From contig NZ_WVID01000015.1 in NCBI RefSeq assembly GCF_010091925.1, forward strand, positions 124,001 through 188,000: a DNA stretch of 64,000 bases. Direction: 5' to 3'. The stretch is from Nostoc sp. B(2019). GTDB taxonomy: Bacteria; Cyanobacteriota; Cyanobacteriia; Cyanobacteriales; Nostocaceae. Under the pieces are notes generated by a model that searched no databases, was not told the DNA's origin, and saw nothing but the letters and a program-made list of their open reading frames with translations. Positions 1 through 64,000 of this stretch are shown piece by piece; the first letter of the stretch is position 1; each line of letters begins with the position of its first letter. The translations under genes were made by a program, and so were the position numbers.

Positions 1-210
1 GCATCTCCCTTTTTTCGCCTGCAAGGGTCTGGGAGACTTAGTTGGACAAGCCATTACACATTGCGGTTCTGGATAATAACCCTCGCAATTGTTACACAGA
101 AAAGGGTCGATCCAATATTCATCGTTTTCTAGTTTGATTGCACCCGTAGGACATTGGGGACGGCAATTGTCACATCCAACGCAACTGTTGTTAGGAATTG
201 TATAAGGCAT
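1..210 (-). CDS. cnfR: Nif transcriptional activator CnfR/PatB, N-terminal part (cut by window edge)
   Basis: The minus strand opens with ATG at 208-210 and reads 70 codons without a stop to the window edge. The peptide begins MPYTIPNNSCVGCDNC and carries two 4Fe-4S-type cysteine clusters (CVGCDNCRPQC and CNNCEGYYPEPQCVMAC). CnfR (PatB in Anabaena) has a ferredoxin-like N-terminus followed by a C-terminal helix-turn-helix region, and in Anabaena sp. PCC 7120 patB lies beside a small ferredoxin gene and the cox2 operon, exactly the neighbours here. The FeS domain is thought to sense low O2, and the protein activates nif genes. The helix-turn-helix part lies outside the window, so a stand-alone bacterial ferredoxin is the alternative. 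Confidence 0.75.
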   Translation of the reverse strand, partial: MPYTIPNNSCVGCDNCRPQCPTGAIKLENDEYWIDPFLCNNCEGYYPEPQCVMACPTKSPRPLQAKKGRC

Positions 211-1450
211 TTGGCTCTTTTCCCACTCTAATCGTTGAGATGTCAGGCTCAGTTCTCCCCTGGATATGTCCTAATACTTTTCGGATAAGTCTAATTACTT
301 CCCTTATAGTTTGGAAAAAGGTAAAGGCAAAAAGGCAAGAGGCAAATTCAAATATGCACTCCTTTTCCTTTTTTCCCTTGTCCCTTTCCCCTTTAACCGA
401 ACCGTATTGGCGTCACCCCGAAGGGGTTAAAGCATAAAGGATAAAGGGCGAATTCAAACCCTCTTCCTTCCACCTTTCTCCCTTAACCGAAAGGTATTGG
501 AATGTGTCCTGTTTATTCATGACTCGCTACCAAATTATCTTTTAGGCAAGAATAATCTTTTCTCGCCCCACTAACTTCTCACATCCATATTCTGACTTCG
601 CATCCAATTGGTAGCTATTTAAGTCTTTTAAGCCGAGCCTAATATTACTTCTTATTAACTATACATTTCATAAATGAATTAACAAGTTTGTTCATAATGA
701 GCTTAGAAATCATTCTTAACATTTCCTTAAATAGGTACTTCACTAACAATCTCTCTTTGACTACAAAACCTTAGCCAAAGTATGTTTGGAAACCATCTAA
801 ACTTATTAGGACTAATATTCATCGGATTTATTAATAATTTTAATATTTAATAGGGATTAATATTCTGCTATCAAGGTTACAGTTTTTCTCGTAGTTAACT
901 GAGCTTTATTTGGTGATGTAATGGGCAAAGACAATATTCACTGTATCAGCATTATTGTAGATATTTCAATTAAAGCTATATTGAGGATAATTGCTTTTTT
1001 ATTACACATTGCATAGATAAAAATGTAATTAATAAACATATACTTCTGTATATGTAAATACTATTCATATTGCATATTTTTGCCTGAAAGTAGGAAGATT
1101 TGAAAATTAATATCATTACTTCATAGCTCAAGTTGCATTCGTTGTAAATAGTGTGGATTCATTCATATTTTCTAGCAAGCAGTGGTTATTTAACTCTGCC
1201 TACAAAACAGCTAATAAAATGCTGTGATACGTGTAAGACAAGCATTCTACTCCTTGAGACTGCATAATAACTATTGGCAATAAATTTCATCTACATAATT
1301 AAACTTAAAAGATAACGCAAACTTGAATTAAAAAATATCAAAATTTGATGAGAAAAAACTAATTATCTAACATCAAAAAAGGAAAATATTAGGATACGAT
1401 GAGATAAAAGTACAAACAGATTAATAGGCAAAACTGCCGAGGATTCTTTC
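211..1450. other. Long divergent intergenic region between cnfR and fdxB
   Basis: No convincing gene is seen in these 1.2 kb. The part next to cnfR (about 330-500) holds low-complexity purine-rich and pyrimidine-rich stretches and a short repeated text AACCGAAxxGTATTGG at about 397 and 485. The rest is AT-rich. One clean inverted repeat, ACATATAC-TTCT-GTATATGT, lies at 1036-1055. Because cnfR and fdxB diverge, the promoters of both should be in here, but I could not identify a canonical NtcA site (GTA-N8-TAC). Confidence 0.5.
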
Positions 1451-1744
1451 ATGACACAACTAACAGGTTTGACATTTGGCGGTAAGGCTTGGACACCAAA
1501 ATTTGCTCAAGAAATTGACAAGGACAAATGTATCGGCTGTGGCAGATGTATTAAAGTATGCGGATATAATGTACTGGGTTTAAAAGCACTCAATGAAGAA
1601 GGAGAATTTGTAGAGGACGAAGACGATGAAGAAATTGAAAGAAAAGTAATGGCAGTTACTTATCCAGAAAACTGTATTGGTTGTGAAGCTTGTGCGCGGA
1701 TTTGTCCGAAGAATTGCTACACCCATGTTGCATTAAATAATTAA
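1451..1744 (+). CDS. fdxB: Nif-specific ferredoxin III, FdxB (2x[4Fe-4S])
   Basis: This 97-residue protein has two cysteine clusters typical of 2[4Fe-4S] ferredoxins: [11 protein letters not shown] near residue 27 and [15 protein letters not shown] near residue 75. The second is preceded by an acidic stretch (EDEDDEEIE). The length and the opening [11 protein letters not shown] fit the FdxB (ferredoxin III, nif-specific) family, a small electron carrier found with nif genes. It is transcribed away from cnfR and precedes the cox operon by about 530 bp, matching the known patB-ferredoxin-cox2 arrangement of Anabaena. A role as electron donor to nitrogenase or to a maturation step is inferred from the family. 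Confidence 0.88.
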
Positions 1745-2275
1745 GGTTGTTGGAGTTAGTCGAAATTGTTGTTTGTTCAAGGAGGCACTTTTAATAGAAA
1801 GCGCGATGCCTACGGCAAGGGTTTACCCTACGCGCCAAGCAAGGTAACTAGAGGGGAATGCTAAGTATTTACCGGAACAAATCCAAAAGTTCACAGTAAA
1901 CAAATCCGTAAATCGCAAATTGTTACATATTAACAAATTTAAACTTGCTGCTAATATAGCCTAATCAGTATTATGACTAAAAGTGTCCTCTAAGAACAAC
2001 AAGCTTTTCTGTAAAAAGAAGGCTCCTTTTTCATAGGAGTTGAAAGATAAATTGTAATTTACTGGGGGAAAGATATGAAAAAATCTGGAAGTTTCCCCCC
2101 TTTTTTTTGAGTGCGCGTTAGAAAGTTAATAAGTGAAAACAAAATGGATGAAGGACTGGGGAATTAGGACTAGTATCTGGGAACTAAATTCTTTCCGATA
2201 CCCAATACCCAGTACCGAGCACCCAATCACTAATCCCAGTACCTTTAAAGACGGTTTATAGAGCAGGTAGCATGT
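1745..2275. other. Intergenic region upstream of the cox operon, with palindromic and heptameric repeats
   Basis: No gene is seen. A GC-rich palindromic repeat of the family containing GCGATGCC and CTACGC lies at about 1800-1840. A pyrimidine/purine tract follows (2090-2108), and heptamer-like text (CCCAATACCCAGTACC) fills 2198-2250. The cox promoter should lie here; TTTTGAGTGCG at about 2104 resembles, but does not match, the GAGTAC boxes found upstream of nifB. Confidence 0.45.
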
Positions 2276-3259
2276 ATGCAACAAATTCCTGTTTCATTAT
2301 GGACTCTGATTGCTGGGATAGTAGTTACAGCAATTAGCATTTGGATTGGTCAAAATCACACCCTACTACCAGTACAAGCATCGCTACAAGCGCCTTTGGT
2401 AGACGGATTTTTCAATATCATGTTTACCATTGCGATCGCTCTGTTTTTGGTGGTAGAAGGAACCATTGTGGTTTTTTTGATTAAGTTTCGTCGCCGCCAA
2501 GGAGACGATACCGATGGTGCGCCAATTGAAGGCAATTTGCCCTTAGAAGTTTTTTGGACAGCAATTCCAACATTGATTGTGCTGGCCTTGGGCATTTACA
2601 GTGTAGATGTTTTTAACCGAATGGGAGGCTTTGAGCCTGCGGGTCATCCTCATTCCTCAGCTCATATTGCTCATACGCCAGGTAGCGCTCTTGCGGCTAC
2701 TTTAAATGACACCTCTGAAGCAACAACTGCTCCAACAATTGGCATCGGTGCATCTCCCACAACCCAAGGTAAACAAGCCGACTTGGTTGTTGATGTCAAA
2801 GGGATACAGTACGCTTGGATATTTAACTATCCCGATAGTGGGATTACCTCTGGGGAATTGCACGTTCCCGTCGGTGCTGATGTCCAACTCAATCTTTCAG
2901 CACAGGATGTGATTCACTCATTTTGGGTTCCAAACTTCCGGCTGAAGCAAGATGCGCTTCCCGGTATCCCTACTGAACTCCGATTTGTCGCTACTAGACC
3001 AGGTACATACCCTGTGGTGTGTGCTGAACTATGCGGTGGTTATCACGGCTCAATGCGGACACAGGTAGTTGTCCACACGCCGGAAGCTTATGATAGCTGG
3101 CGGACAGAAAACCAGATTGCTCAAAAGCAAGACTTACATCAAGTTGTTGCGGTTAATCCTGCTGACTTATCTACATCAGCGTTTCTTGCTCCTCATATCC
3201 ATGATATGGGGATTAGTACAGTAACTCTAGAGTCAATGGTTAAGAGGAGCCAGCGCTGA
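2276..3259 (+). CDS. ctaC: Cytochrome c oxidase subunit II (heterocyst-type cox operon)
   Basis: This 327-residue protein is subunit II of an aa3-type cytochrome oxidase. It has an N-terminal hydrophobic segment (residues ~8-30), a second membrane helix (~45-70) and a periplasmic/lumenal cupredoxin domain. The CuA ligands are visible in the C-terminal part as a histidine in IHSFWVPNF and the cluster CAELCGGYHGSM. The position just after cnfR-fdxB suggests the orthologue of the Anabaena cox2 operon, which is induced in heterocysts and helps lower O2 around nitrogenase. Two ATGs lie at 2272 and 2276; only 2276 is in frame. Subunit I follows 108 bp downstream. Confidence 0.93.
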   Translation: MQQIPVSLWTLIAGIVVTAISIWIGQNHTLLPVQASLQAPLVDGFFNIMFTIAIALFLVVEGTIVVFLIKFRRRQGDDTDGAPIEGNLPLEVFWTAIPTLIVLALGIYSVDVFNRMGGFEPAGHPHSSAHIAHTPGSALAATLNDTSEATTAPTIGIGASPTTQGKQADLVVDVKGIQYAWIFNYPDSGITSGELHVPVGADVQLNLSAQDVIHSFWVPNFRLKQDALPGIPTELRFVATRPGTYPVVCAELCGGYHGSMRTQVVVHTPEAYDSWRTENQIAQKQDLHQVVAVNPADLSTSAFLAPHIHDMGISTVTLESMVKRSQR

Positions 3260-3260
3260 A

Positions 3261-3290
3261 GGAGGGTTTCCCTCCGTAGGCGACTGGCGT
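3261..3290. repeat. Small palindromic repeat (GGAGGG-TTT-CCCTCC type)
   Basis: A 6-bp perfect stem with a TTT loop (3261-3275) is followed by CGTAGGCGACTGGCG. A second copy of the same layout, GGGGG-TTT-CCCCC followed by ATAAGTAACTGGCGAAC, is at 10051-10080. This looks like a dispersed Nostoc repeat; here it lies in the ctaC-ctaD gap. Confidence 0.6.
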
Positions 3291-3367
3291 TCATTAGTCA
3301 AGAGTCAAGAGTCAAATTTAATTACTTTGGACATTTGACCCTGGACTTTGCGTAGCGGTGAAAAAAT

Positions 3368-5056
3368 ATGACAAAAGTAGAATTTCCACGAAATACGCCA
3401 CCAGAAGGGAAAAAGCCGGAATTGGTGGTTGCTCACGCCTCCCATCCCAAAGCGTGGAAATGGCAGGATTACTTTACATTTAATGTTGACCACAAGGTTA
3501 TTGGTATTCAATACCTCGTGACGGCGTTTGTGTTTTATTTAATCGGTGGATTGATGGCGATCGCTATTCGCGCCGAGTTAGCAACACCAGATGCAGACTT
3601 GCTCGACCCCAATATGTATAACGCTTTCATGACGAATCACGGGACAATCATGATTTTCCTGTGGATTGTTCCGAGTGCGATTGGGGGATTTGGCAACTAT
3701 CTAGTGCCGTTGATGGTTGGCGCTAGGGATATGGCTTTCCCGAAGCTGAACGCGATCGCCTTTTGGTTAAACCCACCAGCAGGGGCGCTAATTTTAGGTA
3801 GTTTCATCTTCGGCGGTTCACAATCTGGTTGGACAGCTTACCCACCCTTGAGCTTGGTGACAGCACCCATTGCTCAAACAATGTGGATACTTGCGATCGT
3901 TTTGGTGGGAACTTCTTCAATTTTGGGTTCACTGAACTTTGTGATCACCATTTTGATGATGAAGGTTCCTAGCATGAAATGGGATCAAGTACCCTTGTTC
4001 TGCTGGGCAATCTTAGCAACCTCTATTCTGGCGCTACTCTCCACACCTGTATTAGCAGCGGGTTTAATTCTGCTGTTATTTGACCTCAACTTTGGCACAT
4101 CCTTTTTTAAACCAGATGCCGGCGGTAACGTTGTTATCTACCAGCATTTATTCTGGTTCTATTCTCACCCAGCAGTATATTTAATGATTCTGCCCATCTT
4201 CGGCATTATGTCCGAGGTGATTCCAGTTCATGCCCGTAAGCCGATTTTTGGTTATAAAGCGATCGCTTATTCTAGTGTGGCAATCTGCGTTGTGGGTTTG
4301 TTCGTCTGGGTACACCACATGTTTACCAGCGGTACACCCGGTTGGATGCGGATGTTCTTCACTATCTCTACCTTGATTGTTGCCGTTCCCACTGGCGTCA
4401 AGATTTTTGGCTGGGTTGCCACTCTCTGGGGTGGTAAAATCCGCTTCACCAGCGCCATGCTTTTCGCCATTGGCTTGTTGTCCATGTTTGTCATGGGCGG
4501 CTTAAGTGGTGTGACGATGGGAACAGCCCCCTTTGATATTCACGTCCACGACACCTATTATGTAGTAGGACATTTTCACTACGTCCTGTTTGGCGGTTCC
4601 GTGTTTGGCATTTATGCCGGCATTTACCACTGGTTCCCCAAAATTACCGGACGGATGATGAATGAAGCTTGGGGTAGGGTTCACTTTGTGCTTACTTTCA
4701 TCGGCACTAACCTGACTTTCTTACCCATGCACGAGTTGGGTTTGCAAGGAATGCCCCGACGCGTAGCTATGTACGACCCCCAATTTATCGACCTCAATCA
4801 GCTTTGTACCTTTGGTTCATTTGTCTTGGGGATATCGGTAATTCCTTTCGCCATCAACATTCTCTACAGTTGGAGCAAAGGCAAACCTGCGGGCGATAAT
4901 CCTTGGCAAGCTTTGACTTTAGAATGGACAACTAGCTCACCACCCGCCATTGAAAACTGGGAAGTGTTGCCCGTTGTCACTCACGGCCCTTATGACTATG
5001 GTCATGGTTACAGTAATGAAGTACAGCCATCTGCAACGCCAGAAGCTAGTGCTTAG
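3368..5056 (+). CDS. ctaD: Cytochrome c oxidase subunit I
   Basis: This 562-residue polytopic membrane protein is the catalytic heme-copper subunit. Conserved stretches of the family are visible: MTNHGTIMIFLWIVPSAIGG around residue 87, HLFWFYSHPAVYLMILP (heme a3/CuB region) around residue 257, VWVHHMFTSGTPGWM (CuB histidine pair) around residue 314 and HVHDTYYVVGHFHYVL (heme histidines) around residue 390. It reduces O2 to water using electrons from cytochrome c or plastocyanin. It lies between subunits II and III in the same direction. The length is normal for the family and there is no interruption. Confidence 0.96.
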   Translation: MTKVEFPRNTPPEGKKPELVVAHASHPKAWKWQDYFTFNVDHKVIGIQYLVTAFVFYLIGGLMAIAIRAELATPDADLLDPNMYNAFMTNHGTIMIFLWIVPSAIGGFGNYLVPLMVGARDMAFPKLNAIAFWLNPPAGALILGSFIFGGSQSGWTAYPPLSLVTAPIAQTMWILAIVLVGTSSILGSLNFVITILMMKVPSMKWDQVPLFCWAILATSILALLSTPVLAAGLILLLFDLNFGTSFFKPDAGGNVVIYQHLFWFYSHPAVYLMILPIFGIMSEVIPVHARKPIFGYKAIAYSSVAICVVGLFVWVHHMFTSGTPGWMRMFFTISTLIVAVPTGVKIFGWVATLWGGKIRFTSAMLFAIGLLSMFVMGGLSGVTMGTAPFDIHVHDTYYVVGHFHYVLFGGSVFGIYAGIYHWFPKITGRMMNEAWGRVHFVLTFIGTNLTFLPMHELGLQGMPRRVAMYDPQFIDLNQLCTFGSFVLGISVIPFAINILYSWSKGKPAGDNPWQALTLEWTTSSPPAIENWEVLPVVTHGPYDYGHGYSNEVQPSATPEASA

Positions 5057-5108
5057 TTAGTAGAGTAAGTACTGTTATTCCTGTTGGGACTGCAACTTCT
5101 ATTCATTT

Positions 5109-5255
5109 GAGTTCTGAACACGAAAGACCGAGTTCTGAACACAAAAGACCGAGTTCCGAACACGAAAGACCGAGTTCCGAACACGAAAGACCGAGTTCCG
5201 AACACAAAAGACCGAGTTCTGAACACGAAAGACCGAGTTCCGAACACGAAACTCG
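5109..5255. repeat. 21-bp tandem repeat, seven units, between ctaD and ctaE
   Basis: Seven consecutive 21-bp units of the form GAGTTCYGAACACRAAAGACC occupy 5109-5255; units differ by single C/T or G/A changes, and the last diverges at its end (CACGAAACTCG). Since 21 is divisible by three, open frames run through the array on both strands, which explains spurious small open frames there; I see no reason to call a gene. It lies inside the cox operon, so it will be part of any readthrough transcript. Confidence 0.9.
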
Positions 5256-5523
5256 GAATTTTGAGAACTCCTTAACAAGTGAAGAGTTGAGTTAAATTGC
5301 AATCTTGCATTAGTCCCAACAACCGCCTGAGAATAAATTCTCAGGCTAATAGCGAAAGTCTTCTAAACAAGACTGAGTTTAGATTTTAGTCCACTTGAGT
5401 AGAGTTAGGCTATTAGCGCAGTTAAGTTTTGGGCGGGTGAAGAATAAAATTTTGCCGCTTCACACTTGAGCCTTGATTCAAGCTTTCACTACAGACACAG
5501 CGGATAGTATTGTCAATAAATCT

Positions 5524-6123
5524 ATGACTATAGCTACAACGACGAACGAACATGACAGTGCAGGACACGAAGAACATCCAGATTTAAGAGTCTGGGGACT
5601 GTTGACGTTCCTCGCTTCTGAATCCCTGATGTTTGGTGGCTTTTTTGCCACTTATTTGTTCTTTCGAGGTATGACAGATGTTTGGCCTCCCGAAGGAACT
5701 GAAGTAGAGCTTTTGTTACCAACGATTAACACCATCATTCTGGTGTCGAGTAGTTTCGTCATTCACTTCGGTGATGTGGCAATTAAAAAGAATGACGTCA
5801 AAGGAATGCAGTTTTGGTATGCAATTACTGCAATCATGGGCGCAATTTTCTTGCTTGGTCAGGCTTATGAGTATTCAACTTTGGGATATGGTCTGACTAC
5901 CAACGTATTCGCCAACTGCTTTTATATCATGACTGGGTTCCACGGCTTGCACGTATTTGTGGGACTGTTATTGATTTTAGGTGTGTTGTGGCGATCGCGT
6001 CGTCCCGGTACTTATTCTGCAACCAATCATACTTTCATCGAAATGGCAGAAATTTACTGGCACTTCGTAGATATTATCTGGATTGTTCTGTTTACCTTAG
6101 TGTATATTCTCACGCTGTTTTAA
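5524..6123 (+). CDS. ctaE: Cytochrome c oxidase subunit III
   Basis: This protein of 199 residues is subunit III of the oxidase, a helical membrane protein without redox cofactors that stabilises subunit I. The family text is visible: HPDLRVWGLLTFLASESLMF, then ATYLFFRGM, YWHFVDIIWIVLFTLVYIL at the C-terminus and ITGFHGLHVFVGL-like text (MTGFHGLHVFVGLLL) around residue 140. I chose ATG 5524; an in-frame TTG at 5473 would add 17 residues. The gap to ctaD (467 bp including the tandem array) is larger than usual for this operon. Confidence 0.92.
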   Translation: MTIATTTNEHDSAGHEEHPDLRVWGLLTFLASESLMFGGFFATYLFFRGMTDVWPPEGTEVELLLPTINTIILVSSSFVIHFGDVAIKKNDVKGMQFWYAITAIMGAIFLLGQAYEYSTLGYGLTTNVFANCFYIMTGFHGLHVFVGLLLILGVLWRSRRPGTYSATNHTFIEMAEIYWHFVDIIWIVLFTLVYILTLF

Positions 6124-6220
6124 ATTGGGAATTGGGCATTGGGAAAAGGGAGGAATTACTCTTTTGCCCCCCTGCCCCTTTGCCCCTCTGCTCCCCTGCT
6201 CCCCTGCTCCCCAAAGAATT

Positions 6221-6706
6221 ATGCAAGTTGATGCAAATCGCTTCTCATGGTTTCAGGTTCCTGATGATATTAAAGAGTTACTTGTATTAGCAGCACAAAC
6301 TTGGGAAAATACATCAGAATCCGAAAAATATATTCAACAAGCTTTAGCCAAAACTGGTGATAATACAGAGGTTTTGGTAGCAGCATATAGATTTTTCTAC
6401 TATAAAAATAATTATATACTTGCACTACAAACAACAATCAAATTAATAGATAAAATTAAAGAAGCAGAAAATCTTCCTGATGATTGGTCAAGACTTAAGC
6501 CGCTATTAATCAAGCGGCGAGAAGAACCCCAAATCAGATTGTACTTAAATGCTTATGCTGCTTCTGGATTGGTTTTAGCAAAATTAGGAGAAATAGACCA
6601 AGCCAAAGAAATAAGTACCAGAGTCAAGGAAATTGATGCCAAAAATGATTTTGGAGCAGGCATACTTCTGGATATTTTGACACGTCCGCCAGAAGAAGAC
6701 GATTAA
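6221..6706 (+). CDS. Small helical TPR-like protein of the cox/nif-associated cluster, function unknown
   Basis: This 161-residue protein starts MQVDANRFSWF at ATG 6221, about 97 bp after ctaE; the preceding sequence is a CCCCTGCT-type low-complexity tract, so a longer start in that tract is unlikely. It is predicted all-helical, with paired-helix text resembling tetratricopeptide repeats (YIQQALAKTGDNTEVLVAAYRF, split here as two helices; LYLNAYAASGLVLAKLGEID; QAKEISTRVKEIDAKNDFG) and an acidic tail (PPEEDD). No catalytic motif is visible. Its location between cox and nif-accessory genes suggests a role in heterocyst metabolism or assembly, which is inference only. Confidence 0.7.
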   Translation: MQVDANRFSWFQVPDDIKELLVLAAQTWENTSESEKYIQQALAKTGDNTEVLVAAYRFFYYKNNYILALQTTIKLIDKIKEAENLPDDWSRLKPLLIKRREEPQIRLYLNAYAASGLVLAKLGEIDQAKEISTRVKEIDAKNDFGAGILLDILTRPPEEDD

Positions 6707-6734
6707 TTTAGTCAGGAATCAACCATCAACAGTC

Positions 6735-6902
6735 ATGAATAACTCATCTTTCTATCTTCCTCTGTCCACATTTAGTCATTCTAGTACTCCTCTTTTACCT
6801 GTTTTACCAGCCGCCAGTATGCCTCCTTACACAACAAATATTCCTTCTTTCTCTCCCCCGCCTCCATTTGTTTTGCCTCAATCTTCTCAACTGATGTTTT
6901 AA
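6735..6902 (+). CDS. Possible 55-residue proline/serine-rich peptide
   Basis: A short frame of 56 codons starts at ATG 6735 and stops with TAA at 6900-6902, six bases before the next gene. The peptide is rich in Pro, Ser and Leu (MNNSSFYLPLSTFSHSS at the start, PSFSPPPPFVLPQSSQ near the end) and has no charged residues except histidine. The tight packing between two same-direction genes favours a real gene, but no strong ribosome binding site is visible and composition alone could be chance. Unrecognised. Confidence 0.4.
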   Translation: MNNSSFYLPLSTFSHSSTPLLPVLPAASMPPYTTNIPSFSPPPPFVLPQSSQLMF

Positions 6903-6907
6903 AGGTT

Positions 6908-7519
6908 ATGAAAGGTAGGGATTGGCTGGTAACAGGAGACGGTCAGTATCAAGCCTGTAAATCGGTGAGAGCATGGGATTTATTGAGAGAGAACTATCGC
7001 CTTTATCGGTTTTTGACTGAGGTGGAAGATGTTCTTAATAATGCAGATGACGAATCAAGTTGTCTGCCAGAAATCCGCATATTGGTAAGGCGCTTAATTG
7101 TGAATTCATACTGGGTGAGAAGTCAATATTTACAGCCTTCTCCTAATACGGAAACCTCTGTTTTACTCCTATACGATGAATTAGGTTTTCCGTTGACAGT
7201 GCAAACAGTAACATTTGCACCAGGAACGATGTCAACCATTCACAATCATGGGACGTGGGGAATAGTAGCGGTGTTAAAAGGTCAGGAAAAAAACACTTTT
7301 TGGCAACGCACTCACAGTCCAGGATATGAAGACAAAATCGAACGTACGGGAGAGATAACCCTATTTCCTGGAGATATTATTAGCCTCACTCCAGATGCAA
7401 TTCACAGTGTGCAAGCAGTGGGTGATGAACCAACTGTTACCTTTAATATTTATGGGGAAACTGATCCGAAAGAAAGATTCGAGTTTGATCCGGTCAAACA
7501 TAGTGCTAGAAATTTCTAG
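6908..7519 (+). CDS. Cupin-fold protein related to cysteine dioxygenase
   Basis: This 203-residue protein has a helical N-terminal half and a C-terminal cupin. The metal-binding motif is seen as IHNHGTWGIVAVLKG around residue 115 (HxH), with later residues E in GQEKNTFW and H in DAIHSVQAVGDE. The pattern fits the cysteine dioxygenase/thiol dioxygenase branch of cupins, which use Fe(II) and O2 on a thiol substrate. The substrate cannot be read from sequence. Its neighbours, a NifO-type protein downstream and a cysteine synthase beyond it, suggest sulfur or thiol chemistry linked to nitrogen fixation. Confidence 0.75.
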   Translation: MKGRDWLVTGDGQYQACKSVRAWDLLRENYRLYRFLTEVEDVLNNADDESSCLPEIRILVRRLIVNSYWVRSQYLQPSPNTETSVLLLYDELGFPLTVQTVTFAPGTMSTIHNHGTWGIVAVLKGQEKNTFWQRTHSPGYEDKIERTGEITLFPGDIISLTPDAIHSVQAVGDEPTVTFNIYGETDPKERFEFDPVKHSARNF

Positions 7520-7609
7520 CTATGGCGGTTCTTGCTTGAATGTAATACGCGGTAGAGGCGCAGATTTGTGCCTCTATAAACTACCTGTATTCTACTAGGA
7601 GACAGTTGA

Positions 7610-8104
7610 ATGGCAAGAGTAATTTTCTATGGAAAACCAGGTTGTAAAGGTGGCGTCAAGCAAAAGGTTTTGCTAACAGCTGCGGGACATGAGGTGATAC
7701 CATACAACCTGCTAACAGAACCTTGGACAGTTGAACGTTTGCGTTCATTTTTTGGCGATCGCCCCGTAGTCGAATGGTTTAATCGTTCTGCTCCACGGAT
7801 AAAATCTGGTGAGGTGGTTCCCGAAAAACTTGATGCACAAACAGCTTTAACGCTGATGCTGCAAGATCCGATATTAATTCGCCGTCCTTTAATAGAAGTA
7901 GGCGATGCCTCCGGTGAGCAAAGCCTACGCCGCGAGGTAGGTTTTGATGTCGAGAAGATTGATGCTTGGATTGGCTTAAAACCTGTTGATAAGTCTTTCC
8001 AAGAAATCAGCGAAAGCCTCATGAAGCAGGATCTACAAAACTGTGCTCACGGTCATGGTCACGATCACGAACACCATCATCAACAAGGTAAGTGTAAACA
8101 TTAG
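7610..8104 (+). CDS. Nitrogenase-associated ArsC/Spx-family (NifO-like) protein with His-rich tail
   Basis: This 164-residue protein has the thioredoxin-like ArsC/Spx fold start MARVIFYGKPGCKGGVKQK, with a single cysteine in place of a CxxC, and family text WFNRSAPRIKSGEVVPEKL. It matches the family annotated as nitrogenase-associated protein. Two oddities stand out. First, residues ~98-108 (GDASGEQSLRR) are encoded by a GC-rich repeat, GGCGATGCCTCCGGTGAG...CCTACGCC (7901-7933), of the dispersed Nostoc palindromic family, inserted in frame. Second, the C-terminus is a histidine-rich tail (HGHGHDHEHHHQQGKCKH), likely metal-binding. A redox or metal-handling role near nitrogenase is inferred. 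Confidence 0.78.
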   Translation: MARVIFYGKPGCKGGVKQKVLLTAAGHEVIPYNLLTEPWTVERLRSFFGDRPVVEWFNRSAPRIKSGEVVPEKLDAQTALTLMLQDPILIRRPLIEVGDASGEQSLRREVGFDVEKIDAWIGLKPVDKSFQEISESLMKQDLQNCAHGHGHDHEHHHQQGKCKH

Positions 8105-8206
8105 ACGATGAGAGAAGATAAGGATTAGGGGAGCAGGGGAGCAGAGGGGAAAAATAAAAGAATTTCTTCTCAGTCCCCAGTCCCCAGTCCCCAGTCCCCA
8201 CTCTCC

Positions 8207-9166
8207 TCAACGGACGCCAACAGGTTCTAGAGTCAAGTCTTGAAACATGGGGGTGCTGAGATAACGCTCACCAAAGGAAGGCTGAATGAGCACGATTAAA
8301 CGACCGGCATTTTCTGGACGTTTACCGACTTGAATGGCGGCACACAAAGCCGCACCAGAGGATATACCAGATAATAATCCTTCTTCTTTTGCCAGTCGTC
8401 GCCCATAAGCGATCGCCTGTTCATCGCTGACTCTAATTACTTCATCAACCAGTTCTAGACGCAGAACATCTGGGACGAATCCAGCACCAATACCTTGGAT
8501 TTTATGTGGCCCGGCTTCACCACCAGAGAGAACTGGACTGTTGCTGGGTTCAACTGCGATCGCCTGAAAACTCTGCTTACGCCCTTTAAGTATCTCTGCA
8601 ATCCCAGTAATTGTTCCACCAGTACCTACCCCAGCAATAACGATATCCACTTCTCCATCTGTATCAGCCCAAATTTCTTCTGCGGTGGTTTCCCGGTGAA
8701 CTTTAGGATTAGCTGGGTTGCGGAACTGTTGCAGCATATAAGCATTGGGAGTGTTCGCTACAATTTCTTCGGCTTTGCGAATTGCTCCCCGCATCCCTTC
8801 AGTACCAGGTGTTAACTCTAAAGCTGCACCATAGGCTCTGAGCATAGCTCGTCGTTCTTGGCTCATCGTCTCTGGCATAGTCAAAATCAAACGGTAGCCA
8901 CGCGCCGCTGCTACCATCGCTAAAGCAATCCCGGTATTACCAGAGGTCGGCTCTACTAAAATTGTCTTTCCAGGCTCAATAAAACCTTCTGCTTCTGCTG
9001 AGAGTACCATACTCAACCCAATACGGTCTTTCACTGAAGCAGCTGGGTTCATCCCTTCTAGTTTGACAACTATTCTCGCTACTACTCCCTCAGCTTGAGG
9101 AATTTTATTTAGCTGAACTAAAGGAGTTCTTCCAATAAGTTCTGTTACGTCTTTAGCAATTCTCAT
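8207..9166 (-). CDS. cysK: Cysteine synthase A (O-acetylserine sulfhydrylase)
   Basis: This 319-residue PLP enzyme makes cysteine from O-acetylserine and sulfide. The PLP lysine lies in [11 protein letters not shown] (around residue 46), the substrate loop in [11 protein letters not shown], and the phosphate-binding glycine loop in [10 protein letters not shown]. The length is usual for CysK. It is convergent with the NifO-type gene and transcribed away from the large regulatory region 9167-10256. A dedicated cysteine supply fits the high FeS demand of the heterocyst. Chromosomes of this group carry several CysK paralogues, so this may be the diazotrophic one; that is inference. Confidence 0.92.
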
Positions 9167-10256
9167 TAATTCACCCCTAGAATTCTCAATTTAGTGCCGA
9201 GTATTTACTTATACAATAATATTTTGTTTGTTTAATTTGCAGTTTATTACAAGTTAGTGCATCAACTATAGATTTTAACTAAACTACAAAATCTAGAAGT
9301 TTAAGAGGAACTTTTGTGAGATGTTTCCATTCATTTTGTTCCAGTCTGTGTTTCACTCGCCGTACTGATATTTTACCATTGCATTGCTTAACATCGCCTT
9401 TCGCACTCAGATTAGCTCGCTGAGCCTACTGCTTACTTACCAAGGATTGAAGACAACCTGGATTATATGCAAAACTTTTGGCACTATATTCTAAGAATTT
9501 TTATTTGTCATAGAAACGTGAATTAATTTGGCAAATTTAATTGTTTTTTCTTGTTATTGCATATATATTTACCAAGAGATACAGGCATCTTTTTTGAGTA
9601 CAAGTTTTAGCCACAAAATAATTAGATAAAAAACAGTCCTGCACTAGTTCCTGTAATGCTTTGAGTTGAGTACTTCAAACGCCAGAACCCTACTTCCTAA
9701 ATACTAGAACCCCAACCCAAAAATACTAGCACCCATGCCCCAATGATTTTTTAAAAGGCTTATCAGGTGCGAATTGTAGGCTTTGAGTACTGTTCTAATG
9801 AATTTAATAATCTTAATTCGACTCAGCTAAACTGTTATGTGGAGAGGGGACTGATATAAAACGTATAGGATTTACGCAGAGATTCCCCTCTACCCCCCGA
9901 AATTCCTAGGCGAAAGCTTAGTGAACGAGGGGGGACTTCTTAATCCCTCTTTTAACAGTAGGAGAAACCACATTCCTGTATCCTCATAGTTCTACTTTTG
10001 TGAGAAAGTTGGTAATTTATCCGTGGTTAGTAGTGAGCCAGTGCGGTCTTGGGGGTTTCCCCCATAAGTAACTGGCGAACCCGAAGGGTCAGTGCTAATT
10101 AGAGAAATAACTGACAACTAACAATTTTAAGAATTACCGTTTACACATATCTTTAGTATCAGAACTGTTTGAGAAGTACATACAGATAGCTACTTAGATA
10201 AATTGCAAAACATATTTTCTTACTGGGTGCATACTACCTAGCAAGTGAGAGCCGAG
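9167..10256. other. Long divergent intergenic region between cysK and the unknown gene at 10257
   Basis: No gene is seen in 1.09 kb. It holds the nifB-like module (9593-9795, listed separately), a purine/pyrimidine repeat around 9885-9945 (CCCCTCTACCCCCCGAAATT ... AACGAGGGGGGACTT), and a palindromic repeat copy GGGGG-TTT-CCCCC at 10051-10063. Confidence 0.6.
9593..9795 (+). promoter_or_regulatory. nifB-like promoter module (candidate CnfR-responsive cis elements)
   Basis: This stretch aligns by eye over its full length with the minus strand upstream of nifB (61690-61910). Shared blocks in order: TTTGAGTACAA (GTAC at 9598), TTGAGT..TGAGTAC (GTAC at 9670), a run of GAACCC/ACCC motifs (CCTAAATACTAGAACCCCAA at 9695-9714, then AAAAATACTAGCACCC), and TTGTAGGCTTTGAGTAC (GTAC at 9787). 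Box spacings are 72 and 117 bp here and 71 and 127 bp at nifB. In the nifB orientation the downstream gene here is the membrane protein at 10257, about 460 bp away. CnfR is known to act on nif genes through multiple cis elements; that these are such elements is inference. cysK diverges from the other side and may share it. Confidence 0.65.
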
Positions 10257-10673
10257 ATGAGAGCCAAACTTTTAAATGTTCTTACAGTTTGCGTAGTTAC
10301 TTTAGTGGTGCTTTCTCCAGAACTAGTAGTATTTGGTGTAGTTTGGGAGCGGCATATAAACTTAGTAGAAATCCAGAATTTAACCTGCAAACTTAACAAG
10401 AGTAGTACCTGGACTCCTCAGCCAAATGGTACACATTTCTCTCAATCTCAAGCTAGTACAAAATCCTCTGACCACAATGTGGTTAATCAAATGCTGACTG
10501 TTGCTGAGCAATATAAACTTGCCACTATTCTGCAATGGTTTTTCGTTTTGACCCCTATTTGTGTTGGGTTAGGGATTATTTTTTATGACAGGTATCTTTT
10601 TTACCGTGCTGCTGTTTTAAAAGAACAAGTCGCAATGTTGGAAAGGCTCTGGCAGCAAAGTATCGAGCAGTAA
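10257..10673 (+). CDS. Unknown protein with two membrane segments, behind a nifB-like promoter
   Basis: This 138-residue protein has a hydrophobic helix near the N-terminus (LLNVLTVCVVTLVVLSPELV) and another near residue 97-117 (ILQWFFVLTPICVGLGIIFY), separated by a polar loop of about 65 residues with two cysteines at most. The C-terminus is a short charged helix (AAVLKEQVAMLERLWQQS). An in-frame GTG lies at 10245; I prefer ATG 10257. I do not recognise the family. The upstream module shared with nifB suggests expression under nitrogen-fixing conditions. Two further small genes follow in the same direction (52 bp and 2 bp gaps). Confidence 0.6.
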   Translation: MRAKLLNVLTVCVVTLVVLSPELVVFGVVWERHINLVEIQNLTCKLNKSSTWTPQPNGTHFSQSQASTKSSDHNVVNQMLTVAEQYKLATILQWFFVLTPICVGLGIIFYDRYLFYRAAVLKEQVAMLERLWQQSIEQ

Positions 10674-10724
10674 TTAATCACCGAAGTTTTGACTTAAACT
10701 CATACCAAAATCAACAAATTTACC

Positions 10725-11006
10725 ATGACAGAACAACGCCAACATTTGTATTTTAATCTGATTGATGAGTTACTCAAATGTCCTAATGGTCAAGAACCAG
10801 AAATTTTGGAATCTAAGCCAGAATTGATTGATTCTGGTTTAGTTGAGACAATGTTACAAGTAGCGGCTATGTTCGCTCATGAAGGTAATCAAGATGGCGC
10901 TCAATTTTTATTTTTTGTAGGGCGTGAACTAGCTAAACAGCTAGGATTGTATCCTGAAGTTCCTGAAGTTTCCACTGACGTTTCTGAAGTCTCTAATAAG
11001 GAGTAA
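10725..11006 (+). CDS. Small helical protein resembling the N-terminal domain of cyanobacterial TPR/CHAT proteins
   Basis: This 93-residue protein reads MTEQRQHLYFNLIDELLKCP..GLVETMLQVAAMFAHEGNQDGA. The pattern (NLI-x-x-LL-x-CPNG, then GLVxTMxxVAxxxAxxGxxxxAxFL) is familiar as the N-terminal segment of large cyanobacterial TPR or CHAT-domain proteins; here it stands alone. The C-terminus is a short acidic repeat of E-V/S units (EVPEVSTDVSEVSNKE). Function unknown. Its stop is followed two bases later by the next start, so the two are probably co-translated. Confidence 0.6.
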   Translation: MTEQRQHLYFNLIDELLKCPNGQEPEILESKPELIDSGLVETMLQVAAMFAHEGNQDGAQFLFFVGRELAKQLGLYPEVPEVSTDVSEVSNKE

Positions 11007-11008
11007 AA

Positions 11009-11320
11009 ATGTTATTGACTTCAACTGATGCAGGGCAAATAGCGTTAGAGCTTCTCATGGCAGATTGGAACATCTCAGAAGAGAATAGAGAGTGGTTCAC
11101 AATCTTTAACTCTCGTCTAATTGGTGAAAGCTGGTACATCGTAGAATTGGGTGTAGAAGGATTTCCAGATAGGTGGTTTATTCAAGTCTATGACAATGGA
11201 GTGTGTGACCCCAACTATACATTTATTTCACCAATTCGTGGTTCCGAAGGTTTTTTGGATTTTGTAAATGTGCCAGATATCGTAGCAGAAGTTTTAGTTT
11301 CAGAACGCAATGCTCGATAA
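11009..11320 (+). CDS. Small acidic protein of unknown function
   Basis: This 103-residue soluble protein begins MLLTSTDAGQIALELL two bases after the preceding gene, whose end supplies the Shine-Dalgarno text (AAGGAGT). It contains a compact alpha-beta stretch with aromatic residues (WYIVELGVEGFPDRWFIQVYDNG). No catalytic motif is visible and I do not recognise the family. It is the last gene of the putative three-gene unit behind the nifB-like module; a GTAGGGTGGGCATTGTAATGCCCACCC hairpin follows at about 11368-11395 (given here in words: arms GGTGGGCATT and AATGCCCACC). Confidence 0.6.
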   Translation: MLLTSTDAGQIALELLMADWNISEENREWFTIFNSRLIGESWYIVELGVEGFPDRWFIQVYDNGVCDPNYTFISPIRGSEGFLDFVNVPDIVAEVLVSERNAR

Positions 11321-11368
11321 TAACAATTAAAAGTTCAAAATTTAGAATCACCGCTCTTTGTTGCTTGT

Positions 11369-11395
11369 AGGGTGGGCATTGTAATGCCCACCCTA
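11369..11395 (+). terminator. Strong hairpin after the unknown three-gene unit
   Basis: Arms GTAGGGTGGGCATT and AATGCCCACCCTAC pair perfectly across a short G or no loop around 11368-11396. There is no T-run immediately after (AGTAGTATTTAATATTTTATTT), so it is either a weak terminator or a dispersed palindrome; this GGGTGGGCATT motif is a common cyanobacterial intergenic repeat. Confidence 0.5.
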
Positions 11396-11479
11396 CAGTA
11401 GTATTTAATATTTTATTTAAGATAAATGGGTTGATTTGTCATACTTAAATGACAAAATTATGTTATATTAAATAGCGTG

Positions 11480-11842
11480 ATGGACGCTACAGAAATATCA
11501 GTTCCAATGATTGCTGAAGATATCTTAGCCAAAGAATTCACAAGAGTCGTCAACCATTACTACCCAAAAGTTGGAGAATTACTGGACGGGTGTTATGTGA
11601 AAGTCATCACCTGTTTCTGGGGACGACCTGCTAGACGGTTGCAATACATAGGGATTTATTGTTCTGACGAAATGATTTCCTGTGTGCAAGCTCAAAAAGA
11701 AATACTCAGAGAAGTAGCAGACAGCATGGGTCTAGTGCAGGTAGTCTGCATGAATGCCAAGCGATTGTTGCGTGATCCCATGTCGAAGCTAAAGCAAAAC
11801 AATCCACGCTTATGGTTAGAGTTGCAGTGGGTTGCAACGTAG
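11480..11842 (+). CDS. Unknown 120-residue protein
   Basis: The protein starts at ATG 11480 (GTG at 11477 is immediately before). It is soluble, with text YYPKVGELLDGCYVKVITCFWGRPARRL in two pieces, and a basic C-terminal helix (NAKRLLRDPMSKLKQNN). I do not recognise it. The luciferase-like oxidoreductase starts 17 bp after its stop, so it probably forms an operon with the next two genes. Confidence 0.6.
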   Translation: MDATEISVPMIAEDILAKEFTRVVNHYYPKVGELLDGCYVKVITCFWGRPARRLQYIGIYCSDEMISCVQAQKEILREVADSMGLVQVVCMNAKRLLRDPMSKLKQNNPRLWLELQWVAT

Positions 11843-11859
11843 AATAGCGCTTGCAAATA

Positions 11860-12864
11860 ATGAAAACCGGACTTTTCTGTAATTACGAAAATCAACACCA
11901 GGATGCTCATCGTGCCATATTTGAGCAAGCCACGCTGGTAAAACATGTGGAAAGCTTGGGTTTTGAAGAAGCCTGGGTTACAGAGCATCATTTCAATGAA
12001 TTGAATCTCAGCTCGTCTATTTTGGTGTTGATAGCGCATCTGGCGGGTTTGACCTCAACTATCCGATTAGGCACAGCAGCAGTATTGCTGGCGTTTCATA
12101 ACCCGATTACGGTGGCAGAGGACATTGCTACACTGGATAACCTATGCAATGGCCGATTGTTGTTTGGAATTGCCAAAGGTGGGCCATTTCCTCAACACAA
12201 CAAGCATTTTGCCACACCGACGAGTGAATCTCGTGCCAAGACAATAGAAGCGATCGCATTGATTCAGAAGCTTTTATATGAAACTGATGTATCATTTAAC
12301 GGACAATATTATCAATGCGATCGCCTAACAATTTACCCGAAACCTTTGCAGCGACAAATTCCAGTGTATGTTGCTAGTGGTGATGATGAAGGTATAGGGT
12401 TTGCTGCTAAACATTCCTTCAGCTTGATGGGAGGGCCACCCTTTTCCCTGGAGAGATTGAAGAATACTGTTGCCAAATATCGTGCTTTAAATTCCAGTGG
12501 CGCTGAAAATTTGATGCTGGCACGCTTCTTTTATGTTGGTAAAACATACAATGAAGCAGTGAGTGAAGCTTTGCCTTTCATTCGTCAATTTAGCCAGAAA
12601 ATGACAGCCAACTCGGCTCAATTAATGCAGAATAGTGCGGATTCTAACCAAAAGCCATTTGATCGCACAAATATCTGTTTTGATGAAGACTATTTGATTG
12701 AGAACTCAATCATCGGTGATGTAGCAACTTGTCGCGACAAAATCAAGAAATTTCAGCATGAATTAGATTTAGGGACGTTAGCACTCAAACCCTCATCTTT
12801 TGATCTACAAAAAAACCTTGAGAGTTTGACGCGCTACAACCAAGAGGTGCGGAATTATGTCTAA
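11860..12864 (+). CDS. LLM-class (luciferase-like) flavin-dependent oxidoreductase
   Basis: This 334-residue protein has the bacterial luciferase-like TIM-barrel pattern: an N-terminal strand (MKTGLFCNYENQHQD), EEAWVTEHHFNE around residue 38, a central RLGTAAVLLAFHNPITVAED and RLLFGIAKGG (flavin-binding region), and FAAKHSFSLMGG near residue 185. Such enzymes use FMNH2, FMN or F420 and oxidise an aldehyde, sulfonate or other substrate; the substrate cannot be told. TTG at 11851 is a possible earlier start. The next gene overlaps its end by 8 bp, implying translational coupling. Confidence 0.85.
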   Translation: MKTGLFCNYENQHQDAHRAIFEQATLVKHVESLGFEEAWVTEHHFNELNLSSSILVLIAHLAGLTSTIRLGTAAVLLAFHNPITVAEDIATLDNLCNGRLLFGIAKGGPFPQHNKHFATPTSESRAKTIEAIALIQKLLYETDVSFNGQYYQCDRLTIYPKPLQRQIPVYVASGDDEGIGFAAKHSFSLMGGPPFSLERLKNTVAKYRALNSSGAENLMLARFFYVGKTYNEAVSEALPFIRQFSQKMTANSAQLMQNSADSNQKPFDRTNICFDEDYLIENSIIGDVATCRDKIKKFQHELDLGTLALKPSSFDLQKNLESLTRYNQEVRNYV

Positions 12865-13228
12865 ACTATCCTTACTTCCTCCAGATGATTTGCCACCAAT
12901 TGAGGTGACAAAACAGGATGGAATGATGCGTCTGGAATTAGAACAATCTACTGGCAGATGCTTTTATTTAGCCTGCGATCGCATTACTCAAGTACTATTG
13001 TCTAGTTGTCAGTGGTATCTCACAACAAATGCCACCACTTTGACACTAATAATTGATTGTCCTGACATCGTATCTTACTGGCATATTGTCAGCAATATTC
13101 CCCAGTTAGGAAATCGGCTAGAGCGGTTTAGTAGGAATGCTAAAATCCGGGTTTATCCGCCATTTGGCAAAGGTATGCCCTTTGAAATCAGTGTGAATGA
13201 AATCTCGGCTTATCGAGATTGGCTTTAA
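12857..13228 (+). CDS. Small unknown protein coupled to a flavin oxidoreductase (paralogue of the one at 41403-41777)
   Basis: This 123-residue protein overlaps the luciferase-like gene by 8 bp. Its C-terminal two thirds align without gaps to the protein at 41403-41777: shared text includes ACDR, LLSSC.WY.TT, LTL, CPD, AKIRV.PP, PFE and YRDW at the very end, and about half of roughly 87 aligned positions are identical in a hand alignment. The N-termini differ. Two conserved cysteines (in ACDR and SSC) plus one in CPD are candidates for a functional site. The paralogue also sits next to a flavin-type oxidoreductase, so an accessory role to such enzymes is a reasonable hypothesis. Family not recognised. 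Confidence 0.7.
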   Translation: MSKLSLLPPDDLPPIEVTKQDGMMRLELEQSTGRCFYLACDRITQVLLSSCQWYLTTNATTLTLIIDCPDIVSYWHIVSNIPQLGNRLERFSRNAKIRVYPPFGKGMPFEISVNEISAYRDWL

Positions 13229-13349
13229 ATTAACACAGTTCAGTTAATAGTAGCCGTTACCTTTTAAGGTGACGGCTACAAACGTGTAAAATTACATTTA
13301 TACTAATTATTTTATAATCGAATAAATCAACGCCACCGAGACAAAGGTT

Positions 13350-14060
13350 ATGTTCTCACCCGATCTCAAACAAGCGTTACCGACCACTGATGAACTGCCT
13401 TGCTCAGACGATACACCTGTTGATAATGAAGACCAAAATTTTTTGCCCAATGTTCTACTGTTTTTGCTGAACTCTATTTGGGCAAATCGAATGGATTGGT
13501 ACTTCGGTGTAGACATGGCAGTTTATCACACTACAGGGGTTAATCCCAGAGTACCTGTAGTGCCAGATGGCTTTTTAAGTGTAGGAGTAGAACGGAAAAA
13601 AGGCGGGAAATCTCGCAAAAGTTACGCAGTTTGGGAAGAGAATGAAGTAGTTCTAATACTCACATTAGAGATGGTATCTCACTCACCAGGGGGTGAATAT
13701 GATGAGAAAATGGATATCTACGCCAAACTTGGTGTGTTGTATTATGTGATTTATAATCCAGAATTTTGGCGACGCGACCAACATCAACCGTTTGAAGTAT
13801 ATAAGTTGATAGATGGTCATTACCAATTACAGATAGGTGAACCTTACTGGATGCCAGAAGTGGGTTTGGGTATTGGACGATACCAAGGTACTGTAGCTGG
13901 TATTCAACAGGAGTTGTTGTCTTGGTATGATCAGCAAGGCGATCGCTATTTAAGGGCAGAAGAACAGGCAGAACAGGAACGAATCCGGGCAGAACAGTTA
14001 GCCCAGTATTTGCGTAGACGCGTTCGCGCAGCGTCTCGAAGAGAAGCGGCTTGTCGTTAG
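13350..14060 (+). CDS. Uma2-family (DUF820) PD-(D/E)XK-like protein, C-terminus truncated by a palindromic repeat
   Basis: The 236-residue product has the Uma2 restriction-endonuclease-like core: PVVPDGFLSVGVER, VLILTLEMVSHSPGGEYDEKMDIYAKLGVLYYVIY and FEVYKLIDGHYQL (the first two are split from the family motif PD..LEI.S..T...D...K...Y...GV.EY). These proteins are abundant in cyanobacteria and of unclear function. The coiled-coil tail (RAEEQAEQERIRAEQLAQYLR) runs into a 48-bp GC-rich repeat (14016-14063) that encodes RRVRAASRREAACR and a stop. Beyond it, in the same frame, SLGVDPDNLPTAN and a stop follow (14064-14105), the usual end of this family. So the repeat shortened the protein. Confidence 0.8.
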   Translation: MFSPDLKQALPTTDELPCSDDTPVDNEDQNFLPNVLLFLLNSIWANRMDWYFGVDMAVYHTTGVNPRVPVVPDGFLSVGVERKKGGKSRKSYAVWEENEVVLILTLEMVSHSPGGEYDEKMDIYAKLGVLYYVIYNPEFWRRDQHQPFEVYKLIDGHYQLQIGEPYWMPEVGLGIGRYQGTVAGIQQELLSWYDQQGDRYLRAEEQAEQERIRAEQLAQYLRRRVRAASRREAACR

Positions 14061-14063
14061 ACA
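14016..14063. repeat. GC-rich palindromic repeat inserted in the Uma2 gene
   Basis: The 48 bp contain GACGCGTTCGCGCAGCGTCT and AGAGAAGCGGC. The reverse complement of a related copy at about 32526-32560 (CGCTTCTCTACGAGACGC then TACGCGAACGC) matches this layout, and part of the same text is at 35510-35530 (CCTCTCGTAGAGAAGG). The inserted length is a multiple of three but holds an in-frame TAG at 14058-14060. Confidence 0.75.
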
Positions 14064-14105
14064 TCGCTCGGCGTAGATCCCGATAATTTACCTACTGCAA
14101 ACTAG

Positions 14106-14411
14106 CCCAACGTAGCGATTTGCCTGTCTTGATTTTGGCTGGATGGCTTGAGATAGTCAATGTCTCAATTCTCACATAGCTTGTGTTGTTAAAAGTTCTA
14201 GCTTTTATCTTTGCCAGCATATACATTGAAATAGACATTTTTGTAAGTAGCAATTTGAATTGTTTATATCTGTCTTATGTAGTGAGTCCTATACCTACCC
14301 TAAGTAGGGTTATACATCTCTATTTATTCGTTAACTTGTGTAAAGGTACTGAGAGCGAATTCTTTCAGGAACTCAGAAATTGAGAATAACTTAACTTGTT
14401 TGGAGTTTTTT
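14106..14411. other. Intergenic region between the Uma2 gene and the carotenoid protein gene
   Basis: About 300 bp without a supported gene; an open frame through 14183-14383 has no homology-like features or ribosome site. The sequence probably holds the promoter of the carotenoid protein gene. Confidence 0.4.
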
Positions 14412-14861
14412 ATGACCTACACAATTGACGAAAGCACAAGACCAGCTTTAGAAACTTTTAAACGTTTTGATGTAGATACTCAACTAGGCATACTTTGGTT
14501 TGGTTACTTAGATCTTAAAGAGCAGCTATCACCAGCACCACCTGACAGCGTAGAAAGTCCTGCTAAAGCAGTGTTTGACCTAATCCAGGATTTGTCTCCA
14601 GAGGAGCAACTGCAAGCACAACGCGACTTGATTAATGGTGCAGCTAACAATATTAGTCAAGCTTATAATGCTCTAAGCCCCAATGCTAGGTTAGATGTTT
14701 GGCTGCTACTAGCACAAGGAATGGAGAACGGAAGCGTGATTCAAGTGCCATCTAACTATCAACTACCTGCTGAAACAGACGAGTTTACAGCAGAGATCAA
14801 AAAGCTAGAGTTTGAGCAGCGGGTTAATTTCATGCTGAGTTTGGTACAAATAACGGGTTAG
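14412..14861 (+). CDS. Helical carotenoid protein (HCP), OCP N-terminal-domain homologue
   Basis: This 149-residue all-helical protein is equivalent to the N-terminal domain of the orange carotenoid protein standing alone. Visible family text: [22 protein letters not shown] (in two pieces), then [25 protein letters not shown], split likewise, and [12 protein letters not shown] near the end. The usual C-terminal NTF2-like domain is absent, which defines the HCP family. HCPs bind a ketocarotenoid and quench singlet oxygen or excited phycobilisomes; which one applies cannot be read here. ATG 14412 is preceded by TTGGAGTTTTTT, a plausible ribosome site. A terminator follows at 14973. Confidence 0.88.
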
Positions 14862-14972
14862 TTCAGTTCTAGAACTCTCGATAGCTTTCTAGATTTAGCG
14901 ATCGCAAAAAGTAGCAAATTTAGCTAAAATTGACCCTTTTGCTCTACTTCCATACTCTTTAACTTAAGTATT

Positions 14973-15007
14973 AACCCAGAGATGATAGTCTCTGGGTTGT
15001 CTTTTTA
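14973..15007 (+). terminator. Rho-independent terminator after the HCP gene
   Basis: Arms AACCCAGAGA and TCTCTGGGTT (perfect 10-bp stem, 6-nt loop TGATAG) are followed by GTCTTTTTAC. It lies 111 bp after the HCP stop codon. Confidence 0.85.
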
Positions 15008-15157
15008 CTTACATCGGGCGAAAATCTATTCAATAGCACCTTATTTGCAATGTGGAACTACTACTCTTAATTGCGTAGAACCCGTTCTAGTTATAGCTCT
15101 TGGCTATCAAATTAGAATTTAAAATAGAAGTATGTTCCCAAATAAACTTTATTTTAA

Positions 15158-15514
15158 ATGAAAATACAGTCATCAGTGCTAGTTCACCTGGGATTCGGAA
15201 AATATGTACGCTCAGATCAGGTAACAGCAGTAATACCCATTGAAGAAGAACGCGGGCCTGGACGACGAACTTTCGTTAATATACAGGGTCAAAGCGACCC
15301 CATCGTAGCTTCGAGGGCTGAAGATACTATCGTGCGTGACTTAGTGCAGGAACCACGTGAAGTTACCCAAGCACGTCAACAGCAAGAAATTCTCCAAGAT
15401 TTACTGGTAGACCTAAGCAATGTTAACTCGACTGTGCGTCGCATTAGTCGTGATGAAGGTGGTCTAGATCTCGAACGCTTAGAGCGGCGGATTCGTCAAG
15501 TTTTAGAGAATTAG
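15158..15514 (+). CDS. RemA-like (DUF370-type) regulatory protein with extended C-terminus
   Basis: This 118-residue protein begins with VHLGFGKYVRSDQVTAVIPIEE, resembling the RemA/DUF370 pattern (xIGFGNxVxxxRIIxIV), followed by RRTFVNIQGQSDPIVASRAEDTIV, which aligns loosely with the second half of RemA. RemA of Bacillus is a DNA-binding regulator of matrix genes; cyanobacterial relatives are known but their targets here cannot be inferred. The C-terminal 45 residues form a basic/acidic helix pair (ARQQQEILQDLLVDLSNVNS). I am moderately sure of the family. Confidence 0.55.
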   Translation: MKIQSSVLVHLGFGKYVRSDQVTAVIPIEEERGPGRRTFVNIQGQSDPIVASRAEDTIVRDLVQEPREVTQARQQQEILQDLLVDLSNVNSTVRRISRDEGGLDLERLERRIRQVLEN

Positions 15515-15520
15515 TCAAAA

Positions 15521-15575
15521 TAATTCATAATTGATAATTCATAATTAAAGAATTGCAATTATCAATTATGAATTA
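15521..15575. repeat. Perfect 19-bp inverted repeat between the RemA-like and methyltransferase genes
   Basis: Left arm TAATTCATAATTGATAATT (15521-15539) and its exact complement AATTATCAATTATGAATTA (15557-15575) are separated by 17 bp. The arms are built from the heptamer-like AATTCAT/AATTGAT units typical of Nostoc short tandem repeats. It may act as a weak terminator. Confidence 0.75.
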
Positions 15576-15616
15576 ATAATTATTTGGTCAAAGAAGGTAG
15601 TTAGCTGTGAAAACTA

Positions 15617-16228
15617 ATGATTAGTAATTTTCTAAGTAATAAAAAGCAAATTTTTGACCGCTGGGCATCGAGCTATGATACGCTCTTTCCTTCAGTTATT
15701 TATCAAGCCATCCACAAACGGTTACTTTCAAAAGTTGATTTACCAAATCGGCCAAATGTACTTGACTTAGGCTGTGGTACTGGACGCTTGCTAGAACGCC
15801 TAGCAACTGAATTTCCTGACTTGCGCGGTACTGGATTGGATTTATCTCCTCAGATGTTACGGGTAGCAAGACAGAAAAACCGCCACCATCCTCGTTTAAT
15901 TTATATTGAGGGTAAAGCTGAGTCTCTTCCTTTTGCCGACGGTCAATTTGATGCTGTTTTTAATACTATAAGTTTCTTACACTATTCAGAACCAAAACAG
16001 GTTTTAAGTGAAGTGGCGCGGGTACTTGCTCCGGGTGGAAAGTTCTACTTGGTTGACATCACCTCCAAAAGTCAGGCAGCATCAGAGTTAGTGGCAGCCT
16101 CTCCTGCTAGAATTAGATTCTACAGCCCAGAGAGTCGTGAAGCTCTAGGCTTTGATGCCGGACTACTTTGTTTAAGTCACCACTATTTATTAGGCCCTGT
16201 TTTGCTGACGATTTTTGCTAAACCATAG
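15617..16228 (+). CDS. Class I SAM-dependent methyltransferase
   Basis: This 203-residue protein has the Rossmann-type SAM-binding motif I VLDLGCGTGRLLERLA around residue 49, motif II text GTGLDLSPQMLRVAR, and the post-motif SLPFADGQFDAVFNTISFLHYSEP, followed by VLAPGGKFYLVD. It groups with UbiE/COQ5-like small-molecule methyltransferases (Methyltransf_11). The substrate is unknown. It ends at a strong terminator shared with the convergent amylase gene. Confidence 0.85.
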   Translation: MISNFLSNKKQIFDRWASSYDTLFPSVIYQAIHKRLLSKVDLPNRPNVLDLGCGTGRLLERLATEFPDLRGTGLDLSPQMLRVARQKNRHHPRLIYIEGKAESLPFADGQFDAVFNTISFLHYSEPKQVLSEVARVLAPGGKFYLVDITSKSQAASELVAASPARIRFYSPESREALGFDAGLLCLSHHYLLGPVLLTIFAKP

Positions 16229-16273
16229 TTAAATAAAGTGCATTAATTAAAATTAATACACTGACATAAAAAC

Positions 16274-16308
16274 AAAAAATTGACCAATAACGAAAGGTCA
16301 ATTTTTTT
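16274..16308. terminator. Bidirectional terminator between methyltransferase and amylase genes
   Basis: Arms AAAAAATTGACC (16274-16285) and GGTCAATTTTTT (16296-16307) pair perfectly, with a 10-nt loop; the A- and T-runs flank the stem on both strands, so it can stop transcription from either side of this convergent pair. Confidence 0.85.
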
Positions 16309-16335
16309 GATATTGGGAAGTGTTACGACATTCAA

Positions 16336-18189
16336 TTACACTAAAATTGCCATTCCAGAGGGAGGCAAATCAATCCGCACAGTTGCTCGTGCATCGTTAT
16401 GATGTTGCACAGCTACAGTTTGGTCGCGTGGTGGATGGCGTAACTGTGAATCACTCCAATCACTTTTGTATAAAAAAGTCATGGTTGAGTTGTGCGGATG
16501 CATGAAAGTATCGACTGTCACCTCTGCACCCCGGCCTTCTAAGCCGTGGGTGTTCAACACCATTAGTACCTCTGTGTCAAATAAAATCTGTGACCAAGCA
16601 ACTACTTCTCCTTGTTTAGGAATCGAGAACGGATAGTTATAAAAGGATGTCTCGCGTAGGTAGTGATGTCCTCGGCGCAATGCTTTGCCTATTTTATCTT
16701 GACGGTTGCGAATATGGGCGATCGCAGCTATCCGCAAATAAGTAGGATGGTCAATGTTAAAGAAATGACAGTCTGCTGTTTGAAATGCACCAAAAGCACC
16801 ACCAAACATTGCTTCCCGGATGTATCTATCTTCAGCAAACCGCCCTTCTTCTGCGCTGTAGTCGTGATAACCTGCGTTGCCGTCAAAAGCCTGTTCTGTC
16901 CCATAATATATAGAAGGAATTCCCGGCATAGTTAATTGCACGCCAACAACGTGAGCAACCTGTTCATAAAGGTTAGGGACGTTGCTATATGCGGCAAACC
17001 GCTGTTTCCATCCACGGGATAACATATCATGGTCATCCAAAACGGAGACATGGTATAACCCAATTTGACGGTATTTTCCGGCAATTTTATCGTCACTGTA
17101 CAAATCAAAAAACTGTTTTGGCTGCGCTAAACCCTTGGCCATTGCAGTCAAATCATTTGGGGCGCTAATAATGTCTAGTACTGCGCTCAGGTTGCGACCA
17201 ATAATATCTATGTATGCACCAGCCATCGTATCAGAAGCTATTTCTCCGGTTAACAGAAAATTATCCTTACCGATGGATTGAGCATATTCACGAATCGCAG
17301 TACAGAATTTGCGAGAATCTTCGGGAGAAACGTGCTTAACTGCATCTATCCGAAACCCATCGCAGTCAGATAGAGCAATCCAATACTGATATACTCTCGC
17401 TATAGCCGCAATCACTTGATTGTTTTCTAAGTTTAAGTCTTTGAGATCGTAAAAGTCGCCACGGCGGAATTCTGCATTGGGACTCAGTGGGTCTTCCCAA
17501 TATGACACATCCCACCGGCCAATTTCGCCAGCACGGGTATACCAATCGAGATTTTGAAATTCTTGGGGCCAAACGCCATCGTCGGGGGTGGCGATTTCCG
17601 GGATACTTTCCCCATTGTGAGAACGCCAGCCATGAACGGGATAGGGAGGAGAGAAGCGGTAAGGCATTGTACTAGAACTACCACTTTCATCCTGATAAAA
17701 CCAGTTGTTACCGCTATGGTTGTAGATTATATCTAGGATGACGTACATGCTGCGATCGTGGGCAGCATCAATTAAATCTCTTAAATCCTGGCGAGTTCCA
17801 AAGCGGGGGTCAATATCCAAAAAGTTTTGAATACCGTAACCGTGGTAAGTTTCTAAGTCTGGGCGTTGTCGCCAAGGTGGATTCAGCCAAAGCGTTGTTA
17901 CTCCCAGTCGTTGCAAGTAATCTAACTTACTCTTAACTCCCCTAAGAGTACCACCAACGAACTTGTTACCAGCTGCCATCCAGCTAGCTTTATCTTTGAC
18001 TTGAAATCTTAATGGGTTAGTGCGGTCAAAAAGTTCTCTTTGATTTTCATCACCATCACTGAATCTATCCGGTAGCAACTGATACAAAATCTGGTCGCGC
18101 CAACTGACAGGACTCAGTTGAACCCTTCCACGTGGCTTTAGGTCTGCTTCGGAAAGTTTTTGGGGTGCAAATTCTTCAACTTTAGCCAT
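16336..18189 (-). CDS. GH13 alpha-amylase family glycosidase
   Basis: This 617-residue protein has the four GH13 signature regions in order: DIIYNHSG (region I), GFRIDAVKHV (region II, nucleophile Asp), GEIAS (region III, acid/base Glu) and VLDDHDM (region IV). The N-terminus (WRDQILYQLLPDRFSDGD) is like neopullulanase/cyclomaltodextrinase-type and bacterial alpha-amylases. No signal peptide is visible, so it probably acts in the cytoplasm on glycogen-derived or maltooligosaccharide substrates. Start ATG 18189. It is convergent with the methyltransferase and has no clear link to the neighbouring hyp genes. Confidence 0.9.
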   Translation of the reverse strand: MAKVEEFAPQKLSEADLKPRGRVQLSPVSWRDQILYQLLPDRFSDGDENQRELFDRTNPLRFQVKDKASWMAAGNKFVGGTLRGVKSKLDYLQRLGVTTLWLNPPWRQRPDLETYHGYGIQNFLDIDPRFGTRQDLRDLIDAAHDRSMYVILDIIYNHSGNNWFYQDESGSSSTMPYRFSPPYPVHGWRSHNGESIPEIATPDDGVWPQEFQNLDWYTRAGEIGRWDVSYWEDPLSPNAEFRRGDFYDLKDLNLENNQVIAAIARVYQYWIALSDCDGFRIDAVKHVSPEDSRKFCTAIREYAQSIGKDNFLLTGEIASDTMAGAYIDIIGRNLSAVLDIISAPNDLTAMAKGLAQPKQFFDLYSDDKIAGKYRQIGLYHVSVLDDHDMLSRGWKQRFAAYSNVPNLYEQVAHVVGVQLTMPGIPSIYYGTEQAFDGNAGYHDYSAEEGRFAEDRYIREAMFGGAFGAFQTADCHFFNIDHPTYLRIAAIAHIRNRQDKIGKALRRGHHYLRETSFYNYPFSIPKQGEVVAWSQILFDTEVLMVLNTHGLEGRGAEVTVDTFMHPHNSTMTFLYKSDWSDSQLRHPPRDQTVAVQHHNDARATVRIDLPPSGMAILV

Positions 18190-18562
18190 GAGGATTTACG
18201 CATTGATATGAAAATTAAAACATTCACCTCCCATGTTTGGAAAATTACTTTTATTTGTCATGAATCCACAGAGGGATTTGATTATAAAACTAGTCTTTTA
18301 TAAAGAGTAGCGATCGCGCTTGACACTGAATTGGAAACGCGATCGCTTAAAATAATTTCAGACTGCTGCTTTAAGCAATAGTTTCCCATAAAAAATGGAT
18401 ACTGAGCGATCGCAATCTTAGCAGTTAAGTAGAACAGGGTAAAGAATTAAAGGTTTGTAGTGAGAACTTCAGTTCTCAAAAAAGGACTAAAGTCCTTACT
18501 AAGAACTAAATTTCGGCAAGTTTACATTATTTCACATAGTTTGTTTTTTCAAGTCGTTCTAC
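18190..18562. other. Intergenic region between the amylase and hypB, with HIP1 sites and a double palindrome
   Basis: No gene is seen. There are three HIP1-like GCGATCGC sites (about 18310, 18339, 18405). A double palindrome starts at about 18457: GAGAACT-TC-AGTTCTC (18462-18477) and AGGACT-AA-AGTCCT (18483-18496), preceded by GTAGT. The first half has the same layout as the hairpin between hupS and hupL. Confidence 0.6.
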
Positions 18563-19408
18563 TTAGACAGAAAATGGGGTTGATAATTCTGTTACCTTTT
18601 GAGATAGCCATTTATACCAACTATCTAATCCTATTCCTGTAGTTACGGAAACCTGAAAAATCTGAATTTGAGGATTTACTTGCTGAGCATATTCTATGCA
18701 CTTTTGAACATCAAACTGTACATAAGGTAGTAAATCAATTTTAGTGAGAATCATAACCTCACTAGCACGGAATATATGGGGATATTTTATCGGCTTATCT
18801 TCTCCCTCCGTCACAGAGAGAATCACAACTTTTGCTTGTTCTCCCAAATCAAATAAGGCTGGACAAACCAGATTACCAACATTCTCAATCATCACCACTG
18901 AATTCAGCGGCGGATTCAATTGGTGTAAACCCCTGTCTATCATTGATGCATCAAGATGACAGCCTGTTCCGGTATTAATTTGGATTACTTTACAACCTGT
19001 TTCTTTAATCTTTTGAGCATCATTAGTAGTTTCTTGGTCGCCTTCAATAACACTAATAGATAATTGATGCTTTAAATCATTAATAGTTTTAGTTAAGAGA
19101 GTTGTTTTCCCTGCACCAGGAGAACTCATTAAATTTAATGCTAAAATATTTCGACCTTTAAACCATCCTCGATTTTGGGCTGCTAACAAGTTATTTTTGG
19201 CTAAAATATCTTGTTCCAAAGATATAGTTGTGCCATGTACTTGAGCATGGATTTGAGATGCTTCTGTGTGAATATTGTGACTATGAGAATGGGTGATAAC
19301 AGTACCATCAGGTAAAGTGTGGGTATGATGGTGGTGTTCAACGTCACTTGCTTCCAAATTGGTTATTTTGGTTTCGCCATTATCAGAACAACCGCAAGTT
19401 ACACACAT
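18563..19408 (-). CDS. hypB: Hydrogenase nickel incorporation GTPase HypB
   Basis: This 281-residue protein loads nickel into the hydrogenase large subunit using GTP. It starts with a CVTCGC metal motif, followed by a histidine-rich segment (EHHHHTHTL, THSHSHNIH) that can store nickel or zinc. The P-loop is LMSSPGAGKTTLL (around residue 92), followed by EGDQET, GTGCHLDASM and the specificity loop LTKIDLLPY. It is the last gene of the hyp operon, and overlaps the hypA end by 10 bp. Confidence 0.97.
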   Translation of the reverse strand: MCVTCGCSDNGETKITNLEASDVEHHHHTHTLPDGTVITHSHSHNIHTEASQIHAQVHGTTISLEQDILAKNNLLAAQNRGWFKGRNILALNLMSSPGAGKTTLLTKTINDLKHQLSISVIEGDQETTNDAQKIKETGCKVIQINTGTGCHLDASMIDRGLHQLNPPLNSVVMIENVGNLVCPALFDLGEQAKVVILSVTEGEDKPIKYPHIFRASEVMILTKIDLLPYVQFDVQKCIEYAQQVNPQIQIFQVSVTTGIGLDSWYKWLSQKVTELSTPFSV

Positions 19409-19740
19409 ACTTCCTCTATTTCTATTTCCTTAATTTTCAATTCTTCACCAGCGATTAAATCTAATCGCATGCTACCGCATTTACAGATACCAAAGGGTTT
19501 ATCTAAAGGAATTTCTGCACTACATTGGCAACATCGTCCTAAGCCAGGAATTTCCCTAATTTCTAATATCGCCCCTGCTAAAACTGTATTTTGAGTGCAA
19601 ATATCAAAACAAAATTGCACAGCATCAGGCATAACAGCTGAAAGTTGACCAATTTCTAATAGAACACGTTGCACTTTTGCCCCTTTAGCGTGTTCAGCTA
19701 CAATGGCTACAATATTTTGGGTAATTCCTAATTCATGCAT
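19399..19740 (-). CDS. hypA: Hydrogenase nickel metallochaperone HypA
   Basis: The 113-residue protein begins MHELGITQNIV, with the nickel-binding MHE motif of HypA at the very N-terminus; this fixes the start at 19740 rather than an in-frame ATG 24 bp upstream. The zinc site is seen as CCQCSAEI and CKCGSMRLDLIAGEELKI (family CxxC pairs). It delivers Ni to HupL together with HypB. Gap to hypE is 17 bp; its end overlaps the hypB start by 10 bp. Confidence 0.96.
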   Translation of the reverse strand: MHELGITQNIVAIVAEHAKGAKVQRVLLEIGQLSAVMPDAVQFCFDICTQNTVLAGAILEIREIPGLGRCCQCSAEIPLDKPFGICKCGSMRLDLIAGEELKIKEIEIEEVCV

Positions 19741-19757
19741 ATAAAAACTATCAATTA

Positions 19758-20861
19758 TTAACAAATACGCGGCAGTTGTTCACCAACTAACATATCAACA
19801 ATTCGTTCTGTGCCAAAAGCTGTTTTTAACAAGACAACGCCTGGAGGTGAAGGTATAACTTCGCCAATAATACAAGCATCTTTTCCCGCAGGGTGGGATT
19901 TCATAGCTGATAAAACAACTTCTGCATTTTCGCCCGGTACTATTACTACTAACTTACCTTCATTTGCTAGATATAAAGGATCTAAACCTAAAATTTCACA
20001 AATCCCTTTTACTTCTTCGCGCACTGGGATAGACTGCTCATACAGACGAATTCCCACATCAGAACTGAGAGCAAATTCATTTATAACTGTAGCTAAACCA
20101 CCGCGAGTTGCATCCCGCATAGCATGAACTTTTGGACAAACATTGAGAATGGTTTTCACTAAACTATATAATGACTTACAGTCACTTTCTATATTAGTTT
20201 CTAAGGCTAATTCACCACGGGCAATTAAAATTGCTGCTCCATGATTGCCCAATTCGCCATTAATAATTACTGCATCTCCAGGTTGAAGATTGTGAGCAGA
20301 AATAGTAATTTCTGAAGGAATGACACCAATACCAGCGGTATTAATAAATAGTTTATCTACAGCACCACGATGTACAACTTTTGTATCACCCGTGACAATT
20401 TGCACGCCTGCATTTTTCGCAGCTAATTTCATACTCGCAGCAACCCGCCGTAGGGTTTCTACAGGTAGTCCTTCTTCTAAAATCACGCTACAAGTCAGAT
20501 ATAAAGGTTTAGCACCACTAACAGCTAAATCATTAACTGTGCCGTTAATAGCTAATTCTCCTATATCACCGCCGGGAAAAAATAAAGGGTCTACGACATA
20601 AGAATCTGTAGTAAAAGCTAGTCTGTCTCCCTGTTTTATGAGACTGTTTAGATCAAAAGTGGCTTGGTCTTCTAATTGGGAGAGAATCGGATTATCAAAA
20701 TTACTGACAAAGATATCATCAATTAAATCGCGCATGGCTTTTCCACCACTGCCATGTGCGAGATTTATATGAGTATCTTGTACTTTTCCTTGGCGGCGGC
20801 GAACTTGTTCTATTTTTTGAAAGAGGGGATTTTGTGCTGAATTAGTGGGATAAAGATTCAT
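19758..20861 (-). CDS. hypE: Hydrogenase maturation protein HypE
   Basis: This 367-residue protein dehydrates the thiocarboxamide that HypF attaches to its C-terminal cysteine, producing the cyanide ligand for the NiFe site. It has the PurM/ThiL-like fold text LAHGSGGKAMRDLIDD, TTDSYVVDPLFFPGGDIG and MRDATRGGLATVINE. The C-terminus ends PRIC, the invariant reactive cysteine. It is in the hyp operon, 58 bp after hypD. Confidence 0.97.
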   Translation of the reverse strand: MNLYPTNSAQNPLFQKIEQVRRRQGKVQDTHINLAHGSGGKAMRDLIDDIFVSNFDNPILSQLEDQATFDLNSLIKQGDRLAFTTDSYVVDPLFFPGGDIGELAINGTVNDLAVSGAKPLYLTCSVILEEGLPVETLRRVAASMKLAAKNAGVQIVTGDTKVVHRGAVDKLFINTAGIGVIPSEITISAHNLQPGDAVIINGELGNHGAAILIARGELALETNIESDCKSLYSLVKTILNVCPKVHAMRDATRGGLATVINEFALSSDVGIRLYEQSIPVREEVKGICEILGLDPLYLANEGKLVVIVPGENAEVVLSAMKSHPAGKDACIIGEVIPSPPGVVLLKTAFGTERIVDMLVGEQLPRIC

Positions 20862-20918
20862 ATTAAAACGCAGAGGAACGCTGAGGTTAGCGCGGAGTAA
20901 CGCAGAGTATTTGAAGGA

Positions 20919-22103
20919 TTAATCCAAATAGATACCGCAAGAAGGAAGGGGTTTTCGAGTTATAGGTATCTTTTGTTTTTCAGCTATTTTTTTCTTGGCA
21001 ATATTAGATAGTCGTCCATATTTGTAGTAAGCTGCACAAGCACCTTCGGAAGATACCATACAAGTACCAATGGGTGTTTCGGGAGTACAAGCTGTACCAA
21101 ATACTTTGCATTGCCAAGGTTTTAATACGCCTTTAAGAATTTCTCCACATTGACAAGCTTTATGGTCGGCTACTTTGAGATTAGGAATGGTAAATTTAAG
21201 TTCGGCATCAAATTGGGCGTATTCGGGTCGAATTTTTAAGCCAGAATAGGGTATATCTCCCAAGCCTCGCCAATCAAAACTATCTCGCACAGCAAAAACT
21301 TTGTTCATAGCTTGAAGCGCTGTTGTATTTCCAGCTTTCTGTACTATGCGGTTATATTGATTTTCGACTTCACAACGATTTTCTATTAGCTGTTGCAACA
21401 GCATCCAAATTGATTGGAGAATATCTAAAGGTTCAAATCCTGAGATCACAATTGGCTTATGATATTGTTGGGCAATAAATTCATAAGGCTCAGTGCCAAT
21501 TACCATGCTGACATGACCAGGGCCAACAAATCCATCTAGTTGCAAGTCGGGATTATCTAGCAGTGCTTTGAGGGCGGGAATCACGAGGACGTGATTGGAA
21601 AACATACTAAAGTTATGAATTTTTTCGGCTGCTGCTTGCAGGATGGTGAAGGCGGTGCTGGGGGCGGTGGTTTCAAAGCCTAGGGCGAAGAAGACTACTT
21701 CTTTACTGGGGTTATCTCTGGCAATTTGCAGGCTATCTAAGGGAGAGTACACCATACGGACATCTGCGCCTGTAGCTTTGGCTTGCAACAAGCTAGTTTT
21801 GGAACCGGGAACTCGCATGGTATCGCCAAATGTGGCCAGGATGACGTTATCATTTTGGGAGATTGCGATCGCATCATCTAACCTACCCTTTGGCATCACG
21901 CATACTGGACAACCAGGCCCGTGAATTAATTCAATGGCGTCGGGCAGAATTTCTTCAATACCGTACTTAAATATAGAATGAGTATGCCCGCCGCATACTT
22001 CCATGATTTTGATTGGTTTTTCTAGTTGCTGGCATAATTTTGCAATTTCGCGGCGTAAGGCTTCAGCTTTTTCGGGTTCTCGGAATTCGTCAACGTATTT
22101 CAT
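20919..22103 (-). CDS. hypD: Hydrogenase maturation protein HypD
   Basis: The 394-residue FeS protein works with HypC and HypE to assemble the Fe(CN)2CO unit. Family motifs include EVCGGHTHSIFKYGI (around residue 35), HGPGCPVCVMP, FFALGFETTAPST, GFVGPGHVSMVIG and the C-terminal cysteine cluster CQCGEILKG ... CKVFGTACTPETPIGTCMVS. The length is normal. Confidence 0.97.
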   Translation of the reverse strand: MKYVDEFREPEKAEALRREIAKLCQQLEKPIKIMEVCGGHTHSIFKYGIEEILPDAIELIHGPGCPVCVMPKGRLDDAIAISQNDNVILATFGDTMRVPGSKTSLLQAKATGADVRMVYSPLDSLQIARDNPSKEVVFFALGFETTAPSTAFTILQAAAEKIHNFSMFSNHVLVIPALKALLDNPDLQLDGFVGPGHVSMVIGTEPYEFIAQQYHKPIVISGFEPLDILQSIWMLLQQLIENRCEVENQYNRIVQKAGNTTALQAMNKVFAVRDSFDWRGLGDIPYSGLKIRPEYAQFDAELKFTIPNLKVADHKACQCGEILKGVLKPWQCKVFGTACTPETPIGTCMVSSEGACAAYYKYGRLSNIAKKKIAEKQKIPITRKPLPSCGIYLD

Positions 22104-22319
22104 AGGGATTTAGGAATAGTAGGTTTTACCTATAAATTCATTTCGCTATTTTGTAAAATATTTTTTTTACGAACCGCCAAGGACGCCAAGGAAGAAGGAA
22201 AGGCGTGAGTTTGAAAATTAGTAGATTACACTTATTACAAAAGTCCTCATTCTCAACTCTTTCTCTGCGCCTCCGCGCCTCTGCGTGAGGCAAAAACATT
22301 TATCCAACAGGTCTATTAT

Positions 22320-22580
22320 TTAATTACTAATAGTTGCTTGTGCTGCTGCTAATTCTTGCAATAATTGTAATGTTTCCGCCGCTTCTTGTTCATTAATTCG
22401 ATTCATGGCAAAGCCAACATGCACTAGCACCCAATCCCCAACACAAGATTCCGGGGGATGTTGTTCGTCAACAATGCACGCAATATTTACTTGGCGCTTG
22501 ACGCCACCAATGTTAACAATGGCTAATTTATGGTTAACGTTGGTGATTTCGATAATTTGTCCGGGAATTCCTAAGCACAT
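22320..22580 (-). CDS. hypC: Hydrogenase assembly chaperone HypC
   Basis: The 86-residue protein begins MCLGIPGQIIEI; the N-terminal Cys2 is the residue that binds the iron fragment. The rest shows the OB-fold HypC pattern (GVKRQVNIACI, GDWVLVHVGFAMNRINEQEA). It escorts the Fe(CN)2CO unit from HypD to HupL. It lies between hypF and hypD with an intergenic gap of about 216 bp to hypD that contains AC-rich low-complexity text. Confidence 0.97.
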   Translation of the reverse strand: MCLGIPGQIIEITNVNHKLAIVNIGGVKRQVNIACIVDEQHPPESCVGDWVLVHVGFAMNRINEQEAAETLQLLQELAAAQATISN

Positions 22581-22675
22581 TATTATTTTCCTTTTTTAAG
22601 GATAAACGAACCATAGAGGCACAGAGAACACAGAGAAAATAATTTATGAGAGAAATTTTGTTAAAATATTAAGGA

Positions 22676-25018
22676 TTAAGTCATAATTTGAGCGGCTGTA
22701 ATGACGGCTTGTCCTAGAGATATACCGCCATCGTTAGCAGGAACTAAGCTGTGTATAAGTACATTTATTCCTAATATTTTTAACCGCTTAGTAACTTGTT
22801 CTAACAATACAGCATTTTGAAATACACCTCCTGTTAAGGCTACTTGATTAATCGTATTTTCTTGACAAAGACGATTAACCATTGCTGTAATGAAATCAGC
22901 TAAACTTTTATGAAATTTGGCAGCTATAATTGGTTGTGAAATCTGCTGCTGCAAGTCATTGAGTAAAGCTTGCCACATTGGACTTGGGTCTATATAATAA
23001 ATATTATCTAAAAATCTAAAATTAAAAGAATAACTTACTATTTCTTTATTATTATTTAAGCTGTTGATATCGACTAGTGCTTCCATTTCAATTGCTGCTT
23101 GTCCTTCATAGCTACACTCTTCAGGGCAAATACCGATAGCCGCAGCTACGGCATCGAACAACCGTCCCACTGAGGATGTTAGAGGTGAGTTAATCCCTTT
23201 TTCCATAAGCTGATTGAGTAGCTGAAGTGGCTTTTGTTTCAAAAATTGTATAATTTCTAAATCCGCATATTGTTGTTGGTAATTATCCCAAACATCAGTA
23301 GCTATTAAATGGGCATAGGTATTACGCCAAGGTTGATAAATTGCTTGTGTACCGCCAATCATTGCTACTGGTTGAAATGTTGCTAGGCGCTTAAATCTAC
23401 GATAATCTGCTAATATAAATTCTCCACCCCAGAGTGTATCATCTGCACCGTAACCCAGTCCATCTAAAGCGATGCCTAAAACTGGAGGCGAATCTAGAGG
23501 AATACCATTTTCTGCCATGCAAGCAGCAATGTGGGCATGATGATGTTGGATTGGATAAAGTTTGATTTGATTAGCGGCTGCTAGTTCTTTGCCGAGTTTG
23601 CTTGAAAGATATTCTGGATGAATATCAATGGCTATAGCTTCTGGTTTATGCTCAAATAAATTTAAGTATAAATTTAATGTATCTTGATAAGCATTAAAAA
23701 CCGCAGCATCTTCTAAATCTCCCAAATGTTGAGAAAGAATTGCTTGACCTTCACGCAACAGGCAAAAAGTATTTTTTAACTCGCTACCCATCGCTAAAAT
23801 CTGCGGCGCATTGTGAAATCCAGGTGGTAAATTAATCGGTGTTGGCGCGTATCCTCTAGCGCGGCGAATTGTTTGTACTTTATCACCAACAACCCTGACT
23901 ACTGAATCATCAACTCTATTGATAATCTCCCGATTGTGGAGGAGAAAATAATCGGCAATTGTTCCTAATTTATCTCTTGCCTCATCATTATTAATACATT
24001 GTGGTTCATCAGAAAGATTACCACTAGTTAAGACAATTGGGCGATTCATCCGCCTGAGAATTAAGTGATGCAAAGGTGTATTAGGTAGCATAAAACCGAG
24101 GGCATTTTGCCCAGGTGCAACTGAAGGCGCTATCTGTTTTTTTCCTGTCGCTTGCATTAAAACAATCGGTGCAGCAGTACTTACTAATAATTCTCTTTCT
24201 TTATCGTTGACTGTACAATATTCCTCAATTACTCTTAAATCCCGCGCCATCAAAGCAAAGGGTTTATGATAGCGTCTTTTGCGCTGACGCAGTTTTTGCA
24301 CAGTCGTTTCCTGTGTCGCATCGCAAGCTAAATGAAAACCACCTAACCCCTTAATTGCTACAATCTGACCTTTTTGCAACAGGCTACAAACGGCATCAAC
24401 ATCATCTAGCATGGAGAACATGGAAGCGGTAACAGGTTTACCATCAGCACGTTCTAGCCAAGCTGTAGGGCCACAAGTATAACAAGCTACAGGTTGAGCG
24501 TGAAAGCGACGATTTTCAACATTGTGGTATTCTTTCTGACATTCTGGACACATAGCAAACGCAGACATACTTGTATTGCATCTGTCATAAGGAATGGCAC
24601 GAAGAATACTCAGGCGAGGGCCGCAATGAGTGCAGTTAGTAAAGGGGTAACGATAAAAGCGGCTAAAGGGGTCGAAAATTTCTTGTTGGCATTGTGGACA
24701 AGTAGCAGCATCAGGAGCAATTTCTGTTTTAATTGTGTTACTAACGCTACTAGAAATTACAAAATCATTAAAGTTAAATTCACCTTTATAAGGAGTTCGT
24801 ACCAGTTGATGAATTCTAGCTAATGGCGGACATTCTTGTTGTAATCTAGCGACAAATGTTGTTAAAGCCGCTTCACTACCAGATGCCCGAATTAACACAC
24901 CCTGTCCATCATTACAAACATCACCATACAACCCACAAGCTTTAGCCAAATGATATACAGTAGGACGAAATCCCACCCCTTGAACAGTACCGTAGACTCT
25001 AATTTCTTCAATCGCCAT
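22676..25018 (-). CDS. hypF: Carbamoyltransferase HypF
   Basis: The 780-residue protein makes thiocarboxamide on HypE from carbamoyl phosphate. Domains in order: N-terminal acylphosphatase-like (VYGTVQGVGFRPTVYHLA), two CxxC-x18-CxxC zinc fingers (CPQCQQEIF..CTHCGPRL and CPECQKEY..CYTCGP), a YrdC-like domain (KGLGGFHLACDA), and a Kae1-like domain (HHHAHIAACMAENG, ALDGLGYGADDTLWGGEF). Length and order are normal. It is upstream of hypC in the operon. Confidence 0.97.
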   Translation of the reverse strand: MAIEEIRVYGTVQGVGFRPTVYHLAKACGLYGDVCNDGQGVLIRASGSEAALTTFVARLQQECPPLARIHQLVRTPYKGEFNFNDFVISSSVSNTIKTEIAPDAATCPQCQQEIFDPFSRFYRYPFTNCTHCGPRLSILRAIPYDRCNTSMSAFAMCPECQKEYHNVENRRFHAQPVACYTCGPTAWLERADGKPVTASMFSMLDDVDAVCSLLQKGQIVAIKGLGGFHLACDATQETTVQKLRQRKRRYHKPFALMARDLRVIEEYCTVNDKERELLVSTAAPIVLMQATGKKQIAPSVAPGQNALGFMLPNTPLHHLILRRMNRPIVLTSGNLSDEPQCINNDEARDKLGTIADYFLLHNREIINRVDDSVVRVVGDKVQTIRRARGYAPTPINLPPGFHNAPQILAMGSELKNTFCLLREGQAILSQHLGDLEDAAVFNAYQDTLNLYLNLFEHKPEAIAIDIHPEYLSSKLGKELAAANQIKLYPIQHHHAHIAACMAENGIPLDSPPVLGIALDGLGYGADDTLWGGEFILADYRRFKRLATFQPVAMIGGTQAIYQPWRNTYAHLIATDVWDNYQQQYADLEIIQFLKQKPLQLLNQLMEKGINSPLTSSVGRLFDAVAAAIGICPEECSYEGQAAIEMEALVDINSLNNNKEIVSYSFNFRFLDNIYYIDPSPMWQALLNDLQQQISQPIIAAKFHKSLADFITAMVNRLCQENTINQVALTGGVFQNAVLLEQVTKRLKILGINVLIHSLVPANDGGISLGQAVITAAQIMT

Positions 25019-25059
25019 ACAAATCTAATTTTCAAAAATTACGAATTACGAATTACGAA

Positions 25060-26256
25060 TTACGAATTAGTATTAAACTGCCACAGCAAAACTCGATTAT
25101 TTCCAGAATCAGCTACTACCGCTGTTTTGCCAACAATTTTAATTCCATAACACCAATTTAAACTATCTCGCTTTGGTAGTCCAAAGTTGCGATTTTCGCC
25201 TTTATTTTGAAAATTTATTTGTCCTGCGATGCCTGTAGCGGGTAATGCCGAGCCATTTGCTATTGCACCCTGCAATGATAAAATTGATTCCGGTTTGCTC
25301 CATCCTAATAATCGAGAATTAGCTGTATCCGCAACTACCAACCAATCATCAGCAACTCCCACACCATAAGGCATACTCAAACTACTAGCACTAGGAAAAT
25401 AAACTCCTTGATTCATTTCCACAGAATTAAAGTTTTTTTGTCCTAACACAACTGCACAAGGGGCATTATTTTCTGTTGGCATTCCTTGCCAAATCATCAC
25501 GCGATTATTACCTGCATCAGCAACAACCAAATTCTCTCCCCAAAAAGTGATATCGTGACACCAACGCATACTCGCTGCTGTCGGAGAACCACCACCATTT
25601 TCGTTACGAGATATCATATCTGGTTGTCCTAATACTAAATCGGCAGATTGACCGTTTTCTGTTGGTAATTGATGCCAAATTAAAACCCGTCGATTACCTG
25701 TATCGGCAACAAACAGCCGTCCTTGATGGTAGAAAACACCGTAGGGCCAATGCATTGTATTAGCAGATGCTATTTGGCTTCCCCTATTAGATTCATTATT
25801 AAAAAAATTATCTTGCCCTAACACCAAATCTGCTGGAACATTGCTATCTTTTGGTAAGTTGTTCCAAATCAAAACTCGATGGTTCCAAGCATCTGCTACC
25901 GCTAAACCCTCCCCACAAGCACAAATCCCAGTTGGGACACTGAGGGTTGTCTTTCCCGGTGTACCTTTAGCATTTTGTCCTTCGTGATAAAAGTCTGGTT
26001 GTCCAATTACCCAATCAGCAGGTTGGTTATCTCTAGTAGGTAAATTTTGCCATCCCAATAACCGATGATGTCCTGTATCTGATACCCATAATAGCCCATC
26101 AGATAGTAAACAAGCACCACGAGGCCCAAACATTGTCGTAGAACTGGGTGCTAAAGGTATTACTAATTGTTGCGGTTCAAGAATATTACCTAAAATCACC
26201 TTCGCGCCCTGAGATGATAGAGGTAATTGGGGAATTACTATGTTTTTTGGTAGCAA
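25060..26256 (-). CDS. NHL-repeat beta-propeller protein of the extended hyp operon
   Basis: The 398-residue protein consists of NHL-type repeats, e.g. LWVSDTGHHRLLGW, LAVADAWNHRVLIWNNLP, LFVADTGNRRVLIWHQLP, LVVADAGNNRVMIWQGMP, LVVADTANSRLLGW and AVVADSGNNRVLLWQ; six propeller blades are visible. No signal peptide is seen. The equivalent gene (an NHL protein upstream of hypF) is part of the extended hyp operon of Nostoc sp. PCC 7120 and has been proposed to help mature the small subunit HupS; the biochemical role is not established. The gap to hypF (41 bp) holds five copies of AATTACG-type heptamers. Confidence 0.85.
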   Translation of the reverse strand: MLPKNIVIPQLPLSSQGAKVILGNILEPQQLVIPLAPSSTTMFGPRGACLLSDGLLWVSDTGHHRLLGWQNLPTRDNQPADWVIGQPDFYHEGQNAKGTPGKTTLSVPTGICACGEGLAVADAWNHRVLIWNNLPKDSNVPADLVLGQDNFFNNESNRGSQIASANTMHWPYGVFYHQGRLFVADTGNRRVLIWHQLPTENGQSADLVLGQPDMISRNENGGGSPTAASMRWCHDITFWGENLVVADAGNNRVMIWQGMPTENNAPCAVVLGQKNFNSVEMNQGVYFPSASSLSMPYGVGVADDWLVVADTANSRLLGWSKPESILSLQGAIANGSALPATGIAGQINFQNKGENRNFGLPKRDSLNWCYGIKIVGKTAVVADSGNNRVLLWQFNTNS

Positions 26257-26572
26257 TGTTTATATAGGATTAATTGTGTTTGGATATGTATGAGAATTAT
26301 CCAATCTCATTTGCATAAATTAATGTGTATCAACGGTTGCAATTTTGTATTTAAGTTTAATATTACAGTGATTTCCACGTGAATAATTTACTTTGATAAT
26401 CATAATTTAAAACAATTAGACATCGGAATTCACAGTGCTTTTAAAATCAAATAAATTGGTGTAGAATGTGCGAATTATCAAGTGCGATCGCTCAATTAAA
26501 AAATTTGTTATATAATTGCTTGAGTCATAGGCGATCGCAATTTATCACCTATGCTTAAAACCCTCTTAACTC
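26257..26572. other. Intergenic region upstream of the NHL gene
   Basis: AT-rich, with two HIP1-like sites near 26484 and 26531. No gene or clear hairpin is seen. It could hold an internal promoter for the NHL-hyp genes. Confidence 0.4.
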
Positions 26573-27418
26573 CTATTTTTGCATCTGCACAAAAACCTTA
26601 TCACCCTTGATTTGTACTGGATAAGACTTTAAAGAAACATCGGTTGCCGTTAAGCATTCGCCTGTCTCTAAATTGTACTGAAATCCGTGGGAAGGACAGG
26701 TAAGAATACCATTTTCAATCTTACCAGTTTCTAAAGGATCTCCAATATGAATACAAGCATTACGGTAGCAGACAATATTAACACCTCGACGATGTAAAAT
26801 TAGTGAATTACCAGCAAAATTTACTGCCAATACACTAGACTCAGGAACTTGATCAATAGTTGCTAATTTCACCCAAGTAGAAGTTACCTGTGTAAGAAAT
26901 GGACTACTTAAACCAGAATTAGCGCTATTAATAGTAGGAGGCTTATTGACCGCAATTACTTTAGTAATTTCGGGACAATGTTTTTTTATTGCCTGTTCAA
27001 TCCCTTGAGATAAAGTCAAAGTGGAAGCAGCACAATTACTACAAGTTCCTATTAACCTAACTTCAACTGTATCTGGCAGTCTAATTACCACCAATTCTAC
27101 ATCCCCATTATGGCTTTTTAAGCCTGGGCGAACTTCCTCAAGTGCTGTTTGAACGCGTTGCGTTAATGATGGTTGTGGTGATTTTACTAGTTCATGATAA
27201 AGCAGTACTGCATACACCACTTCATCATCAACAGCATGACGCAAAGCTGACATTGATTCTTGCTTGAGGCTTTTAATCAAACGTGTCAATGCTTCTTTAT
27301 GCAAAGCTTCAATTGACCTTTTTAGCCCTACTGCTACACACCGTTGGCTTTCATCCCACTCAGATATAATTGTCTCAAAGCGGTTGATTTCCTCAACCAA
27401 TTCTTCAAGTTTAGTCAT
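26573..27418 (-). CDS. NifU-C/Rieske fusion protein of the extended hyp operon
   Basis: The 281-residue protein has three parts: a helical N-terminus (~1-80), a NifU C-terminal (Nfu) domain (RPGLKSHNGDVELVV, GTCSNCAASTLTLSQGIE, with the CxxC that holds an FeS cluster) and a C-terminal Rieske [2Fe-2S] domain with CYRNACIHIGDPL and CPSHGFQYNLETG. The matching gene in Nostoc sp. PCC 7120 lies upstream of the hyp genes and is co-transcribed with them. FeS cluster transfer to HupS is a plausible role (inference). Confidence 0.88.
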   Translation of the reverse strand: MTKLEELVEEINRFETIISEWDESQRCVAVGLKRSIEALHKEALTRLIKSLKQESMSALRHAVDDEVVYAVLLYHELVKSPQPSLTQRVQTALEEVRPGLKSHNGDVELVVIRLPDTVEVRLIGTCSNCAASTLTLSQGIEQAIKKHCPEITKVIAVNKPPTINSANSGLSSPFLTQVTSTWVKLATIDQVPESSVLAVNFAGNSLILHRRGVNIVCYRNACIHIGDPLETGKIENGILTCPSHGFQYNLETGECLTATDVSLKSYPVQIKGDKVFVQMQK

Positions 27419-27509
27419 TGGTTATTTGTCATTCTTCATTGGTTATTAGTTATTGGTCATTGGTCATTGGTCATTGGTTATTTACAAAGGACAAATGACA
27501 ATTAAAAAG

Positions 27510-27734
27510 TTACTTCATTTTGAAATCTTTGAGTAGAAATGGCATAATCATACCTGTTACTAAACTAGATAATACTACTGGCAACCAAAAAGGAATTTCG
27601 GCTTGTGCAAGTAATACAAGTAGTAGAAAACCAATACTCACACCAATAGCAGTCTGCTGGACAAAATATATAGGGTTACGCAGCAACTTTCCTTTAAAGA
27701 ATAGCTTGGCAGAAAACCACCCGATCTCTAACAT
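27510..27734 (-). CDS. Small membrane protein A of the extended hyp operon
   Basis: The 74-residue protein starts MLEIGWFSAKLFFKGK at 27734 after a perfect AGGAGG ribosome site (minus strand AGGAGGAATTATG). One or two hydrophobic helices (IGVSIGFLLLVLLAQAEIPFW, split across a short loop, and LPVVLSSLVTGMIMPFLL) fill most of it. A longer in-frame reading exists but would overlap the preceding gene. It corresponds to one of the two small genes at the 5' end of the extended hyp operon in Nostoc sp. PCC 7120. Function unknown. Confidence 0.75.
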   Translation of the reverse strand: MLEIGWFSAKLFFKGKLLRNPIYFVQQTAIGVSIGFLLLVLLAQAEIPFWLPVVLSSLVTGMIMPFLLKDFKMK

Positions 27735-27742
27735 AATTCCTC

Positions 27743-28009
27743 CTAATAATTTGTTAAAAAACTCAGCAAAACTAGCCCTAAGACTATGGCAGGAATTGCA
27801 CCAGCCGGGCCAAATAATGCACCCAGCATTGCTGAAAACTGATAACCGATATCTTTCCCGGCTAACAGCATCCCGCCAATAGCACCGCCGATCATAGATA
27901 AAGCGGTTGCAATGATTACCCACACTAATTCAGTTTCTATGTTCAACTCTCCAGCCGCTAAACTTGTGAGAAAATCACTCACACTAGGGTTGGTCAAAAT
28001 ATCTCTCAT
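27743..28009 (-). CDS. Small membrane protein B of the extended hyp operon
   Basis: The 88-residue protein has a soluble N-terminal 25 residues (MRDILTNPSVSDFLTSLAAG) and two hydrophobic helices rich in Gly/Ala (VWVIIATALSMIGGAIGGML and LFGPAGAIPAIVLGLVLLSF). It ends 8 bp before the start of the next small gene. It is conserved in position with a small gene of the extended hyp operon of Nostoc sp. PCC 7120. Suggested partner of its neighbour in a small membrane complex for HupS (inference). Confidence 0.75.
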   Translation of the reverse strand: MRDILTNPSVSDFLTSLAAGELNIETELVWVIIATALSMIGGAIGGMLLAGKDIGYQFSAMLGALFGPAGAIPAIVLGLVLLSFLTNY

Positions 28010-28074
28010 GCTGTATTGCCTTCCTGATTAAACTTAGGAGTTACAAGTGAGAATTTAAATTTGATTCATAACTC

Positions 28075-29043
28075 CTAACTCATCATTTCTGCTTCTACAT
28101 CTTGTAGTGCTTGAGCTACTATTTCTGCTTGTTCCATCTGTTGATGTTGTGTGAATATCTCCCAAGCTTCTTGATAGTAAGTATGCGCTTGCAAGAGATT
28201 ATTAGAGTTACTAGCTTCGGGCTTTTCTGGGTCGTCGGGTAAATTGAATAAAGCGTTAGCTTTGTTGGAAATTGTGTTAGCGTACTCTATGGGTGTATCT
28301 TTGGGGTTACGCACTTTTAACGCTTCATTGTAAGCTGCGATCGCCCGCAAATTATTCTCCAGAGGATGGGAACTGACTAAATATTGCAAGGCGTTACCCA
28401 AATTGTTTTGCAACATCGCATATTCCCTAGGATGATCAATCAGATTAATATGCTTTAGCGCCACCTCAAATGATTGCACTGCTAACCCCTGACGCAAGTA
28501 TTCACGTTCCGACGCCAAAGGCATAGAAAGGTATGCGATCGCAATATTGTTGTATAAAATCGCGTATTCCTGCGGATAATCCTGCCAGGTAAACACCCGC
28601 AAAGCCTCGTGATAAGCTTGGATGCTGTCCGTTATCCGCGCCAAATTGAAGGGTACAAGCGACTGCAACACCAACCCTAAATTCATCTGTGCCTCTGCCA
28701 CTTCCTCTGGCAAAGCTAATTGTTGTAAAGTCGGTAGCGCCTCTTCATAACCTACTTTCGCTTGCAGTAACAATTCAGTCCCCACATCCGGTATTGCCTG
28801 TAACGTCCCTGCCATCCCCACCTGGGCGCGGGCCTTCAGCAGGGTATACTCCTCACCACACATCTCATAGGCCCGGTAATATAAGGAAACTGCATTACGC
28901 AAGTCTTGGGCAGTTTTGGGCTTCTTTTGAAAGCCCTGTGCTATCTCGATCAGCATTTGGATTTTTTCCTCCATCGTTGCTGACTCCGATGCAATAGCCG
29001 CGATCGCAGCCTTCACTGCTGAATCTGTAATGCTGGGGGTCAT
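28075..29043 (-). CDS. TPR-repeat protein, first gene of the extended hyp operon
   Basis: The 322-residue soluble protein is made of helical TPR pairs, e.g. AEAQMNLGLVLQSL, DSIQAYHEALRVFT, YAILYNNIAIAYLS, YAMLQNNLGNALQYL, AIAAYNEALKVRNP and LLQAHTYYQEAWEIF. It is the first gene of the operon TPR - two small membrane proteins - NifU/Rieske - NHL - hypFCDEAB. A protein-protein scaffold role in hydrogenase maturation is likely (inference). It diverges from hupS across an 856-bp regulatory region. Confidence 0.85.
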   Translation of the reverse strand: MTPSITDSAVKAAIAAIASESATMEEKIQMLIEIAQGFQKKPKTAQDLRNAVSLYYRAYEMCGEEYTLLKARAQVGMAGTLQAIPDVGTELLLQAKVGYEEALPTLQQLALPEEVAEAQMNLGLVLQSLVPFNLARITDSIQAYHEALRVFTWQDYPQEYAILYNNIAIAYLSMPLASEREYLRQGLAVQSFEVALKHINLIDHPREYAMLQNNLGNALQYLVSSHPLENNLRAIAAYNEALKVRNPKDTPIEYANTISNKANALFNLPDDPEKPEASNSNNLLQAHTYYQEAWEIFTQHQQMEQAEIVAQALQDVEAEMMS

Positions 29044-29899
29044 AACTGCCGTACTCTAGCCAATTGGGAAATTGAGTCTTTCAACGCCCATAAAAGATCA
29101 AGACACGCTTTACGCGTCCAATCACAGGGCATACAGATTTACGCAGGCTTTGAGTCCTTTAGGCGGAATTCCCCTTTTTGAAACTAGGGACTGGGGACTA
29201 GGAAAGAGAGGGGAAAGGGGAAAGGTTAAAGGGTAAGGAACGGGATGGTTCTTCTTCCCTTTCCCCCTTACCCCTTTCCCTTTCACCAATTCCTCATCCC
29301 TAATACCCAGTACCCAATCTTCAAACACCCAGTCTCTTTGAATTCAATCAATCAATTTTTTTACTATAAAACACCCTATTTATAAAATTCTATGGGGAAA
29401 ATGCCAATATTAATGTCAGCTTTAAACACCTTATATTCTTATAATATTTTTTGTATCAATATATAACATATCACAAAAAATTTTTATTGATATATTGACA
29501 CGTATTGAATGTATTATCTACTTATTTGTCATCAAAAATTAACTATTTATCTATATACTATGCTCACAATTATTTAGAAGTTATTGTCTGCAAATAAACA
29601 GCTGTAACCTTTACATAATAAAGCTTATATCCTCAAAATGATTACTTTGTAACTATAGAAATAATGTTGTTAGTCTATATATTATTCAGATTTTTTTAAA
29701 AAAGTCTGTTATCCATATAACCTTTTAAGCAAATCTTTATTAGATTTTATTTCTACCTAATGATAATTTTTTATTTAATGAAAGATAATAGAATAAAAAA
29801 ACATCTTATTTTGGAAAGTAAATATTGATAAACAGGTGAGACTCTACAAACCTGATCACCTACATCATGCATGGTAAACGATAGAAAAACAGATAGCCG
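29044..29899. promoter_or_regulatory. Divergent control region between the hyp operon and hupSL
   Basis: No gene is seen in 856 bp. The hyp-proximal part (29150-29340) holds GGGGAAAGG-type low-complexity repeats. The hupS-proximal 550 bp are very AT-rich. In N. punctiforme hupS transcription begins about 260 bp upstream of the gene and depends on NtcA; the matching area here is near 29640. A GTA-N5-TAC sequence (GTAACCTTTAC, 29604-29614) lies just upstream but does not fit the canonical GTA-N8-TAC spacing, so I do not claim an NtcA site. Confidence 0.55.
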
Positions 29900-30862
29900 A
29901 TGACTAACGTACTATGGCTGCAAGGTGGTGCTTGTTCAGGCAACACCATGTCATTTCTCAACGCCGAAGAACCGACAGTCTGCGATTTAATTGCCGACTT
30001 TGGCATTAACCTACTTTGGCATCCATCTTTGGGACTAGAACTGGGCAACAACTTGCAAACGCTGCTGTGGGATTGTATTTCTGGCACAATTCCCTTAGAT
30101 ATCTTGGTATTTGAAGGCAGCGTTGTCAACGCCCCCAACGGCAGTGGCGAATGGAATCGTTTTGCCGATCGCCCCATGAAAGACTGGCTAACAGACCTCT
30201 CCAAAGCTGCTAGTTTTATCGTAGCCGTGGGAGACTGTGCCACATGGGGAGGAATTCCCGCAATGTCACCCAACCCCAGCGAATCAGAAGGCTTGCAATT
30301 TCTTAAACGTCAAGAAGGCGGCTTTCTAGGTAAAGACTTCTTATCACAAGCTGGATTACCTGTAATCAACATACCCGGATGTCCCGCCCATCCCGACTGG
30401 ATAACGCAGATATTAGTAGCGATCGCCACAGGACGCATAGCCGACATTGCTTTCGATGAACTAAATCGTCCCCAAACCTTCTTCAACACCTATACTCAAA
30501 CAGGTTGTACCCGCAACGTCCACTTTGCCTACAAAGCATCAACCGCCGAATTTGGTCAACGCAAAGGCTGTCTATTCTACGACTTAGGTTGTCGCGGCCC
30601 CATGACCCATTCATCCTGCAACCGCATCTTATGGAATCGCGTCTCCTCCAAAACCCGCGCCGGGATGCCCTGTTTAGGTTGTACAGAACCAGAATTTCCC
30701 TTCTTTGACCTCAAACCAGGAACCGTATTTAAAACCCAAACCGTCATGGGAGTTCCCAAAGAATTACCACCAGGAGTGAACAAAAAAGACTACGCCTTAC
30801 TCACAATGGTAGCCAAAGACGCAGCACCACCTTGGGCAGAAGAAGACTTTTTTACAGTTTAG
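29900..30862 (+). CDS. hupS: Uptake [NiFe]-hydrogenase small subunit
   Basis: The 320-residue protein holds the electron-transfer FeS clusters of the H2-uptake hydrogenase. Visible cysteine text: LQGGACSGNTMSF at the N-terminus (proximal cluster), VGDCATWGGIPAM, INIPGCPAHPDW and the distal/medial cluster region CTRNVHFAYK ... CLFYDLGCRGPMTHSSCNRILWN and AGMPCLGCTEPEFPFFD (each under family spacing). As in other cyanobacteria, there is no Tat signal peptide. It feeds electrons from H2 back to the electron transport chain in heterocysts. hupL follows 45 bp downstream. Confidence 0.97.
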   Translation: MTNVLWLQGGACSGNTMSFLNAEEPTVCDLIADFGINLLWHPSLGLELGNNLQTLLWDCISGTIPLDILVFEGSVVNAPNGSGEWNRFADRPMKDWLTDLSKAASFIVAVGDCATWGGIPAMSPNPSESEGLQFLKRQEGGFLGKDFLSQAGLPVINIPGCPAHPDWITQILVAIATGRIADIAFDELNRPQTFFNTYTQTGCTRNVHFAYKASTAEFGQRKGCLFYDLGCRGPMTHSSCNRILWNRVSSKTRAGMPCLGCTEPEFPFFDLKPGTVFKTQTVMGVPKELPPGVNKKDYALLTMVAKDAAPPWAEEDFFTV

Positions 30863-30870
30863 TTCGTAGT

Positions 30871-30886
30871 AAGCACTTTAGTGCTT
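30871..30886 (+). repeat. Intercistronic hairpin between hupS and hupL
   Basis: AAGCACT-TT-AGTGCTT is a perfect 7-bp palindrome 9 bp after the hupS stop and 21 bp before the hupL start. A hairpin here is known in Nostoc hup operons. It shares layout (GTAGTnAGnACTTnAGTnCT) with the palindrome at 18457-18477, so it is probably a dispersed repeat. Confidence 0.75.
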
Positions 30887-30907
30887 ATAAAAAACAGGAG
30901 AGGAGAA

Positions 30908-32503
30908 ATGACAATTCAATCATTAGACATTTCGCCAGTCGGTAGAGTTGAAGGCGATTTAGATGTCCGAGTTGATATCGAAAATGGGCGGGTAGTCAAC
31001 GCTTGGACACATGCCGAACTTTTCCGAGGATTTGAAGTTATCTTACGTGGCAAAGACCCCCAAGCCGGATTAATTGTCACGCCTCGCATTTGCGGTATTT
31101 GCGGCGGTTCTCATCTGACTTGTGCATCCTGGGCCTTAGATACAGCCTGGGAAACAGAAGTTCCCCGCAATGCAATTTTAGCTAGAAATTTGGGTCAAAT
31201 TGTCGAAACAATTCAAAGCATACCTCGGTACTTTTATGGTTTGTTTGCGATTGATTTGACCAATAAAAAATACCGCAATAGCCGCTATTATGACGAAGCT
31301 TGCAGACGCTTTGCCGCCTACACTGGCAAATCTTACGAAATCGGGATCACAATTTCAGCCAAACCTGTAGAGATATATGCACTACTAGGTGGTCAATGGC
31401 CACATTCTAGCTACATGGTTCCTGGTGGTGTGATGTGCGCCCCCACCCTAACAGATATTACCCGCGCCTGGGCGATTCTGGAATACTTCCGCACCAATTG
31501 GTTAGAACCCGTGTGGTTGGGTTGTTCTTTAGAACGTTATGAACAAATCCAAACTTATGATGACTTCATGGATTGGCTAGATGAAGACCGAAATCATCGC
31601 GATTCCGACTTGGGTTTTTATTGGCGCATGGGTTTAGATATCGGTTTAGATAGATATGGTGCTGGTGTTGGTAAATACGTTACTTGGGGATATTTAGCCC
31701 ACGAGGACAAATACCAAAAGCCCACCATTGAAGGACGAAATGCTGCTTTGATCATGAAAAGTGGTGTGTATGACAGTTTCGCTGACACTCACACCTTAAT
31801 GGATCCGTCTTTTACCCGCGAGAATACAACTCACTCCTGGTACGATGAAGGCACAGCAGACATTCATCCAAGCGATCGCACCACTAAACCCACTGCAAAT
31901 AATACAAAAGACTTCGATAACGCCTATTCTTGGGCGAGTGCAGTGCTTCACCAAGACTTCGGACGTTTGGAAGCCGGCCCCCTAGCGCGTCAATTAGTCG
32001 CGGGTGGTAAACATGGAGAATCTTGGCAACACTACGACGGGTTTATCTTGGATGTCTTCAAACGGATGCGTGGTGCTAGCATCCATGTACGTCAATTAGC
32101 GCGAGTTCATGAACTGGTGAAATTGTATCGCCAAGCTGAACACTGTTTGCGTGAGTTCAAATTAAATGACCCTTGGTATATCAAACCCATAGAAAAAGAT
32201 GGCAAAGGTTGGGGTGCAACTGAAGCAGCGCGGGGTTCTCTGTGTCACTGGGTAGAAGTCGAGGGCGGTAAAATTAAGAATTACCAGGTAATTGCCCCCG
32301 GTACTTGGAATATCGGCCCTCGTGATGGTGAAGGTAAACGCGGCCCCATTGAAGAAGCTTTAGTAGGAACACCTATTTACGATTCTACCGACCCTGTGGA
32401 AGTTGGTCACGTCGCGCGATCGTTTGATTCTTGTTTGGTGTGTACAGTTCACGCCCATGATGCAAAGACGGGTGAAGAACTGGCGCGTTTTCGCACTGCT
32501 TAA
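30908..32503 (+). CDS. hupL: Uptake [NiFe]-hydrogenase large subunit (uninterrupted)
   Basis: The 531-residue protein carries the NiFe active site. The N-terminal pair of cysteine ligands is in RICGICGGSHLTCA and the C-terminal pair in DSCLVCTVHAHDAK. A C-terminal extension after the conserved His (AHDAKTGEELARFRTA) is the piece removed by the protease HupW. The start ATG 30908 is preceded by AGGAGAGGAGAA, a strong ribosome site; a frame extending upstream overlaps the hairpin and is rejected. In Nostoc sp. PCC 7120 this gene is split by a 10.5-kb excisable element; here it is continuous. Confidence 0.97.
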   Translation: MTIQSLDISPVGRVEGDLDVRVDIENGRVVNAWTHAELFRGFEVILRGKDPQAGLIVTPRICGICGGSHLTCASWALDTAWETEVPRNAILARNLGQIVETIQSIPRYFYGLFAIDLTNKKYRNSRYYDEACRRFAAYTGKSYEIGITISAKPVEIYALLGGQWPHSSYMVPGGVMCAPTLTDITRAWAILEYFRTNWLEPVWLGCSLERYEQIQTYDDFMDWLDEDRNHRDSDLGFYWRMGLDIGLDRYGAGVGKYVTWGYLAHEDKYQKPTIEGRNAALIMKSGVYDSFADTHTLMDPSFTRENTTHSWYDEGTADIHPSDRTTKPTANNTKDFDNAYSWASAVLHQDFGRLEAGPLARQLVAGGKHGESWQHYDGFILDVFKRMRGASIHVRQLARVHELVKLYRQAEHCLREFKLNDPWYIKPIEKDGKGWGATEAARGSLCHWVEVEGGKIKNYQVIAPGTWNIGPRDGEGKRGPIEEALVGTPIYDSTDPVEVGHVARSFDSCLVCTVHAHDAKTGEELARFRTA

Positions 32504-32523
32504 TTGAGGGGGGAGTTTAAACG

Positions 32524-32600
32524 CATAGGCGCTTCTCTACGAGACGCTACGCGAACGCTTTCCCACAGGGTAGGGGCGCAGCGAAAAGTTTGAGCGGAGG
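32524..32600. repeat. GC-rich palindromic repeat after hupL
   Basis: The text CGCTTCTCTACGAGACGCTA followed by CGCGAACGCTTTCCC is the reverse complement type of the element in the Uma2 gene (14016-14063); the tail GGGTAGGGGCGCAGCG is another low-complexity piece. It lies 22 bp after the hupL stop. Confidence 0.6.
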
Positions 32601-32744
32601 TAAGCGCAGAATTTGCTATGAGTTCATGAATAGCTAATGACTAGTTATTATCTTATTAGTCATTAGCTCATCAAGTATCATTTCAGGCTTCAGAACTGCC
32701 ACGAAAACGTTTAATAAATTTAGGATTTGCATTTCATCAACATC

Positions 32745-33329
32745 CTAATCCTTACCATGCCCAGTAATTTTTCTAATAGAAAATTGGTAAAGGTAAGCAG
32801 CAGAAATTAACCAAATCCACCAGAATCTTAGTAGGAAAATGTTATAAGTCAGTTTTGGTGTTTTTAAATCAGCAAAGGTTTGTTTAAAACTAGTAAACAA
32901 CAAAATATAGATTGCAAAAATAGCAACAATTGGCAGAACTGATAGCGTAAGTATTCCGAAATCACGAACAATCAATAATCTCAATTTTGGTAGACTGAGC
33001 CATTGCGGTGGATTTGACCACAAAAGTTTTAGCAAAAGCGCATATACTCTCGTCAAAATCAAAAACCATATAAGAGCTAATAGCAATGCAATAGCGGAAA
33101 TTGCCAAGAACAAAATTAGACCATTATTACCTGTTACGGTTAGAAGAACCCCTACCAAAGAGTAACGCCAGAATTCAAATGCAAAAATTACATTTGCACC
33201 CAAGTAGGCTGGTATTGCTAACCTAACCGCCATCATCCACGACTGTGGATAAGGTAGCCAAGCAGAAAACCAACTTATTTTGCTCATAAACTTAATGCTC
33301 GTTATAAGTTTTGGATAGGATACTTGCAC
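32745..33329 (-). CDS. Unknown membrane protein with four predicted helices
   Basis: The 194-residue protein is mostly hydrophobic: helices around LVGVLLTVTGNNGLILFLAI, AISAIALLLALIWFLILTRVYA, ILTLSVLPIVAIFAIYILLF and FWWIWLISAAYLYQFS. It begins MQVSYPKLITSIKFMSKISWF; a second ATG (MSKISWF) is also possible. I do not recognise the family. It is convergent with hupL and separated from it by repeats. Confidence 0.6.
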   Translation of the reverse strand: MQVSYPKLITSIKFMSKISWFSAWLPYPQSWMMAVRLAIPAYLGANVIFAFEFWRYSLVGVLLTVTGNNGLILFLAISAIALLLALIWFLILTRVYALLLKLLWSNPPQWLSLPKLRLLIVRDFGILTLSVLPIVAIFAIYILLFTSFKQTFADLKTPKLTYNIFLLRFWWIWLISAAYLYQFSIRKITGHGKD

Positions 33330-33654
33330 TAGTTTTTAGCTAGTTTGCAAAATAACGATCATAATTGATGTATAATATATTGTCGCTACGCGTATATGCT
33401 GAGAAAACATCAATAAGTGCGTAGGCGTAGCCCGTAGTAGCATTGCTTTTCCCAGTGCAAACAGCTGTTAGTATAATTTGACAGTCCTGACCAGAAGCCA
33501 TTTGCTACGCCCCACTGTAGGCGATCGCCCAAAAGATAAAATAACAGTATAATCTCTCGCATTTTAACTGCTATATAACTGTAGCGGCTCTTAACCATAG
33601 GTTAGAAACGTATGGCGGTTTTTGATAATAGTGCAAGATTCAAGTTTAGGTTGC
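33330..33654. other. Intergenic region with fragments of palindromic repeats
   Basis: Repeat-type text GCGTAGGCGTAGCCCGTAGTAG (split as GCGTAGGCGTAGCCCG, 33420-33435) and CTACGCCCC...GTAGGCGATCGCCC (33503-33530) occurs here. An open frame on the minus strand at 33410-33598 is made of this repeat and is not called. Confidence 0.5.
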
Positions 33655-34062
33655 TTACTTAGACTTTGGCTCAATCTCAAATTCAAGTTTGGAACGGTAG
33701 AAACACACATCAAACTCTAAGAAAAAGTTGATCTGTCCCAGAATTAAAGGTGTATTCGCTTTTTTCACCCAGGCAAATACTAATTTAACTGGTGCAAAAT
33801 CATTAATCTCAGCAGTTGCAAAGAATGGCATTGCTGGCAGATTGCTCAGGTTTCCTGCTAATTGAATAATCGCCTTGCTGTCATCCCAAACTGCACCTAA
33901 CTCAATACCAATTTTATAAGGCAAAACATTTACAGTTGCACCACTGTCCACCAGTCCAAAAGCTTCAATGGTTTTATCATCCTGACAAAGGCGCAGTGGA
34001 ATCCGTGGCAAACTATCAAACTCATTTTGTGAAGGGTTAGTGGTAGAGTATTTAAATCGCAT
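33655..34062 (-). CDS. Retropepsin-like aspartic protease-fold protein
   Basis: The 135-residue protein has the retropepsin active-site motif GLVDSGATVNVLPYKIG (around residue 36) and a later hydrophobic-Gly segment ANTPLILGQINFFLEFDV, as in small cyanobacterial retropepsin-like proteins. Such proteins are often paired with a short acidic gene, as here (10 bp upstream). Activity and target are unknown; an ancestral transposon or toxin-antitoxin-like origin is possible. Confidence 0.75.
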   Translation of the reverse strand: MRFKYSTTNPSQNEFDSLPRIPLRLCQDDKTIEAFGLVDSGATVNVLPYKIGIELGAVWDDSKAIIQLAGNLSNLPAMPFFATAEINDFAPVKLVFAWVKKANTPLILGQINFFLEFDVCFYRSKLEFEIEPKSK

Positions 34063-34072
34063 TTAGCCAGAC

Positions 34073-34276
34073 TTATTCTGCTTGTTTTAAAGCTTGCATC
34101 AGAATTTCACCTGCACCAAACGAATTGTAGGGTGTAGGTAAGTCATAAGTCTTAAATGGTTCGAGAGGTGAAATATCTTCGTTGGTATCCAATTCTTCTG
34201 CTAAAATACGGATTAACTTGAGTTTTTCTAGTACAGAAAGTTTCCGCACAGCAGGAAGTAGCTCAGTAAGTGTCAT
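34073..34276 (-). CDS. Short helical partner of the retropepsin-like gene
   Basis: The 67-residue protein begins MTLTELLPAVRKLSVLEKLKLIRILAEEL, a helical segment like the N-termini of small antitoxins, and ends with a tail (PYNSFGAGEILMQALK). It lies 10 bp upstream of the aspartic protease-like gene, same strand. I have seen this type of pair in cyanobacterial genomes; function unknown. Confidence 0.6.
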   Translation of the reverse strand: MTLTELLPAVRKLSVLEKLKLIRILAEELDTNEDISPLEPFKTYDLPTPYNSFGAGEILMQALKQAE

Positions 34277-34383
34277 ATTTTGCGCTCCATTTCTCCAACT
34301 AACCCCACTTACAGCTTACTGGATCTGACGTGCTTGATAGGAGTCTAAAAAATCCGAGCGATCGCTGTGAAATACATAGTTCA

Positions 34384-34623
34384 TTACTCAAGCAGTCGTC
34401 TCACTTGAGCTAAAGCCTCATCTCTTGATATGGGTTGTATGGAACCACTCCTAATCTCATCTCGCCGCCTCTTGGCTTCAGTAGTCCAAGCAGCTTGAAT
34501 AGTGGGATCTGTATCGAATTCCAGACTTTCAATGATTTTTTCTGCCAAAAGCACTCTTGACGCACTAGGCAAGGATAAAATTTCTTCAGTTAGTTGCTCA
34601 ATTGACCGCATAGCTTGTGGCAA
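34384..34623 (-). CDS. Addiction-module antitoxin-like protein (orphan)
   Basis: The 79-residue protein (IEQLTEEILSLPSASRVLLAEKIIESLE ... AAWTTEAKRRRDEIRSGSI, given in pieces) matches the small addiction-module family whose members accompany RelE/ParE toxins: an N-terminal helical pair and a W-x-x-E-x-x-R-R-x-x-E-x-x-S/DG core. No toxin gene follows within the window on this strand, so it appears orphaned. Confidence 0.7.
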   Translation of the reverse strand: MPQAMRSIEQLTEEILSLPSASRVLLAEKIIESLEFDTDPTIQAAWTTEAKRRRDEIRSGSIQPISRDEALAQVRRLLE

Positions 34624-34765
34624 AAAGCTGAATTTTGCTTACAGTGTAACAACAATCTAACATGGCGGCAGGCTAAACCTTGTGTCATGAATCGAGTTTT
34701 GGCCAGAGGCGATGAGCTACGCCGACAATAAGACTAAGCTTAGTTTAGAGACTTAGTTTAATCTC

Positions 34766-34819
34766 ATGGAAACCGTAAATATTCATCAAGCTAAAACAAA
34801 TCTTTATATTATGCCATGA
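34766..34819 (+). pseudogene. Remnant of a Phd/YefM-type antitoxin
   Basis: The 17-codon frame reads METVNIHQAKTNLYIMP and stops. METVNIHQAKTNLSRLL is the standard opening of Phd-family antitoxins, so only the first 13 residues survive. It sits just upstream of the complete DUF104-PIN pair and overlaps its leader, suggesting that one toxin-antitoxin module replaced or recombined with another. Confidence 0.6.
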
Positions 34820-34851
34820 TTAGAAATACTAAAGGCATAAAGGAAAAGTTT

Positions 34852-35091
34852 ATGACTATTACTATAGAAGCTGTTTACGAACAGGGGGTACTCAGGCTAT
34901 CACAGCCTATTCCGTTAGCCGAGGGAACTCACGTTGAAGTCACTGTCATTGCAACTGAGGCTAAACCTAAAAACAAAACTCCTAAAGAAATTCTGGCAGA
35001 AATCGCTGCCATGCCCCTAGAAGTTAGCAATGATGAATTCTCTGGTCGCGATCACGATGGGATTCTTTATCCTCCGCGTAGCGCAACATGA
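34852..35091 (+). CDS. DUF104/AF2212-type antitoxin
   Basis: The 79-residue protein begins MTITIEAVYEQGVLRLSQPI and continues PLAEGTHVEVTVI, the pattern of the AF2212-like antitoxin family (swapped-hairpin fold at the N-terminus, helical tail that wraps the toxin). ATG 34852 is preceded by AAAGGAAAAG; an in-frame ATG at 34816 lies in the Phd remnant and is rejected. The stop overlaps the PIN toxin start (ATGA). The C-terminal text (YPPRSAT) includes CCTCCGCGTAGCGCA, similar to the dispersed repeat. Confidence 0.8.
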   Translation: MTITIEAVYEQGVLRLSQPIPLAEGTHVEVTVIATEAKPKNKTPKEILAEIAAMPLEVSNDEFSGRDHDGILYPPRSAT

Positions 35092-35483
35092 TCTTCGTAG
35101 ATACAAGTGCCTGGTTTGCTAGCATTGTTCCTTCAGATACCGAGCATCAGGCAGCATCTTCATGGGTTAATCAGAATATTAAACCATTGTTAACAACAGA
35201 TTACATTATCGATGAAACCCTAACCCTCTTAAGAATCCGTGGTGAAACTTTACGGGCAATTAGTTTAGGAGAGGCATTCTTTTCCGATAATCTGACGACT
35301 ATTTATTACCTGACAGAAGAGGATATTCGACAAACTTGGCAGGTTTTTCGTCAGTTCTCAGATAAAAATTGGAGTTTTACGGACTGCGCCAGTCGGGTTG
35401 TGATGACTAAACTCGATTTGACTCAAGCATTCACCTTTGATCATCACTTTCGTCAATTTGGATTTGTGAATGTTGTACCTTGA
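35088..35483 (+). CDS. VapC-type PIN-domain toxin
   Basis: The 131-residue protein has a PIN nuclease pattern: MIFVDTSAWFASI at the start (first Asp), IIDETLTLL (acidic residue), and WSFTDCASRVVMTKL then FTFDHHFRQFG (later acidic residues). It probably cleaves RNA when freed from the DUF104 antitoxin, whose gene overlaps by 4 bp. Confidence 0.85.
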   Translation: MIFVDTSAWFASIVPSDTEHQAASSWVNQNIKPLLTTDYIIDETLTLLRIRGETLRAISLGEAFFSDNLTTIYYLTEEDIRQTWQVFRQFSDKNWSFTDCASRVVMTKLDLTQAFTFDHHFRQFGFVNVVP

Positions 35484-35618
35484 GAGTTATGCGTTAGCGT
35501 TGGCGGAGCCTCTCGTAGAGAAGGTATCGCCTCACTCATAAATCTACAACTAGCATTCCAACTAAGCAAAAATTAGAGAGATGCGATCGCCTCCAGCGGG
35601 GCGTAGCCCATCGCACCT
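35484..35618. repeat. Two palindromic repeats downstream of the PIN toxin
   Basis: At 35490-35530 the text GCGTTAGCGTTGGCGGAGCC then TCTCGTAGAGAAGG matches the Uma2/hupL-type element. At 35582-35618 the text TGCGATCGCCTCCAGCGGGG followed by CGTAGCCCATCGCACCT is nearly identical to 40671-40707, differing by one base (CCAGC versus CCGGC) over 37 bp. Confidence 0.75.
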
Positions 35619-35659
35619 TTCAAATAAAGAGCAACTGGTAAAACATTGCATCCTCAGAT

Positions 35660-36484
35660 TTATAAGAGAGTCAGGATTTCTACTCCTTCTTCTGTTACAG
35701 CAACGGTATGTTCAAACTGGGCAGAAAGTTTTTTATCTTTAGTAATCACAGTCCAACGGTCAGGCAGAAACTTGATGTCACAGGTTCCCTCATTTAACAT
35801 CGGTTCGACTGTGAAGACCATCCCTGGACGTAATTTTAAACCGCTGCCTCGTTTACCATAATGAGGAATCTGCGGCTCTATATGAAACTGCCTTCCAACT
35901 CCATGCCCAACCATCTCTCGCACAACTGAGAATCCATTCACCTCGGCATATTTTTGAATTGCAGCGCCAATATCTCCAATTCTTGCCCCTGGCTTAATTT
36001 CAGCGATACCTCGCATCATGCATTCTTGGGTTATCTCAACTAGTTTTCGGGCTGATGCTGAGGGTTTACCAACCAGAAAAGTTTTAGAAGTGTCACCGTA
36101 ATAGCCGTCTAAAATTGGGGTAACGTCGATATTGATGATATCTCCATCTTTAAGGATTTGCTTGGAATTAGGAATTCCGTGACAAACAACTTCATTGACG
36201 CTAGTGCAAATTGAACGAGTAAAAGGGGGATAGCCAGGAGGTGCGTAGCCAAGTTGGGCGCTGATTGCACCGTTAGCTTGTGTCCAACGCTCTGCCTCAT
36301 CATTTAGCGCTTGGGTGCTAACTCCGGGTTGTACCATTGGTTCAAGATGCTTAAGTAAACTTGCAGCAAGTTGCCCAACCCGGCGCATCTTATTCAATTC
36401 TCTAGCGGAGAGCAAGACAACTCCCCGATTTAGTGACGGTTGCAGAAGATTCTCAGCAATTGAAAGCAAATTTTGATTACTCAT
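35660..36484 (-). CDS. map: Methionine aminopeptidase type I
   Basis: The 274-residue enzyme removes the initiator methionine from proteins. The metal ligands of the family are visible: NIDVTPILDGYYGDTSKTF (two Asp), MVGHGVGRQFHIEPQIPHYG (His) and MVFTVEPMLNEG (Glu), with a final E in SAQFEHTVAVTEEG. The N-terminus is slightly longer than the E. coli form. ATG 36484 is preferred over GTG 36490. Cyanobacteria carry several map genes, so this may be an accessory one. Confidence 0.93.
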   Translation of the reverse strand: MSNQNLLSIAENLLQPSLNRGVVLLSARELNKMRRVGQLAASLLKHLEPMVQPGVSTQALNDEAERWTQANGAISAQLGYAPPGYPPFTRSICTSVNEVVCHGIPNSKQILKDGDIINIDVTPILDGYYGDTSKTFLVGKPSASARKLVEITQECMMRGIAEIKPGARIGDIGAAIQKYAEVNGFSVVREMVGHGVGRQFHIEPQIPHYGKRGSGLKLRPGMVFTVEPMLNEGTCDIKFLPDRWTVITKDKKLSAQFEHTVAVTEEGVEILTLL

Positions 36485-36506
36485 AACCACATTCTTTTTT
36501 ACTCAT

Positions 36507-36537
36507 GCTATGCTATGCTCGCACAGCATAGCATAGC
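36507..36537. repeat. Perfect 13-bp inverted repeat in the map-RHH intergenic region
   Basis: GCTATGCTATGCT (36507-36519) and AGCATAGCATAGC (36525-36537) with a 5-bp centre. Each arm is itself a tandem of GCTAT/ATGCT. It lies about 20 bp upstream of the map start and 67 bp upstream of the ribbon-helix-helix gene, so it is a candidate operator for that protein. Confidence 0.8.
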
Positions 36538-36603
36538 GCAACACAGTTTAGCCCACTATTTGTATGCTGGGTATAAAGGAAAAACTGAAAGCAGGCACTT
36601 AAA

Positions 36604-36789
36604 ATGGGTGGAAAGACAGATTTAGATAGAGTGGTAGCTTATGTTCCTTCCGAGCGGAAAAAGGAACTAGAGGAATGGGCAGAGGCGGAAGAACGTTCTG
36701 TTTCCTGGTTGGTTGCAAAGTTAATTGATAAGGCTTTACAAGAACGTCAAAAGCAGCAAAACCCTTCAAAAGTAGTAAACATAGGCTAA
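36604..36789 (+). CDS. Small ribbon-helix-helix (CopG/Arc-like) protein
   Basis: The 61-residue basic/acidic protein reads DRVVAYVPSERKKELEEWAEAEERSVSWLVAKLIDKALQER in overlapping parts; one beta strand (DRVVAYVP) followed by two helices is the Arc/CopG fold. Such proteins are DNA-binding antitoxins or repressors; no partner toxin is adjacent. A 13-bp palindrome lies upstream. Unrecognised at the family level beyond the fold. Confidence 0.65.
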   Translation: MGGKTDLDRVVAYVPSERKKELEEWAEAEERSVSWLVAKLIDKALQERQKQQNPSKVVNIG

Positions 36790-36890
36790 AGCTAGCATTC
36801 AAAAACAGCAATAGTCGCTGCTTACGAAGCATTACCAGGTGCTTGTAATGGAACCGCGATCGCTCTACCCAAGTAATGATAATGATTATT

Positions 36891-37121
36891 TCGGCGATCG
36901 CATTTGCTATTTTAGCGATCGCATTTGCTATTTCGGCGACCGCATTTGCTATTTCGGCGATTGCATTTGCTATTTCGGCGACCTCATTTGCTATTTTAGC
37001 GATCGCATTTGCTATTTCGGCGATCGCATTTGCTATTTCGGCGATCGCATTTGCTATTTCAGCGATCGCATTTGCTATTTCAGCGATCGCATTTGCTATT
37101 TCGGCGACCTCATTTGTTGCA
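36891..37121. repeat. 21-bp tandem array built on HIP1 (11 units)
   Basis: Eleven units of TCGGCGATCGCATTTGCTATT run from 36891 to 37121; seven keep the intact HIP1 octamer GCGATCGC (units 1, 2, 6-10), the others read GCGACCGC, GCGATTGC or GCGACCTC. Because 21 is a multiple of three, open frames such as (GDRICYF)n run through it; I do not call a gene. It lies between the RHH gene and the convergent hydrolase. Confidence 0.9.
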
Positions 37122-37170
37122 TCTAACGCTCTTTTATGTCTCTGAGAAGATAAAAACTCTGTCAGAAATC

Positions 37171-37926
37171 TTAATTTTTATTACAAGTATTATTTGTTAA
37201 TACTGAGGCAAGGTCAGCAGGACGAGACAAGTGGGGGCAATGTCCTCCAGATAGTTCTATGGCATCAACCCCCAAACGCTTACGTGCTGCGTAACGTGAC
37301 CATGTAGGAGAAATTATTTGGTCATCAGTACAAACAATATACTTATATTCAACATCTGGTAAAGTTTTTAGGGGATTGACCTCAAAAATATACGCCATTG
37401 ATTGCTGCAAACGTCTTTTTGAGAGTGCCCAGCGCATTACATCCGGTTGACAATCCTGATAGAACAATTCCATCAATACCCCTTCATCTGTAAAATCTTT
37501 ACCAACAGAAACGGGGTTAAACATCTCAGGTTCATCATCAAATTGTTCGAGTTGACTCGGTTTTGGTTCGTAATTTAATGATTTGAGGCTATCAGAATCG
37601 AGATTATGAGAAAATTGGTCAAGTGTACTGGTTCCTGGGCATGGAATAAGCGCAGTAACGAATACCAGTTGACGTACTTGATGCGCTTCTGCCACAAGGG
37701 GAATAACAGTACCAGCCATTGAGTGACCAACTAGCACAATATCATCATCAGTTTTTGGCAGCGCTTGAAGTACGATATCTGCAAATTGCGATAAACTTGC
37801 AGATGCATCTTCAATTGGCAAATCCATTGCTACTGTTTTGTGACCTTGCGCTTTTAAGTAAGGAATTAATAAATCCCAACACCAAGCGCCTTGGAACGCA
37901 CCGTGAACTAGACAAAAAAGACTCAT
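37171..37926 (-). CDS. Alpha/beta-hydrolase fold protein
   Basis: The 251-residue protein opens with the oxyanion-hole loop CLVHGAFQGAWCWD, followed by the nucleophile elbow VLVGHSMAGTV (Ser around residue 69) and a C-terminal His in LSGGHCPHLSRPADL. This pattern fits small esterases/salicylate-esterase-like hydrolases (EstA/MES family). The substrate is unknown. It shares the minus strand with the SDR gene upstream but is not clearly co-transcribed (114 bp gap with repeat text). Confidence 0.82.
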   Translation of the reverse strand: MSLFCLVHGAFQGAWCWDLLIPYLKAQGHKTVAMDLPIEDASASLSQFADIVLQALPKTDDDIVLVGHSMAGTVIPLVAEAHQVRQLVFVTALIPCPGTSTLDQFSHNLDSDSLKSLNYEPKPSQLEQFDDEPEMFNPVSVGKDFTDEGVLMELFYQDCQPDVMRWALSKRRLQQSMAYIFEVNPLKTLPDVEYKYIVCTDDQIISPTWSRYAARKRLGVDAIELSGGHCPHLSRPADLASVLTNNTCNKN

Positions 37927-38039
37927 AGCAATTTTAAGTAAGTTTCCCGGCTTGTGCTGATGTAACTATAATTTACCGCTATCAAGACATCAACAAGAGC
38001 GATACCTACGGTGAGCTACGCTAACGCAAAATCACTGTT

Positions 38040-38777
38040 TTAGCTTGGTAAAAATGTGGCAATAAACTTTTCCACCGCTTTGGGGTCTTGCATCAATTGC
38101 TCATTAAGTTGCTTGGCCTGCTCACCTGGGTAAACCTCTTCTATGCCATTAACAACAGCTTGCAGTGCATCGTAAACCACTTCCTCTGGGGCTACTTTGG
38201 GATCAGGAAAAGATTTGCCCATGCCAATATCGATAGCTCCTGGTAGCACTCCTACTACCAGCGTTTTCTGAGCCGCCAACTCTGCCCGAACTGCCTGAGT
38301 CATTGACAAAACTGCTGCTTTAGAAGCGCCATAGCTGCCATTTAAGGGAAGATTCACCCGCGCCACCATTGATATCATGTTAACGATCGCCCCACCTGCA
38401 TTTTGTTTCAAAACAGGGGCAAAAGCACGGCACATCATCAAGGTTCCAAAGTAGTTAACATCCATTTCTGCTCTGGCGGCGGACAAGTCAGGTGCAGCAA
38501 TCAATCCCTGGTTAAGCCCGACACCAGCATTGTTAATCAACAAGTTGACATCTTGACAATTTAGTGATGCTTTGCGAACAGCTTCTTCATCAGTAATTTC
38601 CAGCTGAATCGGGATAATTCGCTGCGGATCTGTTGCAACTATTTCAGCAAGCGCCTCCAGCTTGCGAGCGCCAGCATAAATTTTGGCTGCACCTTGCGCT
38701 CTCAATCCCTCTACGAAGTATTTGCCTAGGCCTCCATTTGCCCCAGTTACTAGAGCGATTGCACCTAAAACTTCCAT
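38040..38777 (-). CDS. Short-chain dehydrogenase/reductase (SDR)
   Basis: The 245-residue protein has the classical SDR motifs: TGANGGLGKYF (cofactor binding), LLINNAGVGL, the catalytic Ser in NMISMVARVN and YGASKAAVLSM (Tyr-x-x-x-Lys). It probably reduces a small carbonyl compound with NADPH. It diverges from an HxlR regulator, a common pairing for such stress-type oxidoreductases. Confidence 0.88.
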   Translation of the reverse strand: MEVLGAIALVTGANGGLGKYFVEGLRAQGAAKIYAGARKLEALAEIVATDPQRIIPIQLEITDEEAVRKASLNCQDVNLLINNAGVGLNQGLIAAPDLSAARAEMDVNYFGTLMMCRAFAPVLKQNAGGAIVNMISMVARVNLPLNGSYGASKAAVLSMTQAVRAELAAQKTLVVGVLPGAIDIGMGKSFPDPKVAPEEVVYDALQAVVNGIEEVYPGEQAKQLNEQLMQDPKAVEKFIATFLPS

Positions 38778-38897
38778 GATCTTCCTCCATACGGTTGAGA
38801 TAGAGATTACTTTATCCCAAAAGTATACTTATACTGACTTTTTGGGAAGTACTTACTTTTTTGTAAGCCTGTATAAGCCTAAAATAAGCTAATCATA
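38778..38897. promoter_or_regulatory. Divergent SDR/HxlR promoter region with short palindromes
   Basis: Between the two divergent genes lie AAGTATACTT (38821-38830) and AAGTACTT (38847-38854), both perfect palindromes, and CTTAC-TTTTTT-GTAAG (38852-38867). HxlR-type regulators bind short palindromes near their own promoter, so these are candidate operators. Confidence 0.5.
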
Positions 38898-39230
38898 ATG
38901 CCAGAAGAACAAAGTGAAGGCACATTATTTGTGCAAACAACGCTAAAAATTTTAGGTGGCAAATGGAAAATTTTGATTGTTTGGCATTTAAGGGATGAAG
39001 CAAAACGATACAGCGAATTGAAGCGATTGATTCCTGAAATTACTGAAAAAATGCTAATTCAACAACTTCGTGAACTAGAAAATGACGGAATTGTTAACCG
39101 AAAATTGTACTCAGATGTACCTCTCAAAGTAGAATATTCTTTCACAGATTATGGCAGAACTCTGATACCTGTCTTGAAAGCTCTTTGTGACTGGGGGCAA
39201 GAACATCTCAAGCGAGTTATTCAGGATTAG
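38898..39230 (+). CDS. HxlR-family winged-helix transcriptional regulator
   Basis: The 110-residue protein matches the HxlR/MarR-like pattern: LKILGGKWKILIVWHLRDEAKRYSELKRLIPEITEKMLIQQLREL (in overlapping parts), NDGIVNRKLYSDVPLKVEYSFTDYGRTL and a C-terminal LCDWGQEH. It lacks an N-terminal cysteine of the redox-sensing HypR/QorR type (none is seen). It probably represses the divergent SDR gene and itself in response to a small molecule. Confidence 0.88.
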   Translation: MPEEQSEGTLFVQTTLKILGGKWKILIVWHLRDEAKRYSELKRLIPEITEKMLIQQLRELENDGIVNRKLYSDVPLKVEYSFTDYGRTLIPVLKALCDWGQEHLKRVIQD

Positions 39231-39379
39231 GAAATGGGCATTAGGTGAGAATAACTAATAACAAATGACAAATGACTAATTCTTCAAAACTCGTAGCGTA
39301 ACACACTAAAACTTCTAGAAACAGTGCGTTAGGCTTGCTTTAATGCACTCAAAAAAACTGAAATTTACCCGGTAAGCTT

Positions 39380-39802
39380 GTGTCTGATTTAGCGCTACAT
39401 ACATATCTTCCTCGCCTTCCCGAAGCAGCCTTGCAAGAGTTTACAGAATGGTGTGTTTTAGAACAGGCAAAAGCCGCAGGATGTAACTTTACTCCAGATA
39501 GAAGTAAGTTAGAAAATTTGCCACCAGCAGAGTATCTCCCAAAACTTATTGATCAGTTCATGAAAGTTAAACCAGACCCAATTAAAGCAGGTTTAGTAGC
39601 AGCGATCGCAGGTAAAGAAGCTGACAAACATGCTTTATCTGGTTTAGCAGTTGTAGCTGATTTTGTCTCGCTTTATGTCAAGTATTTAATTCCTAAAGAG
39701 GGTATGACTCCAGAAGATGCAGAAGCGATATTAGCTAAAGCATCACAACATCAGTGTGAGAAACTTACTGAAATTGCCAAGAAACATGGTGTAGAGTTAT
39801 AG
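39380..39802 (+). CDS. Unknown soluble helical protein
   Basis: The 140-residue protein starts with GTG at 39380 (MSDLALHTYLPRLPEAAL); no ATG start gives a sensible protein, and the ribosome site is weak. It is predicted alpha-helical with text LENLPPAEYLPKLIDQFMKVKPDPIKAGLVAAIAGKEAD and ends in AKKHGVEL. It contains two cysteines near the N-terminus (WCVLEQAKAAGC). I do not recognise it. It precedes a toxin-antitoxin-like pair by 295 bp. Confidence 0.55.
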   Translation: MSDLALHTYLPRLPEAALQEFTEWCVLEQAKAAGCNFTPDRSKLENLPPAEYLPKLIDQFMKVKPDPIKAGLVAAIAGKEADKHALSGLAVVADFVSLYVKYLIPKEGMTPEDAEAILAKASQHQCEKLTEIAKKHGVEL

Positions 39803-40096
39803 TTTCCGATTTAAAATTCTTCAGAGGCTTTGGCTATATTATTAGTCAAAGCCTTTAGTATAGTCTCGGATTTGGCAGATTATGCTAACAACTAAAAATA
39901 ATCATAGTGTCTCGGACGAACAAAACCAAAACTCTAATTTTAAAAGAGTTTTTGCAACTTCAAGAAAGACTTTACCAAAGATTTTAATCTGACAATGGGA
40001 GAGTTGTTTGGTTGCCTAATGGAGTAATCGATTAGGTGTTGCGGTATGAAACTGGGCTAAACTTAGGACATAGAAACATAAAAACCTAGCTTTAAC

Positions 40097-40327
40097 ATGA
40101 GCTATCACAACATTATTACAATTGAACCAGATAAACGTGGCGGAAAGCCTTGTATTAGAAGAATGCGTATCACTGTGTATGATGTTTTGGGCTGGTTGGC
40201 GGCTGGAATGTCTCATGCAGAAATTTTAGACGACTTCCCAGAGTTGACTGAGGAAGACATTAGAGCTTGTCTAGAGTTTGCCGCTGACCGAGAACATCGT
40301 CTGATTGCTGTGGTAGGTGATGATTGA
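40097..40327 (+). CDS. DUF433 antitoxin-like protein
   Basis: The 76-residue protein reads ITIEPDKRGGKPCIRRMRITVYDVLGWLAAGMSHAEILDDFPELTEEDIRACLEFAA in overlapping parts, the DUF433 winged-helix pattern (GKPCIRGTRITVxDVL). DUF433 proteins pair with DUF5615 PIN-like toxins, as here. The stop overlaps the next start by 3-4 bp. Confidence 0.9.
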   Translation: MSYHNIITIEPDKRGGKPCIRRMRITVYDVLGWLAAGMSHAEILDDFPELTEEDIRACLEFAADREHRLIAVVGDD

Positions 40328-40656
40328 AACTACTTTTCGACCAAAACCTGAGTCGGAAGTTAGTTACTCGGTTAGCTGACATTTTTCCTAATGCCAGCCA
40401 TGTTCAGTTTCACGAACTTACAGAGGCAAGCGATAGCGAGATTTGGGAGTTTGCGAAAGTTCAAAGGTTTTGTATTGTTACTCAAGATGCTGACTTTTCA
40501 GAGAGAAGCCGTCTTTACGGTTCGCCTCCAAAGGTGATTTGGGTAAGGTGTGGAAATGCAACCATAAGTAAGGTAGAGGCAATACTTCGATCTGGAGCAG
40601 AGGCAATCCAAGAATTAATGAGTAACGAAGCTTTAGATTGTCTTGAGCTTTACTAA
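40324..40656 (+). CDS. DUF5615 PIN-like (Mut7-C type) toxin
   Basis: The 110-residue protein begins MKLLFDQNLSRKLVTRL (conserved Asp-Gln-Asn-Leu) and has IVTQDADFSERSRLYG and VIWVRCGNATISKV, the DUF5615 pattern. It starts with TTG at 40324, overlapping the DUF433 stop. It is the likely RNase toxin of the pair. Confidence 0.88.
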   Translation: MKLLFDQNLSRKLVTRLADIFPNASHVQFHELTEASDSEIWEFAKVQRFCIVTQDADFSERSRLYGSPPKVIWVRCGNATISKVEAILRSGAEAIQELMSNEALDCLELY

Positions 40657-40670
40657 GCTTAAAATTTTGA

Positions 40671-40707
40671 TGCGATCGCCTCCGGCGGGGCGTAGCCCAT
40701 CGCACCT
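40671..40707. repeat. Palindromic repeat copy after the DUF5615 gene
   Basis: The 37 bp (TGCGATCGCCTCCGGCGGGG then CGTAGCCCATCGCACCT) match 35582-35618 except one base; the outer ends TGCGATCGC/...GATGGGC pair imperfectly. It is one of the clearest copies of the dispersed family. Confidence 0.85.
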
Positions 40708-40902
40708 AATCAATAGTGAATTAAAACGCGATCGCCTACCAACAACCTTTGCTTGTGATTATTAGACTTAACCTACTCTATACCAGTACTCATAGATTGG
40801 CTTATAGCCGATTCAGATATGGCAACAAATGTCTACTTATTTATTCAACCACTCCTAGAACACCGATTCAGTATTCATGCTTAAACAATTAAATATCATC
40901 TC

Positions 40903-41376
40903 ATGCTAACTATTATCGGTTGCGGTAATCTCAATCGCAGTGACGACGCTGTAGGCGTAATCATCGCTCAACGCTTACAAAAATATCTAGCTGAAAATCC
41001 TCACCATAACGTGCGTGTGTATGACTGTGGAACCGCAGGTATGGAAGTAATGTTTCAAGCTAGAGGTAGTAAGCAATTAGTAATTATTGATGCAAGTTCA
41101 ACTGGTTCTGAATCGGGTGCTGTGTTTAAAGTCCCTGGAAAGAAACTAGAAGCTTTAGCGGAACCTAGTTACAACTTGCATGATTTTCGTTGGGATAATG
41201 CTTTAGCCGCCGGACGGAAAATCTTTCAAAATGACTTTCCTCAAGAGGTGACAGTTTATTTAATTGAGGCTGCAAATCTTGATTTGGGACTAGAGTTAAG
41301 TCCTGCTATCAAACATTCTGCTGATTTGGTTTTTGAAGAGGTAGTTGCACTTATCAGACAGAATATCAACTTTTAG
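40903..41376 (+). CDS. hupW: Hydrogenase maturation protease HupW
   Basis: The 157-residue protein has the HycI/HoxW-type protease pattern: MLTIIGCGNLNRSDDAVGVIIAQRL (the Asp at DD ligates Ni), VIIDASSTGSESGAVF, and a His in NLHDFRWDNAL. It removes the C-terminal extension of HupL after Ni insertion. In Nostoc it is usually at a distance from hupSL; here it lies 8.4 kb downstream, separated by the toxin-antitoxin-rich stretch. Confidence 0.93.
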   Translation: MLTIIGCGNLNRSDDAVGVIIAQRLQKYLAENPHHNVRVYDCGTAGMEVMFQARGSKQLVIIDASSTGSESGAVFKVPGKKLEALAEPSYNLHDFRWDNALAAGRKIFQNDFPQEVTVYLIEAANLDLGLELSPAIKHSADLVFEEVVALIRQNINF

Positions 41377-41402
41377 TTAACAGTCCAAAATTCAAAATTG
41401 AA

Positions 41403-41777
41403 TCAGGCCCAATCTCGATAAACAGATAGTTCATCTACCCTCATTTCAAAAGGTACGCCTTGACTTTCTGGTGGACAAACACGGATTTTAGCGCTGCTAA
41501 TAATTCCGTAAAGTAATGTCCCCATTGGCACAATTTTTTGCAAAACACGCCAGTTGGTAACTTGGTCGGGACATTCAATTACTAATGTTAAAGCATTAGC
41601 ATGGGTTGTGACATACCACCGACAACTAGATAAAAGATTTTGAATCGTGCGATCGCAAGCTTCATAAAAGTATTTGCTAATAGAATACTCTAGTTGCTGC
41701 CGCAGTATAATATCAGCAGATGTCGGTTGTATAGGATGTGAATCATCACTATTAAAGTAATACATCTTTCTCGCCAT
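41403..41777 (-). CDS. Small unknown protein next to a nitroreductase (paralogue of 12857-13228)
   Basis: The 124-residue protein matches 12857-13228 over its C-terminal two thirds, including YEACDR, LLSSCRWYVTT, LVIECPD, SAKIRVCPP, VPFEMRV and the final YRDWA. The N-terminus (MARKMYYFNSDDSHPIQ) is unrelated. Three cysteines recur (CDR, SSC, CPD). It starts 18 bp after the nitroreductase stop on the same strand, so they are probably one operon. Confidence 0.7.
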   Translation of the reverse strand: MARKMYYFNSDDSHPIQPTSADIILRQQLEYSISKYFYEACDRTIQNLLSSCRWYVTTHANALTLVIECPDQVTNWRVLQKIVPMGTLLYGIISSAKIRVCPPESQGVPFEMRVDELSVYRDWA

Positions 41778-41795
41778 TTCTCTTGAAGTTCCTAC

Positions 41796-43082
41796 TTACA
41801 TTCCAATTGCTATTCCATAGAGGACATCTTTATTTGTTTCTAATAATTCCTTGGTGTCATCATCATAGTAAGCACCAATTCCACTACACTGAATTCCCAA
41901 ATAATTACTAGTTAGATAAACTCTCTGTCCCAGAAAACCAGCTATTTGCATAGCAGTTTGGTAATTTAGATAATCAGATACAAAAAATAAAGTTACAGCA
42001 CAATCTCTGGCGATCGCTTGATTAATGCATAAGTAACCTGTCTTTTCACTAAAATCACCCGACTTAATCAAATGCCTACCTTTGTATAACCCAGGTGACG
42101 TCTTCTCCATTCGATGCACAACCGAGAAAATTTCTATCTCCTCATAATTCTCTGTTGGTATTGGCTGCTGAAGCTGCCGCAATATATATAAATAATCTTC
42201 TTGAGAAATAGACTGTTTCCGGAAACGTCTAACAGAACGTCTATTCCAAATAGTTTGGTAAAATTTATCCTTGTCAAATTTAAATTGAGGCTGTTCGAGT
42301 TTCTGCTGGTGACTCTTCTGCAAAGATGTTACTTGATAAGCTTCTTCAACAAATTGGTTAGCTTCAAAATAATCTGTGCCACAAACAAAAGGAACTTTCA
42401 GCCTTAAGTTTCTGACTTTCTTCTCTTGCACTTCACCGGAGAAAGCACAAGCAGTGATAAACTCTTTATTCTCAAATCCTAAATCGGTATTGAGAGCAAG
42501 TTTATCAAAGTCAAAAACTAACTGTATGTCTTTGTCGTGGAGATAAGCTGATGCAGCGAACGCACCTAAATGATGCCCGCTATCTAAAAAGCAATATCTC
42601 ATGCTCCTATTTTTATATTTCCAGCTAGACCTATAATAAACACAACTAATTAAAAAGATGAATCCCTTGATACTTTTACCCGGTATAATATAACTCTCTA
42701 AACCATCATCAATTAATTCATAGATAAGGGTTAGACAATTATTCTCAACTTCCAGATGATATATACCATCTACTAGCCCTTGGATGCCGCGAACCTGTAC
42801 GTAAACTTCCGTAGGATACAGAGCGCCTGCTGATGGATTTACCCGCAGTTTAGAGCAACCATCCTTATAAACTTTCTCAAGGGTAACTGCACTAGTTAAC
42901 CCGATGAAAGAGTGAATAAGATTATTGAAATCTAATCTTACCCTTCTATAAAACTTTGGATAAACTTTAAATGCAGATGGTTGGGTTGAAGCATCTACAT
43001 AATTTGGATCAAGTTGTACTGATAAGTAAGAATGCTTGGTAACTTCATGATAGACTTTGCCTGACACCTCACTTTGTGGCAT
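41796..43082 (-). CDS. Tandem nitroreductase-fold dehydrogenase (SagB/ThcOx type)
   Basis: The 428-residue protein consists of two nitroreductase domains. The N-terminal one has FIGLTSAV..., RVNPSAGALYPTEVYVQVRG and DGIYHLEV, the SagB/ThcOx substrate-flavin signature (the conserved SAG-x-LYP text). The C-terminal one has WNRRSVRRFRKQSISQED (flavin-phosphate Arg pair), and AMQIAGFLGQRVYLTSNYLGIQCSGIGAYYDDD, in two pieces. SagB-type enzymes oxidise azolines to azoles in ribosomal peptides, but many cyanobacterial members are stand-alone; no YcaO or precursor is seen here. The ankyrin gene overlaps its start by 14 bp. Confidence 0.82.
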   Translation of the reverse strand: MPQSEVSGKVYHEVTKHSYLSVQLDPNYVDASTQPSAFKVYPKFYRRVRLDFNNLIHSFIGLTSAVTLEKVYKDGCSKLRVNPSAGALYPTEVYVQVRGIQGLVDGIYHLEVENNCLTLIYELIDDGLESYIIPGKSIKGFIFLISCVYYRSSWKYKNRSMRYCFLDSGHHLGAFAASAYLHDKDIQLVFDFDKLALNTDLGFENKEFITACAFSGEVQEKKVRNLRLKVPFVCGTDYFEANQFVEEAYQVTSLQKSHQQKLEQPQFKFDKDKFYQTIWNRRSVRRFRKQSISQEDYLYILRQLQQPIPTENYEEIEIFSVVHRMEKTSPGLYKGRHLIKSGDFSEKTGYLCINQAIARDCAVTLFFVSDYLNYQTAMQIAGFLGQRVYLTSNYLGIQCSGIGAYYDDDTKELLETNKDVLYGIAIGM

Positions 43083-43554
43083 TTTTAAGTATCCTTAAAA
43101 CTTCCCAATTACTAGCAAAATCTATAGCTTTATAGTCGTCTAAGTTTTTCAAATGCATATTAGGATGATATTGTAAAAGTAACTGTACAACTTCTGTTTT
43201 ACCAGCCGATGCTGCATACATCAAAACAGTTGCGCCGTTATCATTTTGGTTATCAATATTAATATTGGCAGCAAGCAATAAATGAATTAAATCGTAGTGA
43301 TTGCCAAAACAAGCAAACCATAAAGCATTGTTGCTTAGGCGTAGCCCGCCGGAGGCATCGCTGTTTCTAGCATTGATATCAGCACCAGCCTCAATCAGTT
43401 CTTTAACAACTGCATTAACTCCTTCCCTAGTAGCTTTCATCAAAGCTGTGTCACCATTTTCACCTGGCTGATTTAAAGTCTCAGGATTATAGCCTTTTGC
43501 TATCAGCCATTGGATTGTTTCTTCACTCAAATTTTGCCTGCTTGCTTGATTCAT
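43069..43554 (-). CDS. Ankyrin-repeat protein with an in-frame repeat insertion
   Basis: The 161-residue protein has four ankyrin units: ENGDTALMKATREGVNAVVKELIEAGADINAR, NALWFACFGNHYDLIHLLLAANINIDNQ, NGATVLMYAASAGKTEVVQLLLQYHPN and a final partial (each given here in parts). Residues ~66-75 (SDASGGLRLS) are encoded by GCGATGCCTCCGGCGGGCTA followed by CGCC (43333-43361), a palindromic repeat inserted between the turn and helix of unit 2. The end overlaps the nitroreductase start by 14 bp, implying translational coupling. Confidence 0.85.
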   Translation of the reverse strand: MNQASRQNLSEETIQWLIAKGYNPETLNQPGENGDTALMKATREGVNAVVKELIEAGADINARNSDASGGLRLSNNALWFACFGNHYDLIHLLLAANINIDNQNDNGATVLMYAASAGKTEVVQLLLQYHPNMHLKNLDDYKAIDFASNWEVLRILKNATK

Positions 43555-44291
43555 AATTGTCCCTTTAATGCTAAAAATTATAATTACTTACCAAGCGTAA
43601 ATTTACTTGATAAACCTAATGGTAGGTATTAACCACCATTATTAAAAAATGCTATGCAAGTAGGCATTTGAGCTTTTTGATTAGTAATTTAATTGTTTTA
43701 TAGTGAGCAAATCATACTTTCTGTCAATTTTTAATTCTCACAAAATATTCTGGCAGAAATATTTGACATCACTCCGTAAACACTTTTTGCTAAAGTCTAG
43801 ATTGATTAGCAAAAAAATTAACTTATTTATATATTATCATTCCGATAAGTTGAAATTATGAATCATTTATAAAGATCTCCAGACATATCTAAGAAAAAAT
43901 TTTGAAAAATCCTAAAAAAGCAATATTTTTTACAGTTTTATTTTCTACTACAGGGTAGTAACTAATAGTTCATAAAAGTAATAATTTAGGCAATTAGCAA
44001 TTTATGAGGTATAAATAAAAATAATCATCAGAATTAACAGTATTTAGTAGTCAGTTGTAGAGCCTACTAAATACTAGCTATGTTTATGACTAGCTACATT
44101 TAGAGAATTAACCATCAGTACTTCAAAACGCTCAAACCTAATTATTCTTTGTACCAAATCTTATTTTTAATTACACATAAATATTAACTGTATCTCTTTG
44201 ATATTTATTAAGATATCCTAAATAATTACGGTTTTAAAACCGTAATTTGCTAACGTTATTTAAACGTAAACAACTAAAGAATAGGTAAAAA
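43555..44291. other. Long AT-rich divergent intergenic region between the ankyrin operon and mop
   Basis: No gene is seen in 737 bp. A hairpin with 12-bp perfect arms (AGTATTTAGTAG at 44039-44050, CTACTAAATACT at 44064-44075) and the 24-bp palindrome at 44224-44247 (listed separately) are the only structures noted. Promoters of both flanking units should be here. Confidence 0.6.
44224..44247. promoter_or_regulatory. Perfect 24-bp palindrome upstream of mop (candidate operator)
   Basis: The half-site AATTACGGTTTT is followed directly by its exact complement, with no spacer. It ends 44 bp before the mop start. A perfect 24-bp dyad in an otherwise unstructured AT-rich region suggests a binding site for a dimeric regulator, possibly molybdate-responsive; the regulator is unknown. 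Confidence 0.6.
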
Positions 44292-44501
44292 ATGGAAATT
44301 AGCGCTCGCAACTCTCTTAAGGGTACTGTAAAAAAAGTTATGCATGGTTCGGTTAACACTGAGATAACTTTAGAACTTGCGCCAGGAGTAGAGCTAGTGT
44401 CAATAATCACCAAATCATCAGCAGAAAAGCTGGGACTTGTAGAGGGTAAACAAGCTTATGCTGTGATTAAAGCATCAGATGTCATAGTTGCTGTTGATTG
44501 A
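44292..44501 (+). CDS. mop: Molybdenum-pterin/molybdate-binding protein (molbindin, Mop)
   Basis: The 69-residue protein is a single TOBE/Mop domain: MEISARNSLKGTVKKVMHGSVNTEITLEL, SIITKSSAEKLGLVEGKQAYAVIKASDVIVAVD (in parts). Molbindins form hexamers that store or buffer molybdate, which nitrogenase needs. The start is preceded by TAAAGAATAGGTAAAAA, with a weak ribosome site. It is convergent with feoA/fdxH at the end of the nif operon, and a terminator follows. Confidence 0.93.
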   Translation: MEISARNSLKGTVKKVMHGSVNTEITLELAPGVELVSIITKSSAEKLGLVEGKQAYAVIKASDVIVAVD

Positions 44502-44508
44502 AAAATAG

Positions 44509-44546
44509 GCGGCTTACCTTTGTTAGTAAGTCGCTTTATCTTTTTT
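44509..44546 (+). terminator. Rho-independent terminator after mop
   Basis: GCGGCTTAC (44509-44517) pairs with GTAAGTCGC (44526-44534), one G-T wobble, with an 8-nt loop, followed by TTTATCTTTTTT. Confidence 0.8.
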
Positions 44547-44769
44547 ATTAAATTGCGTTTTTATACACTAGTGCCCTCATCTATTAGAATTTTTGAGCAA
44601 GGGATGAGGGTATTAAAATGTATAGTTATAAGTAGGTAGGCACAAATAATTAGAAGATAGTAGTATTACGGCTTCCGTAACGCACCAAAAGCTAGAAATG
44701 GTGTGTTATGCGCTTCGCGCTAACACTACAAAGGTTTTATATTTAATTCAACCCCCTACTTAGTTAATT

Positions 44770-45021
44770 TTAACTATCAGCAATGCGGACGTAAATAGCG
44801 CGAACACTTTCCAAATCTATTGGCGAAGATGTATTTCCGACTTTGATAATTAAAGAGGGGAAGTGCTGTTCTAAAGTGATAGTAGTTCCTGGTATCACTC
44901 CCATTGAGGTCAGTTTTTTCAATATGGTTTCATCCTGACTTTTGCAGAAAGTGACGATTCCTCGCTCTCCCACTCTCAATAATTCTAATGAGCAGCCAGT
45001 GACGCTAAAAGGAGTAAACAT
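44770..45021 (-). CDS. feoA: FeoA-domain protein at the end of the nif operon
   Basis: The 83-residue protein has the FeoA/SH3-like pattern: LLRVGERGIVTFCKSQDETILKKLTSMGVIPGTTITLEQHFP, in two pieces, and SPIDLESVRAIYVR. FeoA assists ferrous iron uptake by FeoB; a FeoA-like gene next to fdxH is a recurrent feature of cyanobacterial nif clusters. No feoB is in the window. It is the last gene of the minus-strand nif run. Confidence 0.85.
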   Translation of the reverse strand: MFTPFSVTGCSLELLRVGERGIVTFCKSQDETILKKLTSMGVIPGTTITLEQHFPSLIIKVGNTSSPIDLESVRAIYVRIADS

Positions 45022-45125
45022 TTTAGATATTAAACATAAAGGATGAAGGATGAAGAATGTTGTTCATCCTTCATCCTTGTTTAAACTAAGATTTCAAAGA
45101 TTGCTAGGGATAGCAGATCAATACT

Positions 45126-45425
45126 TTAGACGAGATAAGGTTCTTGATGTGTCTTAATCGTGCAATTAGAACGAGGATAAGTAACGCAAAGTAGAGCGAA
45201 CCCTTTCGACATTTGCTCGTCATCTAGGAAAATTTGATCAGATTGATCAACTTCACCATCAACGACTTTACCAACACAACTAGAACAAGAACCTGCATGA
45301 CAAGAGAAAGGTAACTCAATACCATTTTCTTCTGCTGCTGCCAAAATGGTAGTTTCTTCGTCAACTTCAATTGTGGTGTCGAAGTTTTCTTTTTTGCTGA
45401 TCAATCTAACTTGGTAGCTGGCCAT
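45126..45425 (-). CDS. fdxH: Heterocyst [2Fe-2S] ferredoxin FdxH
   Basis: The 99-residue protein is a plant-type [2Fe-2S] ferredoxin: ligands in [16 protein letters not shown] (C-x4-C-x2-C) and the distant Cys in ALLCVTYP. The basic residues (RLISKKENF at the N-terminus and lysines) and position within the hesA-hesB-fdxH run identify FdxH, which donates electrons directly to NifH in heterocysts. Confidence 0.95.
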
Positions 45426-45591
45426 TTTGTGATTCTCCTCAAAGGTTATACAATTAGATTTAATTCCCGAAGCTTTTGAGTTTCCCGGTCCTACTCTTTG
45501 GGCATTTACGAGAAGCCGCCACAGTGAGATTTGATGCTAACGGAACTAAGAAAAACCTCGATACTAGTGTCTTTCAAAGTCCTAAATAGTA

Positions 45592-45966
45592 TTAGGTACA
45601 GGGCGTTGCAGTAGGCGTACAGTCACCAGCTTTGAAGGATTTTCCACAACCACAGGTATCAGTCGCATTGGGATTGATGAACTTAAAGCCGCTCTCCATC
45701 ACTCCCTCAACAAAGTCAACTACAACGCCTTCTAATAGAGGCGCACTTTTGGCCTCAACGTAAACGAGTACCTTACCTTGCTGGAGTACTAAATCATCGG
45801 GTTGTGGTTTGCTGGTGATATCGATCGCATACTCATAGCCACTGCAACCACCATCTTTCACAGATATGCGAACACCTTTAGTTGCGCCATCGGCGTCGGG
45901 AGCTGAGCCTCGCAGGAATGCTCGCAGATGAAATTCTGCTTTTTCTGACAAAGTAACGGTCATCAA
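45592..45966 (-). CDS. hesB: HesB, IscA-type FeS assembly protein
   Basis: The 124-residue protein shows the A-type carrier pattern with the three conserved cysteines: DGGCSGYEYAID and ATDTCGCGKSF. It assembles or carries FeS clusters for nitrogenase. It follows hesA by 47 bp in the same direction. The C-terminal tail (KAGDCTPTATPCT) is slightly extended compared to IscA. Confidence 0.94.
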   Translation of the reverse strand: MMTVTLSEKAEFHLRAFLRGSAPDADGATKGVRISVKDGGCSGYEYAIDITSKPQPDDLVLQQGKVLVYVEAKSAPLLEGVVVDFVEGVMESGFKFINPNATDTCGCGKSFKAGDCTPTATPCT

Positions 45967-46013
45967 ATCTCCTGAGTTGTAGCGATTGGTTGTTTTGATT
46001 ACAGGTATCGGTC

Positions 46014-46817
46014 TTAACTATTTTGTGCAATACTGCTGGGTTCCATCGATTTGGATTGCGCTTGTCTCCAAGGTGCGTTATTACCGCATACTGGACAAGA
46101 GCGATCGCGATAAGAACGACGCTTGGCAAACTCCATCCGACTCAAGTCAATTGTCAGCAATTGCGACAATAGAGGTTGACTAAAACCGGTGATTAGCTTA
46201 ATAGCCTCTAGCGCCGCCAGACAAGCCAGTGTCCCAGAAACAGCACCTAGAACCGAAAAGCCGCGCTGATCCCAATCAGGTTTTTCTGGAAACAGACAGG
46301 ACAAACAAGGAGTCACACCAGGAATAATCGTAGTCAGGTAAGCTTCCATCCCGTTCATAGCAGCTTCTACCATTGGCTTACGCCAGCGCACACAAGCTTC
46401 ATTCAGCAAATTGCGCTCCGTAAAATTGTGGGCGCAGTCGAGAGCCATATCAGCAGATTGCACCAACGAATCTACATTTTCCGAGGTGATGTAATCATGA
46501 ACTGTTTCCACTTGGACATCAGGATTAATAGCGTCCAGAGTTTCTTTAGCTTTAAATACCCTTGGCTTACCTACCCAATCGTCCGTCATAAGAACCTGAC
46601 GATTCATATCATCCAGCCGCAAGTCACCACCCCGGACTAAGATTAGCCTTCCAACGCCCGCTACTGCTAAGTAAAGCGCCGCCGTACCGCCTAATCCCCC
46701 CACACCTGTAACCACAACAGTCGCCGACTTCAAACGCTTCTGTGCTACTTCGCCAAAATTTGGGAGCATCATTTGGCGACGATAGCGTTCTAATTCGGTA
46801 GGCGTCAGGTTTACCAA
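46014..46817 (-). CDS. hesA: HesA, ThiF/MoeB-type adenylyltransferase-like protein
   Basis: The 267-residue protein has the E1-like nucleotide-binding loop TGVGGLGGTAALYLAVAGVG, the DMNRQVL segment and CLSCLFPEKPDWDQRG, then a C-terminal CxxC (CPVCG). HesA is needed for full nitrogenase activity in heterocystous strains, probably in metal-cofactor or sulfur handling. It is in its usual place between nifW and hesB. Confidence 0.95.
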   Translation of the reverse strand: MVNLTPTELERYRRQMMLPNFGEVAQKRLKSATVVVTGVGGLGGTAALYLAVAGVGRLILVRGGDLRLDDMNRQVLMTDDWVGKPRVFKAKETLDAINPDVQVETVHDYITSENVDSLVQSADMALDCAHNFTERNLLNEACVRWRKPMVEAAMNGMEAYLTTIIPGVTPCLSCLFPEKPDWDQRGFSVLGAVSGTLACLAALEAIKLITGFSQPLLSQLLTIDLSRMEFAKRRSYRDRSCPVCGNNAPWRQAQSKSMEPSSIAQNS

Positions 46818-46827
46818 TTTTTACCTC

Positions 46828-47145
46828 CTAATCAGAAGTGATTTCTGTCAGTGTGACTACATTTTTCGGCTTGTCATTAAACACTTTGAACAGCTTTTGT
46901 TCATGCGGTGTTGATTCGAGAAATACTTGATAAGCTTTTTGCAAAGCTAGAGAATATTGATTTAGTCTCTCTTCTGGACTTAAATCAGCAGAATTCTCAT
47001 CAATTTCCTTGATGTATTGAGAAAACTTCTTCAAAATATGTAAACGATTTACGTTCACAAATTTTTGGTCATAAGGCAGGTTAAAAAACTTAAGAAATTC
47101 CTCTGTATCTACGAGCTGCTTGAATTCATCAATAGTTCCAGTCAT
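46828..47145 (-). CDS. nifW: Nitrogenase-stabilizing protein NifW
   Basis: The 105-residue protein has the NifW pattern DEFKQLVDTEEFLKFFNLPYDQKFVNVNRLHILKKF (overlapping parts), then YSLALQKAYQVFLESTPHEQKLFKVF. NifW protects the MoFe protein from O2 or assists its maturation. Its start overlaps the preceding gene's stop (ATGA), and it is 10 bp from hesA. Confidence 0.95.
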   Translation of the reverse strand: MTGTIDEFKQLVDTEEFLKFFNLPYDQKFVNVNRLHILKKFSQYIKEIDENSADLSPEERLNQYSLALQKAYQVFLESTPHEQKLFKVFNDKPKNVVTLTEITSD

Positions 47146-47360
47146 TTAGCATTCTCCAATTTTTTCAGCTGTTGCTTAAGCTCATCTAACTGTCGATAGA
47201 TTTCATAAGTCGCAGCTGCAACATCCATAAGTTGCTGGTAATCTGTTGGCAGCCCTTCTGCTAAATCATGCAGATCCATTTTCATTTGACCTGCTTTGCT
47301 ATTGAGGCGTCTAATCTGACCTTTTAATTCCTCAATACTTGTTTCTTTTGCTTGCACCAT
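47142..47360 (-). CDS. Small helical nif-operon protein (CCE_0567-type metalloprotein)
   Basis: The 72-residue protein is two helices (SIEELKGQIRRLNSKAGQMKMDLHDLAEGLP and QQLMDVAAATYEIYRQLDELKQQLKKLE in parts), the pattern of the CCE_0567 family found between nifX-associated and nifW genes in cyanobacteria. A structure of that family shows a metal-binding helical bundle. ATG 47360 is chosen (GGAG 9 bp upstream) over GTG 47372. Its stop overlaps the nifW start. Confidence 0.85.
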   Translation of the reverse strand: MVQAKETSIEELKGQIRRLNSKAGQMKMDLHDLAEGLPTDYQQLMDVAAATYEIYRQLDELKQQLKKLENAK

Positions 47361-47477
47361 CAACCACTCCACATTGGATTTTAAATTTTAAATTTTGGAT
47401 TGGATGATATTGTTTTAATCAAATAGCGATGAAACTAGTGATTAAGACTTGAATCCAAAATCCAAAATCCAAAATTG

Positions 47478-47954
47478 TTAAAGTTTGCCTACTTCCGGGA
47501 AGCGCTTCGCCAAATTAATCCCTTTTTGGACAAAATTTTCTCCCTCTTCTGCTAGTTTTTCTAGCGAGTCAAAGCCAAAGCGATGAGCATCTCGCAAAGT
47601 TTTTACAGCTAGCAAAAGACGCCCAGAAAAGACCAGCGCCCAGCCAAATCCTTCATGGCTCAAATCAACCACAACCTGGGATATCAAACCTGTTTCTTGT
47701 TCAATACCAGCGGCTACAGCTCGAAAAAATGCCATAATTCGAGCTTGAGTTATCGGATCAACTTCACCTTCAACAGATATTTCACGTTTCTTTTGTTTGC
47801 TAACAACAAAAGGTTTGAGAATTAACTCATCCGACCAATTACGGTAAACTCCATAACTATCTTGACCCCGGATTTGTTTAATTAATACCTTGAGGAAAGG
47901 CGAGTTCAAGACTTCGGTTGTAGCAGTTCCGTTAACACTATTATTTGTGGTCAT
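47478..47954 (-). CDS. NifX-associated nitrogen fixation protein (DUF269)
   Basis: The 158-residue protein has the DUF269 pattern LKVLIKQIRGQDSYGVYRNWSDELILKPFVV, ARIMAFFRAVAAGIEQETGL and GFGWALVFSGRLLLAVKTLRDAHRFGFDSL (in parts). It is always next to nifX and is thought to help FeMo-cofactor delivery. The start overlaps the nifX stop (ATGA). Confidence 0.95.
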   Translation of the reverse strand: MTTNNSVNGTATTEVLNSPFLKVLIKQIRGQDSYGVYRNWSDELILKPFVVSKQKKREISVEGEVDPITQARIMAFFRAVAAGIEQETGLISQVVVDLSHEGFGWALVFSGRLLLAVKTLRDAHRFGFDSLEKLAEEGENFVQKGINLAKRFPEVGKL

Positions 47955-48364
47955 ACTGTTGCTTCATCTTCAACTTCATCGGCAAAATTTGTGGGTTTTT
48001 GCTGTAAAGCTTTACGCAGCCAAGGCGGAGGGTTGCCTTTGAGAGTTTTCACTAGCTTATTTAGGACTTCGCTAATTTCTTCCTCTTCCGATCGCGCCTT
48101 AACTGGGGTGACACCTTTCTTGATTAAACGAGCCGCTGCACTTCCACCAATTGCTGTTACGTAAACAATCGTACAGTCAACTATTGCATCAAGTTTTGGT
48201 GTGATTTTGTCCTCGTTACCATCTTCTTTCAAATCGCCTTCAAAATTGAGGGTTTCTAAGAAGTGATATCCCTCATCGGAAATTTCGTAAACATCAATCA
48301 TTCTTGCCCATCCGAAGTGAGCATTAATATGAACTCGGTCACTTGTCGTGAAGGCAATTTTCAT
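47951..48364 (-). CDS. nifX: Nitrogenase cofactor carrier NifX
   Basis: The 137-residue protein is of the NifX/NafY/NifB-C family: MKIAFTTSDRVHINAHFGWA, IYVTAIGGSAAARLI-like (TIVYVTAIGGSAAARLIKKG) and PVKARSEEEEIS. It binds FeMo-cofactor precursors (NifB-co, VK-cluster) between NifB and NifEN. It lies 67 bp after nifN; an acidic C-terminal tail (FADEVEDEATV) is present. Confidence 0.95.
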   Translation of the reverse strand: MKIAFTTSDRVHINAHFGWARMIDVYEISDEGYHFLETLNFEGDLKEDGNEDKITPKLDAIVDCTIVYVTAIGGSAAARLIKKGVTPVKARSEEEEISEVLNKLVKTLKGNPPPWLRKALQQKPTNFADEVEDEATV

Positions 48365-48431
48365 CCTAATTTATCCTTTGTCTACCGCTTTGCGAAGTCC
48401 AGGGTCAAAAGTCCAAAGTAATTAACTTTAA

Positions 48432-49760
48432 TTAATGACTCTTGACTAATGACTCTTGACTTTTAACTAATGACTCTTCTTGTTCTAAAAATAGGTTGCC
48501 AATACCAAACAAAAGCTCCATTGTGCCTCGGTAGCCTACTTTGGTAAATTGACCATTACCTAAGCGGTCATAAATGGGCAAGCCTAGACGATATAAAGGA
48601 ACCGAAAGACGTTTAGCGATCGCACCCAAATTCGAGTTACCAATCAGCAAATCAGATCCGGCTGCCAAACTCTCAAAGTCTTCTAAGTCGCCGATGGTGA
48701 CGCTTTTAACCGGGAGTTTTTCTAGCAATGGCGATCGCGTGGTTGTCACCGCAGCATGAATCTGACTTCCCATCGATTGCAGGAAACACACTGTTGACCA
48801 CAACAAGTCTGGTTCTAAGGCTAGGGAAACTCGTTTAGCACCAAAGTAAAAGTGAGTGTCTAGCATCGCATCTTGCAACTGACGGCGTTGGCGACGGTAT
48901 TTTTCCGGGACGCTATTACCACTAAGAATCGCCAATGCTTGCAAGAAGTCGTCCACTGGTTCTAATCCAGTCAGTTCGCCAAACACCTCATAAGGTGTGC
49001 CAAATCGTTCTTCCAGAATTTTGGCTGCACCTCGCATACTCTCACCTAATGCCAAGGTGAAAGCAGAACTACCTACTTGTCGCAGTTGTGCTAGGGTCGT
49101 ACCGCTGACTGTGACAGCACTATAGGCATCCTCTAAGTGTCCATCTAGAGAAGCACCAAGGTCAGGTACAAAGATGGGCACTAGTCCAAAGGCTGTTACC
49201 ATCTCTTTGACTTCCTGTACATCACCTGGTGTGAAGGCAGAACCAGCCAAAATCGTTACTTGCTCAGTTCTGATTCCACCCGCGCGAGGAATTTCCTGGA
49301 CTATGCTCTCGACAGCAACAGCAAAACCATCCTGCAACGCACCTTTAAAATCTGGGGTAGGGGCAAAAACGATCGCCAAATCATTCAATTCAGGATGGCG
49401 ATCGCGAATCTCTTTGAGAAAGCCCTCAATGTCATCCCCTCTGGTTTCAGTCAACCCCGTGGTGCATAAACCAATAATTTCTGGGTTGGCCTTTTCTACC
49501 AGGGTCAGGATTGCCTGTTCTACATTTTCTTCACCACCCAAGATGGTAGTGACTTCCGTCATCGCTGTCGTAGCGAGGGGAATCGCTTCCCGAAAATGCC
49601 GCACCAAGACAACTTTGGCGAAAGCAGTACAACCTTGAGAACCGTGGAATAAGGGCATCGTCCCTTTTAATCCCAAAAAGGCTAAGGTTGCACCCAAAGC
49701 TTGACTTTGCTTGAGGGGATTAACTGTCAGTGCTTTGTTAGGAACATTAACGATCGCCAT
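48432..49760 (-). CDS. nifN: FeMo-cofactor scaffold subunit NifN, with a repeat-derived C-terminus
   Basis: The 442-residue protein is the NifK-like half of the NifEN scaffold: [41 protein letters not shown] (P-cluster-type Cys), GLCTTGLTETRGDD, GDLEDFESL. ATG 49760 shares one base with the nifE stop (TAATG) and has AGGAGG upstream. The C-terminus QEESLVKSQESLVKSH is encoded by tandem heptamer-type repeats (GACTCTTGACTAAT) at 48435-48476, so the protein tail is repeat-derived. Confidence 0.94.
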   Translation of the reverse strand: MAIVNVPNKALTVNPLKQSQALGATLAFLGLKGTMPLFHGSQGCTAFAKVVLVRHFREAIPLATTAMTEVTTILGGEENVEQAILTLVEKANPEIIGLCTTGLTETRGDDIEGFLKEIRDRHPELNDLAIVFAPTPDFKGALQDGFAVAVESIVQEIPRAGGIRTEQVTILAGSAFTPGDVQEVKEMVTAFGLVPIFVPDLGASLDGHLEDAYSAVTVSGTTLAQLRQVGSSAFTLALGESMRGAAKILEERFGTPYEVFGELTGLEPVDDFLQALAILSGNSVPEKYRRQRRQLQDAMLDTHFYFGAKRVSLALEPDLLWSTVCFLQSMGSQIHAAVTTTRSPLLEKLPVKSVTIGDLEDFESLAAGSDLLIGNSNLGAIAKRLSVPLYRLGLPIYDRLGNGQFTKVGYRGTMELLFGIGNLFLEQEESLVKSQESLVKSH

Positions 49761-51139
49761 TAAACTTCCTCCTCGTCCCAAGGAGCGGGTTTGCGTATTT
49801 GTTCCCAAATTGGGCTATACAAAGCTTCGTACAGTTCCCGTGCCATCTCGATCATCCCCACATAACCTGCATAGGGATGGTGGCGTTCTTGGTTGATATC
49901 AAGGAAAGGAATCCGAGCTTTTAGAGCAGTGTATTGGTTGCGTCCACCAGCAATCAGCATATCTGCGCGAGTATCTTTAACCAGCTGTAGCAATTCTTGA
50001 GCGTTGCCCTTCTCTAACATGATGCCATCGTTGCCGATTAACTTCTTGATTTTGGCTTTATCTTCTTCAGTGCTTTTTCTAGTACTGGTAGCAACAACTT
50101 CTATCCCTAAGTCCTTAGCAGCCGAGATAATCGACCAACTCTTGACACCTCCGGTATACAGAACAACCCGTTTACCTTTGAGTCGGGCGCGATAGGGAGC
50201 TAATGCCAAATCTAGAGCCGCAGTTTCTTCTGCAATCAGCTTTTCTGTCCGCTCTTGTAAATCAGGATCACCTAATTTAGCAGCAATATTTCGCAGACAG
50301 CGATTCATATCATCGATGCCGTAGAAAGACTCTTCAATGTAGGGGATGTTGTAACGCTCCTCCATCTTTCTCGCCATGTTGAGCAGCGCTCGTGAGCAGA
50401 TCATCACGTTGAGCTTGGCACGGTGGGCGTAGCGAATTTCATCGTAGCGAGCATCGCCCGTAATTTTGGAAAGAACGCGGATGCCTAATTTTTCTAACAG
50501 TGGTGTTACTCCCCACATTTCCCCGGCGATGTTGTACTCGCCGATTAAATTAATATCATAGGGCGTAGTAAATTCTGGTTCTGCTGTACCAACAACATAT
50601 TCCAGCAAAGCTTCACCACCAAAACGGTTCCCCAGATTTTTGCTACCAATGAATCCTGGAGCAATTACTGGGATAACAGGAGTACCGATTTTCTCAGCAG
50701 CAGCTTTACAGACAGCATCAATATCATCGCCAATCAGGGCTGTAACGCAGGTAGCGTAGACAAACACCGCCGCCGGTTGGTAGCGCTCTTTGATTTCCAG
50801 AATCGCTTTATAGAGCTTTTTTTCGCCACCGAAGATGACATCGTTTTCACCCAAGTCAGTCGTAAAGCCCATCTTGTAGAGTTGGGGCCCAGAGGAGAGA
50901 CTACCACGACTGCCCCAGGAGTTACCAGCACAAGCGATCGGCCCGTGAACTAAATGAGCCGCATCTGCGATCGGTACAAGGGCAATCATTGCACCATCAA
51001 AAGCACAGCCCCCTTGAGCCGCGCCAGGTTGTGCTTGTTGTGTGCAAGACTTGTTTTTCTTTTCCGTTTGTTTGTGCTGATTATGCTCGCATCCTGACTC
51101 ACTGAGCAGCTCGTTAATTTTGCCTTGGGTGATTTTCAT
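49760..51139 (-). CDS. nifE: FeMo-cofactor scaffold subunit NifE
   Basis: The 459-residue protein is the NifD-like half of the NifEN scaffold: [37 protein letters not shown] (in parts, with P-cluster-type Cys), [16 protein letters not shown], and the C-terminal [18 protein letters not shown]. It scaffolds conversion of NifB-co to FeMo-co with NifN. The N-terminal 25 residues hold a Lys/Gln-rich stretch ([17 protein letters not shown]). The stop overlaps the nifN start. Confidence 0.96.
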
Positions 51140-51218
51140 CTCTCTTCTCGTACTGAATGGCAGTTGTTCTTTGTCATTTGTCCACTGCTTAAAAGTCCAA
51201 AGTCCAAACTAATTAATT

Positions 51219-51270
51219 TTGACTCTTAACTCTTGACTTTTGACTCTTGACTTTTGACTCTTGACTAATA
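51219..51270. repeat. Heptameric tandem repeat between nifE and the Mo-nitrogenase C-terminus gene
   Basis: TTGACTC/TTGACTT heptamers run from about 51219 (TTGACTCTTAACTCTTGACT...) to the stop of the neighbouring gene. This is a Nostoc STRR; the same heptamer is in the nifN tail and near 3297-3315. Confidence 0.75.
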
Positions 51271-51271
51271 A

Positions 51272-51616
51272 CTAGCAAATGTATTTTGTGACATCTTCGC
51301 CACATTCATCGGCGAGATAAGATAAAGCACGGAAACGCAATCCGACAAATTCGTTATATAAAGGATTGAGTTTACACAGTGCTGGAATATCGAAGATTCG
51401 CCCAAATAAGTTAATTTTTCGCTCAAAGGGACAACAACAAGGAATTGTTTGGCAAATTAGATGAGCGATGCGATTATGTTTAACCTGAATTCCATCTACC
51501 AAGCGACGCAAAGGATTTAGGATATCGAATGAGCCAGATTTTTTATGGTTAGGTGGATGGTAATTAGGGTGTGGGTGAGAGTGAGTATGAGTATGAGTGT
51601 GATTTATAGATTCCAT
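51272..51616 (-). CDS. Mo-dependent nitrogenase C-terminus family protein with His-rich start
   Basis: The 114-residue protein begins MESINHTHTHTHSHPHPNYH, a His-rich metal-binding stretch, and continues with the family text NPLRRLVDGIQVKHNRIAHLICQTIPCCCPFERKI (in parts), GLRFRALSYLADECGED and VTKYIC. The pattern is the Mo-dependent nitrogenase C-terminus family (PF06967), which follows nifK in cyanobacteria; function unknown. ATG 51616 is preferred (GAAGG upstream) over an in-frame start 51 bp earlier. Confidence 0.88.
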   Translation of the reverse strand: MESINHTHTHTHSHPHPNYHPPNHKKSGSFDILNPLRRLVDGIQVKHNRIAHLICQTIPCCCPFERKINLFGRIFDIPALCKLNPLYNEFVGLRFRALSYLADECGEDVTKYIC

Positions 51617-51727
51617 AATCAATACCTTCAGGTAAATGCTAGAAAGAAAAAGGTGGAAATAATTCATAATTCATAATTATGAATTATTCCCCGCCCTTTA
51701 TTGGCACGCTGCGAGTGAATACAATTC

Positions 51728-53263
51728 CTAACGAATCAAGTCGTAGGAAATATCAGTTTTGGATGGGATATTGGTGTTGCGATCGATTTCTTCAAACAGG
51801 GTATTTACAGTCCAGTTGAGCAGGTTGATCACACCTTGATAGCCGATAGTAGCGTAGCGGTGCAGGTGGTGACGATCCATGATGGGATAGCCAATTCTCA
51901 CAAGAGGAGTCTTGGTATCGCGCCACAGGTACTTACCGTAGGTATTACCGACAAGGAAGTCTACGGGTTCGGTGAACATCAATGAACGCATGTGCCACAA
52001 GTCTTTACCAGGCCAAACAGTTGCATTCTTACCAAAGGGGCTAGAAGCAAGCAGTTCTTTCATTTCTGCTTCAAATACTTCGTTGCTGTTGTGAACCAAG
52101 ATATGCACAGGTTCAGCACCCATTTCCAGCATGAAGCCTACTACGCTGTAAACTAAATCTGGTTCACCGTAGATAGCAAAACGCTTGCCGTGAATCCATG
52201 AATGAGAGTCAGTCATGGCATCAACTGCCCGACCGCGTTCAATTTCCAATTCTTCGGGAATGGGTATACCACTCAGTTCGCTGAGTTTCATCAAGAACTC
52301 ATCAGTACCCTTAATACCCCAAGGACGGGAAACTGAGGTTGGTTGCTTCCACTCTTTTTCGATGTATTCGCGGGTTTTGGGAGTAGAGTGTGCTTGCAGA
52401 GCGATCGTTGCTTTAGCATTAATTGAATCTGCCGCATCTTCTAGCTTTGTACCACCTGGATACATATCGAATTCACCTGTGTTTGGTGAATCCAGGTAGT
52501 CGCTGTTGTCGGCTAGAATTGTGTAGTCAAAGCCGAACAAGGAAGCAATCCGCTTGATTTCTCGGTTATTGCCTACGTAGGTGTCAAAACCTGGGATGAA
52601 GTTGATTTTGCCATTGCTGGTTTCTTTCTTATGACCTGCTGTCAGGTTAGAAAGAATTCCCTTCATCATGTTGTCGTAACCAGTGATGTGGGAACCAACA
52701 AAGCTAGGAGTGTGAGCGTAGGGTACTGGGAAATCTTGAGGAACTGAACCAGCTTGTTTAGAGTTATTGATGAAGGCTTGTAAGTCATCACCAATTACTT
52801 CTGCCATACAGGTGGTGCAGACAGCGATCATCTTGGGCTTGTAGAGTTGGTAGGAGTTCGCCAAGCCGTCAATCATGTTTTGCAGACCACCAAACACGGC
52901 TGCATCTTCAGTCATTGAAGAAGATACACCAGAGAATGGTTCTTTGTAGTGACGGGTTAAGTGGGTGCGGAAGTAAGCAACGCAACCTTGAGAACCTTGA
53001 ACAAAAGGTAGAGTGCCTTCAAAACCAACAGCAGCAAAGATTGCTCCTAATGGTTGGCAGCCTTTAGCAGGGTTAACGGTTAAAGCTTCACGAGCGAAGT
53101 TCTTTTCACGATAATCCCAACCCTTCGTCCACTCTGCAACCCGTTTTACTTCTTCGGGGTCGTGACCATTTTCAAATTGCTTTTTGTTTTCAAATAGCTG
53201 TTGGTACTCCGGCTGGTGGAATAGCTCAACGTGGTCTTGAATTTTTTCTGGATTCTGAGGCAT
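51728..53263 (-). CDS. nifK: Nitrogenase MoFe protein beta subunit NifK
   Basis: The 511-residue protein begins [20 protein letters not shown]-cluster cysteines are in [20 protein letters not shown] and [12 protein letters not shown]; other family text is [15 protein letters not shown] and [15 protein letters not shown]. The in-frame start 15 bp earlier is TTG and overlaps the GGAG ribosome site, so ATG 53263 is chosen. It forms the alpha2-beta2 MoFe tetramer with NifD. Confidence 0.97.
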
Positions 53264-53437
53264 TTGGTGGATCTCCAAGCTTGCTGTATTTTCTAGTCGA
53301 GGAATGAGGACTTGAGGTGGGAGTCGCTAACAAGAGTTGGGGATGGGGAGTGGGAAGTGGTGAGTGTTAATTCCCTACTTTCTACTCCCCCCTGGGGCTA
53401 AAACCCCAGGCTATCCTTACTTCTCTCTCCCTTTTAC

Positions 53438-54946
53438 CTAAACGGCAGCCTTAGCTTTAGCTTCAGCTTTAGCCTTAGCCTTTTCATTCCAAGGAGCGCC
53501 GATTAATCCCCAGGTTGGGCTGTTGAGCGCCAAATCCATGTCACGAGCGAAGATGGCAAAGCCGTCATAACCGTGATAAGGGCCGGAGTAATCCCAAGAG
53601 TGCATTTGACGGAAAGGAAGACCCATCTTTTGGAAGACGTACTTCTCTTTCACACCAGAAGCTACTAGGTCAGGCTTCAGCGCTTTGATAAATTCCTCGA
53701 ATTCGTAAGCGGTAACGTCGTCATAAACGATAGTGCCGTTTTCGATGTAGTGAGTGGTACGTTTGTAGTCGTCGTTATGAGCGAACTCATAACCTGTACC
53801 AATCATCTTCATGCCCAAGTCTTGGAAAGCTGGGACAACGTGGCGAGGACGTAGACCACCAACCATGATGGCTACAGTCTTACCATCCAAGCGGGGGCGA
53901 TACTTAGCAACTACCGCATCCATTGTGGGCTGATACTTGGCGATGACCTTCTCAGCGTTTGCTTGGATTGTCTCGTCAAATTTAGAAGCAATTTCCCGTA
54001 AAGATTCAGCAATCTTGGTGGGGCCGAAGAAGTTGTATTCCAACCAGGGTATACCGTAAGCTTCTTCCATGTGACGGCTGATGTAGTTCATCGACCGATA
54101 GCAGTGGATGAGGTTCATCTTCACGTTGGGGGTCATCAACATTTCGTTGATTGTGCCATCACCTGACCATTGAGCGACTACGCGCAAGCCGATTTCTTCT
54201 AGGAGGATGCGGCTAGCCCAAGCATCTCCACCAATGTTGTAGTCACCAATGATGGCTACATCATAAGGAGTACCTTCAAACTGTAGTGTGCCGTCTTTTT
54301 TAGCTTGGTCAGCTCTTGTGAATACCCAGTCGCGAACCATGTCGTTAGCAATGTGGTGTCCCAAGGACTGAGAAACACCCCGGAAGCCTTCGCAACGTAC
54401 AGGAACAACTGGCTTGCCAATTTCTTTTGATGTCTTGCGAGCAACAGCTTCGATGTCATCCCCAATTAGACCGATGGGACATTCAGATTGAATGGAAACA
54501 CCACGGTTGAGGGGGAAAAGTACATCTAGTTCTTGGATTAGCTTGACGAGTTTCTTGTCACCACCAAAAACGATATCTCGTTCTTGGAAGTCAGAGGTGA
54601 AGTGCATTGTACCAAAGGTATCAATACCTGTAGTACCGATGTAGTAGTTACGACGACCAGACCAAGACCAGTAACCACAACCTACAGGCCCGTGGCTGAT
54701 GTGGATCATGTCCTTGATAGGGCCCCAAACCACACCTTTAGAACCGGCGTAAGCACAACCACGAGCGGTCATGACACCAGGAAGGGATTTGATGTTAGAC
54801 TTAACGCCGCAATCGGACTTACCTTCTTCGTATACACTTAAGTGCTTTTCCCGCTTTTTCTTAGCTTTATCGGGATAAGCGTCTAGAACTTCTTTAATTA
54901 GTTCTTTTCTTTCTTCGATGATGTTTTGGTTTTCTGGAGGTGTCAT
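53438..54946 (-). CDS. nifD: Nitrogenase MoFe protein alpha subunit NifD (uninterrupted)
   Basis: The 502-residue protein begins [18 protein letters not shown]-cluster ligands are in [22 protein letters not shown] and [11 protein letters not shown]; the FeMo-co Cys is in [15 protein letters not shown] and its His in [14 protein letters not shown]. The C-terminus is Ala/Lys-rich ([12 protein letters not shown]). In Nostoc sp. PCC 7120 nifD carries an 11-kb excisable element with xisA; this copy is continuous. An in-frame ATG further upstream overlaps low-complexity text and is rejected. Confidence 0.97.
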
Positions 54947-55109
54947 ACTTAGCCTCTGTGACTCGTAAGGATCAGGCATAGGGGGACTAGGAGTCCCCTC
55001 TAAGGTTAGGGGGGGAGATGCAGGAGAGAGGATCAAAGGTCAAAGGTAAGATTGAGATTCTTCTTTTTTCCTTTTTCCTTGTGCTAGAGCATTATTTCTT
55101 AGCAGCGAC

Positions 55110-56391
<1,282 letters not shown>

Positions 56392-56748
56392 TTACTTGTT
56401 TAAAATGGCGCCTTTCAGATTTGAGACGCGCTCTAGTGCAGCGGTTGTGTCCTCTGACGACTCTCCACGCACAGCCATTGCTTCACTCAGGTGCTTGGCG
56501 ATCGCATCGAAGTGTTGTTGCTGTAAATTCATACCTGCGTGTGTTTTGTCCATTGGACGACCGCCGTATTGCTTTGGCCCCTCAAAAATCTGAGATAAGA
56601 AAGCAACTAGATGATTACGCTGCTTGACCATATCTGTACCAGCAAAGATGGGATTGAGGAGGCTGTCTGTTGCAATGCGTTTGTGGAGTTCATCTACTAT
56701 TTGTTCAATAGCTGGTTGTCCGCCAAGTTTGTCGTACAATGTGCTCAT
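56392..56748 (-). CDS. glbN: Cyanoglobin (truncated hemoglobin) GlbN within the nif operon
   Basis: The 118-residue protein is a group I truncated hemoglobin: MSTLYDKLGGQPAIEQIVDELHKRI, a proximal His in KTHAGMNLQQQHFDAIAKHL and the distal region FLSQIFEGPKQYGG. In Nostoc commune glbN lies between nifU and nifH, as here, and is expressed when nitrogen is limiting; a role in O2 binding near the membrane or NO handling has been suggested. Most heterocystous nif operons lack it, so it is a useful lineage marker. Confidence 0.93.
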   Translation of the reverse strand: MSTLYDKLGGQPAIEQIVDELHKRIATDSLLNPIFAGTDMVKQRNHLVAFLSQIFEGPKQYGGRPMDKTHAGMNLQQQHFDAIAKHLSEAMAVRGESSEDTTAALERVSNLKGAILNK

Positions 56749-56836
56749 ATCCTGTTCCTTTGAAGCGAGTTGGATGATGAAATTCGCAAGTAGGCGCTTA
56801 ATGTTTTTGCCTATATGCTGTTAGCCGTAGGACAGA

Positions 56837-56926
56837 TACCAATTCGTAATTCGTAATTCGTAATTCGTAATTCGTAATTAAGAAAGTTAGATTTTAATCT
56901 GTAGCTTTCTTTTGGCGAATTGGTAT
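56837..56926. repeat. Heptamer array framed by an inverted repeat between glbN and nifU
   Basis: ATACCAATTCG (56837-56847) and CGAATTGGTAT (56916-56926) are exact complements; between them are five ATTCGTA heptamers (56843-56877) and an inner AGAAAG...CTTTCT pair. The whole 90 bp could fold into one long imperfect hairpin inside the nif transcript. Confidence 0.7.
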
Positions 56927-57032
56927 GAAGCATTGATGAGAAGACAATTATCCGGTTCAAATCCTACTTTCTGTTCTTGGCTGATGCATATTAGGGCGTA
57001 TTTGTAGAGTACGTTAAGTCCTACAGCAATTC

Positions 57033-57965
57033 CTAAACTGCTTCGACTACAAGGTTCTTGCTGACACGATCTTGTAATCTTGCTTCGATCGCAATCTTCA
57101 GAGTTGCTGTACTACTAGAACAAGAACCGCAAGCACCTTGCAACAAAACTTTCACGCGAAGTACGTCCCGTCCCGCTTCGCTAACGCCTTCTACGTCATA
57201 CAGTTCTACATCTCCACCATCGGCGATGAGAACGGGTCTGACTTCTTCATCCAGAACTTTTTGAATTAGAGCAATTTTTTGGACGTTGGTTAGCGATAGT
57301 TGCGATTGCTGTTTAGATGTAGCAATATCTGTAGCAACTTTCAGGGCATAATTGTTAAGCGCAGGTGCAGCAGATTCCTGTTGTACTGCTTTGATAATAT
57401 CATCGATATTGGCTAGACAAGAACCGCATCCGCCACCAGCTTTGACGTAGTTTGTTACCTGTTCAGCATCAGTGAGATTATTTTCTAGAATCACGCGGCG
57501 AATCTTAGACTCACTAATACCAAAGCAACTGCAAACTAGCGCTCCTTCATCATCGTCATCATGGGTAGCTAGAGGAATGCCACGATAATTATAAATCGCT
57601 GCTTCTAGCGCTTCTTGCCCCATGACAGAGCAGTGCATCTTTGCTTCTGGCAATCCACCCAGGTAATCTGCAATGTCTTTGTTGGAAACTTTCAAGGCTT
57701 CATCGAGAGTTAAGCCTTTGATCATCTCGGTTAATGCACTAGAAGAAGCGATCGCACTGGTGCAACCAAAGGTTTGAAAGCGAGCATCTAGAATTTTATC
57801 AGATTCTACTTCAACTTTTAGGTGCAATCTTAAAGCATCACCGCAAGCAATGCTACCTATTTCTCCAGTTGCAACTTTAACTCCAAGTTCATCCGTTTCT
57901 TCGATAGCTCCCTGATTCTTGGGATCGTAAAATAGTTCTAATACTTTATCTGTGTAGTCCCACAT
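57033..57965 (-). CDS. nifU: FeS cluster scaffold NifU
   Basis: The 310-residue protein has three domains: IscU-like N-terminal (GSIACGDALRLHLKVE, RFQTFGCTSAIASSS, KMHCSVMGQEAL), a central [2Fe-2S] Bfd-like domain (LVCSCFGISESKIRR, GGCGSCLANID) and a C-terminal Nfu domain (VRPVLIADGGDVELYD, GACGSCSSSTATLK). It assembles FeS clusters for NifH and NifB with sulfur from NifS. The length is normal. Confidence 0.97.
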   Translation of the reverse strand: MWDYTDKVLELFYDPKNQGAIEETDELGVKVATGEIGSIACGDALRLHLKVEVESDKILDARFQTFGCTSAIASSSALTEMIKGLTLDEALKVSNKDIADYLGGLPEAKMHCSVMGQEALEAAIYNYRGIPLATHDDDDEGALVCSCFGISESKIRRVILENNLTDAEQVTNYVKAGGGCGSCLANIDDIIKAVQQESAAPALNNYALKVATDIATSKQQSQLSLTNVQKIALIQKVLDEEVRPVLIADGGDVELYDVEGVSEAGRDVLRVKVLLQGACGSCSSSTATLKIAIEARLQDRVSKNLVVEAV

Positions 57966-58068
57966 ATTAAGTTCCGAGTGCTGAGTGCTGAAGTGCGGTA
58001 GCGGGGCGTTTAGCCCGTGATGAGTGGGGAGTAGTGAATATTGAAATTGTCTATTCCCTATTCCCTAA

Positions 58069-59277
58069 TTAGTGATGCGCCAGTGCTTGCTCCTGTTCTT
58101 GTAACCAACCCGCATCATCATTTTTGAAGGGTGATAGGGCGCGTAAACGTTCTACAATACCGGGCATGACTGCGATAACTTGATCGATTTCGGCTTCTGT
58201 GGTGTAGCGACAAAGGCTGAAGCGAATGGAACCGTGCAAAGTGGTGTAGGGTAAGCCCATAGCCCGGAGAACGTGGGAAGGTTCCAAAGATCCAGAAGTG
58301 CAAGCAGAGCCAGATGAGGCACAAATACCGTATTTGTTCAAGGACAGTAGTATAGCTTCACCTTCGATGTACTTGAAGCCGATATTGGTGGTGTTTGGCA
58401 ATCTCTGCGTAGAGTCACCATTAACGACACAATCGGGAATTGTAGCGAGTAAAGTTTGTTCTAGGCGATCGCGCAGCCTTCTTTCTCTCTTGGTTGCTTC
58501 TTCTAAATGTAACAGTTCCAGTTCAGCCGCTTTGCCTAGGGCAATAATTCCTGGAACATTCTCTGTTCCCGCCCTACGTCCGCGTTCTTGATGTCCCCCA
58601 ATCAACAAAGGACGGAACCTGACGCCACGCCGCACATATAAAGCACCAATTCCTTTAGGTGCGTGAATCTTATGACCAGACAAAGTTAACATATCTACGG
58701 TGCTGGTCTTCATATTCAAAGAGAGTTTTCCCACTGCTTGCACCGCATCTACGTGGAAAAGAGCGCCATACTCTTTGACTCGCAAGCCAATCTGTTCAAT
58801 GGGGAAAATCGTGCCGGTTTCGTTATTGGCGTACATAATTGTCACCAAGGCAGTGTTACCCGTTAAGGAAGCTTCTAGTTCATCTAGATCCAACTGCCCT
58901 TGATGATTTACTGAAAGATAGGTAACACTATAACCTTGGGTTTCTAGTTGTTTGCAGACATTCAGCACCGCTGGGTGTTCAACTTGTGTGGTGATGATGT
59001 GTCGCTTTTCGGGTTGCGCCAACAGTGCGGCTCGAATCGCGGCGTTATCTCCCTCAGTGCCACAACTGGTGTAGACAATTTCTGACTCATCGGCTCCCAA
59101 AAGGGCTGCAAGTTGTTCTCTTGCTGTTTTCACTCCTTTGCCGAGTTGTCCACCAAAAGTATGCATACTAGAGGGATTACCATAATAGTCCGTCAGGTAA
59201 GGCAACATCGCCTCTAAAACTTCCGGGTCTACCTTGGTGGTGGCATTATTATCGAGATAGATGCAGTTCTTTTGCAT
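58069..59277 (-). CDS. nifS: Cysteine desulfurase NifS
   Basis: The 402-residue PLP enzyme begins MQKNCIYLDNNATTKVDPEV. The PLP lysine is in LTLSGHKIHAPKGIGAL, and the catalytic loop Cys in ASSGSACTSGSLEPSHVL. It releases sulfur from cysteine for NifU. ATG 59277 is chosen; an in-frame TTG lies three codons upstream. Confidence 0.97.
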   Translation of the reverse strand: MQKNCIYLDNNATTKVDPEVLEAMLPYLTDYYGNPSSMHTFGGQLGKGVKTAREQLAALLGADESEIVYTSCGTEGDNAAIRAALLAQPEKRHIITTQVEHPAVLNVCKQLETQGYSVTYLSVNHQGQLDLDELEASLTGNTALVTIMYANNETGTIFPIEQIGLRVKEYGALFHVDAVQAVGKLSLNMKTSTVDMLTLSGHKIHAPKGIGALYVRRGVRFRPLLIGGHQERGRRAGTENVPGIIALGKAAELELLHLEEATKRERRLRDRLEQTLLATIPDCVVNGDSTQRLPNTTNIGFKYIEGEAILLSLNKYGICASSGSACTSGSLEPSHVLRAMGLPYTTLHGSIRFSLCRYTTEAEIDQVIAVMPGIVERLRALSPFKNDDAGWLQEQEQALAHH

Positions 59278-59392
59278 TGTTTCCAATTTGATTTCACAAG
59301 AGCCAAGAATTTGGGAATGGGGAAAGGGGATGATTACCAGTGTCCTTTAATCTTTACCCTTTACCCTTTGCCCTTTAACTTTTGAGTTTTAA

Positions 59393-59746
59393 TCAAGCTT
59401 CTGCTCCGATTACTTGGTGTTGACGCTTTTGCAACTGTTCAGAATATTTTTGAGAATAACAGTTAAACCAACGCTCCCAGTAATCTTCTTTATTTGTTAA
59501 CTTTCCAACTACACGGTTGTAATTGGCAAACCAGCCTTCCCAGTAATCGCTGGGCTGATTGACGCAACCATTACAGGTGGGACAACCAGCTTTACACTGA
59601 GGCACAGTATGAATACTACCAACGCAGTTTGTGCAAAGTTCGGGGTCAATCCAGTGCTGTCCGTCAACTATTTTAACTGCATTAGTAGGACAGACAGACA
59701 AACAGAGATTGCAGGAAATACATTGGCTAGTAATTTTGTAAGCCAT
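59393..59746 (-). CDS. fdxN: Nif ferredoxin FdxN (uninterrupted)
   Basis: The 117-residue protein holds CISCNLCLSVCPTNAVKI and CTNCVGSIHTVPQCKAGCPTC, binding two [4Fe-4S] clusters, and a C-terminal extension with two DYWExWF repeats (SDYWEGWFANYN and EDYWERWFNCYS). It lies between nifB and nifS and supplies electrons to NifB chemistry. In Nostoc sp. PCC 7120 fdxN is interrupted by a 55-kb element; here it is intact. Confidence 0.96.
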   Translation of the reverse strand: MAYKITSQCISCNLCLSVCPTNAVKIVDGQHWIDPELCTNCVGSIHTVPQCKAGCPTCNGCVNQPSDYWEGWFANYNRVVGKLTNKEDYWERWFNCYSQKYSEQLQKRQHQVIGAEA

Positions 59747-59853
59747 GATTATTCTCCTTTTTTGGGTATTGGGGATTGGGTACTGGGTACTGGGTATTGG
59801 GGAATGGGTACTGGGAAAACTCTTGCCCAGTCCTAGCCCCTAGTCCCCATTCC

Positions 59854-61308
59854 CTATTCCTTAGCTCCTAGTCCTTCTACGTATTGCTCGTAAAACTCCA
59901 AAGCAACCTTTTCAATTACGTCGTAAGCTTCAATAGTCTGTATGCCAGCTTCTTGCAATTTTTCTTGGGGACAGTTACCAATCTTGGAAACCAAAACTGC
60001 TTTGCAATCTGCGATCGCTTCCATAATATGCTCAAAAGTGGCTTCCTCACCGTATCCACCTTGACAATACTGGTCAATCTTGCGATGACTGACAAAGCGA
60101 ACTTCGTTGCCGTCCACTTCGTAAATTTGGAATTCTTTAGCATGACCGAAGTGCTGGTTAACCAATCCGCCGCCTTTGGTTGCTACTGCAACTAGCACTT
60201 TAGGATTGTTAGCAAATTTCTTGCCTGTGCGTGCCTTTTCTTTGGCTACTTTAAGTTCTTCTTTAAACTTCTCAATACCTTGGTGTACTTCTTGACGCTT
60301 TTCGAGGTCATATTCTGGGGACATTTCCAAGAATTTATCTTTGCTAAATTCCTGGCTGCGATCTTCTCCCAACAATCCGACTGCATCGGCTCGGCACTGA
60401 CGGCAATGGCGCATCATTTTCATGTTGCCAGAGCAATTGTCTTGAATTTCCTTGAGTTCCTTAGTTGAAGGGCCGCGCTGACCGCTTAAGCCGAAGTGTG
60501 TACCATGTTCCGGTGCAGAAATCAGCGGCATGATGTTGTGCAAAAATGCCCCATTCTCACGAATGAATTTATTCACTTCCACCAAATGCTGGTCATTAAT
60601 TCCCGGAATCATCACCGAGTTGACTTTGCACAAGATGTCTGCTTCTTTTAAGGCTTGCAATCCTTCCATCTGCTTTTCGAGCAGAATCTTGGCTCCTTCA
60701 ACGCCTCTATAACGCTTGCGTTTGTAGTGAACCCAAGAATAAATCTGTGCGCCGATTTCTGGGTCGATGGTGTTTAGGGTAATCGTAACGTGATCTATAT
60801 TTAATTGTTTAATGCGATCGATGTATTCGGTCAGCATTAAACCATTGGTTGATAGACAAAGCTTGATATCCGGTGCTTTGTCTGCAATCAACTCAAATGT
60901 GCGGAAAGTCTTTTCTGGATTTGCCAATGGGTCGCCAGGGCCGGCAATTCCCACAACTGTCATTTGGGGAATCTTGCCTGCAATCACCAAAGCTTTGTGT
61001 GCTGCTTCTTCTGGTGTTAATAACTCGCTAACCACTCCAGGGCGACTTTCGTTAGCGCAGTCATATTTACGATTACAGTAGTTGCATTGAATGTTACAGG
61101 CTGGAGCAACTGCAACGTGCATCCGGGCGTAGTGGTGATGGGCATCTTCGCTGTAGCAGGGATGTTTAGCAATACGTTCTTGGAGCTTTTCATCCCTTTC
61201 CACGGTGGCGCTGCTGGTGCTGTCGCAGCCGCAACCACCTGATTTTGCTGGGGTTGTCGTCGATTCCGTAGCGGGGGAGGTGAGGAGTCGTGTAGACGGT
61301 GATGTCAT
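59854..61308 (-). CDS. nifB: FeMo-cofactor biosynthesis radical SAM protein NifB
   Basis: The 484-residue protein has the radical-SAM motif [14 protein letters not shown] (around residue 76 with this start), family text [30 protein letters not shown] and a C-terminal NifX-like domain ([20 protein letters not shown]). It makes the 8Fe core NifB-co. An N-terminal Ser/Thr-rich stretch holds [11 protein letters not shown] chose ATG 61308 ([12 protein letters not shown]); GTG 61344 would add 12 residues, and no strong ribosome site decides between them. Confidence 0.95.
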
Positions 61309-62433
61309 TGAATTTCGCAAAAGGTCGGTGGACTTGGCTGCCACTGTGGGAGATGCCGTTGCTATTGTTTATGCCTAGGAATTGAAGCCGCGTCTTATAC
61401 CCGCACTGCCTACTAGAGTAAAGATGCCTGATGAGGGCGGCTGATTACATAGTAGGGCAGGCGATAAAATCATTGAGGTTCGGCTGGTGTGTGTCAACGG
61501 TTGGGCTTTGGGTAGAACTATGTGTGTATAGCCGCGACTTCCATTCACTTCAGGCATGGTGCTATCTCATCCCTCCACTCACTTTTCGCTTTTGGTGTTT
61601 GCCAGAGCGTTAAGTGATTGGCGATATAAGATTTATATCAGCCGTTCCCAAGGTTGGTGATATGTCTATCTAGGATAGAATTTATTGGATTTATTAACTT
61701 TGTACTCAAAATCTACAACCCTGATTATTAGGGCATTAAATGAGTTGAAAAAGTTTTTTTCGGGTAGGGGTTCTAGTGTTTTTTGGTTGGGGTTCGAGTA
61801 TTTATGGAGAGGGGTTCAGGATTTCTTTGTACTCAGTTGTAACTCAAGATTAGCAAGGAATTCGGCTTACTTCGACCTGGTTTTGGGACATCTAAATTTG
61901 TACTCAAACCCTCCTTAAACCCCGTTTAAAGCGATAACTGCCAAGGGATTTAAGGGGGAAAAACTGGAGTAGGCTACGTCGTGCTACTCCAGACACGTGC
62001 GAAATTCAATTCTGTATCTAACATATCATTTTTTTTAAAGAAAAAATGCAATTCATATTTTCTTAATTTTTGTCTTGATAATGATATTAAATTGCGCTGA
62101 TAAGTCTTATTTCATAAGGCATATAAACTCCTCCGAAGAAATGACTTAATGCATAATTTTTGCAACTAATCTAATTCTAAACCTTTTTCTTCTCTTTGTT
62201 TTCTGCTAGCGATGAGTAAAATAATCTATAGTTCATAACATATAGATTAGGACATTGTGAAAGCGTGAATGTCAGGTACAGTAATACTTTTACCTCTTAC
62301 CTCTGCCTCCTGCTATAACTGGGGAATTGAATGCATTCAGGCACAATTTATTATTGCATCAAGCTTCTCCCTGAACAGCAAAGGAGGTCGAGGCGTTCTG
62401 CTTCGGTAAATGTTTCTTAGAAAACGGAAGTTT
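61309..62433. other. nifB upstream region
   Basis: About 1.1 kb without a supported gene. The nifB-proximal part (61309-61680) is a long leader. The GAGTAC/GAACCC module (61690-61910) is listed separately. Further upstream, 61980-62430 is AT-rich with no structure recognised. Confidence 0.6.
61690..61910 (-). promoter_or_regulatory. nifB promoter module with GAGTAC boxes (candidate CnfR cis elements)
   Basis: Read on the minus strand toward nifB: TTTGAGTACAAATTT (plus GTACTCAAA at 61900), CTTGAGTTACAAC-TGAGTAC (GTACTCA at 61829), three GAACCCC units in about 60 bp (e.g. CCATAAATACTCGAACCCCA), and TTGTAGATTTTGAGTAC (GTACTCAAA at 61702). It is about 390 bp upstream of the nifB start. The same blocks in the same order occur at 9593-9795. 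CnfR is reported to use multiple cis elements upstream of nifB in a non-heterocystous cyanobacterium; assignment here is inference. Confidence 0.65.
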
Positions 62434-62808
62434 TTAAATTGTGTTTGCTTCAAAAGTGTTAAGCAGGCGAAGCTGAGTGAAATAACGAAAATCTTCTGTA
62501 TTTCGTGTTACCAAATTTAAGTTATGCACTATGGCAGTTCCACCAATAATGGCATCACCTAACGTTATCCTTCGCATCTGTCGTAGTAAAACTGCTTGCT
62601 CAATAACTATTTGAGAAATTGGCACAACTTGAGCCACCTGAAAAAACTGCTCAAAGTAAAGACGATCTGTTTGAGTTAGTCGATGATAGCCCAAAACTTC
62701 AAGGTAACTAAGTGCTGAAACCGCAGGGTTATGATCAGCTATCAACTGTCTTATATGAGCATTTTCTGGCTGCACTGAATAGATGATGATATTACTATCA
62801 AGAAGCAT
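62434..62808 (-). CDS. VapC-type PIN-domain toxin
   Basis: The 124-residue protein shows a PIN nuclease pattern: MLLDSNIIIYSVQPE (first Asp), ALSYLEVLGYH (Glu), RRITLGDAIIGGTAIVHNLNLVTRNTEDF (later Asp pair, in parts). It is a likely RNase toxin. ATG 62808 overlaps by one base with the original antitoxin stop (TGATG); TTG 62811 is an alternative start. Confidence 0.85.
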   Translation of the reverse strand: MLLDSNIIIYSVQPENAHIRQLIADHNPAVSALSYLEVLGYHRLTQTDRLYFEQFFQVAQVVPISQIVIEQAVLLRQMRRITLGDAIIGGTAIVHNLNLVTRNTEDFRYFTQLRLLNTFEANTI

Positions 62809-63044
62809 CAAAAGTTTCTACCAGAAATATATCGTTCTTGGCGCAACTCACGCTGCTAAGCAATTGGATCAACTTCCGCAAAGGTAGGGCTAGCAGAAAG
62901 TTTCTCCAATATCTCAGCCATTTTCTTACCACGAAAGACATTTTCTGAACTTAAATCTTCTTCCAGAATGGTGATATGAACCGTAATCGGTTGATCACCT
63001 AACTCAGGTGTTTCGTCAGAATATTTTGTAATCAAACTTACCAA
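62808..63044 (-). pseudogene. VapB-like antitoxin with in-frame TAG
   Basis: The readable product is 62 residues (MVSLITKYSDETPELGDQPI ... SASPTFAEVDPIA) and ends with TAG at 62856-62858. In the same frame QRELRQERYISGRNF and TGA follow, joining the toxin start. VapB-type antitoxins of this kind read DPxxWQRExRQ, so the TAG replaces a TGG tryptophan by a single base change. The lost C-terminus is the region that usually binds the toxin. Either the antitoxin is inactive, the codon is read through, or the base is an assembly error. Confidence 0.65.
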
Positions 63045-63052
63045 ATCGCCCC

Positions 63053-63394
63053 TTAAGCAACTGCGTAGCCCGTGTACAGCCTTACTTCCGGTGAACGAAA
63101 CCCAAGTACAATGTGGTCTTTAGGGATTCCAGCCCGTTCTAAATCGGCGGCAATGCCTTCTTCAGTCCCATCCCGTTGAATCCAGATTTTGCCATCAATC
63201 AGGTCAACATGAACCAGACAGCCATGAATACGGCGATCGCCATCCCAACCCACATCCATCCACAAATAGCGATCGCGGGTTCGATCAAACACTACCTCCG
63301 ATTGAATATCGGCATAGGAGTAGGTAATTGAAGCATATTCACTCAGGATATTTTCAATTACTTGGCGATAGTGGTCTAATTGGGTGTGATCCAT
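63053..63394 (-). CDS. xisI: XisI-family protein
   Basis: The 113-residue protein has the XisI pattern: MDHTQLDHYRQVIENILSEYA, FDRTRDRYLWMDVGWDGDRRIHGCLVHVDLIDGKIWIQRDGTEEGIA (in parts) and GIPKDHIVLGFRSPEVR. XisI and XisH are named for control of fdxN element excision in Anabaena, though many paralogues exist in cyanobacteria without a known role. It overlaps the xisH end by 19 bp. Confidence 0.92.
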   Translation of the reverse strand: MDHTQLDHYRQVIENILSEYASITYSYADIQSEVVFDRTRDRYLWMDVGWDGDRRIHGCLVHVDLIDGKIWIQRDGTEEGIAADLERAGIPKDHIVLGFRSPEVRLYTGYAVA

Positions 63395-63798
63395 TGTTTG
63401 ATAACCTCCTGTTTTGAATCAAAGGTAATCAGCTTTAAACGGCGATTTTTCAGCAAAAGTTTGCCAATGGGTTCTTCAAACAAATCATCGAAGACGTTGC
63501 TAGGTATTGCAAGATATAACGCCCGCTCTGGCTCCAACTCAGTCAATATATCTTGGTATAAAACATACTGACCCAACGCTTTCTCTAAATCATCAACATC
63601 CGATCTTCCAGTAAAACTTTTAATCTCAACTGCAATCTTACATTCTGCTTTCTCTGCCGCTAATAACTGTCTAGCACCTAGATCAACGTACAAGTCTTTT
63701 TTACCAAACTTAAGAGTTAGTGGGTCATGAGTAATTGTCCATTTGTCTTTAATCAAAGCATTTTTGACATTATTGTGATAAATGTCTCTAGCTGGCAT
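63376..63798 (-). CDS. xisH: XisH-family protein
   Basis: The 140-residue protein has the XisH pattern MPARDIYHNNVKNALIKDKWTITHDPLTL, VDLGARQLLAAEKAECKIAVEIKSFTGRSDVDDLEKALGQYVLY (in parts) and RALYLAIP. The D-x-E-K-like arrangement (EIKSF with an upstream Asp) resembles PD-(D/E)XK nuclease folds. It forms a two-gene unit with xisI. Confidence 0.93.
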   Translation of the reverse strand: MPARDIYHNNVKNALIKDKWTITHDPLTLKFGKKDLYVDLGARQLLAAEKAECKIAVEIKSFTGRSDVDDLEKALGQYVLYQDILTELEPERALYLAIPSNVFDDLFEEPIGKLLLKNRRLKLITFDSKQEVIKQWITPN

Positions 63799-63845
63799 AC
63801 AGGTGCAGTGTTAGATTCATATCCTCATTTTAGTTTAGGAAGTTT

Positions 63846-64000
63846 CTAGATACTTTCAACGGTTTCAGAAATTTTGCCAGTTAACCAAGCTACTAAATCC
63901 AACGCGTAAACGTAGCCCGTTGTAGACATCGTTAAACTAAAGTCATAAGCAATAACAAGCTTTCTGAGTTCCGTAAACAAAACAGGGTAGCAGGAGGAAT
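63846..64000 (-). CDS. C-terminal part of an unknown gene with a repeat-encoded segment (cut by window edge)
   Basis: The minus strand is open from the right edge to TAG at 63846-63848: SSCYPVLFTELRKLVIAYDF, then SLTMSTTGYVYA, then LDLVAWLTGKISETVESI. The middle piece is encoded by GATGTCTACAACGGGCTACG followed by TTTACGC, a copy of the dispersed palindromic repeat (plus strand 63902-63930), inserted in frame. The flanking text reads like a normal soluble protein C-terminus. The gene cannot be identified from this fragment. Confidence 0.4.
   Translation of the reverse strand, partial: SSCYPVLFTELRKLVIAYDFSLTMSTTGYVYALDLVAWLTGKISETVESI

Follow-up and report, generated by a model that had tools for sequence, protein, structure and literature searches.

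A putative third CnfR-type nif promoter and an invariant leader precede the alr2522-asr2523-alr2524 operon in heterocyst-forming cyanobacteria

A promoter whose architecture is conserved throughout a cyanobacterial family, and which is restricted to three promoters of its own genome, lies at positions 9596-9860 of the window (the whole 64,000-nucleotide stretch of Nostoc DNA that was analysed) and is followed by an invariant leader. Probably it represents, beside those of nifB and nifP, a third complete nif promoter of the CnfR type, from which the leader and a three-gene operon would be transcribed. CnfR is the master switch of cyanobacterial nif clusters, and it is proposed as the binder at 9596-9790 by analogy with the nifB and nifP promoters. 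The leader is the novel part and is absent from the initial annotation of this DNA, while the promoter is a further example of the CnfR-type nif promoters. From the names of its genomes, the family appears to consist of heterocyst formers. The features discussed are collected in Table 1.

Table 1 Positions of the promoter, the leader, the operon and their surroundings in the window.
Feature	Position	Strand	Remarks
cnfR (patB), 5' end	1..210	-	full gene C16:122624-124210, presumably cnfR (patB), no model naming it; 4Fe-4S ferredoxin-like N end, HTH-like C end
coxB2-coxA2-coxC2	2276..6123	+	cytochrome c oxidase genes
cysK	8207..9166	-	divergent neighbour; probably not a target
Box 1	9596..9601	+	GAGTAC, within TTTGAGTACA; mean conservation of 9594-9603 is 0.90 (93 distinct promoter sequences)
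Box 2	9668..9673	+	GAGTAC; 72 bp past box 1
Three repeats	9683..9734	+	(C/T)NG(A/C)ACCC; starts 9683, 9705, 9727; 22-bp steps
Box 3 and AT-rich element	9785..9819	+	GAGTAC (9785-9790), then TAATGAATTTAATAATCTTAAT (9791-9819); 117 bp past box 2
Extended -10	9852..9860	+	TGATATAAA; 67 bp from box 3
Invariant leader	9867..9945	+	about 80 nt: AGGATTTACGCAGAGATTCCCCTCTA, CCCCCC/GGGGGG stem with variable apical hairpin, CTTCTTA
alr2522 orthologue	10257..10673	+	138 aa; two long helices (weak model, pLDDT 66); name from gene order and papers
asr2523 orthologue	10725..11006	+	93 aa
alr2524 orthologue	11009..11320	+	103 aa; compact alpha/beta model (pLDDT 89)
Terminator-like hairpin	11365..11398	+	3' of third gene; weak, shuffles give 1.1 such sites
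nifB	59854..61344	-	NCBIfam TIGR01290, 673 bits
nifB module copy	61632..61905	-	boxes 61905, 61834, 61707; repeats 61819, 61797, 61775; extended -10 61640-61632, 67 bp from box 3

The three boxes of each copy in the window stand where the initial annotation had placed them, and the spacings it gave, 72 and 117 bp at 9.6 kb and 71 and 127 bp upstream of nifB, were found again. The triple GAGTAC pattern has two matches in the window and none in 100 shuffles. The described module of about 200 bp (9593-9795) is real, but it extends further, through the AT-rich element to the extended -10. Similarly, the two copies have the boxes, the three ACCC repeats at 22-bp steps and the 3' end in common, but the claim that they align along their whole length was too wide at the level of bases, where the BLAST match covers 62 bp. 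Repeat 1 begins 15 bp past box 2 in both the operon and the nifB copy, and the 10 extra bp of the latter sit between the last repeat and box 3. A sigma-70 scan called no hexamer pair ending at the extended -10; it did call pairs that overlap boxes 1 and 3 (9594-9622 and 9783-9811). The mean conservation around box 3 is 0.85 in the 93 distinct promoter sequences. Directly upstream of box 1 an AT-rich, fairly conserved stretch (9543-9576) has several columns at or above 0.9, and it could be part of the cysK side.

A BLAST search with 9593-9795 in its own genome (E at most 0.001) gave, apart from the query, a single match, to the nifB copy, at 81% over 62 bp with E 2.6e-9. To call the module duplicated is correct for the window but too narrow for the genome, since a third copy is found beyond the window at C16:194431. 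This site lies upstream of a serine acetyltransferase gene (cysE model), a small gene and a homocitrate-synthase-like frame; by eye we take the frame to be nifV and the site to be the nifP promoter. A pattern of box 3 and the AT element has three matches in the genome, at the operon, nifB and nifP, and none in the reversed control. The pattern of box 3 and the -10 has a fourth match at C33:41357 and one match in the reversed control. The match at C33:41357 was rejected as a promoter and taken as chance because the AT element is absent, despite the recurrence of such a match in three genomes of the same genus (G001, G003 and G004).

For nifB, the extended -10 predicts approximately 281 nucleotides from the transcription start to the GTG at 61344. 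The nifB start has been mapped at -282, upstream of the start codon, in Anabaena sp. PCC 7120 (PMC3141674) and 296 upstream of the start codon in Nodularia (PMC3610870). The same rule would place the start of the operon transcript at about 9867, at AGGATTTACG. Within the nifB leader (about 61550-61585, minus strand) a conserved motif, GAGTGGAGGGATGAGATAGCACCATGCC or nearly so, is present in most of 22 nifB loci at a variable distance past the -10. The genome also carries a second nifH at C27:61280, and in many family genomes the nifH matches break off near codon 141, which is what elements inserted in nif genes would produce.

The 203-bp query matches 30 of 60 genomes, its own included. Among the 36 family genomes, 33 carry alr2522 and 34 carry alr2524, and in 32 of these 33, from 28 genera, the module precedes alr2522 (29 by the exact pattern and three, G014, G018 and G031, with GAGTGC). 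It is clear that box order, on which the initial annotation had staked its reading, is kept before the operon across the family together with the spacing and the -10, and the reading thus came through. It is practically negligible, therefore, that the promoter boxes are alike by chance: GAGTAC alone is common, but the triple pattern is absent from the shuffles, and the orthologous sites in 28 genera already refute such a coincidence. In G034, the exception among the 33, box 3 has decayed, but box 2 and the repeats persist, as do the -10 and the leader. In G024 (locus L194, 1926-2000) the leader survives and carries a terminator-like tail, GGGGGGGCTTCTTTTT; box 3 there reads AAGTAC, a decayed form, and alr2522 was not found although asr2523 and alr2524 are present. 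In a second set, the best 80 of 178 loci from named genomes, alr2522 is present in 79, and three boxes (up to two mismatches allowed per box) and the -10 in 76 of these 79. The exceptions are L163, without a good box 2, L152, without a good box 3, and L111, with box 3, -10 and leader only. At L111 (about 6070-6512, Nostoc sp. CHAB 5715) the upstream DNA with boxes 1 and 2 looks replaced and the three remaining parts are intact; it looks like a natural promoter truncation.

The spacing was compared at 106 operon loci (some genomes being represented twice), 22 nifB loci and nine nifP loci, from overlapping sets of genomes. Box 3 is 66-68 bp from the TG of the extended -10 in all 104 anchored operon loci, 66-67 bp in 22 of 22 nifB loci and 66-68 bp in nine of nine nifP loci, the anchor being sought within 63-70 bp and two of the 106 operon loci giving none. 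Boxes 1 and 2 of the operon are 69-74 bp apart in 96 of 101 loci and 81-82 bp in three, the values 43 and 60 being two probable mis-picks, and boxes 2 and 3 are 115-118 bp apart in 98 of 102, 126 bp in three and 145 bp in one. All 22 nifB loci have 71-75 bp between boxes 1 and 2, followed by 126-128 bp in 20 and 116 bp in two between boxes 2 and 3. The corresponding distances at the nine nifP loci are 73-75 or 83-84 bp and 116-120 or 128-129 bp. At the operon 66 of 101 loci have two successive 22-bp steps between the repeats (22,22), as do 15 of 22 nifB loci; the same search gave two repeats 22-23 bp apart at eight of the nine nifP loci and none at the ninth. Since the spacing values cluster about one helical turn apart, they would fit a protein array lying on one face of the DNA.

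Some of the distribution counts against the proposed reading: outside the family, alr2524 is missing from 23 of 26 nifH-bearing genomes. The alr2524 carriers outside the family, G149, G186 and G213 in a 292-genome sample of the phylum (all three above the nifH cut-off) and G053 among the relatives, have neither leader nor module. Also against the reading, the family genome G027 has nifB and nifP and no operon.

Several features of the promoter are those of known CnfR targets. In Leptolyngbya the nifB and nifP promoters are driven by CnfR (PMC5943405). The CnfR-dependent promoters of A. variabilis nifB1/nifB2 (CS1, CS2 and CS3) and of Leptolyngbya boryana nifB and nifP have three conserved upstream sites, a number that the three boxes of the present promoter match; they also have an extended -10 without a -35, as found here (PMC8510180). 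The spacing agrees with that of the own-genome nifB promoter to within one helical turn, and the genome also has cnfR. The operon promoter differs from that of nifB in driving no nif gene, in the distance from box 2 to box 3 (117 bp, against 127 bp at nifB), and in the added invariant leader. The proposal that both copies in the window are nifB-type promoters is thus borne out as far as it concerns the architecture, which is that of the nifB and nifP promoters in both, and the part concerning CnfR is suggested by this likeness.

Expression data from Anabaena sp. PCC 7120, where alr2522, asr2523 and alr2524 are the same genes in the same order, connect the operon with heterocysts or nitrogen fixation, their function being reported as unknown. 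Expression of the patB-alr2524 region has risen strongly by 21 h after nitrogen step-down (PMC3141674), alr2522 is listed as “up” in a heterocyst-specific table (PMC4365693), alr2522-alr2527 are fourfold down and nifB sixfold down in a cse mutant (PMC7065334), and asr2523 co-occurs with nitrogen-fixation genes (PMC5862535). In a sigE mutant asr2523 and alr2524 are down at 8 h, along with nifU, nifZ and nifV1 (PMC4390870), a drop that precedes the rise of the nif genes. This early drop, and the fact that the reported CnfR dependence concerns nif genes, could be taken to mean that the nif-type promoter is served here by an activator other than CnfR, e.g. another regulator with SigE or SigC reading the same boxes, with CnfR acting at nifB and nifP only. 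We regard this as distinctly improbable. All parts and the spacing to the -10 are common to nifB, nifP and the operon, and because nifU, nifZ and nifV1 fall as well, the sigE result does not separate the operon from the nif genes. In the portions of the literature searched, which may not cover subscription papers, we found neither CnfR binding nor cnfR-mutant data on the operon, nor a link drawn between alr2522-alr2524 of strain 7120 and the nifB promoter architecture or a leader.

The order of genes in the window is cnfR, ferredoxin, coxBAC, alr2517-like, cupin, nitrogenase-associated protein, cysK and three small genes, which is the order of all2512-alr2524 in Anabaena 7120. These numbers agree with a table in PMC2821919. 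The 9.6-kb copy is oriented toward 10257, as had been claimed, whereas the suggested divergent control of cysK finds no support. There is a conserved -10 on the alr2522 side only and none mirrored toward cysK, and Cylindrospermum NIES-4074 (L125) has the module, leader and operon without cysK in the fetched DNA, which makes cysK an unlikely target. The divergent cysK is nevertheless kept in 73 of the 75 named-genome loci with at least 2.5 kb upstream (among the best 80 of 178), which leaves some room for an effect on it.

What had been called one gene of unknown function at 10257-11320 consists of three genes. The alr2522-type protein has no Pfam or NCBIfam family above cut-off, the asr2523-type protein of the window has no Pfam family, and the alr2524-type protein has no solved relative by sequence. 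The structure model of alr2522 was dismissed as a functional clue because its pLDDT of 66 is too weak. Small alr2522-like proteins outside the family, in G046 (L201) and G039 (L202), adjoin a gene that by eye resembles MFS transporters, without a module, which may mean that this protein family extends beyond the operon. In G007 (L216, 2542-3384) a second cnfR, 65% identical, faces a variant of the module and an alr2522 paralogue. This variant lacks box 1, has box 2, the repeats and box 3, and has its -10 at 41 bp instead of 67 bp; the frame of the paralogue overlaps coxB, identified by NCBIfam and belonging to a coxBAC set in which coxA and coxC were recognised by eye, and no nif genes were recognised by eye in the fetched flanks. 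In the named genomes, coxB2 is found in the fetched DNA of 37 of the 64 loci with at least 8.5 kb upstream (among the best 80 of 178). Together, the overlap with coxB in G007 and the nearness of coxB2 suggest that the operon might help the respiratory oxidase by which oxygen is kept low in heterocysts. This is a guess, and one that we lean against. The same holds for the wider guess that the operon contributes to respiration, or to the removal of oxygen, around nitrogenase, with the leader tuning its expression in cis.

The first 26 nucleotides of the leader show no change at any of the 106 loci, which have 60 distinct leaders among them. In the 93 distinct promoter sequences the mean conservation of 9867-9898 is 0.999, compared with 0.58 directly downstream of the leader. 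The loop between the C6 and G6 runs is 28-31 nt in 99 of the 106 loci and 7-13 nt in the other seven. The exact 22-nt head occurs once per genome in 34 of the 36 family genomes, from 30 genera, and in no other of the 60 genomes; G027 and G028, the family genomes without it, are also without the operon. Among 292 genomes of the phylum, a covariance model with strict filters, for which E-values are rough, detects the leader in 32, which are all the family members of the sample, and has a second weak match in G169 (E 0.007). By the head search in 60 genomes and the covariance model in 292, full leaders are found only before this operon. The nifB and nifP transcripts lack the leader, so that it is not part of the CnfR signal and CnfR does not need it. 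Rfam 15 gave three matches below the gathering score, none on the leader, and no antisense partner within the window was found other than the leader itself. Weak second copies with two to three mismatches in G000-G003 were set aside as chance because they are inside a 678-aa frame, presumably a DNA ligase. A possible pairing between the leader (CCCUCUAC) and the conserved leader of nifB (GUGGAGGG), comprising eight pairs by eye with one G-U, has a rough chance expectation of once in five and is therefore not claimed.

It is rather unlikely that the stretch is a separate trans-acting heterocyst RNA of about 75 nt, for which transcription would often stop at the CCCCCC/GGGGGG hairpin and otherwise continue into the operon. 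Its invariant CU-rich 5' part and the hairpin followed by a U-rich stretch have the look of a small RNA, as does the tail GGGGGGGCTTCTTTTT in G024, where alr2522 was not found. However, the tail is CTTCTTA, without a T run, in 45 aligned loci, the hairpin was not called as a terminator in the window, and at L027 no more than about 21 nt separate it from the start codon, as would suit a leader acting in cis; the restriction of full leaders to this operon points the same way.

The leader has the potential to fold into a branched RNA. Within the 87-column class (26 sequences), three of the possible helices, TAGGA/TTCTTA, AGAG/CUCU and C6/G6, are invariant and for that reason give no information on covariation. 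The apical helix has two-sided change in six of nine pairs, with 13 pair types. Its cells with two-sided change number 24 compared with 9.1 ± 2.3 in shuffles, and its covariation score is 0.142 compared with 0.088 ± 0.008 in shuffles and 0.013-0.051 when the helix is slid; neither value was reached in 500 shuffles, whereas the pair count of six was reached in 144 of 500 and the 13 pair types in 37 of 500. Folds of single sequences are moderate (z = -1.3 to -2.9), and the leader of the window folds best with another outer helix. One helix thus covaries by some of these measures, which gives an RNA structure partial support, and the leader may function at the level of RNA. Nitrogen-stress RNAs with homologues in heterocyst formers only have been described in strain 7120 as NsiR8 and NsiR9; they resemble the leader, which likewise belongs to a family of heterocyst formers, and differ from it in genomic position, mapping at 4547556r and 4451847f (PMC4734099). 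Judging from its gene number, alr2522 of 7120 should lie within 2.47-3.37 Mb, an interval in which no candidate was found in the available part of the PMC4734099 table.

Sequences resembling the leader were also found as dispersed repeats outside the family. In G056 (L223-L227) 12 places match the repeat head GGACTTACGCAGAGATCCCCC with up to three mismatches, and five near matches open with AGGACTTACGCAGAGATCCCCC or a close variant of it, leading to C-run/G-run palindromes that have ACTT at their end; G036 (L229) has weaker dispersed look-alikes with the same head and C/G palindrome. The head of this repeat is off the leader head by two of 21 bases and is likewise followed by a C-run/G-run palindrome with ACTT. 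The repeat is variable and occupies many places per genome, whereas the leader occurs once, at a constant position and without change, and the leader model gives 19-25 bits on five look-alike loci compared with 57-76 for the leaders of G024 and G034. Family genomes have few other places resembling the leader or its head (up to three mismatches), and the genome of the window has a handful of related palindromes. No description of the dispersed repeat was found in the literature searched. From this sequence likeness, it appears likely that the leader derives from an old dispersed palindromic repeat that was caught at the promoter and then held fixed.

The same look-alikes could mean that the invariant stretch is only a relic, or a palindromic repeat at the transcript start kept for its DNA (as initially transcribed region or protein site) and not for an RNA, which the three helices without covariation would also allow. 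We think this unlikely. A relic would hardly keep 26 nt identical at one place in 30 genera while other intergenic DNA drifts, and the nifB and nifP promoters do without the element. Both arms persist while the loop between them varies in length, and the scarcity of near matches in family genomes also argues against a relic or DNA element.

Taken as a leader transcribed from a CnfR-type promoter, the arrangement suggests the following course of events. In maturing heterocysts CnfR, whose gene starts at window position 210, would bind the GAGTAC boxes, three in number, together with the repeats at 22-bp steps as an array lying on one helix face, and RNA polymerase would be recruited to the extended -10 without a -35. 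The transcript from about 9867 would begin with the invariant leader of about 80 nt, foldable as a branched RNA, and would then encode the three small proteins of alr2522-asr2523-alr2524. A more far-reaching proposal is that the leader represents a new class of cis-acting regulatory RNA of heterocyst formers, recruited from a dispersed palindromic repeat, which by a branched fold resembling a riboswitch core, with fully conserved junction and loop bases, would sense the state of the nitrogen-fixing cell (a metabolite, a metal or redox) and gate a CnfR-driven respiration operon beside nitrogenase. As a whole this is speculative, and we do not expect it to hold.

A nif control region and a nearly unchanging RNA start before little-known genes point to an undescribed piece of nitrogen-fixation control. 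If CnfR directly controls the operon, three conserved genes of unknown function would join the nitrogen-fixation programme, which would bear on the choice of genes when nitrogenase is moved to other hosts. The rule set of three boxes, 22-bp-spaced repeats, 66-68 bp to an extended -10 and spacer changes of one helical turn provides a pattern for finding CnfR targets in heterocyst formers, and the leader may show a route by which a stray repeat becomes a fixed regulatory element.
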